Notes under the pieces: model-generated
Seen by the model: the letters and a program-made list of their open reading frames with translations, nothing else
What the model was told of the DNA's origin: nothing
Database searches by the model: none
Part shown: positions 1 to 64,000 of the stretch, in pieces
Layout: every line of letters begins with the position of its first letter
Numbering within the stretch: position 1 is the first letter of the stretch
Source of the DNA: Gemmatimonadaceae bacterium
GTDB lineage: Bacteria; Gemmatimonadota; Gemmatimonadetes; Gemmatimonadales; Gemmatimonadaceae
NCBI GenBank assembly: GCA_011525845.1
Contig: WYBP01000020.1
Coordinates: 124,001 to 188,000 of the forward strand
Direction of reading: 5' to 3'
Length of the DNA: 64,000 nucleotides
Translations under genes and position numbers: made by a program

Positions 1-1676
1 AGGACGGCGGAGGTGGTGCGCGAGAGGGGCGGCTCCCCGCTCGTGTCCTTGAACCCGAAGATCGGTCCCGACACCTCCTCGACGAGCGACGGATTCGGTG
101 CCGAGTCGCTGAAGGGGAGCACGCCCGACTCCTCGCTGGAGATGATCTCCAGGGCATCCGGGTCCACCGACGGCGTGTCGACCGGCGTTGCGGAGGGGGG
201 CGCACCGAAGCTCCCGAAGTCGGAGAGGCGCACCGTCGGGACGGCGGTCCCCTTGCCGTCCGGCTCCACGACCGGGACGCGACGTTCCGCGGTCTCGGGC
301 AGCGGCGTGTCGTCGGCCGAGCGCCGCGCCGAGGGGACCTTGTGCTCCGCCGTCGCCGGGATCGCCGGCTCGTCGAGGAGCGGGAGGTCGGGCGCCGGCG
401 TCGGGCGCTTGGCCGGCGGCTCGGGCGCGCTCGGAAGCTCGATGAGCGGGATGTCGCGCACCGGGTCGGCCGGCGCGGGGGGAGTCGGCGTGCGTGTCGA
501 CGGCGGCGTGACGGGGCGCGCCGGGGGTGGCGTGACGGGGCGCGCCGGGGGCGGCGTGACGGGGCGCGCGGCGGGCGGCGTGACCGCGCGCTCGACCGGC
601 GGCGTCACCGGACGCGACGGAGGAGGCGTCGTGCTGCGGGCCGGCGGGTCCTCGATGAGCGGCAGGTCGGCGACCGGCGTCGACTCGGGCTCGGAGAGGA
701 TCGTGCTCTCGAGTCCGACGAGTCCGCCGTGCGATGGGGGCGGGACCTCCTCGTGCTGCGTGCGCTCGATGACGAGGTCCGAAGGCGGCGCCTCCGGCGT
801 CGGCTCCGCGGGAACCGCCGGAGCCGTAGCGGCAGGCTGGGCGGACTCCTTCTCCTCGGCCGGTGGCTTCGCCGACGGGTCCTCGACGCCGAACTCGATG
901 ATGTCGAGGCCTTCGGTGGCCTTCGTCGCTCGCTTCACCTGCGCGGTCGGCGTGAGGCCGGCCTTCGTGTGCCGCGAGCGGCGGCCCGCCGGCGCGTCGA
1001 GGTCGAGGAAGACGAGCCCGCCACCCTTGGAGTCGTCGCTCCCCTCTTCCGCCTTGGGCTCCACCGTGGGGTCGATCGCCTTCATCTTCGCCGCGACCGC
1101 CTCGGCATCGTCCGCGCGTCCCTCGCGCGTGAGCAGCGCGTACGCGATCTGCAGCTGCTCCACCGCCTCCTTCTTGCGGTCCGCCTTGAGGAGCTGGTCC
1201 GCGAGCATCAGCCGGACGTCGTCCTGGTCGGGGACGATGTCCGCGTACTCCTTCAGGGCCCGGAACGCCTCGTCGAGGTTGCCCGCCTTCTGCATCCGGC
1301 CCGCGTACTCGAGGAAGTTCTCCCGCGCGTCGCCCTTGAACCCCTTCTCGGCGCTGATCTTCCCAAGCTTGTAGTAGACGACCGCGCGCCCCGGCGACTG
1401 CCGAAGGATCTTGTTGCAGAGGGCGATGGCCAGGTTGTAGAACCCGCCCTCGGCGTAGTGGTCGACCGCGCGCTCCCAGATCGCGACGGCCTCCGGGAGG
1501 TTCCCGGATGCCTGGAGGAGGTCGCCGACGCGGTTGTAGAGCGGGATGTCGATCGGCTCTTCTTCGCCGCGCTCATAGAGCTCAAGCACCTCGCGGTACG
1601 CGGCGATGGCCTTGTCCAATTGCTTCTTGGCCTCGAAATCGGTCGCCTTCTTCTTGAGCTTGAGGATATCGGCCAT
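1..1676 (-). CDS. Large TPR-repeat protein with Pro-rich low-complexity region (3' end outside window)
   Basis: The reading frame starts at ATG 1676 and is open to the window edge (558 codons seen), so the C-terminus is missing. Roughly residues 1-190 form consecutive tetratricopeptide-type helical pairs (segments such as YNRVGDLLQASGNLPEA and VVYYKLGKISAEKGFKGDA). The rest is acidic and Pro/Ser/Thr-rich, with an octapeptide repeat of the ARPVTPPP type near residues 350-395. TPR domains are protein-interaction scaffolds; I cannot name a partner. There is no signal peptide, so it is probably cytoplasmic. It lies 76 bases downstream of hutI and has a plausible own promoter, with no Shine-Dalgarno before the ATG. 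Function unknown. Confidence 0.85.
   Translation of the reverse strand, partial: MADILKLKKKATDFEAKKQLDKAIAAYREVLELYERGEEEPIDIPLYNRVGDLLQASGNLPEAVAIWERAVDHYAEGGFYNLAIALCNKILRQSPGRAVVYYKLGKISAEKGFKGDARENFLEYAGRMQKAGNLDEAFRALKEYADIVPDQDDVRLMLADQLLKADRKKEAVEQLQIAYALLTREGRADDAEAVAAKMKAIDPTVEPKAEEGSDDSKGGGLVFLDLDAPAGRRSRHTKAGLTPTAQVKRATKATEGLDIIEFGVEDPSAKPPAEEKESAQPAATAPAVPAEPTPEAPPSDLVIERTQHEEVPPPSHGGLVGLESTILSEPESTPVADLPLIEDPPARSTTPPPSRPVTPPVERAVTPPAARPVTPPPARPVTPPPARPVTPPSTRTPTPPAPADPVRDIPLIELPSAPEPPAKRPTPAPDLPLLDEPAIPATAEHKVPSARRSADDTPLPETAERRVPVVEPDGKGTAVPTVRLSDFGSFGAPPSATPVDTPSVDPDALEIISSEESGVLPFSDSAPNPSLVEEVSGPIFGFKDTSGEPPLSRTTSAV
505..624 (-). repeat. 24-bp tandem repeat inside the TPR protein gene
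   Basis: Five consecutive 24-base units begin at 505, 529, 553, 577 and 601 (hexamer GGCGTG or GGCGTC at each start; a sixth boundary falls at 625). The two central units are nearly identical and the outer ones have diverged. Because 24 is a multiple of three, each unit encodes one octapeptide of the ARPVTPPP type, so copy-number change would keep the frame. It is a coding minisatellite giving a flexible Pro/Thr-rich linker. Confidence 0.9.
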
Positions 1677-1682
1677 CGGGGA

Positions 1683-1712
1683 AACTTACCCGTCGAACAC
1701 GCGACGTGACAA
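1683..1712 (-). promoter_or_regulatory. Putative sigma-70-type promoter for the TPR gene, possibly leaderless
   Basis: Read on the minus strand, TTGTCA (1712-1707) is followed after 18 bases by TAAGTT (1688-1683). Transcription starting about 7 bases further would begin at 1676, the A of the ATG, which would make a leaderless mRNA. The lack of a purine-rich Shine-Dalgarno before this ATG agrees. The -10 match is only moderate. Confidence 0.4.
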
Positions 1713-1752
1713 GCGTTTGGACCGGGCGGCGGGCCGCCGGGCCGAGCGCCGG

Positions 1753-3030
1753 TCAGGCGAGCTGGACGCGCCGCCCCCCGGACCAGGTCCGCGCGCAACG
1801 GTTGTCGCCGTACCAGTACGGGATCTCGCGGTGGTCCTGCACGTCGAAGAGGGCGAGGTCGGCCCGGAATCCCGTGGCGAGCTGGCCCACCGAGTCGGCG
1901 AGGGCGAGTGCCGCCGCTCCGTTCACGGTCGCGGCCACGAGCGCCTCGGCGGCACTGAGCCGCAGCTGGCTCACGCCCAGCGTGAGGATCAGGGGGAAGT
2001 TCACCGTGGGACTGGTGCCCGGATTGAAATCGGAGGCGAGGGCGACGGCGGCCCCGCCGGCGATCAACGCGCGCGCGGGAGCCTGCTTGCTCCGCCCGAG
2101 GAAGAGCATCGTGCCCGGGAGGAGCGTCGCCACCGTGCCCGACCGGGCGAGGGCCTCGATGCCCTCGGGGGAGATCGCGGCGAGATGGTCGGCGGAGGTC
2201 GCGCCGAGCTCGGCGGCGAGCTGCGCGGCGCCCCCGTTCTCGAGCTCATCGGCGTGGAGCTTCAGCGCCAGGCCCTGCGCGCGCGCGGCCTCGAGCACGC
2301 GCCGGCTCTCCCCGGCCGTGTAGACTCCCGGCTCGCAGAAGACGTCGCAGAAGCGGGCGAGCCCCTCGCGCGCGACGGCGGGGAGCATCTCCTCGACGAG
2401 GAGGCGGATGTAGTCCTCGCGCGTGCGCGGGGCCTCGCGGTACTCGAGCGGCACCTCGTGCGCGCCGAGGAAGGTGGGGACGAGGCGGACCCCGAGCGCC
2501 TCGCCGAGACGGCGGATCACGCGCAGGGTGCGGAGCTCCGACTCGAGCGAGAGCCCGTACCCCGACTTCACCTCGACCGTGGTGGTCCCGTGGGCGAGGA
2601 GGCGCCGCAGGCGCGAGAGGCCCAGGGTGAACAGCTCCTCCTCGCTCCGCTCGCGCAGGTCGCGCACGGAGGAGTGGATCCCCCCGCCCTTCCGTGCGAT
2701 CTCGAGGTATCCCGCGCCCGCCGCGCGCAGCTCCTGCTCGTCATGACGGGACCGGCCGAAGATCGCGTGGGTGTGCGAGTCGACGAGTCCCGGCGCGAGG
2801 ACGCCCCCGGCGCAGTCCTCCACGGACGCGGCCGGATGCGCGGCACGAAGCGCGGCCTCCGGCCCCACCTCGAGCACCGTCCCCGCGCGCCGGTCGACCA
2901 GCACGGCGACGCCGCGCCGGACCCCGGCGTCGAGCATCTCCGCACCCCGCCGCGCGCGCGCCGGGCCCTCGCAGGTGACCACCTCGGCGGCGTTCACGAA
3001 GAGCGCGAGATCGGGCGCCTGCGTGCTCAT
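1753..3030 (-). CDS. hutI: Imidazolonepropionase
   Basis: Zinc/iron amidohydrolase that opens 4-imidazolone-5-propanoate to N-formimino-L-glutamate, the third step of histidine degradation; cytoplasmic. The 425-residue protein has the family layout: amidohydrolase entry motif GLVDSHTHAIFG with metal ligands His86 and His88, KSGYGL, the LKLHADELENGG segment and a late ALASDFNPGTS metal/catalytic segment. Length matches the family (about 400-420). I chose ATG 3030, which overlaps the stop of the radical SAM gene as ATGA; an upstream in-frame start at 3114 would only add arginine-rich non-homologous sequence. It is the last hut gene here; no hutG or hutF (formiminoglutamate processing) is in the window. 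Confidence 0.95.
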   Translation of the reverse strand: MSTQAPDLALFVNAAEVVTCEGPARARRGAEMLDAGVRRGVAVLVDRRAGTVLEVGPEAALRAAHPAASVEDCAGGVLAPGLVDSHTHAIFGRSRHDEQELRAAGAGYLEIARKGGGIHSSVRDLRERSEEELFTLGLSRLRRLLAHGTTTVEVKSGYGLSLESELRTLRVIRRLGEALGVRLVPTFLGAHEVPLEYREAPRTREDYIRLLVEEMLPAVAREGLARFCDVFCEPGVYTAGESRRVLEAARAQGLALKLHADELENGGAAQLAAELGATSADHLAAISPEGIEALARSGTVATLLPGTMLFLGRSKQAPARALIAGGAAVALASDFNPGTSPTVNFPLILTLGVSQLRLSAAEALVAATVNGAAALALADSVGQLATGFRADLALFDVQDHREIPYWYGDNRCARTWSGGRRVQLA

Positions 3031-4001
3031 GCGGAGGCGACGAGGTCGAGGAAGCGATTCGGACGCAGCGGCGCCTGCGCCTCTCCGCGGCAGGCGTAGA
3101 AGCAGCGGTCGCACTTGATCGGCGCGTATCCCGCGTACTCGGACCAGTGGCCGTCGGTCGGGAAGTCGGGGCAGCGCCGGATCCCGCCGTAGGGATCGAT
3201 GTGCACCGTGTCCTGCCCCGAGAGGCAGGGCTCCGTCATCTCGCCGCGGAGGTAGCGCGGGATGCTGGCGAGGTAGTGGTCGGAGTTCGAGATGATGCCG
3301 CGCCGGCGGCGCTTGAAGGCGAGCAGCCGTGCCACGAGCTCCTCCACGCGCGCCTGGTGCTCGGGTCGCAGGAGGTGCGCCGTGTTGCCGTTCTTGAAGT
3401 CCGTGTAGACGGAGAGGTTCATGCCGACGCCCATCCGCTCCGCCTCGAGGAGGAGCGGATAGACGTCGTCGAGGTTGTCATCCTTGATGACCGTGTTGAA
3501 TCGCACGGTCATGCCATCGGCGCGGATCGCGGCCGCGTTCGTGAGGATCTTGCGTGCGAGGCCGGGGATCCCGCGCGCCTTGTCGTGACGCTCGTCGGGG
3601 TAGTCGAGCGAGATGTTGAACTGCCCGACCCCCGCGTCCCAGAGCGACCGCGCGCGCTCGAGGGTGAGCATCGCGCCATGCGTGAGGAGCGCCGTGTACT
3701 TCCAGCGGATCGCCCGGTCCACCGCCCCGACCAGCGACTCGAGATCCTTGCGGAGGAGGGGTTCCCCTCCGGTCCAAGTGATCATCATCGGGTCGAACTT
3801 GCGCGCCGCGTCCACGAAGGAGTCGAGCTCCTTCGCCTTGAGCTCCGGCGAGGTCTTCCAGTAGTCGCAGAAGGAGCACGAGGCGTTGCAGCGCATCGTG
3901 ACCTCGAAGTTCACCAGCACGGGGCGCCGCTGCACGCGCAGCCGGACGTACTTCCAGCTGAACGGGAGGAGGTGCCAGGGGGAGAACTTGCGACTCAGCA
4001 C
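3027..4001 (-). CDS. Radical SAM protein with SPASM-like C-terminal cysteines, inside the hut cluster
   Basis: The N-terminal CxxxCxxC motif (CNASCSFC, Cys38, 42 and 45 from the GTG start) is the radical SAM [4Fe-4S] site, followed by TWTGGEPLL (the GGE SAM-binding motif) and FNISLDYP. The C-terminus carries further cysteines (CLSGQ, RRCPDF, CDRCFYAC) in a SPASM/twitch-like arrangement for an extra cluster. Such enzymes often modify peptides or act in cofactor or lipid synthesis; the substrate cannot be told. It lies between hutU and hutI and overlaps hutI by 4 bases, implying co-translation. I chose GTG 4001: the longer frame from 4070 reads through the heptamer repeat and gives a nonsense TPPTSHLTS segment. 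Confidence 0.85.
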   Translation of the reverse strand: MLSRKFSPWHLLPFSWKYVRLRVQRRPVLVNFEVTMRCNASCSFCDYWKTSPELKAKELDSFVDAARKFDPMMITWTGGEPLLRKDLESLVGAVDRAIRWKYTALLTHGAMLTLERARSLWDAGVGQFNISLDYPDERHDKARGIPGLARKILTNAAAIRADGMTVRFNTVIKDDNLDDVYPLLLEAERMGVGMNLSVYTDFKNGNTAHLLRPEHQARVEELVARLLAFKRRRRGIISNSDHYLASIPRYLRGEMTEPCLSGQDTVHIDPYGGIRRCPDFPTDGHWSEYAGYAPIKCDRCFYACRGEAQAPLRPNRFLDLVASA

Positions 4002-4020
4002 GGCGATGGGAACGGCAGAA

Positions 4021-4089
4021 GTGAGGTGGGAGGTGGGAGGTGTAAGGTACTCGGTGCGCGCGTCCCACACCTCACACCTCCCACCTCAC
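4021..4089. repeat. Heptamer-repeat inverted element at the hutU/radical SAM junction
   Basis: Left arm 4021-4043 and right arm 4067-4089 are inverted copies matching at 22 of 23 positions, separated by 23 bases. Both arms are built of 7-base units (ACACCTC, CCACCTC on one strand; GAGGTGG, GAGGTGT on the other). The hutU stop codon (4086-4088) lies inside the right arm, so the hutU mRNA would fold into a 23-bp hairpin immediately at its stop, about 20 bases before the next start. No U-tract follows, so it could act as an RNA stabiliser or translational insulator rather than a classical terminator. Confidence 0.85.
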
Positions 4090-5753
4090 ATCTCTGTGAT
4101 CGACGGCAGCTTGATCCCCTGCGCGCGCGCGGTGCGGAGCGCGATCTCGTATCCCGCGTCCGCGTGCCGCGCGACGCCGATCCCGGGGTCGTTGGTCAGC
4201 ACCCGTTCGAGGCGCACACGCATCTCGGGGGTGCCGTCGGCGAGGATCACCTGCCCCGCGTGCAGGGAGTTCCCGATCCCGACACCGCCCCCGTGGTGGA
4301 AGCTCACCCAGGTGGCGCCACTCGCCACGTTGAGGAGCGCGTTCAGGATCGCCCAGTCGGCGACCGCATCGGTGCCGTCCTTCATCCCCTCGGTCTCGCG
4401 GAACGGGGAGGCCACGCTCCCGGTGTCGAGGTGGTCGCGGCCGATGACGATCGGGGCGGAGATCTCCCCCTTGGTGACGAGGTCGTTCAGCGCGACGCCG
4501 AACCGCGCGCGCTCCCCCTGCCCCAGCCAGCAGATCCGTGCCGGGAGTCCCTGGAAGTGGATGCGCTCGCGGGCCATCGTGATCCAGCGGCGGAGGTGCG
4601 CGTCCTCCGGGAACATCTCGAGCACGAGCTCGTCGGTGCGGGCGATGTCGGCGGGATCGCCCGAGAGGGCGGCCCAGCGGAACGGTCCCTTCCCCTCGCA
4701 GAAGAGGGGGCGCACGTACTCCGGCACGAACCCCGGGATCCGGAACGCGTCGGTGACGCCAGCATCGAGCGCGACCGTGCGGATGTTGTTGCCGTAGTCG
4801 AACGCGATGGCTCCCTTGTCCTGCATGGCGCGCATGGCGCGCACATGGCGCACCGCGCTGGCGGTGGAGCGCTCGACATACGCCGCCGCGTCGCGCGACC
4901 GCAGCGCCGCCGCCTCGGCGAGCGACATGCCGTGCGGCACGTAACCGTGGAGCATGTCGTGCGCGGAGGTCTGGTCCGTGACGACATCGGGGATGATCCC
5001 CTCCTCGACCATGCGCGGCAGCACGTCGGCGGCGTTCCCCACGAGCCCGACGCTCAGGCCGCGCTTCGCGCCCTGCGCCTCGCGGATCCAGCGCATCGCC
5101 TCGTCGAGGTCGGCGGTCATCTTGTCGCAGTAGCCCGTCTTCAGCCGCTTCTCGATGCGCGAGGGGTCGACCTCGACGCCGAGGATCGCCGCGTCGTTCA
5201 TGGTGGCGGCGAGGGGCTGGGCGCCCCCCATCCCGCCTAGCCCCGCGGTGAGGACGAACCGGCCCGCGAGCGTCCCGCCGAAGTGCTTGCGGGCGAGCGC
5301 CCCGAAGGTCTCGTAGGTCCCCTGCACGATCCCCTGCGAGCCGATGTAGATCCAGGAGCCGGCGGTCATCTGGCCGTACATCATGAGCCCTTCCCGCTCC
5401 AGCGCGCGGAAGTGGTCCCAGGTGGCGAAGCGTCCGACGAGGTTCGAGTTCGCGATCAGCACGCGCGGCGCGTGCCGGTGCGTGCGGAAGACCGCCACCG
5501 GCTTCCCGCTCTGGACGAGGAGGGTCTCGTCGTCCTCGAGCGCGCGCAGCGAGGTGACGATGGCGTCGAAGGCGTCCCAGTCGCGCGCCGCCTTCCCCGT
5601 GCCACCGTAGACGACGAGGTCGTCGGGGCGCTCCGCGACCTCGGGGTCGAGGTTGTTCATCAGCATCCGGAGCGCGGCCTCCTGCGGCCACCCCTTGCAG
5701 CTGAGGGTCGTGCCGCGCGGCGCGCGGACGGGACGGGGCTTGGAAGCGGGCAT
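4086..5753 (-). CDS. hutU: Urocanate hydratase
   Basis: NAD-dependent urocanase that converts urocanate to 4-imidazolone-5-propanoate, the second step of histidine degradation; cytoplasmic homodimer. The 555-residue protein is full length (family about 550-560). Recognisable blocks include the N-terminal [32 protein letters not shown], the NAD-binding glycine-rich [13 protein letters not shown] and the late [12 protein letters not shown] region. ATG 5753 ([14 protein letters not shown]) gives the usual N-terminus; the frame extends upstream to 5810 without homology. An 81-base gap to hutH contains the five-unit heptamer repeat. Its stop codon sits inside the inverted element 4021-4089. Confidence 0.97.
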
Positions 5754-5808
5754 CAGCGGTACAGGTGGAAGTGAGCGGAGGGCTTGCGGTAAGCTAACGG
5801 TGCCTCTC

Positions 5809-5843
5809 ACACCTCACACCTCACACCTCACACCTCACACCTC
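5809..5843 (-). repeat. Five tandem copies of heptamer ACACCTC between hutH and hutU
   Basis: The plus strand reads five perfect ACACCTC units from 5809 to 5843 (GAGGTGT on the coding strand). The last codons and stop of hutH (stop at 5835-5837) are written in repeat units, so the array has grown into or replaced the gene end. It is the same heptamer family as the elements at 4021-4089, 42237-42257 and 44108-44235. Here all units have one orientation. Confidence 0.95.
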
Positions 5844-7352
5844 GAAGCCAAACTCCCCCGCCGCCACCGCCACCGCGAGCCGTTCGATGTCCGGCCCGAG
5901 CACCCGGTCCTCGACGAGCGCGGGCACGTGCCGCCGCACCGCGGCGAACGCCCGCTCCACGCCCACGCCCGCCCGAAGCGGGCGCCGGCTCTCGAGCCCC
6001 TGGGCCGCGCACATCAGTTCGATCGCGAGCACGTGCTGCACGTTGTGCAGCACGCGGCGCAGCTTGATCGCGGCCCCCATCGCCATCGGCACGACGTCCT
6101 CCTTGCTGCCGTCCGTCGGGATGGTGTCCACGCTCGCCGGGTGCGACAGGACCTTGCACTCGCTCGTGATGGCGGCCGCCGTCACCTGCGCCATCATGAA
6201 TCCGGAACTCACGCCGGCGGTGGGCGAGAGGAAGGGGGGCAGCCCCTCGTTCAGGTCGGGATGCACCAGCCGGTCGATGCGCCGCTCGCTCATGCCGGCG
6301 AGGTTCGTCATCGCGATCGCGAGCACGTCGAGCGCCATGGCGACGGCCTGCCCGTGGAAGTTCCCCCCGGAGAGCATGGTCCCGTCGTCGAAGACGAGCG
6401 GGTTGTCCGTCGCGGCGTTGAGCTCCGCCGCGATCAGCCGCTCGGCGAACCGGATGGCCTCGAGCACCGGCCCGTGCACCTGCGGCATGCAGCGCAGCGC
6501 GTATGCGTCCTGCACGCGCGGATCGTCCGCGCGGTGCGACTCGCGGATCTCACTCCCCTCGAGCAGGGCGCGCAGCAGCGCGGCGGACTCCTGCTGGGCG
6601 GGCTGCCCGCGCGCCTCATGGATGCGCGCGTCGAATGCCGTCGGCGTGCCGAGCAGCGCCTCGAGCGACGCGGCACCGGCCGCGTGTGCCGTCATCCAGC
6701 AGCGCCGCGCCCCCTCGAGCGCGAGTGCGGCCACCGCCGTGTGCGCTTGCGTGCCGTTGATCAGCGCGAGCCCTTCCTTGGGGCCGAGCGCGACGGGCGC
6801 CAGGCCGTGTGCGCGCAACACCTCCGAGGCGGGCCCGACGCCCTTCGCGGACCGGAGCTCGCCCTCGCCGATGAGTGCGAGCGCGAGGTGCGCGAGCGGC
6901 GCAAGGTCGCCGCTCGCGCCCACCGAGCCCTGCTCGGGGACCGGCGGGTGCAGCCCTCCGCCCAGCATCCCGCAGAGCAGGTCCACCAGCTCGGGGCGCG
7001 CCCCGGAGAATCCCTTGGCGAGCACGTTCGCGCGGAGGAGCATCATCGCCCGCACCTCGCGCTCGGGGAGCCGCGGGCCGACGCCGGCCGCGTGGCTGCG
7101 CACGAGGTTCACCTGCAGCTGCGCGAGCTGGTCCGGCGGGATGGCGAAGTCGGAGAGCTTGCCGAACCCCGTGTTCACGCCGTACACCGCCTCGCCCCGC
7201 GCCACGATGGCATCCACGATCCCGCGCGTCGCCGTCATCCGGGCCCGCGCCGCGGGTGCCAGCCGCACGGGACGGCGCGACTCCGCCACCTCGAGCAGGG
7301 CGGCGATGGTGAGCGAGGAGCCGTCGAGCTCGAGCGGGGCGGGATCGGTCAC
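5835..7352 (-). CDS. hutH: Histidine ammonia-lyase
   Basis: Deaminates L-histidine to urocanate and ammonia, the first step of histidine degradation. The Ala-Ser-Gly triad (residues 146-148, in GSVGASGDLAPL) forms the autocatalytic MIO electrophile; YGVNTGFGKL and the Glu/Gln-rich C-terminal half fit the family. Length 505 residues is typical (about 509). I chose GTG 7352, which overlaps the lptD stop as GTGA; the frame stays open further upstream only as a shadow of lptD. The C-terminal GFEV and stop run into the heptamer repeat. Translational coupling to lptD is unexpected for a catabolic enzyme. Confidence 0.97.
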   Translation of the reverse strand: MTDPAPLELDGSSLTIAALLEVAESRRPVRLAPAARARMTATRGIVDAIVARGEAVYGVNTGFGKLSDFAIPPDQLAQLQVNLVRSHAAGVGPRLPEREVRAMMLLRANVLAKGFSGARPELVDLLCGMLGGGLHPPVPEQGSVGASGDLAPLAHLALALIGEGELRSAKGVGPASEVLRAHGLAPVALGPKEGLALINGTQAHTAVAALALEGARRCWMTAHAAGAASLEALLGTPTAFDARIHEARGQPAQQESAALLRALLEGSEIRESHRADDPRVQDAYALRCMPQVHGPVLEAIRFAERLIAAELNAATDNPLVFDDGTMLSGGNFHGQAVAMALDVLAIAMTNLAGMSERRIDRLVHPDLNEGLPPFLSPTAGVSSGFMMAQVTAAAITSECKVLSHPASVDTIPTDGSKEDVVPMAMGAAIKLRRVLHNVQHVLAIELMCAAQGLESRRPLRAGVGVERAFAAVRRHVPALVEDRVLGPDIERLAVAVAAGEFGFEV

Positions 7353-10345
7353 GGGACGGTGGACGGGGACGTGGTGGACGGCGGCCGGTACGTCTGGCGG
7401 TCGTAGTCGAGCTTGATCTCGGGCTGCGCCTTGAGCGAGATGAAGAATGTAAAGGCGAAGTTGCCGTTCGGCGCGCGCGTGAAGCCGAAGATCGCGCGCC
7501 AGTCGTGCAGCTCGCGCTGCAGGGTGACCACCTGGCTCGCGAACTCGCTGCGCTCCACGTCGTAGTTGGTGCTCCACGACGCGGCCCACTTCGGCGTCAG
7601 GTTGAAGCTCGTGCGCACCCCCACCGAGGTCGTGGGCGGCACCCGGAAGAAGGTGCCCCCCACCGTCGACGGCGTGGTGTTCAGGTCATTCGGCGGCGTC
7701 TGGCTGGCGAGGAGCACGCAGGTGTCGTAGTTCGGCAGCCCGAGCAGGGGCTGGCACTTCACGGCGGGGTCGTAGTCGACGATCCGCCCGCCCACGGGCT
7801 GCCGCTGCCGCTGCGCGCTCACCGTGAACGCCGCCTGGAAGCCGGCGCCGGAGGGGATCTCCTGCACCGCGCCCCGGGACCGCGTCCCCGTGACGGCCGC
7901 CATCCCCCCGGCCGCATCCCGTCCCGACCCGAGCCCGGCCTGCATCGGGTCCGTCGAGGGAGCCCCGCTTCCGCCCGCCGGTGCGCCGCGCTCGGGCGGC
8001 TGCGCGCCGAAGAGCCGGCCGATCCCGCGCACGATCGCCGAGTTGCTGTTGAGGGCGAACGAGGCGCGCACAGACTCGCGGTACGGCTTGAAGACCGCCG
8101 TGTCGCTGAGCACGTCCCCCTGGAAGAGTGAGTAGTCCACGCCGAGATCGAACCCCGGCAGGAGGTCGGAGCGGAAGGTGTAGCCGAAGCGGTCGGTGGA
8201 GAACCCGGAGCCGGTCTTCGCCTTCCGCTCGAAGTCGTACGAGAAGGACGTGAACTGCAGCGACGCGAGCCGGATCTTCTCGCCTTGCGCGTCCGCGGAG
8301 TCGGACGTGCCCTTGAGCTTCGCCTCGACGGTCATGGCGAGGCCGAGGCTCACCCGGTTCTGGGCGAGCGCGCCGAGGTATCCGGTGCGCGTGCGTCCCA
8401 GCGCGGCCAGGAACTCGTCGCTCACCCGGGCGGCGGGCGAGTAGCTGTAGGAGAGCGTCGGCGAGACGGAGTGGCGGATCCGCTGGATCCGCCCGAAACC
8501 GGGATAGAGCCGAAAGAGCGTGGGTGTGACGCCGATCCCGTAGGAGAGGCGCTTGCTCTGCGACACCCAGGCGCCTCCGGTGCGCTCGCTGCGCACGAAG
8601 AACCCCGACGGGTCGACGTTCGACGCGGTGATGCTCGGCGCGACGTTCCAGGTGCCCTGGAGCAGCTGGGGGAGCCCGAGGGAGACGTCGAAGTCCGCGG
8701 TGGAGAGGAAGGTCTTCTGGAAGACGCGGTCGACGCGCCTCGTCGTGTCGCTCGGGTCGATCAGGGTGCGGATCGACGGGTAGTCGTTGATGTTCTCGCT
8801 GAAACGGAGCCCGCTCTGGACCTGGAAGTCGAAGATCTTGAAGGGCGTCCCGAGCGTGAGGGTGGTGGCGCTCGAGTTGCGCTTGAGGCGCACCGAGTCG
8901 AGCACGCCGCCGACGTCGGTGTAGCGCCAGGCGAAGTCGCCCGCCGCGTCGATCTGCAGCTGCTGCGAGGTGGAGTACTGCAGGCTCGGCGTCGTGACGA
9001 ACCACTCCCCCAGCTCGAGCGGCTTGGAGGAGACGTTGATCGACGGGAAGTTCTGGTCCACCTGGTCGCGCCCCGGGTACTGCCGCCGCGAGCCGCCGAT
9101 GTTCACGCTGAACGGCCCCTGCGTCCGCACGAGGTTGAGCTGCGACCCGATCGTGGCGACGGCCGCCAGCGGGTTGATGATCGTCTGCCGCTGCACCTGC
9201 GTGCTGGTGACGTAATTCAGGTTCGTGGTCAGCCGCGTGCGGGAGGAGAACTCCTGGTTGTGCGCGAGGCTCACGGCCGTGTTGCGGCTCCCCGAGCTGA
9301 GCGAGCTCTGCGAGAGCGCCAGGGTGCCGCTGATGAACCGGTCGAGCCAGCGGTAGCGGAGCTCGCCGTTCAGCCGTGTCCATCCGGGGTCCTGCTGCGT
9401 CGCGCGCGCACTCGACCGCCAGTCCATCGACACCTGCGCGTCGACGTAGTCCGAGATGGCGAAGTAGTAGCCGATGTTCTCCGCCGTGCGGCGGTAGGAG
9501 GGGCTGTTGCGCACGAGCTCGGCGAACCCGAGGCGCGGCGTGAGGATCCCGGAGCGGCGTCCGTCGCGGATGTCCTGGAAGATGAACGGGAACCAGAACA
9601 CCGGGACGTCCTGGATGTAGAAGATCGCCGGGCGCGCGACGATCACGTTCCCGCTGACGCGCTTCAGCTCCTTCGCGAGGAAGTGATAGTGCGGCACGGA
9701 GTCGAGGCACGAGGTCAGGAGGCCGTCGCGCCCATACACGGTGGTGCGGTCCCCCGTGCTGTCCGAGGAGAAGGCGGCCTGGTGCGCCTGCACCCGCCAG
9801 TCCTCGCCGGCGTTGGCGACCGTGCTGAAGTCGCGCGTGCGCCCTTCCCGCCGCTCCACGTCGTACGTCATCTCCATGCGGCCGATCACGTCCTCCCCGC
9901 GGGAGGGGTCGCGCATGACGATCGTGTCCCCGCGCGCGGAGACGACCTTGGTGCTGTCGTTGAACTGGATCGAGTCGGCGACGAGGAGCGTGGAGTCGCG
10001 CTGCACCGCGGCGCGCGCGCTGTCCGTGCGGACGAGCGTCATCACGCGCCCCTGCGCATCGAAGGCGACCGTGCCGGCCTGGTAGCGGACGACCGTGTAT
10101 CCCTTCCGCGCGAGCAGGGCCAGCATCACCGAGTCCTCCGGTGACCATTCGACCAGCGTCGCCCGGGTGGTGGAGTCGCGCCCCCCGAGGCCGCGCCCGA
10201 GCGGGTCCTGGGATCCCGGGTTCCCGACGCCCGGCGGCGGCGCGACCGGGCGCGGGCGCTGGGCCTCGGCCGCCGAGGAGGACGCCGCGAGCGCGGCGGC
10301 GACCAGGAGGGCGGCCGCGGCGCGGCGCCACGGCCGCGAGGTCAC
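7349..10345 (-). CDS. lptD: LPS-assembly protein LptD (OstA-like outer-membrane protein)
   Basis: Outer-membrane beta-barrel that inserts lipopolysaccharide into the outer leaflet. The 998-residue product begins with a signal peptide (Ala/Leu core ending ASSSAAEAQ), then an OstA-like periplasmic jellyroll (about 90-260, with LLVADSIQFNDSTKVVSARG), then the junction AIFYIQDVPVFWFPFIFQD and SGILTPRLGF, typical of LptD, and a long aromatic-alternating barrel. A Gly/Ala/Pro-rich insertion (APAGGSGAPSTDP) lies about 180 residues from the C-terminus. Start GTG 10345 overlaps tatC as GTGA. Longer than E. coli LptD (784). Distant members of the family are hard to separate, but the order of blocks fits. 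Confidence 0.88.
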   Translation of the reverse strand: MTSRPWRRAAAALLVAAALAASSSAAEAQRPRPVAPPPGVGNPGSQDPLGRGLGGRDSTTRATLVEWSPEDSVMLALLARKGYTVVRYQAGTVAFDAQGRVMTLVRTDSARAAVQRDSTLLVADSIQFNDSTKVVSARGDTIVMRDPSRGEDVIGRMEMTYDVERREGRTRDFSTVANAGEDWRVQAHQAAFSSDSTGDRTTVYGRDGLLTSCLDSVPHYHFLAKELKRVSGNVIVARPAIFYIQDVPVFWFPFIFQDIRDGRRSGILTPRLGFAELVRNSPSYRRTAENIGYYFAISDYVDAQVSMDWRSSARATQQDPGWTRLNGELRYRWLDRFISGTLALSQSSLSSGSRNTAVSLAHNQEFSSRTRLTTNLNYVTSTQVQRQTIINPLAAVATIGSQLNLVRTQGPFSVNIGGSRRQYPGRDQVDQNFPSINVSSKPLELGEWFVTTPSLQYSTSQQLQIDAAGDFAWRYTDVGGVLDSVRLKRNSSATTLTLGTPFKIFDFQVQSGLRFSENINDYPSIRTLIDPSDTTRRVDRVFQKTFLSTADFDVSLGLPQLLQGTWNVAPSITASNVDPSGFFVRSERTGGAWVSQSKRLSYGIGVTPTLFRLYPGFGRIQRIRHSVSPTLSYSYSPAARVSDEFLAALGRTRTGYLGALAQNRVSLGLAMTVEAKLKGTSDSADAQGEKIRLASLQFTSFSYDFERKAKTGSGFSTDRFGYTFRSDLLPGFDLGVDYSLFQGDVLSDTAVFKPYRESVRASFALNSNSAIVRGIGRLFGAQPPERGAPAGGSGAPSTDPMQAGLGSGRDAAGGMAAVTGTRSRGAVQEIPSGAGFQAAFTVSAQRQRQPVGGRIVDYDPAVKCQPLLGLPNYDTCVLLASQTPPNDLNTTPSTVGGTFFRVPPTTSVGVRTSFNLTPKWAASWSTNYDVERSEFASQVVTLQRELHDWRAIFGFTRAPNGNFAFTFFISLKAQPEIKLDYDRQTYRPPSTTSPSTVP

Positions 10346-11133
10346 GCCGCGGCCCCGCCGATCGACTCCGCTGCCGCGCGACGCAGCCGCCGCTCCCGCG
10401 CCCGGTAGGTGAACCAGGACACGATGATGCTGAGCTCGTAGAGGCCGTACATCGGCAGCGCGAGCAGCGCGGTCATCACGATCAGGTCGCCCGGCGTGAC
10501 GAGCGCCGAGACGATCACGCTCCCCACCATGGCGTGCCGGCGGAACTTGGACATCCCGCGCGGCGTGATGAGCCCGAGCGCGGTCAGCGCGAACACGACG
10601 ATCGGCAGCTGCGAGGCCGCACCGAAGGCCAGGCAGGTGGTCACCATGAACGAGAAGTAGTCGGCGGCCGTGATCATCGGCTGCAATGCGGCCGACTGGA
10701 TCTTGAACAGCACGTCGATCATCACCGGGAGCACCCATTTCCACCCGATGAATACCCCGCCCGCGAAGAGAAGGGTCGCCGCGAGCAGGACGGGCACCAT
10801 GAGCTTCTTCTCGTGCCGGTGCAGTGCCGGGGAGAGGAAGCGCCAGACGTGGAAGCCGATCACCGGCGCCGCCGCGATGAGCCCAAGGCCGAAGGCGATC
10901 TTCAGGCTGATCGTGATGGTGTCCGCGGGATGCGTGAAGATCAGCTTCCCGTTGGGCAGGTAGGGCAGCACCGGCGCGGCGAGCAGCCCGATCAGGTCGA
11001 GTCCCGGCCGCAGGACGATCGCGAACGCGACCATCATCGCCACCAGGAGTGCCCCGAGGCTCCAGAGGAGCCGGTAGCGCAGCTCCTCCAGGTGCTCGAG
11101 GAAGGGCATCTCGCCCGAGGGTCCGTCACTCAT
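10342..11133 (-). CDS. tatC: Twin-arginine translocase subunit TatC
   Basis: Polytopic inner-membrane core of the Tat system, which binds twin-arginine signal peptides of folded proteins. The 263-residue protein opens with the family signature MPFLEHLEELRYRL and has six hydrophobic spans, with FRRHAMVGSVIVSALVTPGD between the later ones and a basic C-tail. It is somewhat longer at the C-terminus than E. coli TatC (258). No tatA or tatB is in the window. It overlaps lptD by 4 bases (GTGA) and follows cpoB after 36 bases, so envelope genes are clustered here. Confidence 0.97.
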   Translation of the reverse strand: MSDGPSGEMPFLEHLEELRYRLLWSLGALLVAMMVAFAIVLRPGLDLIGLLAAPVLPYLPNGKLIFTHPADTITISLKIAFGLGLIAAAPVIGFHVWRFLSPALHRHEKKLMVPVLLAATLLFAGGVFIGWKWVLPVMIDVLFKIQSAALQPMITAADYFSFMVTTCLAFGAASQLPIVVFALTALGLITPRGMSKFRRHAMVGSVIVSALVTPGDLIVMTALLALPMYGLYELSIIVSWFTYRARERRLRRAAAESIGGAAA

Positions 11134-11169
11134 CGTGCCGCCCGGGGCCGGCCGTGCCGGCGTGTCACG

Positions 11170-12014
11170 CTAGGGCCGGCGGGCGCCGAGGAATCCCTCG
11201 GCCAGCAGCGCGGCATCGGACTTCGGGTACTTGTCCACGATCTGCTGGAAGAGCGCGCGTGCCTGCTCCGTCTGGCCGACGACGCGGAGCGCGGTCGCCC
11301 GCTTGTAGAGCGCCGTCGGCGCGCGTTCGGAGCGCGGGAAGCGCTCCACGACCAGCGCGTAGACGGAATCCGCCGCGACGCCGTTCCCTTCCGCGGCCCA
11401 GGTCTCCGCCACGCCATAGAGCGCGTCCGCGGCGAGGTCCGAGGTCGGGAACTTGGTGAGGAGCTCGCTGTACGCGGCGCGCGCGGAGCCCGCACTCCCG
11501 CGGCGGAACTGGTCCTGCGCGAGCTGGTAGAGCTGCGCCGGACCGGGACCGGCCGGGGCCGCAGATGCGCCACCGGCGGGGGGCGTGGTCCCCGGCGGGC
11601 GTGTGGTGTCGCGCGGCTGGAGGTCCGCGGCCGCACGTTCGCGGGCGTCCTCCTCGAGCTGGGCGCGCATCTCCTGGATCCGGCGGGCCGACTCGCCCGT
11701 CCGTTCCTGGATGGTGATCAGCTGCTGGCGGATGGCCTGCAGGTCCTCACGGACATCGCCCCGCAGCCGCATGGTGGTGGCGTGCATCGACTGGACGGTG
11801 TCGTTCACCACGGCGAGACTCGCCGCGACATCCGCCAGGGTACGCGCGAACGCCGAGTCGCGCGCCATCATCTCCCCGCGCGTGGCGTGGAGATCCCCGC
11901 GGACGACCTGCAGGTCCGACTGCAGGACCCGCACGTCGCCGCGTGTGGCGAAGCACGCGCCGGCCGTCAGGATGACGACCGGCGCGCACAGCGCACGGAC
12001 TGCTCGTGAAGCGA

Positions 12015-12018
<4 letters not shown>
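11170..12018 (-). CDS. cpoB: CpoB/YbgF-type lipoprotein with TPR repeats
   Basis: The 282-residue protein starts with a lipoprotein signal (lipobox TAGAC), followed by a coiled-coil region (about 30-135, LQSDLQVVRGDLHATRGE and QAIRQQLITIQERTG), a Pro/Ala linker and C-terminal tetratricopeptide repeats (YQLAQDQFRRGSAGSARAAY onward). This coiled-coil plus TPR layout is that of CpoB/YbgF, which joins Tol-Pal to peptidoglycan synthesis during division. CpoB of enterics is periplasmic rather than lipidated, so the lipobox is a difference. It overlaps pal by 4 bases with a GTG start, completing the order tolQ-R-A-B-pal-cpoB. Confidence 0.9.
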
Positions 12019-12641
<623 letters not shown>

Positions 12642-12683
12642 GTGGAATCCTCTGAATGAAGGGAACATGTGTATAGCCGAAAT

Positions 12684-13985
12684 CTAGCGCGTGATGACGA
12701 GGCGTGGGGACCACGCCGCCATCCGAGCCGCCGGTCCGCGCGTCAGCTGTCGCATCCGCCCGGACTCGGTGTCCAGAACCCACAACTGCTTGCTGCCACT
12801 CCGCGAGGACGTGAAGACGAGGTGCCGGGCGTCCGGCGCCCAGGACGGATCCTCGTTCACGGCATCGATCGTATGCTGCTTCACGCTGCGGTCGCGCAGG
12901 CTGATCGTCGCGATCTGGAACCGGCCCTCGATCTGCGTCGAGAACGCGACGAAGCGCCCGTCGGGCGACCACGACGGGTCTGATCGGTACAGTTGGTCCC
13001 CGAACCCCGATGTCGTCAGGAGCTCGGCGTTCGTGCCATCCGCGTCCGTAATATATATCTCCGGCCGACCGAGACGGAACGACGTGAATGCGATGCGCCG
13101 GCCGTCCGGCGAGAAGCTCGGCTGCGCGTTAGTCGACCCGCCGACGGTGATGCGGATGCGGCGGTCGCTGCCCTCCACCGGCAGCGCGAAGAGGTCGACG
13201 CCGTCCTCGCCGGAGGCGTACACCATCGTCTTGCCGTCGGGGGAGAAGGCGGGCGACATGTTGGTGCCCCCGGTGCTCGAGACGCGGCGCGAACGCCCGC
13301 TCTCGATGTCGCGCAGCACCACGTGCGTGCCGTCGTCCAGCATCTCCATGTAGGCCATCTGCTGGCCGCTCGGGTGCCAGGCCGGGTCGAGCCCCGAGAC
13401 CACGCCCGGCACGCGCTGCGCGTTCGCGCCGTCGGCGTCCACCTGCCAGAGCGTCCCCTCCCGCGTGAACAGGATGCGCGTGGCACTCACGCCCCGCGCG
13501 CCCGTGACCCAGCGCTCGATCTCGTCCGCGATCCCGTGCAGCGACATCCGCCACTCCGGAGAGAGGGGCGCACCCCGGAGCGGGAGATCCGCGCTCTGCA
13601 GCACGCGGGCAGCCGCGACCTCGTGGAGGACGAGGCGGAGCGTGCCGCCCGCCGACGGCGTGACCTGGAGGATCGCAGCCGCGCCCAGGCGCGCGAAGAG
13701 CGGATAGTTGAGCGTCCCCACCGTCGGCTGGCCCGAGTCGGGCGCGATGACGGTGATGCGATCCCCGTAGTCGAGGTCGCGCGAGATGATCGCCTTGATG
13801 GAGTCGGCGTCCGGCCCCTGCATCGGCAGGATGTAGAGCCCCGGGCGCGTGCCGGACGAGTAGGTCAGCCCGATGCGGACGCCCTGCGGCGCGGGATCCT
13901 GCGCGTGCACCGCAGGCGCGAGGAGGGCGATGAGGCACGCGATGGCCAGCGGCAGTCGGGCGGTGGTCAGGGCGTGGGATGTCAT
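12684..13985 (-). CDS. tolB: Tol-Pal system beta-propeller protein TolB
   Basis: Periplasmic TolB, which shuttles between Pal and TolA during outer-membrane constriction. The 433-residue protein has a signal peptide (ending APAVHAQ), an N-terminal alpha/beta domain (about 25-165) and a six-bladed propeller recognised by repeated WD40-like PD40 motifs (DPAWHPSGQQMAYM, SPAFSPDGKTMVYAS, QPSFSPDGRRIAFTS, DPSWSPDGRFVAFS, DPSWAPDARHLVFTS). ATG 13985 overlaps the preceding TolA-like gene as ATGA. A 42-base gap with a TATACA hexamer separates it from pal, which may have a weak internal promoter. Confidence 0.96.
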   Translation of the reverse strand: MTSHALTTARLPLAIACLIALLAPAVHAQDPAPQGVRIGLTYSSGTRPGLYILPMQGPDADSIKAIISRDLDYGDRITVIAPDSGQPTVGTLNYPLFARLGAAAILQVTPSAGGTLRLVLHEVAAARVLQSADLPLRGAPLSPEWRMSLHGIADEIERWVTGARGVSATRILFTREGTLWQVDADGANAQRVPGVVSGLDPAWHPSGQQMAYMEMLDDGTHVVLRDIESGRSRRVSSTGGTNMSPAFSPDGKTMVYASGEDGVDLFALPVEGSDRRIRITVGGSTNAQPSFSPDGRRIAFTSFRLGRPEIYITDADGTNAELLTTSGFGDQLYRSDPSWSPDGRFVAFSTQIEGRFQIATISLRDRSVKQHTIDAVNEDPSWAPDARHLVFTSSRSGSKQLWVLDTESGRMRQLTRGPAARMAAWSPRLVITR

Positions 13986-14686
13986 CGCAGGCGCGCGGGG
14001 TCGAAGCTGAAGGTGATCGGAAGGATGTCGTCGCTGAATCCGGCGGGCAGGGCACCGAACGCGGCCTTCGCCGCCTCGACCGCGCCCTCGACCTCGAGGT
14101 CGAAGGCGAAGTTCCCGCTGCGGGTGACGAACCGGAATCCGTCCACCGAACCGTCGCGCCGGATGAAGAAGAACACTTCGGCCTTGAGCGCGCCGGGATT
14201 CCTGGGCCGGAAGTTCAACGCGATCTGGCGCACGATGTTCTGTAGATACCCCGGAAACGGGAATTCGATCCCTTCCGTGCGCACCGTCGCGACGTCGGTG
14301 CCCGCGCCGCCGACCTCTCCTCCGCCCGCGCTCGGCGCCTTGGCGGCGGAGACCTTCTCCGGCGTCTTCGTGATGTTCGTCGTGGCGCGCGTCTGCGGGC
14401 GCGCCGTGCGGCTCGGGGGATTGATCGGCGCCGCCTTCGCCACCTCGCGCGTCTCCGCCTTCGGGGGCGCCTTGGACGGCGTCTCGGGCGCCGGCGTCTC
14501 CCGCACCACCCCGACGGCCCGCTCCCCCGGGGGGGCGGCCACGAGATCCACGCGATACATCGGCGGGAGCGTCGGCGCGCCCGCGCCGCGGAAGAGCACG
14601 AGGGGCAGGATCAGCGCCGCGTGGAGGAGGACGGAGAGCGCCAGCGGCCCGCCGAGCCCCGGTGGGCGTCGGAGGGCGACACTCAC
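13982..14686 (-). CDS. tolA: TolA/TonB-type energy-transducing protein
   Basis: The 234-residue protein has one N-terminal membrane span (LALSVLLHAALILPLVLF), a Pro/Ala/Lys-rich periplasmic stalk (about 60-130) and a C-terminal alpha/beta domain of the TonB/TolA type (YLQNIVRQIALNFRPRN, then KAEVFFFIRRDGSVDGF). Its place between tolR and tolB makes it the TolA of the Tol-Pal machine, linking the TolQR motor to TolB/Pal. It is much shorter than E. coli TolA (421), mainly in the stalk. GTG 14686 overlaps tolR as GTGA and the stop overlaps tolB as ATGA. A TonB function is the alternative. Confidence 0.88.
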   Translation of the reverse strand: MSVALRRPPGLGGPLALSVLLHAALILPLVLFRGAGAPTLPPMYRVDLVAAPPGERAVGVVRETPAPETPSKAPPKAETREVAKAAPINPPSRTARPQTRATTNITKTPEKVSAAKAPSAGGGEVGGAGTDVATVRTEGIEFPFPGYLQNIVRQIALNFRPRNPGALKAEVFFFIRRDGSVDGFRFVTRSGNFAFDLEVEGAVEAAKAAFGALPAGFSDDILPITFSFDPARLR

Positions 14687-15099
14687 CGCGCGACGTCCTC
14701 GGGTTCGGCCACCATGCCGATGTTCCCGACACCGGCGGCCCGCATGATCGCCAGCACCTCGACCACCCGGCCGTACGGGACGTCCTTGTCCGCGCGGAGG
14801 TACACGCCCTCGCGCCCCGCCTGCGCCGCGAGCGCCTTGAAGCTCCCCCGGAACTCGGCGAGCGAGAGCCGCACGTCGTCGGCGAAGATGGTGCCGTTCC
14901 GCGTGACGGAGACCACGAGCCCGCTCTTCGAGTTCAGCGGGCGCGCCTCGGCCTTGGGGAGCGAGACGTCCACCCCGCCCTGCATCATGGGCGCGGTGAT
15001 CATGAAGATGATCATCAGGAGCATCATCACGTCGATCAGCGACACGACGTTGATCTCCGCGTTCATCGGGGTCCGGTCCCCGCGGCCGCGGCGAGCCAT
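14683..15099 (-). CDS. tolR: Tol-Pal motor protein TolR (ExbD/TolR family)
   Basis: Inner-membrane proton-channel subunit with TolQ. The 138-residue protein has the family layout: short cytoplasmic tail, single membrane span with the proton-carrying aspartate (INVVSLIDVMMLLMIIFMI), and a periplasmic ExbD domain (VYLRADKDVPYGRVVEVLAIMRAAG). Length matches ExbD/TolR (about 140). It follows tolQ after one base and overlaps the tolA-like gene by 4 bases. ExbD and TolR are hard to tell apart by sequence; the neighbours decide for TolR. Confidence 0.95.
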   Translation of the reverse strand: MARRGRGDRTPMNAEINVVSLIDVMMLLMIIFMITAPMMQGGVDVSLPKAEARPLNSKSGLVVSVTRNGTIFADDVRLSLAEFRGSFKALAAQAGREGVYLRADKDVPYGRVVEVLAIMRAAGVGNIGMVAEPEDVAR

Positions 15100-15100
15100 C

Positions 15101-15808
15101 CTACAGCCGCCCCTCGCGCGCCATCAGCGCGATGACCTCGGACCCGAACCCCTCGAGCTCTCCATCGAAGCGGTTCAGCCGTGCGGCGAAGATGTTGTAG
15201 CCGAAGTAGGCGGGGATCGCCACGGCCAGCGCGAAGGCGGTCGCGATCAGCGCTTCGGCGACGCCGGGGGCGACCGCCGCCAGGTTGCCCGAACCGCCGC
15301 GTGCGACGCCGAGGAAGGCATTGATCACGCCGATGACCGTGCCAAGGAGGCCGAGGAGCGGGCTCACGGAGCCGACCATCGCCAGGAAGGGCACGTAGGT
15401 GCCGAGCTGGTCCCGTTCCGAGCTCGTCTCGGCGTCGAGCACCATGCGGAGCGCCTGCACCTGCGACGCCGTCAGCGTGACGGGCCCGCCCCCCTCCGCC
15501 GCGACGGTGCGGGTCTCGGAGAGGAACTGCAGCGCCCGCTGCAGGACGCGCGTGTGGGGACTCGGCTGCGTGCGCTTGGCGAGCGAGGCCACCGCCTCGA
15601 GGCGCGAGCTCTTGTGGAACTCCCCGAGGAAGCGCTTCGCGTTGGCCTCGACGCGTCGGAAGGTGATCCACTTGGAGAGCATCACCGCCCACGAGAGGAG
15701 CGAGAGCACCGCGAGGATGGCGAGCACGGCCTTCGAGAAGGTCGTGGAGGCCCGGATCAGGTCGAGTGCCGTCGACGGGACGGCCGCGGAGACTTGGAGG
15801 AAGATCAC
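15101..15808 (-). CDS. tolQ: Tol-Pal motor protein TolQ (MotA/TolQ/ExbB family)
   Basis: Inner-membrane stator subunit with three spans that harnesses proton flow for TolA. The 235-residue protein shows the first span (AVLAILAVLSLLSWAVML) and the conserved channel block LAMVGSVSPLLGLLGTVIGVINAF with EALIATAFALAVAIPAYFGYN. I chose GTG 15808 (VIFLQVSA), which overlaps the epimerase stop as GTGA; the frame continues upstream to 15871 only as a shadow. It starts the tolQRAB-pal-cpoB series. Confidence 0.95.
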   Translation of the reverse strand: MIFLQVSAAVPSTALDLIRASTTFSKAVLAILAVLSLLSWAVMLSKWITFRRVEANAKRFLGEFHKSSRLEAVASLAKRTQPSPHTRVLQRALQFLSETRTVAAEGGGPVTLTASQVQALRMVLDAETSSERDQLGTYVPFLAMVGSVSPLLGLLGTVIGVINAFLGVARGGSGNLAAVAPGVAEALIATAFALAVAIPAYFGYNIFAARLNRFDGELEGFGSEVIALMAREGRL

Positions 15809-16755
15809 CTGGCAGCGAAGTAGTCGTATGTCCGGCGGAGCCCATCCTCGAGCGACACCTGCGGGGACCATCCGAGTCCGTTCCGCGCCTTCTCGATACT
15901 CACGACGGAGCGCCGCTGTTCCCCGGGACGCGGGGCGGCGTGCTCGAGGGGGACGGACTTCTTCGCGGCCGCCATCAGGATGCGCGCGAGGTCCACCACC
16001 GAGGTCTCCTGCTGCGTCCCGAGGTTGAACGCACGGTCATCCACCTTCCCGGGCGGGATCGGCGCAAGTCCCGCGGCGAGCACGTGGGCGCGCGCGACGT
16101 CACCGACGTACACGTAGTCCCGCGTCTGGCCGCCGTCCCCGAAGACGGTGAGTGGCGTGCCCTTGAGCAGGCGACCGCAGAAGATGGCCACCACCCCGGC
16201 CTCCCCGTGGGGATCCTGGCGAGGCCCGTAGACGTTCGCGAACCGGAGCGACACGTAGTCGAGGCCGTGGACGCGCGCGTAGTAGGCGAGATAGAGCTCG
16301 GCGGCGAACTTCGCGATCCCGTATGGGGACTCGGGATCCTTCGCGTAGGTCTCGAGGTTCGGCGGCTCCACGAAGTCGCCGTAGACCGCTCCGCCGGTGG
16401 ACGCGAAGATGAAGCGCGTCTTGCGCCCGGAGGCGTGCACGGCGCTCATCAGGTTCACCGAGCCACCGATGTTCACGTCGACGTCGAACTTGGGATCCGT
16501 GACGCTCTTGCGGACGTCGATCTGCGCCGCGAGGTGGCAGACGAGGTCGAACGCCCCTTCACGGATGCAGGCCGCCGCCTCCGGCGAACGGATGTCCGCC
16601 TCGACGAAGCGCGCCTTGGCGGGGACCTGCTCCCGCTTCCCGCTCGAGAGGTTGTCGAGCACCGTCACGGACCACCCCTCGGCGATCAGGGCGTCCGCGA
16701 CGTGTGAACCGATGAACCCTGCCCCACCAGTGACCAGCGCGTTTCGTGTCGTCAT
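15805..16755 (-). CDS. NAD-dependent nucleotide-sugar epimerase (GalE-like extended SDR)
   Basis: Extended short-chain dehydrogenase of 316 residues. It shows the NAD-binding TGGAGFIGSHVAD at residues 9-21, the active-site Thr/Ser region FASTGGAVYG, the catalytic YGIAK and the LRFANVYGPRQDP segment typical of UDP-glucose/UDP-GlcNAc 4-epimerases. It probably interconverts UDP-sugars for surface polysaccharide; exact specificity cannot be fixed. It directly precedes and overlaps tolQ (GTGA), so envelope-sugar and Tol genes are co-expressed. A dTDP-glucose dehydratase is less likely because the DE pair of that family is missing. Confidence 0.85.
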   Translation of the reverse strand: MTTRNALVTGGAGFIGSHVADALIAEGWSVTVLDNLSSGKREQVPAKARFVEADIRSPEAAACIREGAFDLVCHLAAQIDVRKSVTDPKFDVDVNIGGSVNLMSAVHASGRKTRFIFASTGGAVYGDFVEPPNLETYAKDPESPYGIAKFAAELYLAYYARVHGLDYVSLRFANVYGPRQDPHGEAGVVAIFCGRLLKGTPLTVFGDGGQTRDYVYVGDVARAHVLAAGLAPIPPGKVDDRAFNLGTQQETSVVDLARILMAAAKKSVPLEHAAPRPGEQRRSVVSIEKARNGLGWSPQVSLEDGLRRTYDYFAAR

Positions 16756-16794
16756 CGAGGGAAGATAGGCGGCCGTCCGCGCTGGCTGTAGCCG

Positions 16795-18006
16795 TCAGGG
16801 CATCTTCGCGGTGACGCGGGCGGGCTGCCCGGGCGAGAGGAGGCCGTCCTTCTGTCCGATGATGATCGCGCTCGCGCCCCACCTGGTCACGCGCGTGACC
16901 TGCACCACCACCACATCGGCGGGAGGAAGCTCCACGCCCTTGCTGTCACGGCCCAGCGGGCGCTGGATCGTGACCTGGTCGCCGGTCACGATCCCGTCGG
17001 CGCTCGTGGCACGCAGGATCAAGTGCTGGCCGATCGACGGCAGCACCGGCTCATCGTAGACCCAGGCCAGCGAGGTCTGCGTCCCGAACTCGACGCGCGA
17101 CGGGAAGACCCCGTCCGGCATGGCGAGCGTGTCCACGGCCATCAGCCCCTGGCCGCCGTACACCTCCTCGAACTTCGTCAGGAGGAGCGCCTCGGCCCGG
17201 CCATTCTCCGGTGCGCCGAGGAGCTTCACGACGCCCGTCGGCACGACGACCACGCCGGCATCGGGGATCGTGGGTCCCATCCGGTACGACAGGAACTGCT
17301 CGCCGGCCACGCCCGCGGCACCCGCAGGCACCGTGACGAAGAGCCGCTCGTAGATCTGCACCGGGCGGTCCCCGATCACCTTGCCGATCGCGTCGTTCCG
17401 GATCACGTCGCCGACCTGCCCCGAGCCGGTCATTCCGTTCGGGTCCCACATGAAGGGCGCGCGCAGGTAGTCGCCCGGGCGGACGGCGGAGGGACGTCCG
17501 ATCAGGGCGAGGGACTCCCGCGGACCACGCGCCTCGGTCTTGAAGCGGTCCGGGTTGAAGATCGTCATCGGCTTCTGCACGTAGGCCTGCTGCGGCATCG
17601 CCGGGCCACCGCCCGCCGTCGGCAGGCTTGCCATCGTGTCCGTCGGCATGGCGGGCGGCATCGCCGGGGGCATCGCGCCGGCGGCTGCGGCGGCCATCGC
17701 GGCGGAGTCGCGCGGCGCGACGACGTCCGCCGGGGTGCCAGGCGTCGCGGCCACGTCACCCGCGATCACGAGGACCTGGTCGGGATAGATGAGGTTCGGA
17801 TCCTTCACCGTCTCCGTGTTGCGCCGGTAGATCTCCGGCCACCGGAACGGGTCGCCCAGGTACTGCTGGGCGAGGTCCCACAGCGTGTCACCCTTCTTCA
17901 CCGTGTGGGTCTGGGCCGCTCCCTGGGCGACGCCGATTGCCGGCGTGAGCGCGAGTGCGGTCAGGACGAGCGAGAGCTGGAGGCGTGAGCGGGACATGGC
18001 ACGCAT
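16795..18006 (-). CDS. Secreted LysM-domain protein
   Basis: The 403-residue protein has a signal peptide (LQLSLVLTALALTPAIGVAQG) and one LysM domain right after it (HTVKKGDTLWDLAQQYLGDPFRWPEIYRRN), which binds peptidoglycan. Next comes a Met/Pro/Ala-rich linker (PPAMPPAMPTD) and about 230 residues of unassigned, beta-rich sequence. Likely periplasmic and cell-wall associated. Two ATG starts fit, 18006 and 17997; neither has a good Shine-Dalgarno. It is separated from ssb by 235 bases containing a strong hairpin, so it is probably a new transcription unit. Exact function unknown. Confidence 0.88.
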   Translation of the reverse strand: MRAMSRSRLQLSLVLTALALTPAIGVAQGAAQTHTVKKGDTLWDLAQQYLGDPFRWPEIYRRNTETVKDPNLIYPDQVLVIAGDVAATPGTPADVVAPRDSAAMAAAAAGAMPPAMPPAMPTDTMASLPTAGGGPAMPQQAYVQKPMTIFNPDRFKTEARGPRESLALIGRPSAVRPGDYLRAPFMWDPNGMTGSGQVGDVIRNDAIGKVIGDRPVQIYERLFVTVPAGAAGVAGEQFLSYRMGPTIPDAGVVVVPTGVVKLLGAPENGRAEALLLTKFEEVYGGQGLMAVDTLAMPDGVFPSRVEFGTQTSLAWVYDEPVLPSIGQHLILRATSADGIVTGDQVTIQRPLGRDSKGVELPPADVVVVQVTRVTRWGASAIIIGQKDGLLSPGQPARVTAKMP

Positions 18007-18185
18007 GGCGAGGGAAAGGATGCGGACGCGGGGACGACCCGGCGGCGCAAGCGCGCCCTCCGGGTCTCGTGGGATGACGACCGACCGGGCAACCGGGAAA
18101 CGCGGCTCGCCTCCAGCATACCCTCCGGGACCCCCGGACGCCATTTGGGCGCCCCGCCCCCGTCCCGCGGGGGCCCGGAATGACA

Positions 18186-18217
18186 GCGGGGGCGGCCCGT
18201 ACCGCAGCCGCCCCCGC
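18186..18217 (-). terminator. GC-rich hairpin downstream of ssb
   Basis: Perfect 11-bp inverted repeat, GCGGGGGCGGC at 18186-18196 and its complement at 18207-18217, with a 10-base loop, 25 bases after the ssb stop. There is no clear U-tract on the minus strand. It probably ends or stabilises the ssb transcript. Confidence 0.55.
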
Positions 18218-18241
18218 CCGGTCCCGCCCCGTCAGCCGGCG

Positions 18242-18718
18242 CTAGAACGGCAGGTCGTCGTCGCCGTCCATGGCCGAGGGGAACTCCTCGAACCCCTCCG
18301 CGTTCGCCCCGGCCTTCGCGCCGGCCGTGGCCTTGGCGCGCGAACCGCCCTCGAACCCCGAGTCCCCGCCCCGGCCACCGCCGAGGAGCAGGATCTCGCG
18401 GACGTTGATCTCCGTGATGTACTTCGTGACCTTGTCCTTGTCCTCGTACTGGCGGTACTCGACGCGGCCCTCGACGTAGATCTTGTCCCCCTTCTTCACG
18501 TAGCGCTCGATGATGTCGGCGAGCCCCGTGCCCTTCGCGTTCCAGGCGATGCACCGGTGCCACTCGGTCTTCTCCTGCTTCTCGCCCGAGGCCGAGGTCC
18601 ACTGCCGGCTGGTCGCGACGGAGAACTGCGCCATCTTGTTCCCCCCCGTCGTGGTCCGGATCTCGGGGTCGGCCCCGAGGTTCCCGATCAGGGTGATCTT
18701 GTTCAAGCTGCGGCTCAC
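18242..18718 (-). CDS. ssb: Single-stranded DNA-binding protein
   Basis: Protects single-stranded DNA and recruits replication and repair partners. The 158-residue protein has the OB-fold (KITLIGNLGADPEIRTTTGG, then WHRCIAWNAKGTGLADIIERYVKKGDKIYVEGRV), a Gly-rich tail and the acidic partner-binding tip DDDLPF. GTG 18718 is set by a strong AGGAGG Shine-Dalgarno 5-9 bases upstream. It follows the tsaE-tsaB-rimI group by 89 bases; that gap holds TTAGCTTAC, also seen upstream of hutU. Confidence 0.97.
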   Translation of the reverse strand: MSRSLNKITLIGNLGADPEIRTTTGGNKMAQFSVATSRQWTSASGEKQEKTEWHRCIAWNAKGTGLADIIERYVKKGDKIYVEGRVEYRQYEDKDKVTKYITEINVREILLLGGGRGGDSGFEGGSRAKATAGAKAGANAEGFEEFPSAMDGDDDLPF

Positions 18719-18807
18719 AGTGCCTCCTGGATTGGGTCAGTCCGCGCGCAGACCATACCGGGCGCTGCGGAGCGTGCTGGCATCGGTTCGCTCTCCCCGT
18801 AAGCTAA

Positions 18808-19290
18808 TCACTCCGCCTCCGGCCGGCCGCGCTCGGCGAGCGCTGGGCGTGCGCGCCGCATGATGAGCGCGTCCTCCTCGGGCGACTGGTAGTACGCGGG
18901 CCGGCGCCCGGACTCCTCGAACCCGCGACTGCGGTAGAGGGCGATCGCCGCCGCGTTCCCGGCCCGCACCTCGAGGTGGATCGTCGCGCCCCCGCGCGCG
19001 GCGACCTCCGCCAGCAGGTGGTCGAGCAGCGCGGCGCCATGCCCCCGCCGGCGCTCACCGGGCGCCACGGCGAGGTTCGCGAGCTCGGCCTCGTCCGCGA
19101 CCATCCACGCGACGTAATAGCCGCAGACGGCACCCTCGCGCTCCAGCACCGCCGAGAGCACGTGCGGCTGTGCGAGCATCGAGCGGAACGAGGCCTCGCT
19201 CCAGGGGTCGCCGAACACGGCCCGCTCGATGCGGACGATCCCGGGCAGGTCGCGCGCCTCGACCGCGCGCAGGCGCGCGCGCGCTCTCAC
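18808..19290 (-). CDS. rimI: Ribosomal-protein-alanine N-acetyltransferase RimI
   Basis: GNAT acetyltransferase of 160 residues. The acetyl-CoA-binding loop is seen in LAVAPGERRRGHGAALLDHLL (the R/QxxGxG/A type), followed by HLEVRAGNAAAIALYRSRGF, which is characteristic of RimI, and a Tyr-rich end (AYYQSPEEDALIM). RimI acetylates the N-terminus of ribosomal protein S18 in E. coli. It follows and overlaps tsaB by 4 bases (GTG 19290), the usual tsaE-tsaB-rimI grouping. The longer frame from 20049 is a shadow of tsaB. Confidence 0.92.
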   Translation of the reverse strand: MRARARLRAVEARDLPGIVRIERAVFGDPWSEASFRSMLAQPHVLSAVLEREGAVCGYYVAWMVADEAELANLAVAPGERRRGHGAALLDHLLAEVAARGGATIHLEVRAGNAAAIALYRSRGFEESGRRPAYYQSPEEDALIMRRARPALAERGRPEAE

Positions 19291-19976
19291 GCGGGGGATC
19301 GACGTGCGTCGAGCGGGCGGCCGTGCGCGGCCTCCCACTTCACCTGCGCCTCCGCGAGTCGGCCGTAGAGCGGCTCCCAGCTGGCGAGATCCACCGGCGT
19401 CGCGCCAGTGAGGAGCGGGAGGCAGCGCGCGAGCCCGCGGGCGTGCGGTTCCGCCCGGACCGCCTCGTCCGGACCAACCAGCCGCGCCTCGAGCGCCCGG
19501 GCGCGTGCCGCCAGCTCGGGGGCGGGAAAGAGCCCGAGGGACTCCACGCTGCGCACTTCGCCTCCCGCGCCCACGGTCACGAGTGCCGCGTACCGGTCCC
19601 CCCGCATCGCGTCGAGCGTCGCGACCCACCGGGTGCCTGCGGCACGGGTCTCCTCGGAGGCCCCGACGATCAGCGCGAGCGAGGGCACACCCAGGAGGGG
19701 CCGATCCAGGCCGAGGGCGAGGCCCTTGGCGATCGCGCCCACCACGCGGAGCGCGGTGAAGCTCCCGGGACCGGCGCCGCAGACGATGCGGTCGAGGTCC
19801 CCGCGGCCGGCACCCGCGTCCGCGAGCGCGCCGAGGATCGCGGGGAAGTACTCCTCCTCGCCATCCCCGCGCATCTCGACGGTCCGGTCCACGACGACCT
19901 CGCCCTCCCGCAGCACGGCGAGCGTCCCGACCGACGCCGAGGCATCGAGCGCGAGCGTCAGCCCGGCGATCACCAT
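19287..19976 (-). CDS. tsaB: tRNA threonylcarbamoyladenosine biosynthesis protein TsaB
   Basis: ASKHA-fold partner of TsaD in t6A37 modification of ANN-decoding tRNAs. The 229-residue protein shows LALDASASVGTLAVL at the N-terminus, the CGAGPGSFTALRVV block conserved in TsaB/TsaD and GVPSLALI. Start ATG 19976 overlaps the tsaE stop by 7 bases; GTG 19973 (a 4-base GTGA overlap) is equally possible. tsaD itself is not in this window. Confidence 0.93.
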   Translation of the reverse strand: MVIAGLTLALDASASVGTLAVLREGEVVVDRTVEMRGDGEEEYFPAILGALADAGAGRGDLDRIVCGAGPGSFTALRVVGAIAKGLALGLDRPLLGVPSLALIVGASEETRAAGTRWVATLDAMRGDRYAALVTVGAGGEVRSVESLGLFPAPELAARARALEARLVGPDEAVRAEPHARGLARCLPLLTGATPVDLASWEPLYGRLAEAQVKWEAAHGRPLDARRSPA

Positions 19977-20383
19977 GTGAGACGGCGGACGTCCGGCCGG
20001 TCGGGCACGTGCTCGAGCGCGAGCGCGACCACGTCGCCCGGGAGGGCATCCGCGGCGAGGTCGGGCCACTCGACGAGCACCAGCCCCTTCGCGCGACGGA
20101 TCTCCTCCCATCCGAGCTGGTGCAGCTGCTCCGGATCCTCGAGGCGGTAGAGGTCGAGGTGGAAGACGCGGCCGCGCGGCGAGTAGTACTCGCGCACGAC
20201 GCTGTACGTCGGGCTCGTCACCGGCTCCAGCATGCCTTGCGCGCGCGCGATCGCGCGGACCAGGGTCGTCTTCCCCGCCCCCAGGTCTCCCCGGAGCGTC
20301 ACCCACGTGGGGAAGGTGAGCGATCGGCCGAACTCCTCGCCCCAGCGGACGAGCTCTGCTTCCGTGAACTCAGCGACGGGCAC
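19970..20383 (-). CDS. tsaE: tRNA threonylcarbamoyladenosine biosynthesis ATPase TsaE
   Basis: Small P-loop ATPase needed for t6A synthesis with TsaB and TsaD. The 137-residue protein has the Walker A motif GDLGAGKTT (about 32-40), then [25 protein letters not shown] and VLVEWPD (Walker B-like), all family signatures. GTG 20383 overlaps the uvrB end by 14 bases. Its stop overlaps tsaB. Confidence 0.95.
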
Positions 20384-22418
20384 GCTGTCGTCCTCCCTTG
20401 GTTTCCCCCATGGCGGCCTTGAGGTCGAAGAGCTCGTCCCTCAGCCGGGCGGCCGTCTCGAAGTCGAGGTCCTTCGCCGCCGTCCGCATCTCCTCCTCGA
20501 GCCGCAGCACGAGCCCCGGGAGGTCGTCCGTGCCGTAGGACCGCTGCGCCTCGGCGACCTTCTTCTGCTTCTTGCCGCGCGTGCGGTCCGCCTCGCGCTC
20601 CTCCGTGCCGTCCCGCGCGTCCGCGACGCGCGTGCTGAACCGCACCTGGTCCACGCTCTTCGTCACGCCGGCGGGCACGATGCCGTGCTCGCGGTTGTGC
20701 GCCTCCTGCCGCTCGCGGCGCCGGGCGGTCTCGTCGAGGCAGCGCTGCATCGAGCCGGTGACCTTGTCGGCATAGAAGATCGCGCGCCCATCCACGTGGC
20801 GTGCCGCACGGCCGACCGTCTGGATCAGCGAACGGTCGGAGCGCAGGAAGCCCTCCTGGTCCGCGTCGAGGATCGCCACCAGCGAGACCTCCGGGAGGTC
20901 GAGGCCCTCGCGCAGCAGGTTGATCCCGATCAGGACGTCGAACTCGCCGAGGCGGAGGCCGCGCACGATCTCCATCCGCTCGATGGCGTCGATGTCGGCG
21001 TGCATGTACCGCACGCGGACGCCGACCTGCGCGAGGTAGTCGCTCAGGTCCTCGGCCATCCGCTTGGTGAGCGTCGTGACGAGCACGCGCTCGCCCCGGC
21101 GTTCGCGGAGGCGGATCTCGTGCAGGAGGTCGTCCACCTGCCCCTTCACCGGGCGGATCTCGATCACGGGGTCGAGCAGCCCGGTCGGGCGGATCACCTG
21201 CTCCACCACCACCCCCTCCGAGAGCTTGAGCTCGAGGTCGCCGGGGGTCGCGGAGACGTTCACGGCCCGCGGCGTGAGCGCTAGGAACTCGTCGAACATC
21301 AGCGGGCGGTTGTCGAGTGCGCTGGGGAGCCGGAAGCCGTACTCCACGAGCGTGGTCTTGCGCGCGCGGTCGCCATTGAACATCCCGCCGATCTGCGGGA
21401 GCGTCACGTGCGACTCGTCCACGACCACGAGGAAGTCGTCCGGGAAGTAGTCGAAGAGGCAGGCGGGACGCGCCCCGGGCTCGCGGGCGGCGAGGATGCG
21501 CGAGTAGTTCTCGATGCCCGGGCAGGTGCCGATCTCCAGCATCATCTCGATGTCGAAGTTGGTGCGCGACTCCAGGCGCTGCGCCTCGAGCAGCTTCCCC
21601 GCCTCCTTGAGGTGTGCGAGGCGCTCGACGAGCTCCACGCGGATCTCCTTCACCGCGCGCTCGAGCGAGGGGCGCGTGGTCACGAAGTGCTTGGCCGGGT
21701 ACACCGCGGTGCGCTGCAGCGTGGCGATCGTGCCGCCGGTGAGCGGGTCGATCTTCGAGATGCGCTCGATCTCGTCCCCGAACATCTCCACGCGCACCGC
21801 CTGCTCCTCGTAGGCGGGGAAGATCTCCACCGTGTCGCCGCGGACGCGGAAGGTGCCGCGCTCGAAGGCGACGTCGTTCCGGCCGTACTGGATGCGGACG
21901 AGCGCCTTCAGGATGTCGTCGCGGGCGATCCGCTGTCCCGCGTGCAGCATCACCATCGACGCCCGGTACGTCTCCGGGTCGCCGAGGCCGTAGATCGCCG
22001 ACACCGTGGCGACGATGATCACGTCGTCGCGCTCCATGAGCGAGGAGGTCGCGCGCAGCCGCAGCCGGTCGATGTCCTCGTTGATCGACGCGTCCTTCTC
22101 GATGTACGTGTCGGAGGCCGGGACGTAGGCCTCGGGCTGGTAGTAGTCGTAGTACGAGATGAAGTACTCCACCGCATTCTGCGGGAAGAACCCCTTGAGC
22201 TCGCCATAGAGCTGCGCGGCGAGCGTCTTGTTGTGCGAGAGCACGAGGGCCGGCTTCCCGTACTGTGCGATGACGTTGGCCATCGTCATCGTCTTCCCCG
22301 AGCCGGTGACCCCGAGCAGCGTCTGGAACCGGTCGCCGCGCGCGAGCCCCGCCGTCAGTTCGGCGATGGCGCGCGGCTGGTCACCCGCGGGGGCGAAGGG
22401 AGCCTGGAGCTGGAACAC
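20370..22418 (-). CDS. uvrB: UvrABC excision repair helicase subunit UvrB
   Basis: DNA damage verification helicase of nucleotide excision repair. Seen in order: [14 protein letters not shown], Walker [17 protein letters not shown], the beta-hairpin region [18 protein letters not shown], the DEAD-like [41 protein letters not shown] and a C-terminal UVR motif ([22 protein letters not shown]). Length 682 from GTG 22418 compares with 673 in E. coli. GTG 22466 would add 16 residues and overlap the neighbouring gene by 34 bases; I prefer the shorter form because FQLQAPF aligns with the usual N-terminus. Confidence 0.97.
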
Positions 22419-22432
22419 GGACCCCGGGGCGA

Positions 22433-22879
22433 TCAGCCCATGCCGGGGAGGAGCGCCCGCTGCCACGGGATGCCGAAGAGCAGCATGAGCATCGTGATGG
22501 CGATGAAGACGAGCGCCTTGCGGTGCTTCGCCGCGTCGTTCGCGGCGTTCTTCGCCACGATCCCGCCGATCGTCATCAGGACCACCGCGGCGACCATCAG
22601 GGTCGGGTGCTCGGCCACGAAGAAGCGCGTGGCGGCATCGGACATCGTGGCGCGCATGTCGGTCATCGCGAGCTTGATCATCGGGCTCACGAGGAAGAGC
22701 GCGAGGCCCAGCAGGAGCTGGAGGTGCAGCGACGCCACGAAGAAGACCCCGACGCGACGCGCGGCCGCGTACGGCCGGTCCCCCGAGACGCCTTGGTACG
22801 CCCGCACGAGCGCGAGGGCACCGAGCACGAGGACGACCCAGCGGAGGAGGTTGTGCGAATGGAGCAAGGCAGCGTGCAT
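22433..22879 (-). CDS. Small four-span membrane protein of unknown function
   Basis: The 148-residue protein has four hydrophobic helices ([71 protein letters not shown]). Histidines lie near the membrane faces ([18 protein letters not shown]), a pattern that has led similar small proteins to be labelled cytochrome-b-like. Heme binding is not shown by the sequence alone. It sits between rel and uvrB, 34 bases after rel. Confidence 0.7.
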
Positions 22880-22913
22880 GGACGGCGGACCCGGCTGAGG
22901 TGAACCGGGAAAT

Positions 22914-25103
22914 CTAGCTCTCGTCCGCGGTCAGGCGCTCCCGCCGGGTCACGGCGCTCACGCCCTTCACCCGGCGCGCCGCCTTGATGATCTTCTCGAG
23001 GTGCGCGAGGTTCTCGACCTCGACGAGGGCGGCGCCGGCGACACGGCCGTCCACGGTCTTGAGTTCGAGGGATCGGATGTCGGTGCCGGTGCCGCTCACC
23101 GCGGCCGCGAGGTCGGCATACAGCCCCCGGCGGTCGCTCCCCTCGATCGCCAGCCGGATCACGAAGCGCTCGCCGGCGCTCTCCCGCCAGTCGATCTCCA
23201 GGCGGCGCTCCGGCTCGTGCACCAGGTGGAGCAGGTTCGGGCAGTCCTGCCGGTGGATGCTGACGCCGCGCCCGCGCGTCACGTAGCCCACGACCGTGTC
23301 CCCCGGCACCGGCTGGCAGCACTGGGCATAGCGGACCATCAGCCCGTCCACGCCCTGGATGCGGAGCCCCTTCGACGTGCCCGGCCGGCGCATCCGGTCG
23401 ATCAGCCGCTCGAGCGCGCTCGGCTTGAGCGCCGTCTCCTGCGAGACGTCGAGGTCGGGGTAGATCGCCTTGAGGAGCTGGGTGACGGTGATGTCCCCCT
23501 GCCCGATGCTCGCGTAGATGTGGTCCGTGTCGTTCAGCGAGAGGGCGGCCGCGCCGCGGGCGAGCTCCCCCTCGGTGAGCTTCGCGTGCCGCCGGCGGCG
23601 CAGCTCGCGCTCGAGGATCTCCTGGCCGACCGTGACGAAGGTCTTCTGCTCCTCGTTGCGGAGCCACTGGCGGATCCGGTGCCGCGCGCGCCCGGTGTGC
23701 ACGTGCGCCAGCCAGTCGCGGCTCGGGCGCGCGCTCGGCGAGCGGATGATCTCCACCGTCTCCGAGTTGCGCAGCTCCCGGGAGAGCGGCACGATGCGGC
23801 CGTTCACCCGCGCCCCCTGCGTGTGCAGTCCCACCTGGGTGTGCACCGCGAAGGCGAAGTCGATCGGCGTCGCGCCCTTCGGGAGCTGGATCACGTCGCC
23901 ATTGGGCGTGAAGACGAAGATCTCGTCCTGGTAGAGGTCGAGCTTGAGGAACTCGAGGAACTGGTCGGGGGTCTCGGCGTCCAGCTGGAGCTCGAGCACC
24001 TGGCGGAACCAGGTGAGGTGGCGGTCGAGGTCGCGCTTCCCCCCCTTCTCCCCCTCCTTGTAGAGCCAGTGCGCGGCGATGCCGTACTCCGCCGTGCGGT
24101 GCATCTCGCGCGTGCGGATCTGGATCTCGAAGAGCGTCCCGCGGGGCCCGAAGATCGTCGTGTGCAGCGACTGGTAGCCGTTCGACTTGGGGCTCGCGAT
24201 GTAGTCCTTGATCCGCTCCTGGAGCGGCGTCCAGGCGCCGTGGATGACGCCGAGCGCGTGGTAGCACTCCGGGACGTTCTCCACGAGGACGCGGATGGCG
24301 TAGAGGTCGTAGATCTCGTCGTACGGCTTGTCCCGGCGCTCCATCTTCTTCCAGATCGACCAGAGGTGCTTCGGCCTCCCGCTGACCTCGTGGAGGATCA
24401 CCCCCGCGTCCCGCAGCCGCGCCTCCAGGGGGCCGATCATCTCGCCGATCAGCGCGTCGCGGTCCGCGCGCTTGTTGGCGATCAGCTTGGCGAGGTTCCG
24501 GTACTCGTCCGGCTCGAGCCACTTGAAGGCGAGGTCCTCGAGCTCGGCCTTCATGGAGGCGAGGCCGAAGCGGTGCGCCATCGGGGCGTAGAGGTCCCGC
24601 GTCTCGAGCGCGATGCGGTGGCGCTTCTCCTCGGGCATCCACTCGAGGGTGCGCATGTTGTGCAGGCGGTCGGCGAGCTTCACCAGGATCACTCGGGCGT
24701 CCTTCGCCACCGAGAGCAGCAGCTTGCGGTAGCTCTCGACCTGGCGCTCCTCGCGGGACGCCATCGGCAGGTGGCCGATCTTGGTGAGGCCGTCGACGAT
24801 CTGCGCGATCTCGCGCCCGAACTCGCGCTCCACGTCCTCGACCGAGAAGGCCGTGTCCTCCACCACGTCGTGGATCAGGCCGCTCGCGACCGTCACGGAG
24901 TCGAGCTGCAGGTCCGCCAGGACCTTGGCGACCTCCACGCAGTGCGTGACGTACGGGTCGCCGTTCCGCCGCGTCTGCCCGGCGTGCGCCTTCTCGCTGA
25001 ACCGGTACGCGCGCGCGAGCAGCTCGGTGTCGAGACGCTCGTTGAGCGTCATCGCCGAGAGGTCCCACCCGGGGATGATGTCGGTGAGGACGGGCGCGGT
25101 CAC
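22914..25103 (-). CDS. rel: (p)ppGpp synthetase/hydrolase, Rel/SpoT family
   Basis: Stringent-response enzyme that makes and degrades (p)ppGpp; cytoplasmic, ribosome-associated. The 729-residue protein has an N-terminal HD hydrolase domain (THCVEVAKVLADL and the catalytic LIHDVVEDT), the synthetase domain (RIKDYIASPKSNGYQSLHTT, EIQIRTREMHRTAEYGIAAHW), a TGS domain (DEIFVFTPNGDVIQLPKG) and a C-terminal ACT domain (RGLYADLAAAVSGTGTDIRS). The intact HD motif argues for a bifunctional enzyme. GTG 25103 lies 37 bases after a predicted start site; a promoter is visible upstream. Confidence 0.96.
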   Translation of the reverse strand: MTAPVLTDIIPGWDLSAMTLNERLDTELLARAYRFSEKAHAGQTRRNGDPYVTHCVEVAKVLADLQLDSVTVASGLIHDVVEDTAFSVEDVEREFGREIAQIVDGLTKIGHLPMASREERQVESYRKLLLSVAKDARVILVKLADRLHNMRTLEWMPEEKRHRIALETRDLYAPMAHRFGLASMKAELEDLAFKWLEPDEYRNLAKLIANKRADRDALIGEMIGPLEARLRDAGVILHEVSGRPKHLWSIWKKMERRDKPYDEIYDLYAIRVLVENVPECYHALGVIHGAWTPLQERIKDYIASPKSNGYQSLHTTIFGPRGTLFEIQIRTREMHRTAEYGIAAHWLYKEGEKGGKRDLDRHLTWFRQVLELQLDAETPDQFLEFLKLDLYQDEIFVFTPNGDVIQLPKGATPIDFAFAVHTQVGLHTQGARVNGRIVPLSRELRNSETVEIIRSPSARPSRDWLAHVHTGRARHRIRQWLRNEEQKTFVTVGQEILERELRRRRHAKLTEGELARGAAALSLNDTDHIYASIGQGDITVTQLLKAIYPDLDVSQETALKPSALERLIDRMRRPGTSKGLRIQGVDGLMVRYAQCCQPVPGDTVVGYVTRGRGVSIHRQDCPNLLHLVHEPERRLEIDWRESAGERFVIRLAIEGSDRRGLYADLAAAVSGTGTDIRSLELKTVDGRVAGAALVEVENLAHLEKIIKAARRVKGVSAVTRRERLTADES

Positions 25104-25146
25104 AGGCGGTCGGGGCTCGGGCGCGGTGAAGCCCGCGCCCGTCGAC

Positions 25147-25177
25147 GGTATATCGCCGGGCGGGCGCAGGGGGTCAA
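25147..25177 (-). promoter_or_regulatory. Putative promoter of rel
   Basis: On the minus strand, TTGACC (25177-25172) precedes GATATA after 17 bases or TATACC after 19 bases (25152-25147). The rel start codon is 44 bases downstream of the -10. It lies in the 117-base gap between radC and rel, which holds no gene. Confidence 0.5.
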
Positions 25178-25220
25178 GCCATCGTCCTACCCCCGGGCGC
25201 GGAAGGGCGTTCCGGCCGGC

Positions 25221-25901
25221 TCAGAGCAGCCCGGCCTCGGCGAAGGAGAGAAAGCGCCCCCGGCCGATCACCACGTGGTCCTGGATCGGGATGTCGAGGA
25301 GGCGGCCCGCGGCCACCAGCTGGCTCGTGATCGCGCGGTCGTCCGGGCTCGGCGTCGGGTCGCCGGACGGGTGGTTGTGCACCAGCACCAGGCTCGCCGC
25401 CCGCTCGGCGATGGCCTCGCGGAACACCTCCCGCGGGTGCACGAGCGAGCTGTTCAGGATCCCACGGCTCACGAGCACGTCCCGCTCGAGCCGGTGCTGC
25501 GAGTCGAGGACCGCGACCCGGAACTCCTCGACGGTCAGTCCCTCCATGCGGGGACCGTAGAACCGCCAGACGTCGCGCGGGCCGCGCATCGGCTCTCCCT
25601 CCTCCGCCGACTCGGCCGATTGCCGGCGCCCGAGTTCGAGGGCGGCGTGCACCGCCAGCGCGCGCGCCTCGCCCAGCCCGGGGAGCCCGACGAGGGTCGC
25701 GATCGGCATCTGCGAGAGCCGGCGCAGCGAGCCGCCAGCGCGGTGGAGGACGTCCGTGGCGGTCTCCGTCGCGGTCTGGCCGGCGGTGGCGACGCCGAGC
25801 AGCAGGCCGAGGAGTTCGCTCGTGGTCAGCGCCTGAGCCCCCAAGGCACGCAGGCGCTCGCGAGGACGATCGGAGGGCGGCAGGTCGAGGACGGAGGACA
25901 C
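25221..25901 (-). CDS. radC: RadC/DUF2466-family JAB metalloprotein
   Basis: The 226-residue protein has a helix-hairpin-helix region (ALTTSELLGLLLG, GLPGLGEARALAVHAALELG) and a C-terminal JAMM/MPN+ domain with the zinc motif LVHNHPSGDPTPSPDD. The family was named for a repair phenotype later questioned; its role is unsettled. GTG 25901 gives the usual N-terminus (VLDLPPSDRPRERL); the frame upstream is a shadow of secA. It lies 73 bases after secA and is the last gene before the rel promoter. Confidence 0.94.
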   Translation of the reverse strand: MSSVLDLPPSDRPRERLRALGAQALTTSELLGLLLGVATAGQTATETATDVLHRAGGSLRRLSQMPIATLVGLPGLGEARALAVHAALELGRRQSAESAEEGEPMRGPRDVWRFYGPRMEGLTVEEFRVAVLDSQHRLERDVLVSRGILNSSLVHPREVFREAIAERAASLVLVHNHPSGDPTPSPDDRAITSQLVAAGRLLDIPIQDHVVIGRGRFLSFAEAGLL

Positions 25902-25974
25902 GCGGGGACGATGGGCGGGCCACCGCGGCGCCGCGCCACCGTTTCGCTGCCGGGCGTGCCCTACCCCGGCAGCG

Positions 25975-29205
<3,231 letters not shown>

Positions 29206-29219
29206 GCGTTTTTCACTCG

Positions 29220-29801
29220 TTAGGTGGTGCGATAGAGCCCGTGCCGCCCGATGTACTCGGCGATCGAGCCCGGGACGAATCCACGGATCGGGAGTCCCGC
29301 CCCGACCCGGGCGCGGATCTCCGTCGACGAGATGTCGATCCGCCGCGAGGCGAGCGACTCGACCTGGATGGAACCCGGGATCGCCGGCCCCGGCTCACCA
29401 CGCGACACCACCACCAGCCGGGCCTCCGCCGCGATCGCGTGCGGCTCCCGCCATTGAGGCAGCGTCGCCGCGGCATCCTCGCCGAGCAGCAACACGAGCT
29501 CCGCCGACGGCCGCGCGGCGCGATAGGCCCGGACGGTGTCGATCGTGTAAGATAACCCGCCCCGCTCCACTTCGAGCGGGTCCACCGCGAGTCGCGGGTC
29601 CTCGGCCGCGAGCAGCCGGCACATCGCCACGCGGTGTTCGGCGGAGGTCACGGGTCGCCCCTGCTTCAGGGGCTGTCGGTAGGTCGGGATGAGCCGAACC
29701 GAGGTGAGGCCGAGTTCCTCGAAGGCGGTGTACGCCACGAACAGGTGTCCGAGGTGCGGCGGGTCGAAACTCCCACCCAGGAGGCCGATCTGCTCAGACA
29801 C
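29220..29801 (-). CDS. nadD: Nicotinate-nucleotide adenylyltransferase
   Basis: Joins nicotinate mononucleotide and ATP to deamido-NAD in NAD synthesis. The 193-residue protein has the nucleotidyltransferase entry GLLGGSFDPPHLGHLFVA with the HxGH motif and the C-terminal ISSTEIRARV. Length fits the family. GTG 29801 follows bamD by 9 bases. The gene contains a TTATCTTAC sequence, probably chance. Confidence 0.95.
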   Translation of the reverse strand: MSEQIGLLGGSFDPPHLGHLFVAYTAFEELGLTSVRLIPTYRQPLKQGRPVTSAEHRVAMCRLLAAEDPRLAVDPLEVERGGLSYTIDTVRAYRAARPSAELVLLLGEDAAATLPQWREPHAIAAEARLVVVSRGEPGPAIPGSIQVESLASRRIDISSTEIRARVGAGLPIRGFVPGSIAEYIGRHGLYRTT

Positions 29802-29810
29802 GCGCGGGGC

Positions 29811-30587
29811 TCAGCCCCCGGGACCCGTCGTGCGCGTGCTGTCGGGGGCGGGACGCACGCAGACCCGGCGCACGTCGGCGTCCGAGGGATAGGCCGCCCG
29901 CAGCGCGTCGCAGACCTCGTCGGCGTCCTCGACGTATCCGAGGACCGGGAGCCGGTAGACCTCGACGAGGTGCAGCATCGCCTGACGCGCCTTGTCGGTC
30001 TCCGGGTAGTTCTTGACCACGTCCTTGAAGTACAGGATCGCCGAGTCGTAGGCCTTCCGCCGCTGGTAGTGCCGGGCGGTCTGGAAGTCCTTGTCCGCGA
30101 ACCACTCGTCGAGGCGCCGGAGCTCCGCGTTCGCCGAGTCGGCGAGCGGGGAGTTCGGGTACACGCCCACGAGCAGCCGGAACTGCGTCTCCGCGAGGTA
30201 GCCGTACTGCGGGTCGAGGCTGGGGCGGCGCCAGAGCGCCGCGTACGCCCGTCCGGCGTGCATCAGCGCGTCGTCGGCCAGGGAGTCGTCGGGCATCGTC
30301 TCGCTCAGCCGGATGAACGCCTGGGCCGCGAGGAGCCGCTCCCCCTTGTTCAACCGGGACTGGCCGAGGTACCAGTGCGCGCGCGGCAGCAGCGTGTCGC
30401 GCGCGGGCAGGTCGAGCGTCAGCCGCTCGAAGGCCTGGGCCGCGTCATCCCACTTGCCCTCGCGGTACTTCGCCATCCCGGCCTCGTAGAGCGAGACCGA
30501 CGTGGAGAACTGCCGGACGTTGAAGGAGCGGAAGCATCCCTGGGCGCCGATGGCGAGGAGGCAGAGGACGAGGAACGGACGTCGCAT
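29811..30587 (-). CDS. bamD: Outer-membrane assembly lipoprotein BamD
   Basis: Lipoprotein of the BAM complex that folds outer-membrane barrels. The 258-residue protein has a lipobox (IGAQGC at 13-18) and tandem TPR pairs (YEAGMAKYREGKWDDAAQAFERL, AETQFRLLVGVYPNSPLADSA, AILYFKDVVKNYPETDKA) in the BamD arrangement. Length matches E. coli BamD (245). ATG 30587 overlaps the preceding sugar gene by one base (TGATG). The Ser/Thr-rich tail is not conserved. Confidence 0.9.
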   Translation of the reverse strand: MRRPFLVLCLLAIGAQGCFRSFNVRQFSTSVSLYEAGMAKYREGKWDDAAQAFERLTLDLPARDTLLPRAHWYLGQSRLNKGERLLAAQAFIRLSETMPDDSLADDALMHAGRAYAALWRRPSLDPQYGYLAETQFRLLVGVYPNSPLADSANAELRRLDEWFADKDFQTARHYQRRKAYDSAILYFKDVVKNYPETDKARQAMLHLVEVYRLPVLGYVEDADEVCDALRAAYPSDADVRRVCVRPAPDSTRTTGPGG

Positions 30588-31543
30588 CAGGTCGGTGGTT
30601 GCATGCGGGCGGACCCCTTGAGTCCGCGGAAATACTCGATGGTGCGGACGAGGCCGTCCCGCAGCTGGATGGTCGGCTCCCAGCCCAGGATCCTCCGCGC
30701 CCGCGTGATGTCGGGTCGCCGGACCTTGGGATCGTCCGTCGGGAGCGGGTGCGAGATGATAGGTGACGAGCTCCCCGTAAGTTCCACGACCAGCTCGGCG
30801 AGCAGCCGCACGGTGAACTCGTTCGGGTTCCCGATGTTCACCGGCATCGTCTCCGAGCTCCCGAAGAGCCGGTAGATGCCTTCCACCTCGTCCTCGACGT
30901 AGCAGAAGGAGCGCGTCTGGCTGCCGTCGCCATAGACCGTGAGCGGCGCGCCCTGCAGCGCCTGGACGATGAAGTTCGAGACGACACGGCCGTCCCCCGG
31001 GCGCATCCGGGGGCCGTAGGTGTTGAAGATGCGCACGATCCGCGTGTCCACCGACTGCGCCCGGTGATACGCCATCGTCATCGCCTCGGCGAAGCGCTTC
31101 GCCTCGTCGTAGCAGCCGCGGGGGCCGATCGGGTTCACGTTCCCCCAGTACGACTCCGCCTGCGGATGCTCCAGCGGGTCGCCGTACACCTCGGAGGTGG
31201 AGGCGAGGAGGAAGCGCGCGCCCTTCGCCAGGGCGATCCCGAGCGCGTTGTGCGTGCCGAGCGATCCGACCTTCAGGGTCTGGATCGGCATCTCGAGGTA
31301 GTCGACCGGGCTCGCGGGCGAGGCGAAGTGGAGCACGCCGTCGAGCGCCCCGGCCAGGTAGGTGAACTCCGAGATGTTGTGGCGGACGAAGCTGAAGCGC
31401 TCGTGACCGATCAGGTGCGCGATGTTGTCCGGGTGGCCCGTGAGGAAGTTGTCGAGCCCGACGACCGTGTGCCCCTCGCGCAGGAAGCGGTCGCAGAGGT
31501 GTGAGCCGAGGAACCCGGCGGCCCCGGTGATGAGGACCCTCAC
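30587..31543 (-). CDS. uxs: UDP-glucuronate decarboxylase (UDP-xylose synthase)
   Basis: Extended SDR converting UDP-glucuronate to UDP-xylose with bound NAD. The 318-residue protein shows [15 protein letters not shown] (NAD site), the UXS-specific [38 protein letters not shown], the [19 protein letters not shown] catalytic region (Tyr and Lys) and IFNTYGPRM. It acts right after ugd, which makes its substrate, and overlaps it by 4 bases (GTG 31543). The pair makes UDP-xylose for surface glycans. Confidence 0.94.
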
Positions 31544-32847
31544 GCCGCGCCCCGACCGATGGAACGATAGGTGAAGCCGAGGCTCTCCATCTTGGCCGGG
31601 TCGTACAGGTTCCGGCCGTCGATGATCACCGGCTGCGTGAGCAGCGTGCGGAGCTTGGTGAAGTCCGGGAACCGGTACTCGTTCCAGTCGGTCACGATGC
31701 AGAGCGCGTCGGCGCCCCGGGCCGCGTCGTAGCTGCTCTTGGCGAACGTCACCGTGCTGCCGAGGCGGCGCTCCGCCTCGTGCGCGGCCGCCGGGTCGTG
31801 CGCGACGACGGTGGCGCCGGCCGCGAGCAGCTCCTCGATGAGCGTGAGCGACGGGGACTCGCGCATGTCGTCCGTGTTCGCCTTGAACGCGAGGCCCCAG
31901 ACGGCGACGCGCGCGCCCTTCACCTTGGCGCCGAGGACCGCGCTGAGCTTCTCGAAGAGCCGGTGCTTCTGGCGATGGTTCGCGTCCTCGACGGCGCGCA
32001 GCACCTGCATCGGGGCCCCCCGCTCCTCGGAGGTCCGCAGCAGCGCCTGCACGTCCTTCGGGAAGCACGACCCGCCGTACCCGGGCCCCGGGAAGAGGAA
32101 GGCCGGACCGATGCGGCTGTCGCTGCCGATGCCCTTGCGCACGAGGTCCACGCTGGCTCCGACGCGTTCGCAGAGGTTCGCGATCTCGTTCATGAACGAG
32201 ATCCGCGTGGCCAGCATCGCGTTCGCGGCGTACTTCGTCATCTCCGCGGACGGGATGTCCATGAAGATGATCGGCTTCCCGGTGCGGACGAACGGCGCGT
32301 AGAGCTCCGCCATCCGGGTGCGGGCGAAATCCGACTCCACGCCGATGACCACGCGGTCCGGCTTCATGAAGTCGTCGATCGCCGCCCCTTCCTTCAGGAA
32401 CTCCGGGTTGGAGCACATGTGGAACGGATGCTTGGCGTTCGGCTCGATCGCCTTCGCCACGATCTGCGCGGTCCCGACCGGCACCGTCGACTTCGTCACG
32501 ACCACGAGCTCGCGGCCGGCGTGCCGGCCGATGAGCTCGGCCACGGCGCGCACGTGCTTCAGGTCCGCGGAGCCGTCCTCGTCCGGCGGGGTCCCGACGG
32601 CGATGAACACGACCTCGGCCTCGCGGATCGCCGCCGGGACGTCGGTGGTGAAGGAGAGGCGACCGGCCCCCTGGTTCCGCTCCACGTACTCCTCGAGCCC
32701 CGGCTCGTAGATCGGGAGGATGTTCTGCTTCAGCCCCTCGATCTTGGCGGCATCCACGTCCGCGCAGGTGACATCGTTGCCGGTCTCGGCGAGGCAGGCG
32801 CCGACGACCAGTCCCACGTATCCCGACCCGATGACGGCGATCTTCAC
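31540..32847 (-). CDS. ugd: UDP-glucose 6-dehydrogenase
   Basis: NAD-dependent two-step oxidation of UDP-glucose to UDP-glucuronate. The 435-residue protein has the NAD fold [21 protein letters not shown], the [13 protein letters not shown] loop, the KSTVPVGT segment and the active-site Cys in [16 protein letters not shown]. Length matches bacterial Ugd. It overlaps wbpA (ATGA) and uxs. It differs from its neighbour wbpA, which carries [11 protein letters not shown], so two dehydrogenases with different substrates are encoded side by side. Confidence 0.96.
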
Positions 32848-34226
32848 GACTGCGGCTCCTGGAGGGTCGCGCCGATCGGGCGCGACGAGGTGAGCGAGAC
32901 GATCCGGGCCCGCGACGCGCGGAGCTTGCCGGTGACGTTCCGCGCATCGATCACGAGCGCGGCCCGATCCACCACGTTCTGGTAGTCGACGGCCTTGTGA
33001 TCCGTGATCACGACGACGGCGTCCACCGCGGCGAGTCGATCGTCGGTCAGCGCGACACCGTGCATCTCATGTCCGTCCTCCCGGAACGACGGGATGTGCG
33101 GGTCGTGGTAGGCCACCTCGGCGCCCCGCTCCTGGAGCAGGCGGATCACGTCGAGCGCCGGGCTCTCCCGCATGTCGTCGATGTCCCGCTTGTAGGCGAC
33201 GCCCAGCACGAGGACCTTGCTGCCGTTCACGGACTTGCGGTCGTCGTTCAGCGCCCAGGCGACCTTCTCGACGACGAAGTCGGGCATCGCCGAGTTCACC
33301 TCGCTCGCGAGGTCGATGAACCGGGTCTTGTAGTTGAGGGAGCGCATCTTCCACGCGAGGTAGTGCGGGTCGAGCGGGATGCAGTGTCCCCCGATGCCGG
33401 GCCCCGGCGTGAACTTCATGAAGCCGAACGGCTTCGTGGCCGCGGCGTCGATGACCTCCCAGACGTCCACGCCGAGCCGGTCGCAGACGATCGCCATCTC
33501 GTTCACGAGCCCGATGTTCACCGAGCGGAAGGTGTTCTCGAGCAGCTTCACGAGCTCGGCGGCCTCCGGGGACGACACGGGCACGACCGTGTCCACCGTC
33601 GAGGCGTAGAACGCGACCGCGACCGTGTTGCAGGCGGGAGTGATCCCGCCCACGACCTTGGGGGTGTTCTTCGTGTGGTACACGGGGTTGCCCGGATCCA
33701 CGCGCTCGGGGCTGAACGCCAGGAAGACCGTCTCGCCGACGACCAGGCCCTCGGCCTCCAGCCGCGGCTGGAGGAGTTCACGCGTGGTGCCCGGATACGT
33801 GGTGCTCTCGAGCACGATCAGCATCCCGGGATGCGCCTGCCGCGCCACCGTCTCCGACGCCGAGAGCACGTACGACATGTCCGGGTCGCGGGTCTTCGCG
33901 AGCGGCGTGGGGACCGCGATCGAGACCGTGTCGGCCTCCCGGAGGGCGGTCTCGTCGGTGGTGGCGACGAAGCGGCCGCTCTTCACGTGCTTGGCGACCT
34001 GGCTCGCGGGCACGTCCTGGATGTGCGACTCGCCGCGCGTGAGGAGGCCGCAGACGCGTTCGCTCACGTCATAGCCGACCACGCGGAACCCGGCCTCGCA
34101 GAGCTCCATCGCGAGGGGCAGGCCGACATAGCCGAGGCCGATCACCGCGCTCACGGCCTTGCGCGATTCGATCTTCTCGAGGAGGGACGCGTGCATCGGT
34201 AGGGAACGGGTCTGGGAGACGGTCAC
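32844..34226 (-). CDS. wbpA: UDP-N-acetylglucosamine 6-dehydrogenase (WbpA type)
   Basis: Nucleotide-sugar dehydrogenase of 460 residues: [19 protein letters not shown] (NAD site), [23 protein letters not shown] and the catalytic [19 protein letters not shown]. The motif set is that of the WbpA/WecC/TviB branch, which oxidises UDP-HexNAc rather than UDP-glucose. With the adjacent wbpE, wbpB and wbpD homologues, the substrate is most likely UDP-GlcNAc, giving UDP-GlcNAcA. GTG 34226 overlaps wbpE as GTGA; an internal ATG at 34196 is an alternative start. Confidence 0.9.
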
Positions 34227-35335
34227 TTCCCGAAGAAGCCGCGGACGGCGGCGACCACGGTGTCGCGCTGGGCGCTCGTGAGCTCGGGAAACACCGGGAG
34301 CGACAGGACCTCCCGCGACGCGCGCTCCGACTCCGGGCAGGCGCCCTCCTTGTAGCCGAGGTACGCGAAGCAGGGCTGCAGGTGGAGCGGGAGCGGGTAG
34401 TACACCGAGTGCCCGATCCCCTTCGCGTTCAGGTGCTCGCGCAGCGCATCACGCCGCGGGACGCGGATGGTGTACTGGTTGTAGATGCTCTCGTTGGCCG
34501 GGTCGATGAACGGCGTGCCCACGTCCGCGAGGTCGGCGAAGGCCGCCGTGTAGAACTCCGCATTGCGACGGCGCGCGGCACTCCACGCGGCCAGGTGGGG
34601 CAGCTTGGCGGACAGCACCACCGCCTGCAGGGCGTCGAGGCGCGAGTTGAAGCCCACCTCCTCGTGCAGGTACGTCTGCACCGAGCCGTGCGTGCGGAGG
34701 CGCATCAGCCGGTCGCGGATCGCCTGGTCCTGCGTCACCATCATCCCGCCATCGCCGTACCCGCCCAGGTTCTTCGACGGGAAGAACGAGAAGGTGCCGA
34801 TCGTCGCGGCCTCGCCCGCCATCCGCCAGGTGCCGTCGATCCGGCGCCGCGCCCCGATGCTCTGCGCGGCGTCCTCGATGATCGGCATCGTGGGCAAGAG
34901 GCGGCGGATCTCCTCGATCGGCGCCATCTGCCCGAAGAGGTCCACCGGGATCACGGCCTTCGTGCGGCTCGTGACGGCCGCCGCCGCGAGGTCCGGCCGG
35001 ATGTTGAAGGTCTTGGGATCGATGTCCACGAAGACCGGCTTCGCCCCCACGTTGTGGATCGTGCCCGCGGTCGCGAAGAAGGTGAAGGGGCTTGTGACGA
35101 CCTCGTCCCCCGCCCCGATGTCGAGCGCGCGCATCGCGAGGAGGATCGCGTCGGTGCCGTTCGCGCACCCGATGGCGTACTTGGTCCGCGACAGCGCCGC
35201 GACCTCCGCCTCGAGGGTCGTGACCGCGGCGCCCAGGATGAACACCTGATCGTCGATCACCTGCATGACGCGACCGACCACCTCGTCGCGGATGGTGGCG
35301 TGCTGGGCCTTCAAGTCGAGCAGTGGAACGGACAT
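34223..35335 (-). CDS. wbpE: DegT/DnrJ/EryC1 aminotransferase, WbpE type
   Basis: PLP-dependent sugar aminotransferase of 370 residues. Seen: PLLDLKAQHATIRDEV, the CANGTDAILLAM phosphate-binding region, TSPFTFFATAGT, VDLFGQM, IEDAAQSIGA and the PLP lysine in FSFFPSKNLGGYGDGG. The VGTPFIDPANESIYNQYTIRV block closely resembles WbpE, which aminates UDP-3-keto-GlcNAcA at C3. Starts ATG 35335 and 35344 are both possible. A 117-base gap to wbpB contains a TTGACT hexamer and a 6-bp hairpin at 35376-35392, so an internal promoter is possible. Confidence 0.9.
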   Translation of the reverse strand: MSVPLLDLKAQHATIRDEVVGRVMQVIDDQVFILGAAVTTLEAEVAALSRTKYAIGCANGTDAILLAMRALDIGAGDEVVTSPFTFFATAGTIHNVGAKPVFVDIDPKTFNIRPDLAAAAVTSRTKAVIPVDLFGQMAPIEEIRRLLPTMPIIEDAAQSIGARRRIDGTWRMAGEAATIGTFSFFPSKNLGGYGDGGMMVTQDQAIRDRLMRLRTHGSVQTYLHEEVGFNSRLDALQAVVLSAKLPHLAAWSAARRRNAEFYTAAFADLADVGTPFIDPANESIYNQYTIRVPRRDALREHLNAKGIGHSVYYPLPLHLQPCFAYLGYKEGACPESERASREVLSLPVFPELTSAQRDTVVAAVRGFFGK

Positions 35336-35452
35336 AGGGGTCATGGGAAGGGCTGGATCGTCAGGACGAGCGGCACTTGGCGCACAGCCAAGAAAGCTCA
35401 CGGGACGGAAGGGCGGAGTCAATGAACCGCCCGTCGCGCGGTACGACCCGCG

Positions 35453-36490
35453 TCACGTCCGCAGCGGGAGGGGGACCTCGCGTCCCGTCTTGGCCGACTC
35501 GTAGATGCCGAGGATCAGTTCGAGGGACTTCCGGCCGCCACGGCCGTCGGTGTCGGGAGCCGCCTCGCCGCGGAGCACCTGGAGCACGTTCCGGTAGTAC
35601 GGCTCGTGGCCATGGCCGTAGACCGAGGGCGGGTTGGTGTTCGCCGCCTCCACCAGCTTGTCGTCATCGTCATAGTCGGCGAACTGCCAGTGCTCGATGC
35701 GGTTGACGGCGGTCCCGCCGATCTTGACGGTCCCCTTCTCGCCGAGGATGGTGAGCGAACCCTCATAGTTCTTGGGGAAGGTCAGCATCGTGACCTCGAT
35801 CACGCCGATCGCCCCGTTCCGGAACTTGAGCAGCGCCGCTCCGCTGTCCTCGGCCTCGATGCGCCGTGCCATGGTCGCCGTCTTGGCCATGACGCCCTCG
35901 ACGGGCCCGACCAGCCAGTGGATGAGGTCGACGTAGTGGGACGCCTGGTTCATGAAGGCGCCGCCGTCGAACTCCCACGTGCCGCGCCACGCCGCCTGGT
36001 CGTAGTACTCCTGCGGACGCGCCCAGCGCACCGTCGCGTTCGCCATGTAGATGCGGCCGAAGCGCCCCTTGTCGACCGCACGCTTGAGCAGCTGCACCGT
36101 GGTGTTCAGCCGGTTCTGCTTCACGACGAAGAGGTGGACGCCGGCGTCATCGCACGCCTTCACGAGGTCGTCCGCCGCCGCGAGCGTGATCGCCATCGGC
36201 TTCTCGCTGATGACGTGCCTGCCCGCGCGCGCCGCGAGGACGCCGTGCTGCGGGTGCAGGCCGGACGGCGTCGCGATCGTGACGACGTCGCACTCCACCT
36301 CCCGCAGCATCCGCTCGTAGTTGGTGAACGCGGGGACCCCCGTCCGCTCGCCCGCCGCCCGGGCGCGCTCCTCGGAGGTGTCGCAGACGGCCACGAGGTC
36401 GAGGCCGTCCACGCGAGAGATCGCGTCGAAGTGGTTGCTGCTGATCCGCCCACAGCCCACGAGGGCGACACGGAAGGTTCGTTTGGTCAT
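35453..36490 (-). CDS. wbpB: Gfo/Idh/MocA oxidoreductase, WbpB type (UDP-GlcNAcA 3-dehydrogenase)
   Basis: NAD-dependent sugar oxidase of 345 residues. The N-terminal Rossmann fold ([18 protein letters not shown]) is followed by [16 protein letters not shown] with the active-site Lys, and the WbpB/WlbA-type region [35 protein letters not shown]. WbpB oxidises C3 of UDP-GlcNAcA to the 3-keto sugar used by WbpE, recycling NADH with 2-oxoglutarate. ATG 36490 overlaps wbpD as ATGA; the frame upstream is a shadow. Confidence 0.9.
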
Positions 36491-37067
36491 CGGTGTCCCT
36501 GCACGGTCGGTGTCAGTCGGTCGTCCGCCGCCAGATATGCGGCGGCGCACTCGGCACAGCGGTACTCGGGCCCCGGCCCCGTGAGCAGCACCCCGCACGC
36601 GCAGGCCCACCCCGTGCGGCGCGCCGGCACGCCGACCATCAGCGCGTAGGCCGGGACGTCCTTCGTCACCACGGCCCCCGCCCCGACCAGGCAGTACTCC
36701 CCCAGCGTGACCCCGCACACGATGGTCGCGTTCGCCCCGATGCTAGCCCCGCGGCGCACGAGCGTCCGGCGGTACTCGTCCTTGCGGCTCACGTGGCTGC
36801 GCGGATTCACGACGTTCGTGAACACCATCGACGGCCCGCAGAAGACGTCGTCCTCGATCTCCACCCCTTCGTAGATCGAGACGTTGTTCTGGACCTTCAC
36901 GTTGTCGCCGAGGCGGGTGCCGTTCATCACGACCACGTTCTGCCCGAGCGAGCAGCGCTCCCCGATCACGGCGCCCGGCATCACGTGGCAGAAGTGCCAG
37001 ATCCGGGTGCCGGCCCCGACCACCGCGCCCTCATCGACGTAGGCGGACGCGTGGATCATCGGCGCGC

Positions 37068-37071
<4 letters not shown>
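36487..37071 (-). CDS. wbpD: Hexapeptide-repeat N-acetyltransferase, WbpD type, with C-terminal Cys4 motif
   Basis: Left-handed beta-helix acetyltransferase of 194 residues that acetylates the 3-amino group to give UDP-GlcNAc(3NAc)A. Family marks: [53 protein letters not shown] and [14 protein letters not shown]. The C-terminus adds a zinc-ribbon-like CxC-x12-CxxC (Cys157, 159, 172 and 175), absent from the classical enzyme but plausible in some relatives. GTG 37071 overlaps carB as GTGA. The upstream ATG at 37089 is an alternative start. Confidence 0.92.
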
Positions 37072-40281
<3,210 letters not shown>

Positions 40282-40295
<14 letters not shown>

Positions 40296-41250
40296 GCAGG
40301 AGGTCGTCGATGATGTCGTGGAGCGACCGGGACGGGACCCAGCCGGTGTCGGTGCGCAGCTTCGAGTTGTCGCCCACCAGATGCGGCACGTCGACCGCGC
40401 GCTGGAGCGCCGGGTCCGGCACCAGCGGACTGGTGACGCCGGCCCGGGCGAGCACCTCGGTCGCGAGCGCGCCGACCGTCGTGCCCGCGCCGCTGCAGAC
40501 GTTGTAGACCTGCCCTGCGCGACCCGTCGCGACGAGTGCAATATACGCGCCGGCCACGTCCTCGACGTGCAGGAAGTCGCGCACGGTCGCGGTGTTCCCG
40601 ATGGTGACCGGCGCACCCGGCGCGCGGCGGGCCGCGAGGGCCCGGCCCACGAGCGCCGGGAGGAGGAACCGGTCCGACTGCCCCGGTCCCGAGTGGTTGA
40701 ACGAGCGCGTGGCGATCACGCGGAGGCCGTCCGCGCGCGCCGCGGCGAGCGCGAAGTGCTCCTGCGCCATCTTGGTCGCGGCGTAGAAGGTGCGCGGCCG
40801 GCACTCGTGCGCCTCCGTGAGCGGCATCTCCGCCACCTCGTGGCGGCCGTACTGCTCCGCGCTGCCGACGACGAGGAGGACGGGGTCGAGCGTCCCGGCC
40901 GCGCGCATGAGCCGCATCGCCTCGACCAGCCGTACGGTCGCGCCCACGTTCGTGTCGAGCGCGCGCATCGGGTCGTCCCCGGCCGCCGGCACGAAGGCCA
41001 CGGCCGCCAGATGGAAGACCGCGTCCGGCCGGTCGCGCTCGAGGAGCCCGTGCAGCGAGCGCCGGTCGACCCCGGGACGGATGTCCATGGCACGCCAGGT
41101 GATCGCCTCGACCTCCTCGCTCGAGAGCGTCCCGGGCTGCGGCGTGCGATCGATCGTCGTCGCGGTGACCTGCCAGCCGGAACGCACCAGCGCCCGACAG
41201 AGCCATTGGCCGACGAAGCCGCTGCCACCGGTGACGAGCGCCCGGGCCAT
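40282..41250 (-). CDS. rmd: GDP-6-deoxy-D-mannose reductase (Rmd-like)
   Basis: Extended SDR of 322 residues: [18 protein letters not shown] (NAD(P) site), [23 protein letters not shown], the [11 protein letters not shown] catalytic Tyr-x3-Lys and FNHSGPGQS. The LAAVAFV and NHSGPGQ features and position directly after gmd indicate Rmd, which reduces GDP-4-keto-6-deoxymannose to GDP-D-rhamnose. GDP-L-fucose synthase is the alternative but has a different signature. One base separates it from gmd. Confidence 0.9.
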
Positions 41251-41251
41251 C

Positions 41252-42331
<1,080 letters not shown>

Positions 42332-42553
42332 TCAGACGGCGGCGCCGGCTCCGCGCGGGGCACGCTGGATCTTGCCGGCGTTCAGGCAGCGCGTGCACAC
42401 CTTCACCTTCGTGATCGTGCCGTCGAGGACGATGCGGGCGACCTGGAGGTTGGGCTTCCAGGTGCGGCGCGTCGAGTTGTTCGCGTGCGACCGGTTGTTG
42501 CCGTGGGCGACGCCCTTGTCGCAGACGAAGCAGCGGTTGCGCTGGATGGCCAT
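42332..42553 (-). CDS. rpmB: 50S ribosomal protein L28
   Basis: Small 50S subunit protein of 73 residues. RCFVCDKGVAHGNNRSHANN and RTWKPNLQ identify L28; the pairs CFVC and CTRC make it the zinc-binding (C+) form. It follows rplQ by three bases at the end of the rpmJ operon, an unusual place since rpmB often pairs with rpmG. The terminator follows immediately. Confidence 0.97.
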   Translation of the reverse strand: MAIQRNRCFVCDKGVAHGNNRSHANNSTRRTWKPNLQVARIVLDGTITKVKVCTRCLNAGKIQRAPRGAGAAV

Positions 42554-42556
42554 CGG

Positions 42557-42913
42557 TCAGCCCTCCACGAGTTCGATGCGCGCCATGTCGGCCCCGTCAC
42601 CCTTGCGGTGACCGGTCTTCAGGATGCGCGTGTAGCCGCCGGTGCGCTTGGCGTACTTCGGCCCGATCTCCTGGAAGAGCTTGTCGGCGGCGGCGCGCTT
42701 CTGCACGTGCTTGCCGGCGAGGCGGCGCGCGTGGAGCGTGCCCTCACGGCCCTTGGTGATCAGCTTCTCGACGAAGGGCCGGAGCTCCTTCGCCTTGGCC
42801 TCGGTCGTCTCGATCGCGCCCTGCTCGATGAGCGAGGTCGCGAGGTTGCGCAGCAGCGCGAGCCGCTGTTCGGAGGTGCGGCGGAGACTCCGTCCCGCCT
42901 TGCGATGACGCAT
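42557..42913 (-). CDS. rplQ: 50S ribosomal protein L17
   Basis: 118-residue L17 with the typical [24 protein letters not shown] and [16 protein letters not shown]. It lies five bases after rpoA, as in most bacteria. ATG 42913; the longer frame reaching 43627 is a shadow of rpoA. Confidence 0.98.
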
Positions 42914-42918
42914 GGGTC

Positions 42919-43989
42919 CTACTCCTCTTCGTCGTCGGGCGCGTTCGCGGCGGCGCGGCTCGGCGGCGTGCCCCAATCGGCCACGCGCACCCCGTCCGTC
43001 GACTCCTCGAACTTCATCCCGAAATTGAGTCCTTCCTTCTCGAGGAGGTCGGCGATCTCCTGGAGGGACTTCTTGCCGAAATTCTTGACCTGCAGGATCT
43101 GCGTCTCCGACTGCCGCACCAGGTCCCCGAGCGAGCGGACGCTCGAGTTCTTGAGCGAGTTGACCGAGCGGACCGACAGGCTCAGGTCGTCGATCGGGGT
43201 CCGGAGCAGCTCGGCCAGCTTGGCCGCCTCGGAGCTCCCCTCCACGCCCGGCACCGCGACCGCCGCGGCGAGGTGCGTGCCGAAGCTCGCGAAGTACTGG
43301 AAGTGCGTCTGCGCCAGGGCGGCGGCGTAGCTCACCGCCTCCTCGGGCGTCACCGTGCCGTTCGTCTCCACGGAGAGCGAGAGCCGGTCGTAGTCGGTGC
43401 GCTGGCCGACGCGGGTCTCCGAGACGGAGAAGTTCACGCGGCGGACCGGCGAGTAGATCGAGTCGATGCGGACGAGGTCGACCGGGAGCGACCGGTCGTG
43501 CGTGTGCTGGTCGGCCTCCATGTAGCCCCGCCCCTTGTTCACGTAGAGCTCGACCGAGAGGTCGCGCTCGTCCTGGATCGTGAAGAGGTGGTGCGCGGGG
43601 TTCACGATGGTCACGCCGCTCGGGCACTCGAGCTGGCCCGCCGTCACCGCGCCGGCCTTCTTGACCTTGAGGCGCAGGATCGCGTCCTCGACATCCTCGT
43701 CGAGCGCGAGAACCAGCGTCTTGAGGTTCCCGATGATCTGGTGGACGTCCTCGACGACGCCGACGATGGTCTGGTGCTCATGGAGCACGCCGTCGATGCG
43801 GAAGCCCCACACCGCGGACCCGCGGAGCGAGGAGAGCAGCATGCGGCGCATGCTGTTGCCGAGCGTGTGGCCGAAGCCGCGCTCGAGGGGCTGGAGCCGG
43901 AACTCCGCGACGTTCGCCTGGTCCTCGCGCTTCGTCATCTCGACGAGCTGCGGCCGGACCAGCCCGCGGAGATCGATCGTGTTCGACAT
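42919..43989 (-). CDS. rpoA: RNA polymerase alpha subunit
   Basis: 356-residue alpha subunit that starts polymerase assembly and contacts UP elements and activators. N-terminal domain: EPLERGFG-like [22 protein letters not shown]-terminal domain: [25 protein letters not shown] with the DNA-contacting helices; acidic C-tail (PDDEEE). ATG 43989 has an AAGGA Shine-Dalgarno. It is separated from rpsD by 253 bases that hold the inverted heptamer element and a 7-bp stem (44054-44060 with 44082-44088). Confidence 0.98.
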
Positions 43990-44107
43990 CGGTGTGTTCC
44001 TTAGGAGAAGTGTGTCACGATGGCGATGACGCGCCACCGACGCCGTACCCCGCCCCTGACGCGCGGTACGCTCGTTCGGTTGTCAGGGAACCGTTTGAAC
44101 TGCGGAG

Positions 44108-44235
44108 GGGAGATGGGAGAGGTGAGAGGTGAGGGCACTACGCCCGCGACGCTCACATCCGCCCGACACCGTCCCGCTCCGCCGAGGTGGAAGGGAGAGA
44201 TGTCGTGACCTCACATCTCCCATCTCCCATCTCAC
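44108..44235. repeat. Inverted heptamer-repeat element between rpsD and rpoA
   Basis: Arms 44108-44134 and 44209-44235 are inverted copies matching at 23 of 27 positions, with a 74-base spacer. The units here are CCATCTC and ACATCTC (GAGATGG, GAGATGT), with GAGAGGTG variants. It fills most of the rpsD-rpoA gap, in which no gene is seen. An mRNA hairpin here would lie between two genes whose products are needed at different levels. Confidence 0.75.
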
Positions 44236-44242
44236 ATCTGCC

Positions 44243-44875
44243 CTACTTGGAGTAGAGCTCCACCACGAGCTGCTCCTGCGCCGCGATCGGGATGCTCTGC
44301 CGCTGCGGCCGCTCGAGCATCCGGCCCGAGAACGTCTCCTTGTCCACGGCCAGCCAGCTCGGGGTCGCGCCGCGCGCCGCCACCTCCAGCGCCTCCTTCA
44401 CGATCACGAGCTCACGCGACTTCTCGCGCATCCGGATCTCCTGGCCAGGCTGCACCACGAAGCTCGGGATGTCCACGTTCTTGCCGTTCACCTCGACATG
44501 CCGGTGGCGGATCAGCTGGCGCGCGGCCTTGCGGCTCGCGGCGAAGCCCATCCGGTACACCATGTTGTCGAGCCGGCTCTCGAGCGCGGCGAGGAGGTTG
44601 TGGCCGGTGACGCCCGGGAGGGTGGAGACCCGCTCGAACGTGTTCCGGAACTGCTTCTCGCTGAGCCCGTAGATGCGCTTGATCTTCTGCTTCTCACGGA
44701 GCTGCTTCGCGTACTCGCTCACCTTGCGGCGACGGGCCGTGGTCTGGCCGTGCGCACCGGGCGCGTAGGGGCGGCGTTCCACCGGGCACTTCTCGGTGAA
44801 GCACTTGGTGCCCTTCAGGAAGAGCTTCGTACCTTCACGCCGGCACTGCCGGCAGCTGGGACCTGTGTAACGCAT
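44243..44875 (-). CDS. rpsD: 30S ribosomal protein S4
   Basis: 210-residue primary 16S-binding protein with C-terminal S4 RNA-binding domain (RLDNMVYRMGFAASRKAARQLIRHRHVEVNG). Cys8, 11, 25 and 30 (CRQC, CFTEKC) make it the zinc-binding C+ form. It follows rpsK by three bases. The stop at 44243 lies just beyond the inverted heptamer element. Confidence 0.98.
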   Translation of the reverse strand: MRYTGPSCRQCRREGTKLFLKGTKCFTEKCPVERRPYAPGAHGQTTARRRKVSEYAKQLREKQKIKRIYGLSEKQFRNTFERVSTLPGVTGHNLLAALESRLDNMVYRMGFAASRKAARQLIRHRHVEVNGKNVDIPSFVVQPGQEIRMREKSRELVIVKEALEVAARGATPSWLAVDKETFSGRMLERPQRQSIPIAAQEQLVVELYSK

Positions 44876-44878
44876 GGC

Positions 44879-45256
44879 TTAGACCCTCCGGCGCTTGGGC
44901 GGCCGGCAGCCGTTGTGCGGGATCGGGGTGACGTCCTTGATGGACTTGACGGTCAGGCCCGCGGCGGCGAGCGCCTGGATGGCCGACTCGCGGCCCGAAC
45001 CCGGGCCCTGGACCTTCACATGCACGCGGCGCACGCCGGCCGTCATGGCCTCGCGGGCGCACTGCTCGGCCGCGACCGTCGCGGCGAAGGGCGTGGACTT
45101 CTTGGACCCCTTGAACCCCGCCTTGCCCGCCGAGCCCCACGACACGGCGTTGCCGTGCGCGTCGGTGATCGTGATGAGCGTGTTGTTGAAAGTCGCGTTC
45201 ACGTGGGCCACGCCCTCGGCGTCCACGACCTTCTTCGTCTTCTTCCCGAGCGCCAT
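44879..45256 (-). CDS. rpsK: 30S ribosomal protein S11
   Basis: 125-residue platform protein: [36 protein letters not shown] and the C-terminal [21 protein letters not shown] 45256 shares its A with the rpsM stop (TAATG), giving tight translational coupling. Confidence 0.98.
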
Positions 45257-45633
45257 TACTTGGTCACCTTCTTCTTGCCCGCGATCGCGCGGCGGGGGCC
45301 CTTCTTGGTGCGGGCATTCGTGTGGGTCCGCTGGCCGCGCACCGGCAGGTTGCGCCGGTGACGGATCCCGCGGTAGGAACCGATGTCCATGAGACGCTTG
45401 ACGTTCATCGCGATCTCGGTGCGCAGGGCGCCCTCGACGCGATAGAGCTTCTCGATCTCCTGGCGGAGCTTGTTGACGTCCGTGTCCGTGAGGTCGCGGA
45501 TGCGCTGGTCGGGGTTCACCCCGGTGGCCTCGAGGATGCGGCGCGAGAGCACGCGTCCGATGCCGTAGATGTAGGTGAGGCCGATCTCGACCTTCTTGTC
45601 GCGCGGAAGGTCAACGCCTGAAATACGTGCCAT
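45256..45633 (-). CDS. rpsM: 30S ribosomal protein S13
   Basis: 125-residue head protein that contacts tRNA and forms intersubunit bridges: [48 protein letters not shown] and a basic tail. It follows rpmJ by six bases and overlaps rpsK by one base. Confidence 0.98.
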
Positions 45634-45639
45634 GGTCGG

Positions 45640-45756
45640 TTAACCCTGCCGCTGCTTGTGCTTGGGATTGCGCTTGCAGATGATCCGCGTCACACCGGCC
45701 CGCTTCACGACCTTGCAGTGCTCACAAATCGGCTTCACGCTGCTGCGAACTTTCAC
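45640..45756 (-). CDS. rpmJ: 50S ribosomal protein L36
   Basis: 38-residue zinc-ribbon protein: CEHC, then [12 protein letters not shown], giving the Cys3-His zinc site of the C+ form. GTG 45756 is preceded by TTGGAG; the frame extends upstream to 45900 but that extension has no ribosomal homology and crosses the promoter. First gene of the operon rpmJ-rpsM-rpsK-rpsD-rpoA-rplQ-rpmB. Confidence 0.96.
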
Positions 45757-45797
45757 GGGGACTCCAAGAGGACTCGGACAGGAACGACTTACAAGCG

Positions 45798-45819
45798 AAA
45801 AAAGGCCCATTTCTTGGGC
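45798..45819 (-). terminator. Short hairpin plus U6 tract in the rpmJ leader
   Basis: Minus strand: GCCCA, loop AGAAA, TGGGC, then CTTTTTT (45819-45798). The stem is only 5 bp but the T-tract is perfect. It lies between the putative rpmJ promoter and the start codon, about 110 bases after the pyrF stop, so it could end the pyrD-pyrF transcript or attenuate the ribosomal operon. Confidence 0.55.
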
Positions 45820-45827
45820 AGACACGT

Positions 45828-45856
45828 AGGATAACCGGAGGTGACCCTTGACACAA
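45828..45856 (-). promoter_or_regulatory. Putative promoter of the rpmJ ribosomal operon
   Basis: Minus strand TTGTGT (45856-45851), 17-base spacer, TATCCT (45833-45828). The start site would be near 45821, just before the short hairpin. It lies in the 172-base gap between pyrF and rpmJ, which otherwise holds no gene. Confidence 0.45.
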
Positions 45857-45928
45857 GTGGGGCGACTGACGTGTACCGAAGTGCTGGAAGCGCCCCTCAC
45901 ACAGGGAGGCAGGCCCCTCCGGGACCGG

Positions 45929-46624
45929 TCAGCGCGCCAGCGAGGCCACCAGGTCGGCCATGACCCGCGCGGGGTCCTCCGCTGCGGTCACGGCCCGCCC
46001 GAGCACCAGGTAGGCGGCGCCCGCGGCGGCGGCGCGCTCGGGGGTCACCACCCGCGCCTGGTCGTGCGCCGTCCCGCCGGCGAGTCGCAGACCCGGCACG
46101 AGCGGCGCGAGCGTCGGGAAGGTGGTCCGCACGGCGGTCACCTCATGCCCCGAGCAGACGATGCCGTGCGCTCCCCCGGCGTGGGCGACGCCCGCCAGGC
46201 GGAGCACCTCGGCCCCCAGCTCCTCCACCTCGCGCCCGAGCGCCAGGCCGAGGGCGGCCCGGTCGAAGCTCGTGAGGACCGTCACCACGAGGATCCGCGT
46301 GCCCTCCCCCGCTCCCTCGACGGCGGCCTGCACCATCGGCGCGCCCCCGTAACCGTGCACGGTGAGGAGCTCCACCCCCATCGCGCGCGCGCTCGCCGCG
46401 GCACCGCGTACCGTGTTCGGGATGTCGTGGAGCTTGAGGTCGAGGAACACCCGCCGCCCGTTCGCGTGCATCCAGTCCACCACGCGTGGCCCCTCGGCCG
46501 TGAAGAGCTCCAGCCCGATCTTCACGAAGTCCGCCGCCGGACCCACGCGAGCGAGCAGTTCCTGCGCGGCCGCGAGCGAGGGAACGTCCAGCGCGAGGAT
46601 CGGCTGGGCCTTCAGCGCGGCCAT
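45929..46624 (-). CDS. pyrF: Orotidine 5'-phosphate decarboxylase
   Basis: Last step of UMP synthesis. The 231-residue TIM barrel shows [21 protein letters not shown], the catalytic [13 protein letters not shown] (Asp-x-Lys-x2-Asp) and [24 protein letters not shown] 46624 overlaps pyrD by 13 bases; the frame upstream is a shadow. Last gene of the smpB-amidase-pyrD-pyrF series. Confidence 0.96.
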
Positions 46625-47541
46625 TCGAGCGTCCCCACGAGGTCGGCCAGGCGCGCCACGCCGTTGGCCTCGCACCAGGTCGCCAGCTCCCGCGCGAGCC
46701 GGGCCGGGAGCTTCGGATCGACGAGGGCGGCCGTCCCGACGCCGACCGCCGATGCACCCGCGATCATGTACTGCAGCACGTCCGTCGCGTGCTGCACGCC
46801 GCCGACGCCGAGGATCGGGACCGAGACGGCCTGCCGCACCTTCCAGGTCGCGAGGACCCCGACCGCGAGCAGTCCCGGACCACTCACGCCACCCGACCCG
46901 AAGCCGAGCACCGGCCGACGGCGGGCGACGTCCACGACGAGCCCCGGGATGGTGTTGATGACGGAGATCCCGTCGGCCCCCGCGTCCACGGCCGTGCGCG
47001 CGGCATCCGCCAGCTGCGGCAGGGTCGGCGAGAGCTTCACGAAGAGCGGCCGGCGCGTCGCGGCCCGGGCTCCCTGGACCACCGCCGTCAGGGCGTCCCG
47101 GTCGGCGCCGAACTCGAGCCCTCCCTGCCGCACGTTCGGGCAGCTCACGTTCAGCTCATACGCCTGGAATCCCGTCGCGCCGTCGAGCCGGGCGACCACC
47201 GCGCCGAACTCCGCGGCCTCCCGCCCGACCACGTTGACCAGCACGCGAGGCGCCCGCACGTGGGCGGCGAGCCACGGGAGGTCCTCGGCGAGCACGGCGT
47301 CGACGCCGGGGTTCGCGAGCCCCACCGCATTGATCATCCCGCCGTCGAAGTCGGTCACGCGGGGCGCGGCGGCCCCCGAGCGCGGCTCGAGGCTCACCGC
47401 CTTGGTGACGAGGCCGCCGAGCCGCTCGAGGTCCATCACGTCCGCGAGTTCGCGGCCGTAGGCCGCGGTCCCCGCGGCGAGGACGATCGGATTCTGGAAC
47501 GTGAGTGGGCCCGCCGCGACCTCGAGGGTCGGCGGCGTCAT
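46612..47541 (-). CDS. pyrD: Dihydroorotate dehydrogenase, class 1
   Basis: FMN enzyme oxidising dihydroorotate to orotate. The 309-residue barrel shows NPIVLAAGTAAYG, the active-site cysteine in ELNVSCPNVRQGG and the FMN phosphate loop PILGVGGVQHATDVLQYMIAGASAVGVGTA. A class 1 active-site Cys instead of the class 2 Ser, and no N-terminal membrane helix, indicate a soluble (probably 1B) type; no pyrK partner is in the window. ATG 47541 overlaps the amidase as ATGA. Confidence 0.95.
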   Translation of the reverse strand: MTPPTLEVAAGPLTFQNPIVLAAGTAAYGRELADVMDLERLGGLVTKAVSLEPRSGAAAPRVTDFDGGMINAVGLANPGVDAVLAEDLPWLAAHVRAPRVLVNVVGREAAEFGAVVARLDGATGFQAYELNVSCPNVRQGGLEFGADRDALTAVVQGARAATRRPLFVKLSPTLPQLADAARTAVDAGADGISVINTIPGLVVDVARRRPVLGFGSGGVSGPGLLAVGVLATWKVRQAVSVPILGVGGVQHATDVLQYMIAGASAVGVGTAALVDPKLPARLARELATWCEANGVARLADLVGTLEWPR

Positions 47542-48908
47542 CGCTGGGACGTCCGCGTGCGCCGCTCGAAGTGCTGGAGATACTCCAGCGTGGCCTCGGC
47601 GAGGGCGCGCGCGGTGTCCTGCTGTCCCTTGGCGCTGGCCATCCAGGCGGTCTCCTCGCGGTTCGAACCGAAGCCGATCTCGATGAGCACCGCCGGCATG
47701 TGCGCCGTGGCGAGCACCGCGAACCCGGCCTGCTTGACGCCGCGGTTCGGCCCCGGATGCGTGCCGGCGAGCCCCTGCTGGATGGTCGCGGCCAGGTCGC
47801 TCGACTCCCGCAGGTGCTCGTTCTGCGCCATGTCGGCGATGATGAACGACAGCGGGTCGCCCCTCTGGGCGTCGACGCTCGAGTTCTCGAACCGCACGAC
47901 GTCATTCTCCATCGCGGCGACCCGCGCCTCGTCCTCCGTCCGTGCGGTGGAGAGGAAGTACGTCTCGAACCCCCGCACGCTGCTGCCGTTGCGCCAGGCC
48001 GGGTTCGCCGCGTTCGTGTGGATCGAGATGAACAGGTCACCGCGGTTCGCGTTCGCGATCCTCCCGCGGTCGTCGCGGGCGATGAGGGTATCGGTCCGAC
48101 GCGTCATGAAGACGTCGATCCCGCGCAGCTTGAGCTCCTTCTCGAACTGCTTCGCGAACGCGAGCGTGAGCTCCGCCTCGCGCACGCGGCGGCCGTTCAC
48201 GATGGAGCCCGGGTTCCCGGGGTCCACCCCGCCGTGCCCGGCGTCGACGACCACGGTGAACCGACGGCTGAGTCCGGACGCGGGCCGTCGCGCCGCCGGC
48301 GGCGTTGACTCCGCGGCCGTGCGCACCGTGGCCGGCGGCGCCTCGGGCGTCCTCGCGACGGTCGCCGCCGCGGTGACGGCCGGCGTCGTCGGCGTGCCCG
48401 GCGACACGCCGGGGCCCGGGGTGGGCGTCGCACGCCGGGCGATGGCCTGGAAGAGCCGCACCTCGGAGCGGGAGCGGTCCCAGAGGATCCCGATCCCGAA
48501 GCGCGGGATGATCTCGCTGAAGAGCTGCAACGTCACGTGCGGCGCGCCGTCCACCACGCGCGTCGCCTCGATGAGCGGGAGCGCGAAGCCGCCGTAGCCG
48601 GCGAAGGGCACCCCCTCCTGGATCTCGAGCGTCGTCCCATAGAGCGCGAGGCGCCACCGCCCGACGCCGACGCTGTCGCATGAGCCGCCCAGCAGGCGGG
48701 TCAGGAGCTCGGCGCGCACCATCCCGCCCGACTCCGTGGGGAGGAGCTGGATGACGGTGTCGCCCGCGACGCCCTTCACCCGGATGACATACCCCGGCGG
48801 CGTGAGGGCACGGGCGTCCGCGCGCGGCGCGGCGGTGGCGCTCGCCGACGCGCCAGCGCCCGCCCCCGCGCCGAGCCCGACGAGGACCGCGAGCAGGATC
48901 GCGCTCAC
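47538..48908 (-). CDS. N-acetylmuramoyl-L-alanine amidase (Amidase_3) with N-terminal AMIN-like region
   Basis: Exported peptidoglycan amidase of 456 residues. A signal peptide (Gly/Ala-rich, to about 30) is followed by a beta-rich region (about 40-150, VRAELLTRLLGGSCDSV and VTLQLFSEIIPRFGI) and a Pro/Ala/Thr linker. The catalytic domain shows zinc ligands in VVVDAGHGGVDPG and DLFISIHTNAAN, and the catalytic Glu in VLIEIGFGSNREE. It cleaves the stem peptide from muramic acid during cell separation. GTG 48908 overlaps smpB as GTGA. It precedes pyrD, an odd functional pairing. Confidence 0.93.
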   Translation of the reverse strand: MSAILLAVLVGLGAGAGAGASASATAAPRADARALTPPGYVIRVKGVAGDTVIQLLPTESGGMVRAELLTRLLGGSCDSVGVGRWRLALYGTTLEIQEGVPFAGYGGFALPLIEATRVVDGAPHVTLQLFSEIIPRFGIGILWDRSRSEVRLFQAIARRATPTPGPGVSPGTPTTPAVTAAATVARTPEAPPATVRTAAESTPPAARRPASGLSRRFTVVVDAGHGGVDPGNPGSIVNGRRVREAELTLAFAKQFEKELKLRGIDVFMTRRTDTLIARDDRGRIANANRGDLFISIHTNAANPAWRNGSSVRGFETYFLSTARTEDEARVAAMENDVVRFENSSVDAQRGDPLSFIIADMAQNEHLRESSDLAATIQQGLAGTHPGPNRGVKQAGFAVLATAHMPAVLIEIGFGSNREETAWMASAKGQQDTARALAEATLEYLQHFERRTRTSQR

Positions 48909-49375
48909 CGCACCCTCAGCGCGCGCTGCATGTCGCGCTGGTCATCGCGCTCCTTCAGGTCGGCGCGCTTGTCGTGCAGCTTCTTGCCGCGCGCGAGCCC
49001 GATGCGCACCTTGGCGCGCCCGTGCTTGAAGTAGAGTTCGAGTGCCACCAGCGTGAGCCCCTTGCGTTCGACCGCGCCGATCATGTGCCGGATCTCCTTC
49101 CTGTTCAGCAGGAGCTTCCGGGAGCGCGTCGGTTCATGGTTCCAGATGTTCCCCATCGCGTACGGCGCGATGTGGGCGTTCAGGAGCCAGACCTCGCCGT
49201 CCTTGACCACGCCATACGCGTCGGTGATCTGCGCCCGGCCATCGCGCAGGGACTTCACCTCGGTCCCGGACAGCACCAGCCCCGCCTCCCACGTCTCGAG
49301 GATCTCGTAGTCGTGTCGGGCGCGCTTGTTCCGTGCGACGGGAACGATGGAGTCGTCAGGGGCTGGCTTCGGCAT
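48905..49375 (-). CDS. smpB: SsrA-binding protein SmpB
   Basis: Binds tmRNA and brings it to stalled ribosomes for trans-translation. The 156-residue protein shows NKRARHDYEILETWEAGLVL, GTEVKSLRDGRAQI, HIAPYAMGNIWNHEPTR, KLLLNRKEI and the basic tail KKLHDKRADLKERD. ATG 49375 has GGGAG just upstream. It diverges from tRNA-Leu with 67 bases between them; the ssrA gene itself is not seen here. Confidence 0.97.
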   Translation of the reverse strand: MPKPAPDDSIVPVARNKRARHDYEILETWEAGLVLSGTEVKSLRDGRAQITDAYGVVKDGEVWLLNAHIAPYAMGNIWNHEPTRSRKLLLNRKEIRHMIGAVERKGLTLVALELYFKHGRAKVRIGLARGKKLHDKRADLKERDDQRDMQRALRVR

Positions 49376-49403
49376 TGCTCCCTGAACAATAGACGACCGA
49401 GCG

Positions 49404-49433
49404 TTGACTTGGGTATCCGCGACCGGGTACGTT
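49404..49433 (+). promoter_or_regulatory. Promoter of tRNA-Leu
   Basis: TTGACT at 49404-49409, 18-base spacer, TACGTT at 49428-49433. The predicted start is near 49440, three bases before the mature tRNA. The best sigma-70-like match on the plus strand next to a gene in the window. Confidence 0.7.
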
Positions 49434-49442
49434 TCGCCCTTC

Positions 49443-49527
<85 letters not shown>

Positions 49528-49556
49528 GATCCGCACGGCCTCCGGGCCGCGCGCGC

Positions 49557-49590
49557 GACGGGGCGGCCTCCACTCGGAGGCCGCCCCGTC
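49557..49590. terminator. Strong bidirectional hairpin after tRNA-Leu
   Basis: Perfect 15-bp inverted repeat (arms 49557-49571 and 49576-49590) with a 4-base ACTC loop, between tRNA-Leu (plus) and the converging hypothetical gene (minus, stop at 49625). No T-tract follows on either side. The position suggests it separates convergent transcription. Confidence 0.7.
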
Positions 49591-49624
49591 AGCATTCCCG
49601 GGTCCCGCCGCCCCGCGCTGGCTG

Positions 49625-50197
49625 CTACGGACGCCCGCCGGGCCGCAGCACGGAGGGCTTCACGTCCTCGGGGAGGCGCGCCTCGCCGTACGTCTCGCGG
49701 AGCAGGTCCCCCGCCTCGGCGGCATAGCGTTCCAGCAGCTCGATGGCGTAGGGGAGCGGGGTGCCCGCCGTCCGGGCGCCGTCGCTCGCGAAGGCGAGCA
49801 GGCAGCGCCCCACGCGGTCCGCCGCGCTCACCGTCCCGCCGCGCAGCTGCATCGCCTCCCGGTACGCGGTGAGGCGCTCGTTGAACTGCATCTCCGCGAG
49901 CTCACGACGGTCGAGCGCGACCCCCGGGTCCTCCGCCTGCGCCGCCAGCAGCGCGGCCGAGATCTCCGCCGCCGTGCGGTCGTCGAGGGCGTCGCGCTGC
50001 GCGACCAGCAGCCCGAGCGCGGCGCGGGCGTAGCGCAGTTCCCAGCGCGCGTGGTCCGCGTCCCCGTCCGCCGCGGCGTCCGCCAGCCAGGCGACGTCCG
50101 CCTCGTCCGGCTCCCGCCGGAGCGCGGCCACCACGCTCCGCGCCCGCCGCTGCCGGTCCCGCTCGGTCCGCCACTCGCTCGTGAAGGGAAGCGGCAT
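49625..50197 (-). CDS. Hypothetical protein, 190 residues, helical and charged
   Basis: I do not recognise this protein. It is rich in Ala, Arg, Asp and Glu, has no membrane span or signal peptide, and looks all-alpha (RDRQRRARSVVAALRREPDE, ALLAAQAEDPGVALDRREL, ELLERYAAEAGDLLRETYGE). Codon bias matches its neighbours, and it follows the Rrf2 regulator gene after 11 bases in the same direction, so it is probably a real gene in that operon. Cytoplasmic by inference. Confidence 0.65.
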   Translation of the reverse strand: MPLPFTSEWRTERDRQRRARSVVAALRREPDEADVAWLADAAADGDADHARWELRYARAALGLLVAQRDALDDRTAAEISAALLAAQAEDPGVALDRRELAEMQFNERLTAYREAMQLRGGTVSAADRVGRCLLAFASDGARTAGTPLPYAIELLERYAAEAGDLLRETYGEARLPEDVKPSVLRPGGRP

Positions 50198-50208
50198 CCG
50201 GACGGCGC

Positions 50209-50664
50209 TCAGGCCTGCAGGACGGGCAACCCGACGCGCTCGCGCACCTGTGGCTCCGCCACGAGCAGGTCGGCCAGGCGGACGCCGTCGAGCACCTCGT
50301 CGATCCGCTGCTGCAGCATCACCCAGACGGGACGGATGCTGCAGTCGCTCGAGTGCGAGCAGCGCTCCTCATCCACGGGGTGCGTGTCGCAGTGCAGGTC
50401 GAAGGTGCCGAGCTCCGCGGCGGAGATGATCTCGCGCACGGTGATCTCGGTCGCCGGGCGCGCGAGTTCGTACCCGCCCTTCGCACCGCGCGTGCTCTGC
50501 ACGATGTCGGCGCGGCGGAGGCGGAGGAGGATCTGCTCGACGTAGTCCCCCGGCAGGCGCTCCCGCGCGGCGATGTCCCGCCCGGTGACCGGCCCCTCGG
50601 TCGACCGGCGCGCGAGGTGCAGCGAACAGATCACGCCGTACTCGGCCCACGTGGTGATGCGCAT
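50209..50664 (-). CDS. Rrf2-family transcriptional regulator, IscR-like
   Basis: The 151-residue protein has an N-terminal winged helix of the Rrf2 type (MRITTWAEYGVICSLHLARR, then YVEQILLRLRRADIVQSTRGAKGGY) and three cysteines (Cys92, 102 and 108) positioned like the [2Fe-2S] ligands of IscR (92, 98 and 104), with wider first spacing. It probably senses Fe-S status, redox or NO. ATG 50664 matches the family N-terminus; the frame runs 12 codons upstream. It follows the aspartase gene by 43 bases. Its target is not evident; no isc or suf genes are here. Confidence 0.9.
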   Translation of the reverse strand: MRITTWAEYGVICSLHLARRSTEGPVTGRDIAARERLPGDYVEQILLRLRRADIVQSTRGAKGGYELARPATEITVREIISAAELGTFDLHCDTHPVDEERCSHSSDCSIRPVWVMLQQRIDEVLDGVRLADLLVAEPQVRERVGLPVLQA

Positions 50665-50707
50665 GCTCTCAAGATGGCCCGGGGCATCCACCTCGGACAA
50701 GTCTGCG

Positions 50708-52126
50708 TCAGCGGTCCGGGCGCGGACGGCCCGGCACGCCGGGCTCCGTGAGCCGGCGCAGGTCGAGCACCTCGGCCGCGCCCTCGGGCGTGAGGAGTCC
50801 CTCCCGGACCACGAGTTCCCGGACGGTCACGCCCTCGTCCACGGCCCGCTTGGTGAGCTCGGCCGCGCGCGCATAGCCGATCGCCGGCGCGAGCGCCGTC
50901 GCGAGCGCCGCCGACCGCTCGACCCAGTGCGCGAGCATCCCCTCCTCCGCCTCGATCCCCCGCACACAACGCTCATCGAAGGTCCGCACGGCGTGCCCGA
51001 GCACCGTGATGGCGTCGAGGAGGTTCTGCCCGAGCACGGGCATCATCACGTTCAGCTCGAGTTCCCCGGCTGCGGCCGCGGCCGCCACGGTGGCATCGTG
51101 GCCGACGACCTGGAACACCACCTGGTTGAGCATCTCGGCGATGCTCGGGTTCACCTTGCCCGGCATGATGCTCGAGCCGGGCTGGACCGCCGGCAGCCGG
51201 AGCTCGTCGAGCCCGGTGCGCGGCCCGCTCGCCAGCAGGCGGACGTCATTGGCGATCTTCCCGAGCTCGAGCGCGAGGGTGCGCCACTGCCCGCTCAGGG
51301 CGGCGAGGTCGCCCATGCTCTGCATGAGCTGCACGCGGTCCGCGCCCTCGCGCAGGGCGAGGCCGGTCGTGCGGCCGAGTTCCCGGACCATCCGTTCCGC
51401 GTACCCCGGCTCCGCATTCACGCCGGTGCCGACGGCCGTGCCCCCGATCCCGAGGTCGAGCAGGTCGTCCGCCGCCGCACGCACCCGGCGCGTGGCGCGC
51501 TCCACGGAGCCCGCCCAGGCGCCGAACTCCTGGCCCAGCCGGATGGGCATGGCGTCCTGCAGGTGCGTGCGTCCGGCCTTCACGAGCGGGTCGAAGCGGT
51601 GCGCGCGTTCCCGGAGCGTGGCGGCGAGCGCGTCGCAGTGCGCGAGCGCGGGCGCGAGCTCCCCGAGTGCCGCGATCCGGATGGCCGTCGGGATCACGTC
51701 GTTGGTGGACTGCGCCATGTTCACGTGGTCGTTCGGGTGCACGCGGGCGTACGTCCCGCGCGCGACCCCGAGCCGCTCGTTCGCGAGGTTCGCCAGCACC
51801 TCGTTCACGTTCATGTGGAGCGAGGTCCCCGCCCCCGCCTGGAAGACGTCGACGACGAACTGGTCGCGGTGCGCGCCGTCGAGCACGGCGTCGGCGGCCG
51901 CGATGATCGCCTCCGCGTCCTCGGCCGGGAGCCGCCCGGTGTCGCGATGCACGACCGCCGCCGCGCGCTTGATGCGCACGACGGCGTCGATGAGGGCCGG
52001 ATGCGACCGGCGGCCGCTGATGGCGAAGTTCCGCACGGCGCGCGCCGTCTGCGCGCCGTAGAGCGCCCCGGCGGGGAGTTCGACCTCGCCGAGCGGGTCG
52101 CGCTCGCGGCGGGCGCCCTCGCTCAT
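50708..52126 (-). CDS. aspA: Aspartate ammonia-lyase (fumarase/aspartase superfamily)
   Basis: 472-residue lyase that reversibly splits aspartate into fumarate and ammonia. The superfamily catalytic loop is GSSIMPGKVNPSIAEML. I favour aspartase over fumarase because the residues after the signature read NQVVFQVVGHDATV and ELELNVMMPVL, and the C-terminus has VDEGVTVRELVVREGLLTPEGAAEVL, all aspartase features; YGAQTARAVRNFAISG is shared. Start near 52126 (MSEGARRERDPLGEVELP). It lies eight bases after the lipoprotein gene. Class II fumarase remains the alternative. Confidence 0.87.
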   Translation of the reverse strand: MSEGARRERDPLGEVELPAGALYGAQTARAVRNFAISGRRSHPALIDAVVRIKRAAAVVHRDTGRLPAEDAEAIIAAADAVLDGAHRDQFVVDVFQAGAGTSLHMNVNEVLANLANERLGVARGTYARVHPNDHVNMAQSTNDVIPTAIRIAALGELAPALAHCDALAATLRERAHRFDPLVKAGRTHLQDAMPIRLGQEFGAWAGSVERATRRVRAAADDLLDLGIGGTAVGTGVNAEPGYAERMVRELGRTTGLALREGADRVQLMQSMGDLAALSGQWRTLALELGKIANDVRLLASGPRTGLDELRLPAVQPGSSIMPGKVNPSIAEMLNQVVFQVVGHDATVAAAAAAGELELNVMMPVLGQNLLDAITVLGHAVRTFDERCVRGIEAEEGMLAHWVERSAALATALAPAIGYARAAELTKRAVDEGVTVRELVVREGLLTPEGAAEVLDLRRLTEPGVPGRPRPDR

Positions 52127-52133
52127 CCCCGCC

Positions 52134-52943
52134 TCAGAACCCCGACGGGAAGGCCGGGAGGGGGAGCGTGAAGGTCGAGATGAAGGTGAAGCGGCGGCCC
52201 CCGTCGAGGAGGGTCGTCTTGGTCCGGAGCCGCGTCACGCGGATCTCGCGCCTGCCGTCGAGCGAGTTCACCCACCCGGTGGTGAGGTTCGCCGGGACGG
52301 TCGCGGAGCCGTCGTCCACGAATCCGCAGTAGATCTGCTCGTTGACCGCCCCGCTGGAGAAGCTGTTCGCGTAGCGGAGCGAGAGGACCATGGCCGAGCC
52401 GGGGGCGGGGGCCGGGGTCCAGGTGAAGGGGATCGCCGCGACCGCGGTGGGCGTGGGGATGGGGTCGTGGGTGAAGGCCTCGGAGGTGCGCGACTGCAGC
52501 ATCACCGCCGGGAACCCGACGGCCGCGCCCGGGACGACGATCTCGATCGAGTCGCCGGGCACGAAGGGGATGCGCTCCCCCAGCCGCGGGCGATAGCTCA
52601 GGATCCCGCCGGAGAGCACCGGCAGCAGCGTGTCCTGCCGTGTCGTGCCGAGGCGGGTGAAGATCCCGGGCCCGGCGTCGAGCGTGGTGTAGATCGGCGT
52701 GTCACCGCCGGTGGACTGCACGACCGCGATGAAGCAGGAGTCCGCCGGCGGGTTGTTGACCGCGAGGTTGACGTTGCCGTAGAAGGTCGCCTCCGGGGCC
52801 AGGAGGTACCCGGTCGAGTCGTCGGAGTGCGCCGACTGGGTGAGGAACCCCACGGCCACGGGCTTCGGGGCGCCCACGTCGAGGCAGGCGGATGCGGTGG
52901 CGGCCAGCAGGAGCGACGCCAGCGCGCGCGAGGATGCGGTCAC
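52134..52943 (-). CDS. Predicted lipoprotein of unknown function
   Basis: The 269-residue protein has a signal with lipobox (LLLAATASAC) and then a beta-rich, Ser/Thr/Pro-rich body (PIYTTLDAGPGIF, RIPFVPGDSIEIVVPG, MVLSLRYANSFSSG, ending FTLPLPAFPSGF). I recognise no family. GTG 52943 is favoured over the upstream GTG 52985 because a strong -10 (TATACT at 52992-52987) places the transcript start near 52980, after the longer start. Likely anchored in the outer membrane. Confidence 0.75.
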   Translation of the reverse strand: MTASSRALASLLLAATASACLDVGAPKPVAVGFLTQSAHSDDSTGYLLAPEATFYGNVNLAVNNPPADSCFIAVVQSTGGDTPIYTTLDAGPGIFTRLGTTRQDTLLPVLSGGILSYRPRLGERIPFVPGDSIEIVVPGAAVGFPAVMLQSRTSEAFTHDPIPTPTAVAAIPFTWTPAPAPGSAMVLSLRYANSFSSGAVNEQIYCGFVDDGSATVPANLTTGWVNSLDGRREIRVTRLRTKTTLLDGGRRFTFISTFTLPLPAFPSGF

Positions 52944-52986
52944 AGGATGTGCGGGACGGAAGGTCTGTGCGGGAATGCCCTGCACC

Positions 52987-53016
52987 AGTATACCATGCCC
53001 GCGCGGTCCCTGTCAC
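52987..53016 (-). promoter_or_regulatory. Promoter of the lipoprotein-aspA unit
   Basis: Minus strand GTGACA (53016-53011), 18-base spacer, TATACT (52992-52987). One mismatch to consensus in each hexamer, the best promoter match in the window. The start site would be near 52980, giving a 37-base leader to GTG 52943. It lies in the 92-base gap after the metallo-hydrolase gene. Confidence 0.7.
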
Positions 53017-53035
53017 GCGCGGGAACGGTGGGCCG

Positions 53036-53680
53036 CTACCGCCGCGGGATGAGCGCGGCGCCGGTGAGGAACGGGTTGGTGCGCGCCTCCGCGCCGAGCG
53101 TCGTCCGCGGCCCGTGACCGGGCAGCACCGCGAGCTCGGCGTCGAGCGTGAGCAGGCGCTGCAGCGAGCGTTCGAGGGCCGCGGGATCGCAGAGCGGGAG
53201 GTCGCTGCGTCCGATGGAGCCCGCGAAGAGCAGGTCGCCGCTCAGGACGAGCTCCTTGCCCACGAACGCGACGTGCCCGGGCGCGTGCCCCGGGAGGTGC
53301 ATCACCTCGAACGCCTGGTCCCCGAGCCGGAGGACGTCCCCCTCCGCGAGGGCGTGCTCGGGATCCGCGGGCTGCTCGAACGGCAGGCCGTACGCGCGCG
53401 CGCTGCGCTCCGCGTACCGGTACACCGGGAGGTCCGCCGGATGCAGGTGCACGGGCACGCCGGGATGTGCACGACGGATCCCGGCGATGGCACCGATGTG
53501 ATCGAGGTGCGCGTGCGTGAGCCAGATCGCGGCCAGCCTGCCGCCCATCCGAGCGACCGCCGAGAGGATGCGCGCCGGTTCGTCGCCGGGATCGACGAGC
53601 ACCACGTCGCCGGCGGCCTCGTCCTGGAGCAACCAGCAGTTCTCCTGGAACGGGCCGACGACGAGGGACTCCACCCTCAC
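53036..53680 (-). CDS. Metallo-beta-lactamase-fold hydrolase (glyoxalase II-like)
   Basis: The 214-residue protein has the di-metal motif THAHLDHIGA, the later ligands in HLPGHAPGHVAF and SGDLLFAGSIGRSDLP, and the terminal LPGHGPRTTLGAE, the layout of the small GloB-like hydrolases. It probably cleaves a thioester; hydroxyacylglutathione or another thiol adduct is possible. GTG 53680 overlaps trxB as GTGA, and the linked thioredoxin reductase suggests thiol metabolism. It lacks the C-terminal glutathione-binding domain of classical glyoxalase II. Confidence 0.88.
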   Translation of the reverse strand: MRVESLVVGPFQENCWLLQDEAAGDVVLVDPGDEPARILSAVARMGGRLAAIWLTHAHLDHIGAIAGIRRAHPGVPVHLHPADLPVYRYAERSARAYGLPFEQPADPEHALAEGDVLRLGDQAFEVMHLPGHAPGHVAFVGKELVLSGDLLFAGSIGRSDLPLCDPAALERSLQRLLTLDAELAVLPGHGPRTTLGAEARTNPFLTGAALIPRR

Positions 53681-54663
53681 GTGGCGGCCCCGGTAAGCAT
53701 CGGCTGCGGCGCGGGCGCGGGCGTCCCGTTCTTCCGGGCGGTCAGGTACTTCTCCACCGCGATCGCGGCGGTCGTCGCGTCGCCGACCGCGGTGGTGACC
53801 TGCCGCGTGAGCTGCGCCCGGATGTCGCCGGCGCAGAAGAGCCCGGGCACGGAGCTCTGCATGTTCGAGTCGGTGATCACGTACCCGCCGGCGTCGTGCT
53901 CGATGTGCTCCTTGATGATGCCGGTGTTCGGGTTGAAGCCGATGAAGATGAAGATCCCCGTCGCGACCAGGTCGCGCGAGGCGTCGGTGTGGACGTTCCG
54001 GATGCGCGCGTGCGTCATCAGCCCGTCCGCCCCCACGATCTCCTCGACGACGGTGTCGTAGACGACCTCGATCTTCGGGTTCTGGAAGACGCGCTGCTGG
54101 ATGAGCTTCGAGGCCCGGAAGGTGTCGCGGCGGTGCACGAGGTAGACCTTCTCGGCGTACCGTGTGAGGAAGTCCGCCTCCTCACAGGCCGCGTCGCCAC
54201 CTCCCACCACCATGATGGTGTGCCCGCGATAGAAGGCGCCGTCGCAGATCGCGCAGTAGGAGACGCCCTTCCCCGCGTACTCGATCTCGCCCGGGATCCC
54301 GAGCTTGATCGGGGTCCCGCCCGCCGTCACGATCACGGCCGGGGAGACGTAGAGGTCGCCATTCTCGACGAGGGTCTCGAAGAGCCCGTCCGCGCGCTTG
54401 CGGATGGCCTCCACCGGCGTCGACGTGCGGATCTCCGCGCCGAACTTCTCCGCGTGCGCGGCGAACTTCGTCGCGAGCTCGTGCCCGAGGATGGTCTCGA
54501 ACCCGATGTAGTCCTCGATGACCTCGGTGTTGAGGAGCTCGCCCCCGGGGAAGCCACGCTCCAGCACCACCGCGCTCAGCATCGAACGCCCCGCGTAGAG
54601 GCCGGCGCACATCCCCGCCGGCCCCGCCCCGATGATCACCACTTCGTACTCGTGAATCGCCAC
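53677..54663 (-). CDS. trxB: Thioredoxin reductase
   Basis: FAD/NADPH disulfide reductase of 328 residues. The FAD site is VVIIGAGPAGMCAGLYA, the redox pair is in SYCAICDGAFYRG (CxxC near 136-139), the NADPH site is MVVGGGDAACEEA and the C-terminal FAD motif is GLFCAGDIR. GTG 54663 is set by GGAG five bases upstream; the frame begins 11 codons earlier. It overlaps the metallo-hydrolase gene by 4 bases. A 9-bp inverted repeat lies in the upstream gap. Confidence 0.94.
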   Translation of the reverse strand: MAIHEYEVVIIGAGPAGMCAGLYAGRSMLSAVVLERGFPGGELLNTEVIEDYIGFETILGHELATKFAAHAEKFGAEIRTSTPVEAIRKRADGLFETLVENGDLYVSPAVIVTAGGTPIKLGIPGEIEYAGKGVSYCAICDGAFYRGHTIMVVGGGDAACEEADFLTRYAEKVYLVHRRDTFRASKLIQQRVFQNPKIEVVYDTVVEEIVGADGLMTHARIRNVHTDASRDLVATGIFIFIGFNPNTGIIKEHIEHDAGGYVITDSNMQSSVPGLFCAGDIRAQLTRQVTTAVGDATTAAIAVEKYLTARKNGTPAPAPQPMLTGAAT

Positions 54664-54670
54664 GTACACT

Positions 54671-54731
54671 CCGGACAGTCGTTGAGATCGTCGCAATCTA
54701 GGAACCGCAAGGCGGCGGTACCACTGTCCGG
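54671..54731. repeat. 9-bp inverted repeat upstream of trxB
   Basis: CCGGACAGT at 54671-54679 and its exact reverse complement ACTGTCCGG at 54723-54731, 43 bases apart, in the 79-base gap between the amidohydrolase stop and trxB start. It could be a paired operator or the base of a long stem; no known regulator site is recognised. Confidence 0.55.
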
Positions 54732-54742
54732 GACGAATACGC

Positions 54743-56407
54743 TCAGCGCCCCGCGCGTGCCCTCCGCTGCGCGTTCACCATCTCCTCGACGTCGGCGAGC
54801 AGGCGCCGCGCGTCGTAGACGATCCCGTCCTTGATGGTCCACTTCACGCCGCCGTAGCTCTCCACCTTCCCCGTGGCGTCGTTCAGGCGGAACCAGCCGG
54901 TGCCGAGGAGCACCTTCAGGTTCTGGATCGGGTTGTCCTCGACGATCACGAGGTCCGCGAGCATCCCCGGCTCGATGACGCCGTACTCGATCGGCTTCTT
55001 CATCGGCTTGAAGATCGTCACGGCCCCATGGTAGGTGCCGGCGCGGATCGCCTCACCGGGATAGAACCCCGCCTCCTGGAGCAGCTCCAGCTCCTCGATC
55101 GTGGAGAAGCCGGGCGTGTTGTAGATGAAGCTCGCGTCCGAGCTCGCGCTCACCCGGCCGCCCATGTTCTTGTAGTCGTTCAGGAACATCATCCAGACGC
55201 GGTAGAAGTTCTTCCACGCGATCTCGTCCGCCGACGTCCAGTCGTAGAAGTACGCCCCGTGGTTGCTGCGGTCGGAGATGTAGAAGTCCCAGAGCGTCGG
55301 CAGCGTGTACTTCTCGTGCCAGGGCGCGGTGATGCGCTTCATCACGTCGCGGCCGGTCAGGTACGTGGTCATCGTGGGGTCGAGCGTCACGTCGCGGTCC
55401 AGCAGGTTCTTCAGGAACCGGTTCCACTTCTCGCTGCGCGGCGTCACGAGGCTCCACTGCCGGGCCACCTGCGAGAAGCGCGTCTGCTCGTCGCCGAGGT
55501 TGGCGTCGAGCGGCCAGGGCTGCACCTGGTTCGCGTCGTACATCGACTCGAAGATCCCGTAGAAGTGCGTGATGGCCTCCAGCCCCATCCGCGTCGCGAC
55601 CTCGCCGTTCACCTGGGCCACGCCGCTCTGCTGCAGGTGCGCGGTGGTGCCGAGGCCCAGCTTCTTCGCCTCGTCGATGTAGGCCTCCATCAGGTCCGGC
55701 CGCTCGGCGCCGAGCTTGAGCCCGTCCGCCCCGTTCTCCTTCGCCCACCGGACCCACTCGCGCGCGACCTCGGGGGTCCGCGGCGTGCCGCGCCCCCACC
55801 CCGTGCCCGGCCGCTGGTAGACGACGTACCGCGGCGCCGTGATCGCGTTGCTCGCGCTCCGTGCGCGCTCCTTCACGGAATAGTCGAAGCTCGCGAAGGG
55901 GACGCCGCGCACCGTCGTGATGCCGTGCGCGAGCCAGAGCTTGTTGAAGTAGTCGCTGTGCGGCGCCTTCTGCTGCGTCCCCTGGTGCACGTGCAGGTCG
56001 ACCAGTCCCGGCATGATGTACATGCCGTGTGCGTCGATCTCCCGCGTCGCACCCTTGGGGCGCTTCGCCGTGTCGATCGGCACCTTCGGGTACCCGACGC
56101 CGACGATCTCGGCGATGCGGTTCCCCTCGACCACGATGTCAACCGGCCCGCGCGGGGCGCTGCCATAGCCGTCGATCAGGTTCACGCCGCGGATGATGAG
56201 CCGCGCGAACGGCCCCTCCCCCTCGGCCCGCGCCGAGGCGGGCGTGGGGTCCTCCTTCCGTTCCGCTTGCAGCCGCTTGGCGACCATGGTGTCGGCCGGC
56301 GCGGGGGGCGCCGCGCGGCGCTGGGCGGCGAGGTCGGCGGCGGTCGCGAGGGACGCGCCGAGGAGCACGGAGGCGAGGAGGGCAGGACGGAGGGTCGGCA
56401 GGCGCAT
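54743..56407 (-). CDS. Exported amidohydrolase
   Basis: The 554-residue protein has a signal peptide (LASVLLGASLATAADLAAQ), the metal-entry motif HGMYIMPGLVDLHVHQGTQ (His-x-His), a lysine in DGLKLGAERPD that may be the carbamylated bridge, histidines in TTAHLQQSG and AITHFYG, and a late aspartate in SASSDASFIYN. This is the amidohydrolase (imidazolonepropionase/dipeptidase-like) fold in a secreted form. The substrate is unknown. It begins two bases after the preceding gene, so it is in the same operon. Confidence 0.85.
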   Translation of the reverse strand: MRLPTLRPALLASVLLGASLATAADLAAQRRAAPPAPADTMVAKRLQAERKEDPTPASARAEGEGPFARLIIRGVNLIDGYGSAPRGPVDIVVEGNRIAEIVGVGYPKVPIDTAKRPKGATREIDAHGMYIMPGLVDLHVHQGTQQKAPHSDYFNKLWLAHGITTVRGVPFASFDYSVKERARSASNAITAPRYVVYQRPGTGWGRGTPRTPEVAREWVRWAKENGADGLKLGAERPDLMEAYIDEAKKLGLGTTAHLQQSGVAQVNGEVATRMGLEAITHFYGIFESMYDANQVQPWPLDANLGDEQTRFSQVARQWSLVTPRSEKWNRFLKNLLDRDVTLDPTMTTYLTGRDVMKRITAPWHEKYTLPTLWDFYISDRSNHGAYFYDWTSADEIAWKNFYRVWMMFLNDYKNMGGRVSASSDASFIYNTPGFSTIEELELLQEAGFYPGEAIRAGTYHGAVTIFKPMKKPIEYGVIEPGMLADLVIVEDNPIQNLKVLLGTGWFRLNDATGKVESYGGVKWTIKDGIVYDARRLLADVEEMVNAQRRARAGR

Positions 56408-56409
56408 GG

Positions 56410-57252
56410 TCAGTCGTGAGTGAGGGGACGGAGGCGTTCCGCAGCGCCCTTACTTACGCTCTCCGACCCGCCGACCGCTAGCTCTCCGAGCGCGAGCACC
56501 GCGAGCGCGCCGTGGCAGTGGGAGACCGTCCCCACCAGCACCTCGGCGGCACGGCCGGCCGCGGCGGACGCGACGAGGGCATCGGCGGCGAGCACCTCGT
56601 CCACGCCGAACATCCCCACGCCATAGGCGCGGTGCACGCAGTGCAGGATGGCGGGGCCGTCGATCCTTCGCCCCTGGAGGCGGGAGGTCTCGACGAAGGC
56701 GCGCACCGTCGGCGGGAGGCTCCAGGCGCGCGGCCCGCGCGTGTGCGGGCAGGTGCGGGGCTCGATGCAGTTGATCGGGCACATCCAGGTGGCGAAGCTC
56801 ACGTAGTGCGTGCCGTCGTCGCCGGGGCGCTGCCAGGGCACGTCGAGCGCACCCTCGAGCGAGGAGAGCCTGATCGCGCGGCCCGGCCAGCGCGCCCGGG
56901 CGCGCGCCACCACCCAGTGCGACATCAGGTGCGGCATCAGTGGCGACGGGACGATCGCGTCGCGCGCCACCGCGCCACTCCCCCGCTCCGCCGCGCGGCC
57001 GAGGTACTCGTTGAAGAAGAGCGTCCAGTCGCGGCAGACGAACTCGACCGCCGCGCTCCCGGTGGCCACGGCGCAGTCGGGGTCGCGATCCACGACCAGC
57101 AGGCGCTCCCAGCCGATGGCGCCCGCGTCGCGGCCGCGATGCAGCTGCCGCACGTAGTAGGACCCGTAGCACCCACCGCCGACGACGATGATGTCGCCGT
57201 ACGACTGCGGCGCCGCGGGCTCAGCGCCGGAGCCGTCGGCCGCCGTCGACAC
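56410..57252 (-). CDS. Uncharacterised Rossmann-fold protein with Cys cluster
   Basis: The 280-residue protein starts with a dinucleotide-binding motif (DIIVVGGGCYGSYYVRQL at 20-37) and strand LLVVDRDPDCAV, like a TrkA-N or SDR-type Rossmann fold. A C-x3-C-x5-C group (Cys158, 162 and 168 in WMCPINCIEPRTCPH) and more Cys/His (Cys28, 60, 73, 205; SHCHG) suggest a metal or Fe-S site. I recognise no named family. It overlaps the SDR gene by 32 bases, implying linked expression. No signal peptide; probably cytoplasmic and redox-active. Confidence 0.75.
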   Translation of the reverse strand: MSTAADGSGAEPAAPQSYGDIIVVGGGCYGSYYVRQLHRGRDAGAIGWERLLVVDRDPDCAVATGSAAVEFVCRDWTLFFNEYLGRAAERGSGAVARDAIVPSPLMPHLMSHWVVARARARWPGRAIRLSSLEGALDVPWQRPGDDGTHYVSFATWMCPINCIEPRTCPHTRGPRAWSLPPTVRAFVETSRLQGRRIDGPAILHCVHRAYGVGMFGVDEVLAADALVASAAAGRAAEVLVGTVSHCHGALAVLALGELAVGGSESVSKGAAERLRPLTHD

Positions 57253-57952
57253 GGAGCGTCTCCCCCGTGATGTAGGTCGCGTCGAGCAGGAAGGCGACCG
57301 CGTCCGCCACCTCCTCCGGGGTCCCGATGCGTTCGAGCGGCGTCGCCGCGGCGAAGCGCGCGATGGCGTCCGGCGGATATCCCTCGGGCGCGAGCACGAA
57401 CCCGGGTGCGACCGCGTTGACGCGGATACCCGGGGCCAGCGCCGCGGCGAGGTGGCGGGTCATCGCGTGCACGCCGGCCTTGGCCACGCCGTGCACGGCG
57501 TACCCCGGCACCGGTTCGTCCGCCATGTGGTCGCCGACGTTCACGATCGCGCTCCCCGGTGACATCACGCGCGCCGCGGCCTGCGCGAGCAGGAAGGGGG
57601 CGCGCAGGTTGAGCGCGACGACCTCGTCGAACTGCGCGGCGGTCGTCTCCCCGACCGGCGTCCGCAGCATGCTCGCGGCCGAGTTCACGAGCGCGTCGAG
57701 CCGCCCGAAGCGGGCCACGACCTCGGCGACCAGCGCGTCCGGCGCCGCCGCCGAGAGCAGGTCGGCGCGGAACGTGGCCGCCTCCCCCCCGCGCCCCTCG
57801 ATGGCAGCGACGGTCTCCGCCGCCCCCTCCGAGGAGCCGTGATGATGCACCGCCACCCGCCAGCCGCGCTCGGCGAGCCCGAACGCGATCGCGCGCCCCA
57901 CGCGCCGGCCGGCGCCGGTCACGAGCGCGGTCCGCGTGCCCGGCACCGACAT
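57221..57952 (-). CDS. Pteridine-reductase-like short-chain dehydrogenase with His at the Tyr site
   Basis: The 243-residue SDR has the NADP motif TGAGRRVGRAIA; the RR pair is typical of pteridine reductases (PTR1/FolM). LVNSAASML matches the NNA region. The active site reads VNVGDHMADEP and YAVHGVAKAG, aligning with PTR1 in keeping the catalytic Asp (141) and Lys (158), but the usual Tyr is His154. Tyr151 lies three residues away. Likely reduces a pterin or related compound, or has changed chemistry. It overlaps the PHP gene by one base (TGATG). Confidence 0.85.
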   Translation of the reverse strand: MSVPGTRTALVTGAGRRVGRAIAFGLAERGWRVAVHHHGSSEGAAETVAAIEGRGGEAATFRADLLSAAAPDALVAEVVARFGRLDALVNSAASMLRTPVGETTAAQFDEVVALNLRAPFLLAQAAARVMSPGSAIVNVGDHMADEPVPGYAVHGVAKAGVHAMTRHLAAALAPGIRVNAVAPGFVLAPEGYPPDAIARFAAATPLERIGTPEEVADAVAFLLDATYITGETLRVDGGRRLRR

Positions 57953-58806
57953 CAGCCCGCGCGCCGCCTGGCGACGCGCTCGTCCTGCGCCTCGAGCCAG
58001 GCGAGCGGCACCTTCATCGCGCCGAGCACGCGTCCGCCCTGCATCGCGCCATGCCAGTCGGATCCCCCGCTCGGCACGAGGCCGAAGAACTCGGCGAGCG
58101 CGGCGATCCGCTTGGCGTCCTCGTTCGAGTGGCTGGGGTGGCGGACCTCGAGTCCGTCGAGGCCGTGCGCGACGAGGGGCTCGATGCGTTCGCGCCGCCC
58201 TTCCGCCTGCGGATGCGCCATCACCGCGATCCCGCCGGCCTGGTGGATCAGGGCGATCCCCTCGGCGACCTCGAGCCGCTCCTTCTCCACGAAGGCCGGA
58301 CGGCCGGCGCCCAGGAAGCGATCGAAGGCCTCGCGCGCGTCCTTCACGTGGCCGGCGGCGATCAGCGCGCGCGCGACGTGTGGGCGCCCGATCGAGCCGC
58401 CCGCGGCCTCGTGCAGCACGGCCTCCAGCGTCACGGGCACGCCGAGCGAGGCGAGCCGCGCCACGATCGACTCCGCCCGGGCGCGCCGATGCTCCCGGAT
58501 CCCCACGAGCCGCTGCTGCAGCTCGGCGACGGCGAGGATGTGGAGCCCCAGCAGGTGGATCTCGAGCGGCCCCTCGTGGACGCTGAGCTCCACGCCCGGC
58601 ACGAGCCGGAGTCCGACCGCGTCGGCGGCCCGCTGCGCCTCGGGGATGCCCGCGAGGGTGTCGTGGTCCGTCAGCGCGTAGGCCGCGAGGCCCGCCGCGT
58701 GCGCCGCGGCGACGCCGTCAGCGGGCGAGGCCGCGCCGTCCGAGGCGGTGGAGTGCGCGTGAAGGTCCACGTGGGGCGCGACGGTCGCCGCGCCCGGGTC
58801 GGCCAT
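57952..58806 (-). CDS. PHP-domain phosphoesterase (RNase AM/YciV-like)
   Basis: 284-residue trinuclear-metal hydrolase of the PHP superfamily: PHVDLHAHSTASDGAASPADGV, ALTDHDTLAGIPEA, VPGVELSV, IAVMAHPQ and the late SGGSDWHGA supply the metal ligands. Homologues remove 3'-phosphate from 3',5'-nucleoside bisphosphate and trim short RNAs. ATG 58806 (or GTG 58809) overlaps the preceding stop. Specificity is assigned by similarity only. Confidence 0.88.
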   Translation of the reverse strand: MADPGAATVAPHVDLHAHSTASDGAASPADGVAAAHAAGLAAYALTDHDTLAGIPEAQRAADAVGLRLVPGVELSVHEGPLEIHLLGLHILAVAELQQRLVGIREHRRARAESIVARLASLGVPVTLEAVLHEAAGGSIGRPHVARALIAAGHVKDAREAFDRFLGAGRPAFVEKERLEVAEGIALIHQAGGIAVMAHPQAEGRRERIEPLVAHGLDGLEVRHPSHSNEDAKRIAALAEFFGLVPSGGSDWHGAMQGGRVLGAMKVPLAWLEAQDERVARRRAG

Positions 58807-59072
58807 CACGAGGCGTAGCCGGCCTCGGGCGAGGTCGCACTCGGCTGGGACATCCCGAACAGGCGTCGCACCTCGGCGTCCGTCATCTCGGCCAGCGACT
58901 GCTCGCGCGAGCGCGCGCCCGCCGGCGAGTAGCGGGTGATGCGCACCTCGCGTGCATCGGCCACGCCGTGCACGAAGATGAGCCCGAACTCGTCGGCGTC
59001 ATACTGGGTGACGTACCCACTCGGATACACCTGCCACTGTCGGCCGTCGATCTCCACACGGCGGGTCGGCAT
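58806..59072 (-). CDS. Small conserved hypothetical protein, 88 residues
   Basis: Begins MPTRRVEIDGRQWQVYPSG at ATG 59072. The body looks beta-rich (DADEFGLIFVHG, REVRITRYSP) followed by a helix (SLAEMTDAEVRRLFGMSQ). No family recognised; no signal peptide. TGATG overlaps on both sides show it is translated with its neighbours, and the frame is conserved in codon bias. Confidence 0.65.
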   Translation of the reverse strand: MPTRRVEIDGRQWQVYPSGYVTQYDADEFGLIFVHGVADAREVRITRYSPAGARSREQSLAEMTDAEVRRLFGMSQPSATSPEAGYAS

Positions 59073-59332
59073 CAGCTCAGCTCCACGATGGAATAGATGC
59101 GCGCCGGATCGAGGATCGGGTCCGGCGCGGCCGCGTGTGCGGCGGTGAGGGTCGCGATGTCGCCGGCCTCGCAGAACTCCACGAACGCGCCGGGCAACGC
59201 ATGCTCCTCGAACACCCAGAACCGGCACCCGGCTCCCGTGTAGTGCGCCTCCTTGGCGCGCAGCCGCTCGAAGAACTTCGGGCGGTCGGCCGGGGGGACC
59301 ACGGTCCGGTGGATGGTCAGGGAGCGCGGCAT
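59072..59332 (-). CDS. Small conserved hypothetical protein, 86 residues
   Basis: Begins MPRSLTIHRTVVPPADRPKF at ATG 59332. The pattern, a strand, a helix (DRPKFFERLRAKEAHY), then strands (CRFWVFEEHALPGAFVEF), resembles a dimeric alpha/beta-barrel domain such as small monooxygenase-like proteins, but this is inference. It starts two bases after the E2 stop and overlaps the next gene by one base. Confidence 0.65.
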   Translation of the reverse strand: MPRSLTIHRTVVPPADRPKFFERLRAKEAHYTGAGCRFWVFEEHALPGAFVEFCEAGDIATLTAAHAAAPDPILDPARIYSIVELS

Positions 59333-59334
59333 GG

Positions 59335-60699
59335 TCAGTCCGTGGCGGCCTCGAGCGTCTTCTTGAGGTCGGCCATGAAGCGGTCGGCGTCGGCGCCGTC
59401 CACCACGCGGTGGTCGAAGCTGAGCGAGAAGTAGGCGCAGGTGCGGATGGCGATCGTGTCCTCCCCGTCCGCCCCCGTGAGCACCTTCGCGCGCTTCTCG
59501 ATCGCCCCGAGCCCGAGGATCGCCGTCGTCCCCACGGGGATGATCGGCGTGCCCATCAACGACCCGAAGACACCGGGGTTGGTGATGGTGAAGGTCGCGT
59601 CCTGCACGTCCACGGGGCTGAGGCGCTTGGAGCGCGCCCGCGCGGCGAGGTCGTTCGCGCCGCGCGTGAGGCCCGTGAGGTTGAGCCCGTCGGCATCCTT
59701 GATGACGGGGACGATCAGGCCGCTGGGCTCGAGCGCGACCGCGATCCCGATGTTGTAGCGCTTGCGGAGGATCACGTCGGTGCCGCTGACGGTCGCGTTC
59801 AGCACGGGGTGCCGGCGCAGGTTCTCGACCACCGCGCGGATGATGAAGGGGAGGAAGGTGAGCTTCTGCCCCGTCTCCTTCTCGAACGCGGCGCGCGTCT
59901 CGGCGCGGTGCCTGGCGATGCGGGTGAGGTCGATCTCGAAGAAGCTCGTGACGTGCGCCGCGACCTGGCGGGCCTGGCGCATGTGGTCGGCGGTGAGACG
60001 GCGGATCTTCGACATCGGCTCGACCACGTCCCCGGGCCACGGGGCGAAGGTCGGCTCGGCGTGCGCACCCACCGGCACGCTCATCGCCGCCGGGAGTCCC
60101 GAGGGCATCGCCGCCGGCGCGCCGGGCGCACCCACCGCCGGCTGCGCGGGGCCCTTCTCGAGGTAGTCGACCAGGTCCTTCTTGGTCACGCGCCCCGCGA
60201 TCCCAGACCCCGAGAGGCCCGCGATGTCGACGCCGGCCTCGGCGGCCATGCGGCGCACCAGCGGGGAGGACTTGGTGCGGACGCGCTCCTCGAAGGAGTT
60301 CCCGTTCCCCGCGGGGCGCGATGCCGTCGCGGCCGCGGCGGGAGCGGCTGCACGAGCACCCGCGGAGCCCGCGGGTGCCGCGGGTGCCGCAGCCGGTGCC
60401 GGGGCCGGCGCGCTGGCCGCGGGGGCCGGGGCAGCGCTCGGCGCGAGCGACGCCCCCTTCTCCGTCTCGATCCGCGCGACCACCGCGTTCACCGGGACGG
60501 TCGTCCCCTCGGTCACGATGATCTCCGCGAGCACGCCCGCCGTGGGCGCGGGGATCTCAGCGTCCACCTTGTCGGTGGAGATCTCGAAGATCGGTTCGTC
60601 GCGCTTGATCTCGTCGCCGACCTTCTTGAGCCAGCGCGAGAGCGTGCCCTCGGCGATGGACTCCCCCATCTGCGGCATGATCACATCGATACGGGCCAC
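59335..60699 (-). CDS. 2-oxoacid dehydrogenase E2 (dihydrolipoamide acyltransferase), branched-chain type
   Basis: 454-residue E2 core. N-terminal lipoyl domain with the lipoylated Lys in EISTDKVDAE (about 44), an Ala/Pro-rich linker (90-135), a peripheral-subunit-binding domain (SSPLVRRMAAEAGVDIAGL, about 144-178) and the catalytic domain with FDHRVVDGADADRF near the C-terminus. It transfers the acyl group to CoA. The E1 genes nearby are of branched-chain type, so 2-oxoisovalerate and relatives are the likely substrates. No E3 is here. Confidence 0.92.
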   Translation of the reverse strand: MARIDVIMPQMGESIAEGTLSRWLKKVGDEIKRDEPIFEISTDKVDAEIPAPTAGVLAEIIVTEGTTVPVNAVVARIETEKGASLAPSAAPAPAASAPAPAPAAAPAAPAGSAGARAAAPAAAATASRPAGNGNSFEERVRTKSSPLVRRMAAEAGVDIAGLSGSGIAGRVTKKDLVDYLEKGPAQPAVGAPGAPAAMPSGLPAAMSVPVGAHAEPTFAPWPGDVVEPMSKIRRLTADHMRQARQVAAHVTSFFEIDLTRIARHRAETRAAFEKETGQKLTFLPFIIRAVVENLRRHPVLNATVSGTDVILRKRYNIGIAVALEPSGLIVPVIKDADGLNLTGLTRGANDLAARARSKRLSPVDVQDATFTITNPGVFGSLMGTPIIPVGTTAILGLGAIEKRAKVLTGADGEDTIAIRTCAYFSLSFDHRVVDGADADRFMADLKKTLEAATD

Positions 60700-60709
60700 G
60701 GCACCAACC

Positions 60710-61006
60710 TCAGTTCTTGTCGTCAGGGGACTCCGGCGGCGCCGGCGGGCGGCGCAACGCGGAGACCACGAGCCAGGGAAGGGTCAGGGCGCCGATCGCG
60801 CCGCCGACCGCTGCATAAATGTACCAATCGCACGACGGGATGCCGTCACAGCGGGGCGCCTTGGCCAGCCAGGCGACCGACTTCGAGACGAGCACGCCGA
60901 CCATCGCGCCCGAGAACGCGCCGATCCAGGCCATGAAGCAGCCGATCGCCACCACGCGGGTGGTGGCGGGGGGCTCGACCACGGGAGTGCCTTGGGGTCT
61001 GCTCAT
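60710..61006 (-). CDS. Small two-span membrane protein of unknown function
   Basis: The 98-residue protein has two hydrophobic stretches (VVAIGCFMAWIGAFSGAMVG; YIYAAVGGAIGALTLPWLVV), separated by a loop with two cysteines (RCDGIPSCDW), and a charged Pro-rich tail. It sits between the E1 beta and E2 genes with gaps of about 11 bases on each side. I recognise no family; the Cys pair could form a disulfide if the loop faces the periplasm. Confidence 0.65.
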   Translation of the reverse strand: MSRPQGTPVVEPPATTRVVAIGCFMAWIGAFSGAMVGVLVSKSVAWLAKAPRCDGIPSCDWYIYAAVGGAIGALTLPWLVVSALRRPPAPPESPDDKN

Positions 61007-61018
61007 CGTCCGTTCATC

Positions 61019-62002
61019 CTACCACGCCGCGAGCCGGCGCGCCGCCAGCACGATGTCGTCCGTCTGCGGGAGCACGAAGTCCTCGAGCGCCGGTGCGTAG
61101 GGGAGCGGGATGTCGTGCGCCGTCACGCGGAGCACCGGCGCGTCGAGGTGCGCGAAGCAGCTCTCGTTGATCCGCGCCGTGATCTCGCCGGCGATGCCGC
61201 CCGTTCGCGTGTCCTCGTGCACGACCAGCACGCGATTCGTCTTGCGCACCGTGGCGAAGATCGCCTCGTCGTCCAGCGGGCTCAGCGTGCGGAGGTCGAT
61301 CACCTCCACCGAGAGCCCGTCCTCCGCGGCGAGCCGCTGCGCGGCCTCCAGCGCCTTGTGCACCGTCGCCGCGTACGTGATGATCGAGAGGTCCGTCCCC
61401 TCGCGCGCCGTGCGGGCCTTGCCGATCGGCACCACGTGGTCGCCGGCGGGCATCACGCCCTTGATGCGGCGGTAGAGGTACTTGTGCTCGAAGAAGAGCA
61501 CGCAGTCGTCGTCGCGGATGGCGGCCTTCATGAGACCCTTCGCGTCCTCGGCCGTCGCGGGATAGACGACCTTGAGCCCCGGCGTGTGGATGAACCCCGC
61601 CTCCGGGTTCTGCGAATGGAACGGGCCGCCGCGCACGTACCCGCCACTCGGCCCGCGCACCACCATCGGGCAGGGGAGGAAGGCGCGGTAGCGAGCGGTG
61701 GCGACGTAGTTGGTGAGCATGTCGTACGCGTTCGCGATGAAGTCGATGAACTGCATCTCGACCACCGGCCGCATCCCCATGTGCCCCGCCCCGGCGGCCG
61801 CGCCCACGATCGCGATCTCCGAGATCGGGGTGTCGATCACGCGCTGCTCCCCGTACCGGGCGAGCAGACCCTCGGTGACCTTGAACGCGCCGCCGAACGC
61901 GCCGATGTCCTCCCCCATCATGAAGACGTTCTCGTCGCGCGCCATCTCCTCGTCGAGCGCCTCGCGGATGGCCTCGAGGTAGGTGATCTCGGTGCCGGCC
62001 AT
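61019..62002 (-). CDS. 2-oxoacid dehydrogenase E1 beta subunit, branched-chain type
   Basis: 327-residue transketolase-fold beta subunit: ITYLEAIREALDEEMARDENVFMMGEDIG, RVIDTPISEIAIVGAAAGAG, the HSQNPEAGFIHTPGLKVVYPAT region and FFEHKYLYR, features of branched-chain E1 beta. Together with E1 alpha it decarboxylates the 2-oxoacid using thiamine diphosphate. ATG 62002 shares a base with the E1 alpha stop (TGATG). The frame upstream is a shadow. Confidence 0.93.
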   Translation of the reverse strand: MAGTEITYLEAIREALDEEMARDENVFMMGEDIGAFGGAFKVTEGLLARYGEQRVIDTPISEIAIVGAAAGAGHMGMRPVVEMQFIDFIANAYDMLTNYVATARYRAFLPCPMVVRGPSGGYVRGGPFHSQNPEAGFIHTPGLKVVYPATAEDAKGLMKAAIRDDDCVLFFEHKYLYRRIKGVMPAGDHVVPIGKARTAREGTDLSIITYAATVHKALEAAQRLAAEDGLSVEVIDLRTLSPLDDEAIFATVRKTNRVLVVHEDTRTGGIAGEITARINESCFAHLDAPVLRVTAHDIPLPYAPALEDFVLPQTDDIVLAARRLAAW

Positions 62003-63132
62003 CAGCGGGTCTCCTGCTTGGATGCGTCCCAGGTGCCCCATCCCTCGGCGCGCTCGCGGCCGAGCCCGGAGACATCGGCGCCCTCGCGGTACCAGAGCGG
62101 TCGCTCGGCGGGCGGGTCCGCGTAGACGCCGAGGAGCGCATCGTGCGGGTGCGGCATCGGGGACGCCTCGGCGGCGTCGGTGGCCGCGTCCACCTCGCGC
62201 ACCACGCGCGCGTCGATCGCATCGAGGGCGGACTGCTCCACCTTCTCGCGGTCGAGGAGCACGCGCACGTAGCGGTCGATCGGGTCGTTCTCCGCGGCCC
62301 AGCGCTCGATCTCCGCGGGGGGCTGGTACGACTGGTTGTCGTGCTCGGCGTGCCCCTTCCGGCGGTAGGTCATGAACTCGAGGAGCGAGACGCCCTCGCC
62401 GGCGCGCGCGCGGTCCACCGCGCGCTTGGTGCAATCGTAGACCGCGAGCACGTCGTTCCCGTCCACCTGCTCGCCGTAGACGCCATAGCCGATCGCCTTG
62501 TCCACGAACTGCGCGGCGGCGGTCTGCTTGGAGGTCGGCGTGGAGTACGCCCACCCGTTGTTCTCGACGATGACGACGAGCGGGAGCCCCTGCACCGCCG
62601 CGAAGTTGATCCCCTCGTGGAAGGCGCCGGTGCTGGTCGCACCGTCCCCTACATACACGAGCCCCACGCGGTCCTCGCCGCGCATCTTGAACGTCATCGT
62701 GACCCCCGCCATCACGGGCACCATGTCGCCGAGCGGGGAGATCTGGCCGATGAATCCGCGGTCGGTGTCGCCGAAGTGGATGTTGAGCTCGCGGCCGCGC
62801 GTGGGGGAGTCGCCGCGGGCCATGTACTGCTTGAGGATCTCCAGCGGCGTCGCGCCCTTCACGAGCATCGAGCCGAGGTTCCGGATGAGCGGGGAGAGGA
62901 TGTCGCGGCGCTCGAGCGCGAAGGCGGAGCCGACCGCGTCGGCCTCCTGCCCGAGGGAGCGGAAGAGCCCGCCCACGACCTTGGTCTGCCGGTAGAGCGC
63001 GACGAGCCGCTCCTCGAGGGTGCGCGTGAGGCGCATCCAGTAGTAGAGGCCGAGCTTCCGTTCGAGGTCGAGCAACTCCCCCAGGTGTGGACTGCCCGGG
63101 CCTTCAGCGGCCCGGCGACGGCGTGGGGGCAT
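62002..63132 (-). CDS. 2-oxoacid dehydrogenase E1 alpha subunit, branched-chain type
   Basis: 376-residue thiamine diphosphate subunit: YRQTKVVGGLFRSLGQEADAVG, RGRELNIHFGD, the TPP/Mg motif GDGATSTGAFHEGINFAAV ending ENNGWAYST, and YRRKGHAEHDNQSYQPP (phosphorylation-loop region). ATG 63132 overlaps the preceding small gene by one base. The arrangement E1 alpha, E1 beta, membrane protein, E2 is unusual because of the inserted gene. Confidence 0.94.
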   Translation of the reverse strand: MPPRRRRAAEGPGSPHLGELLDLERKLGLYYWMRLTRTLEERLVALYRQTKVVGGLFRSLGQEADAVGSAFALERRDILSPLIRNLGSMLVKGATPLEILKQYMARGDSPTRGRELNIHFGDTDRGFIGQISPLGDMVPVMAGVTMTFKMRGEDRVGLVYVGDGATSTGAFHEGINFAAVQGLPLVVIVENNGWAYSTPTSKQTAAAQFVDKAIGYGVYGEQVDGNDVLAVYDCTKRAVDRARAGEGVSLLEFMTYRRKGHAEHDNQSYQPPAEIERWAAENDPIDRYVRVLLDREKVEQSALDAIDARVVREVDAATDAAEASPMPHPHDALLGVYADPPAERPLWYREGADVSGLGRERAEGWGTWDASKQETR

Positions 63133-63443
63133 CAGTAGGATGGCGCGAACGTGTGCGCGGGATCGACCTGGGTGTGGAGCTGCACGAAGAACTTCTTGAT
63201 GTTCCGGTCGAGGCGGCTCTCCCCCGGCTGGTCCGAGGCGGCCTCGACGAAGGTGTAGTGCCCGCCCTCCATCCGCACCGTGACCTCGAGCGTCGCGGTC
63301 ACGTCCGGGGTGCCGACGACGCCCTGGTAGGTGCGCGTGCGCGCGCCCTCACCGGTGGGGCGGAGGCCGATGGTCGGGAAGAAGGCGTCCGCCGTCGCGA
63401 GGACGGCGTCGGGGTGGAGGGAGGTGCGGTGGAAGTGGCGCAT
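63132..63443 (-). CDS. Small conserved hypothetical protein, 103 residues
   Basis: ATG 63443 (the frame also allows TTG 63446) gives MRHFHRTSLHPDAVLATADAF, with alternating strands (RTYQGVVG, TATLEVTVRMEGGHYTFVEA) and a C-terminal helix (RLDNIKKFF-like RNIKKFFVQLH). No family is recognised; no signal peptide. It lies directly before E1 alpha in the operon. Confidence 0.65.
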   Translation of the reverse strand: MRHFHRTSLHPDAVLATADAFFPTIGLRPTGEGARTRTYQGVVGTPDVTATLEVTVRMEGGHYTFVEAASDQPGESRLDRNIKKFFVQLHTQVDPAHTFAPSY

Positions 63444-63482
63444 CAAGGGGGCTCGAGTGGGGGATCGGTCGTGCGCGCCGGC

Positions 63483-63911
63483 TCAGTCGCCGGGCGGGGC
63501 TTCGTTGCGGACGGTCTGCCGCCAGTCCAGCGTGCGCTGCAGCGCCTGCGTGGAATCGCGGCGGAACTGGATGCCCATCGCCCAGTCGCCGGCGGTCACG
63601 AAGGTGAGCGTCGCGCGGTAGGTGCCGACCTCGGGCCCGTAGGTGAAGCCGTTCCACGAGGTCTTGCGGTCGGCGTTGGTGGCGAAGATGCGCCCCTCGC
63701 CGTGCGCGATCGGCTCCTGCGTCTTCTTGTCACGCACCACGACCGTGTAGGTGATCCGCTCGAGCGCGCGCGGCGGCATCACGTCCGCCGTGACGCGCAG
63801 CTCGAAGTCGTCCGTCCAGAGCCGGACCACCCCTTCGTCCGGGGGCGGACCGCAGCTCACGCCGGCGACGAACAGCATCGCGAGCGCGAGGAGGTGCCGG
63901 CGAGTGGTCAT
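63483..63911 (-). CDS. Predicted lipoprotein, FixH/YtkA-like
   Basis: The 142-residue protein has a lipobox (FVAGVSC) and an immunoglobulin-like beta domain (LWTDDFELRVTADVMPP, YTVVVRDKKTQEPIAHGEGR, GTYRATLTFVTAGDWAMGIQF). This pattern resembles FixH/YtkA domains, which occur with cytochrome oxidase assembly genes, but the match is by impression. ATG 63911 overlaps the upstream partial gene as TGATG. Confidence 0.6.
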   Translation of the reverse strand: MTTRRHLLALAMLFVAGVSCGPPPDEGVVRLWTDDFELRVTADVMPPRALERITYTVVVRDKKTQEPIAHGEGRIFATNADRKTSWNGFTYGPEVGTYRATLTFVTAGDWAMGIQFRRDSTQALQRTLDWRQTVRNEAPPGD

Positions 63912-64000
63912 CAGCGATCGTCCTCGACTTCGTGGTGGGTGACCGGCGCCTCGCCCATCAGGTGCCGCAGCGTGTTCTTGAGCTTGGTCTGCTGGATGAA
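63911..64000 (-). CDS. Partial gene, C-terminal 29 residues only
   Basis: The frame is open from the window edge to the stop at 63911-63913 and ends LKNTLRHLMGEAPVTHHEVEDD-R. The stop overlaps the next start (TGATG), so it is the upstream member of that operon. Too little is present to name it. Confidence 0.7.
   Translation of the reverse strand, partial: FIQQTKLKNTLRHLMGEAPVTHHEVEDDR

Follow-up and report, generated by a model that had tools for sequence, protein, structure and literature searches.

The window analysed here, a 64,000-nucleotide stretch of a Gemmatimonadaceae contig, contains a gene whose product belongs to a real, previously unnamed protein family that is found mainly in Gemmatimonadota. 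Members of the family carry four invariant cysteines. We tentatively propose, at a little short of an even chance, that these cysteines form a metal site, most likely a [4Fe-4S] cluster, beside a Rossmann nucleotide pocket, and that the protein works in redox chemistry or redox sensing linked to NAD(P)H or a similar nucleotide. The gene and its landmarks lie in the window as follows:

56410..57252, minus strand: four-cysteine gene, predicted Rossmann-like product of 280 residues, GTG start, stop codon at 56410-56412
57163..57180, minus strand: glycine-rich loop GGGCYG, residues 25-30, including Cys28
56749..56781, minus strand: C-P-I-N-C-I-E-P-R-T-C, residues 158-168, with Cys158, Cys162 and Cys168, invariant in 92 sequences
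56512..56517, minus strand: Cys246-His247, containing the fourth invariant cysteine
57221..57952, minus strand: SDR gene upstream of the four-cysteine gene, with a 32-base overlap between the two
57253..57277, minus strand: Shine-Dalgarno-like stretch GGGGGAG, inside the SDR gene, 7 nt before the GTG of the four-cysteine gene

The four-cysteine gene is a real gene, with conservation well past chance. One tblastn scan of genome contigs yielded 79 loci with relatives that are 39-81% identical to the window protein; the scan was seeded by exact peptide patterns of that protein and distant relatives would escape it. The frame, the spacing of the three clustered cysteines (C-x3-C-x5-C, within WMCPINCIEPRTCP) and the overlap with the SDR gene were all as described in the initial annotation: the SDR gene ends at 57221 and the four-cysteine frame starts at 57252. 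Selenocysteine was considered and rejected. An in-frame TGA was reported for two genomes, and the cysteine positions read Cys in both; because the open frame begins at the conserved N-terminus in each of them, the TGA apparently lies upstream of the start.

The 79 loci are nearly all labelled Gemmatimonadota, and a match was detected in about a third of the Gemmatimonadota genomes sampled (70/200; absence of the gene is judged from draft assemblies throughout). Profile searches of Myxococcota found one copy in one MAG and none in the 281 other sampled genomes (1/282). Myxococcota matches to a DNA pattern encoding CPx[ND]CxEP were set aside: except for L110 and L114, the readable ones resemble Cys-rich repeat or secreted proteins. 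Eight of 396 sampled genomes matched in a further phylum, called Acidobacteria here solely from the label of locus L010; of these eight, one (L010 itself) probably comes from a stray Gemmatimonadota contig and another is a fragment. The relatives in this phylum and in the Myxococcota MAG are divergent. L010 has the Gemmatimonadota gene order, which suggests a stray contig, and the phylum of the genome containing L063, labelled Kuenenia, searches as Gemmatimonadota, which suggests a mislabelled bin. L150 (G549), a C-terminal fragment that lacks the cysteines and is probably decayed, was left out of the evidence. No relatives were found on viral contigs or on plasmids.

Seven cysteines seemed conserved in an alignment of 80 sequences. 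When divergent relatives were added (92 sequences), Cys28 was absent from L148 and L149, Cys60 from L095 and L134-L136, and Cys205 from several sequences, which leaves the other four cysteines as the natural unit. Wherever a sequence covers the region, Cys158, Cys162, Cys168 and Cys246 are kept without exception, across 92 relatives from three phyla with identities down to about 24-28%; the single gap at Cys246 belongs to L046, whose contig is truncated before that residue. Thus, the three cysteines on whose conservation the initial annotation had staked its reading are kept in all 92 sequences, and the equally conserved Cys246-His247, which it did not mention, completes the set. D55, W76, H108, S152, A154, E164, P165 and W177 are likewise invariant and G25-G30 nearly so. 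The GGGCYG loop is found in the window protein and in 90 of the 92 sequences, and D55 in all of them; the glycine-rich loop followed by an acidic residue at the end of beta2 matches the sequence pattern of NAD(P)-binding Rossmann proteins. L148 and L149, which are among the most divergent relatives, have the degenerate forms SGGPEG and GGPEIH in place of the loop, so perhaps not every member of the family binds a nucleotide.

The description "ferredoxin-like" does not hold for the spacing of the cysteines: [4Fe-4S] ferredoxins use CxxCxxCxxxC, whereas the family has C-x3-C-x5-C and a distant Cys246, 78 residues past Cys168, on a predicted alpha/beta Rossmann-like fold. Cysteines with an adjacent proline and probable metal ligation are common to both. 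The CX3CX2C motif of radical SAM enzymes is also absent, as the window protein has C-x3-C-x5-C and these positions are invariant in all relatives. Cys-Pro pairs around the cluster recall the contexts of Fe-S ligands. For annotators, the family offers a four-cysteine signature, CPx2CxEPx2CP ... SxCH.

We modelled two members of the family with AlphaFold2. Mean pLDDT was 89.0 for the window protein (56 sequences) and 91.7 for L134 (51 sequences), so both models are confident, and the order of elements was identical in these two independent predictions. Each has the cysteine loop among its lowest-confidence parts, as expected for a loop that is ordered by its ligand. Matches to solved Rossmann-like folds are weak and unspecific and are confined to the first ~85-100 residues. 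With VIA-align, Rossmann-like matches reached Z 5.2 for the window model and 7.3 for the L134 model over about 80-106 residues (about 80 for the best, Z 7.3), and they mixed XdhC, TrkA, SDR-type and methyltransferase folds, combining NAD-, SAM- and ATP-binding proteins. Homospermidine synthase/saccharopine dehydrogenase-like NAD-binding domains share the Rossmann start over about 95 residues (Z 3.9-4.0; 3ic5 gave Z 5.6 over 77 residues), with no sequence match above cut-off; we know of no comparable cysteine cluster in them. Foldseek gave no match at E < 0.001 for either model against the PDB or for the L134 model against the viral proteins of BFVD. The structural matches support a Rossmann-like fold and nothing more specific. 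In the models, the glycine-rich loop and Asp55, the latter where beta2 ends, are consistent with a nucleotide pocket of the Rossmann type. Of 17 invariant residues, 12 lie at strand ends, versus a background of 50%, a difference that is not decisive.

Sequence searches likewise left the family without a name, as the initial annotation had held. The best Pfam model for the window protein is TrkA_N (PF02254), at E 0.19 and 12.5 bits versus a gathering cut-off of 23.8 bits; NCBIfam gave no match for it, and neither Pfam nor NCBIfam gave a family-naming match for any of 56 relatives. No chain among the PDB sequences matched the family profile at E up to 10, and the literature queries tried found nothing on the family. 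DUF166, considered as a possible likeness, had no match in the four genomes searched. The protein may resemble some uncharacterised deltaproteobacterial proteins.

The order of genes around the four-cysteine gene is strongly conserved in Gemmatimonadota, all on one strand: h98 - E2 - h59 - PHP - SDR - four-Cys gene - TrxR - MBL. At 75 loci, the GGGCYG codon follows the SDR stop by 22-121 nt on one strand, and from this short spacing we infer that co-transcription and translational coupling with the upstream SDR are probable in this phylum. Elsewhere, the four-cysteine gene lies beside genes for GlyS and proline dehydrogenase (L139, L140) or for a 2-hydroxyacid dehydrogenase and QueA (L141). 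In the divergent relative L148, a gene for a small DUF4760 protein (L148:1058-1480) precedes it, and in L149, also divergent, the open reading frame upstream of it (L149:1064-1481) is similar by eye. A NadA-like gene was also seen, upstream in L148 and close to the fragment L150.

Taken together, these results suggest a possible mechanism. The product would be a single-domain alpha/beta protein, probably soluble, in which the N-terminal unit, beta1-loop-alphaA-beta2 together with Asp55, is laid out like a nucleotide-binding fold of the Rossmann type. A loop predicted to be inserted after beta5 bears C-P-x2-C-x-E-P-x2-C-P; with Cys246, towards the sheet's end, this loop could contribute the four cysteines of a single metal site, which is the simplest reading of their invariance. 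The metal centre would most likely be a [4Fe-4S] cluster adjoining the nucleotide pocket, the nucleotide may be NAD(H) and the role may be in redox chemistry. Given a Rossmann pocket beside the metal site, the proposal that assumes least is a redox or sensing role linked to NAD(P)H. A bolder form of the proposal, which we regard as doubtful, is an enzyme family of ~250-residue single-domain proteins in which C158/C162/C168 and C246 hold a [4Fe-4S] cluster right at the Rossmann nucleotide-binding face, where it exchanges electrons with bound NAD(P)H or SAM. Either way, a conserved unnamed family in a poorly studied phylum now has a clear, testable metal-site prediction; if it is true, the family would offer a small and useful model of how a nucleotide and an Fe-S cluster are coupled in one compact protein.

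How well does the predicted Fe-S site compare with other uses of the four cysteines? They could instead bind a Zn2+ ion with the structural task of ordering the loop, making the protein a non-redox Rossmann-like enzyme or regulator. Four invariant cysteines would suit Zn(Cys)4 just as well, the conservation pattern would be identical, and zinc sites often staple inserted loops; however, the spacing differs from the CxxC zinc knuckle, and Cys158 and Cys168 are each followed by proline, as in many Fe-S proteins. Neither point is decisive. The Cys-Pro pairs make [4Fe-4S] the likelier centre in our view, and we consider zinc unlikely, while giving it real weight. A different possibility is that the family consists of divergent XdhC- or TrkA-type Rossmann proteins, acting in cofactor maturation or ligand gating, to which a metal loop was added. 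The C-terminal domain of XdhC/CoxI (PF13478; PDB 2we7, 3on5), likewise a Rossmann-like unit, ranks first or third among the structural matches (Z 5.2 over 106 residues at 4.1 A; Z 6.5 over 89 residues at 3.1 A), and TrkA_N/RCK proteins, which share a GxGxxG loop and an acidic residue after beta2, are close behind (Z 4.7-5.4); TrkA_N is also the sole Pfam trace for the window protein. Yet values of Z < 8 are common between unrelated Rossmann folds, and those for XdhC are below the level that separates it from common Rossmann arrangements. The profile-profile comparison proposed alongside structure prediction in the initial annotation gave probabilities of 7.9% for XdhC and 17.8% for TrkA_N (hhalign), from alignments of 70 and 35 N-terminal columns, respectively, and no XdhC_C match was found among 56 members at E up to 0.1. 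The XdhC consensus has no counterpart of the C-x3-C-x5-C plus C246 site and the TrkA_N proteins aligned lack the cysteine cluster. We rate this descent as the least probable of the readings discussed here.

Two further readings draw on the neighbouring genes. The gene might encode a protein that works with the overlapping SDR in pterin metabolism, a role that the initial annotation had suggested from the overlap. In Gemmatimonadota it does lie directly downstream of the SDR gene, overlapping it or nearly so. However, the SDR still follows PHP in 13/13 genomes of the same family that lack the four-cysteine gene, no SDR neighbour was seen in the readable contexts outside Gemmatimonadota, and pairwise distances of the four-cysteine gene follow those of PHP (r 0.82) better than those of SDR (0.71), with MBL at 0.74. 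Because related genomes with the same order keep the SDR without it, the four-cysteine gene looks like an accessory gene carried along in a conserved order and not like a partner that the SDR requires. The pterin chemistry in turn was grounded solely in the name of the SDR. Its closest NCBIfam model is pteridine reductase NF006598, at 236.7 bits versus an equivalog cut-off of 288, and it keeps TGxxxRxG and the Asp of a pteridine-reductase type active site; but residues 150-158, GYAVHGVAK, place His at the catalytic Tyr position of the classical YxxxK motif. The HxxxK variant occurs in 102 of 103 syntenic SDR orthologues with data, whether the four-cysteine gene is present or absent. Literature queries tried on SDRs with His for the catalytic Tyr, and on pteridine reductase in Gemmatimonas, found nothing. 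We think such a partnership improbable. Scarcely more probable is that the cysteines are catalytic or redox-active thiols of a disulfide relay served by the downstream thioredoxin reductase. A TrxR-type flavoprotein with CxxC is found downstream in nearly all Gemmatimonadota loci, but it is also near the SDR in 10 of the 13 genomes that lack the four-cysteine gene (following it within the short stretch covered) and was not seen adjoining the gene outside Gemmatimonadota; four invariant cysteines with two Cys-Pro pairs would also be unusual for a relay.

In the window, an amidohydrolase gene (54743-56407, minus strand) lies between the four-cysteine gene and TrxR; among the 79 relatives it was found in L007 alone, so it looks like a recent insertion in the conserved order. 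The TrxR slot holds two types of thioredoxin reductase, about 36-41% or 61-86% identical to that of the window (L034, L063 and about 35 other loci), and CxxC is kept in nearly all of them.
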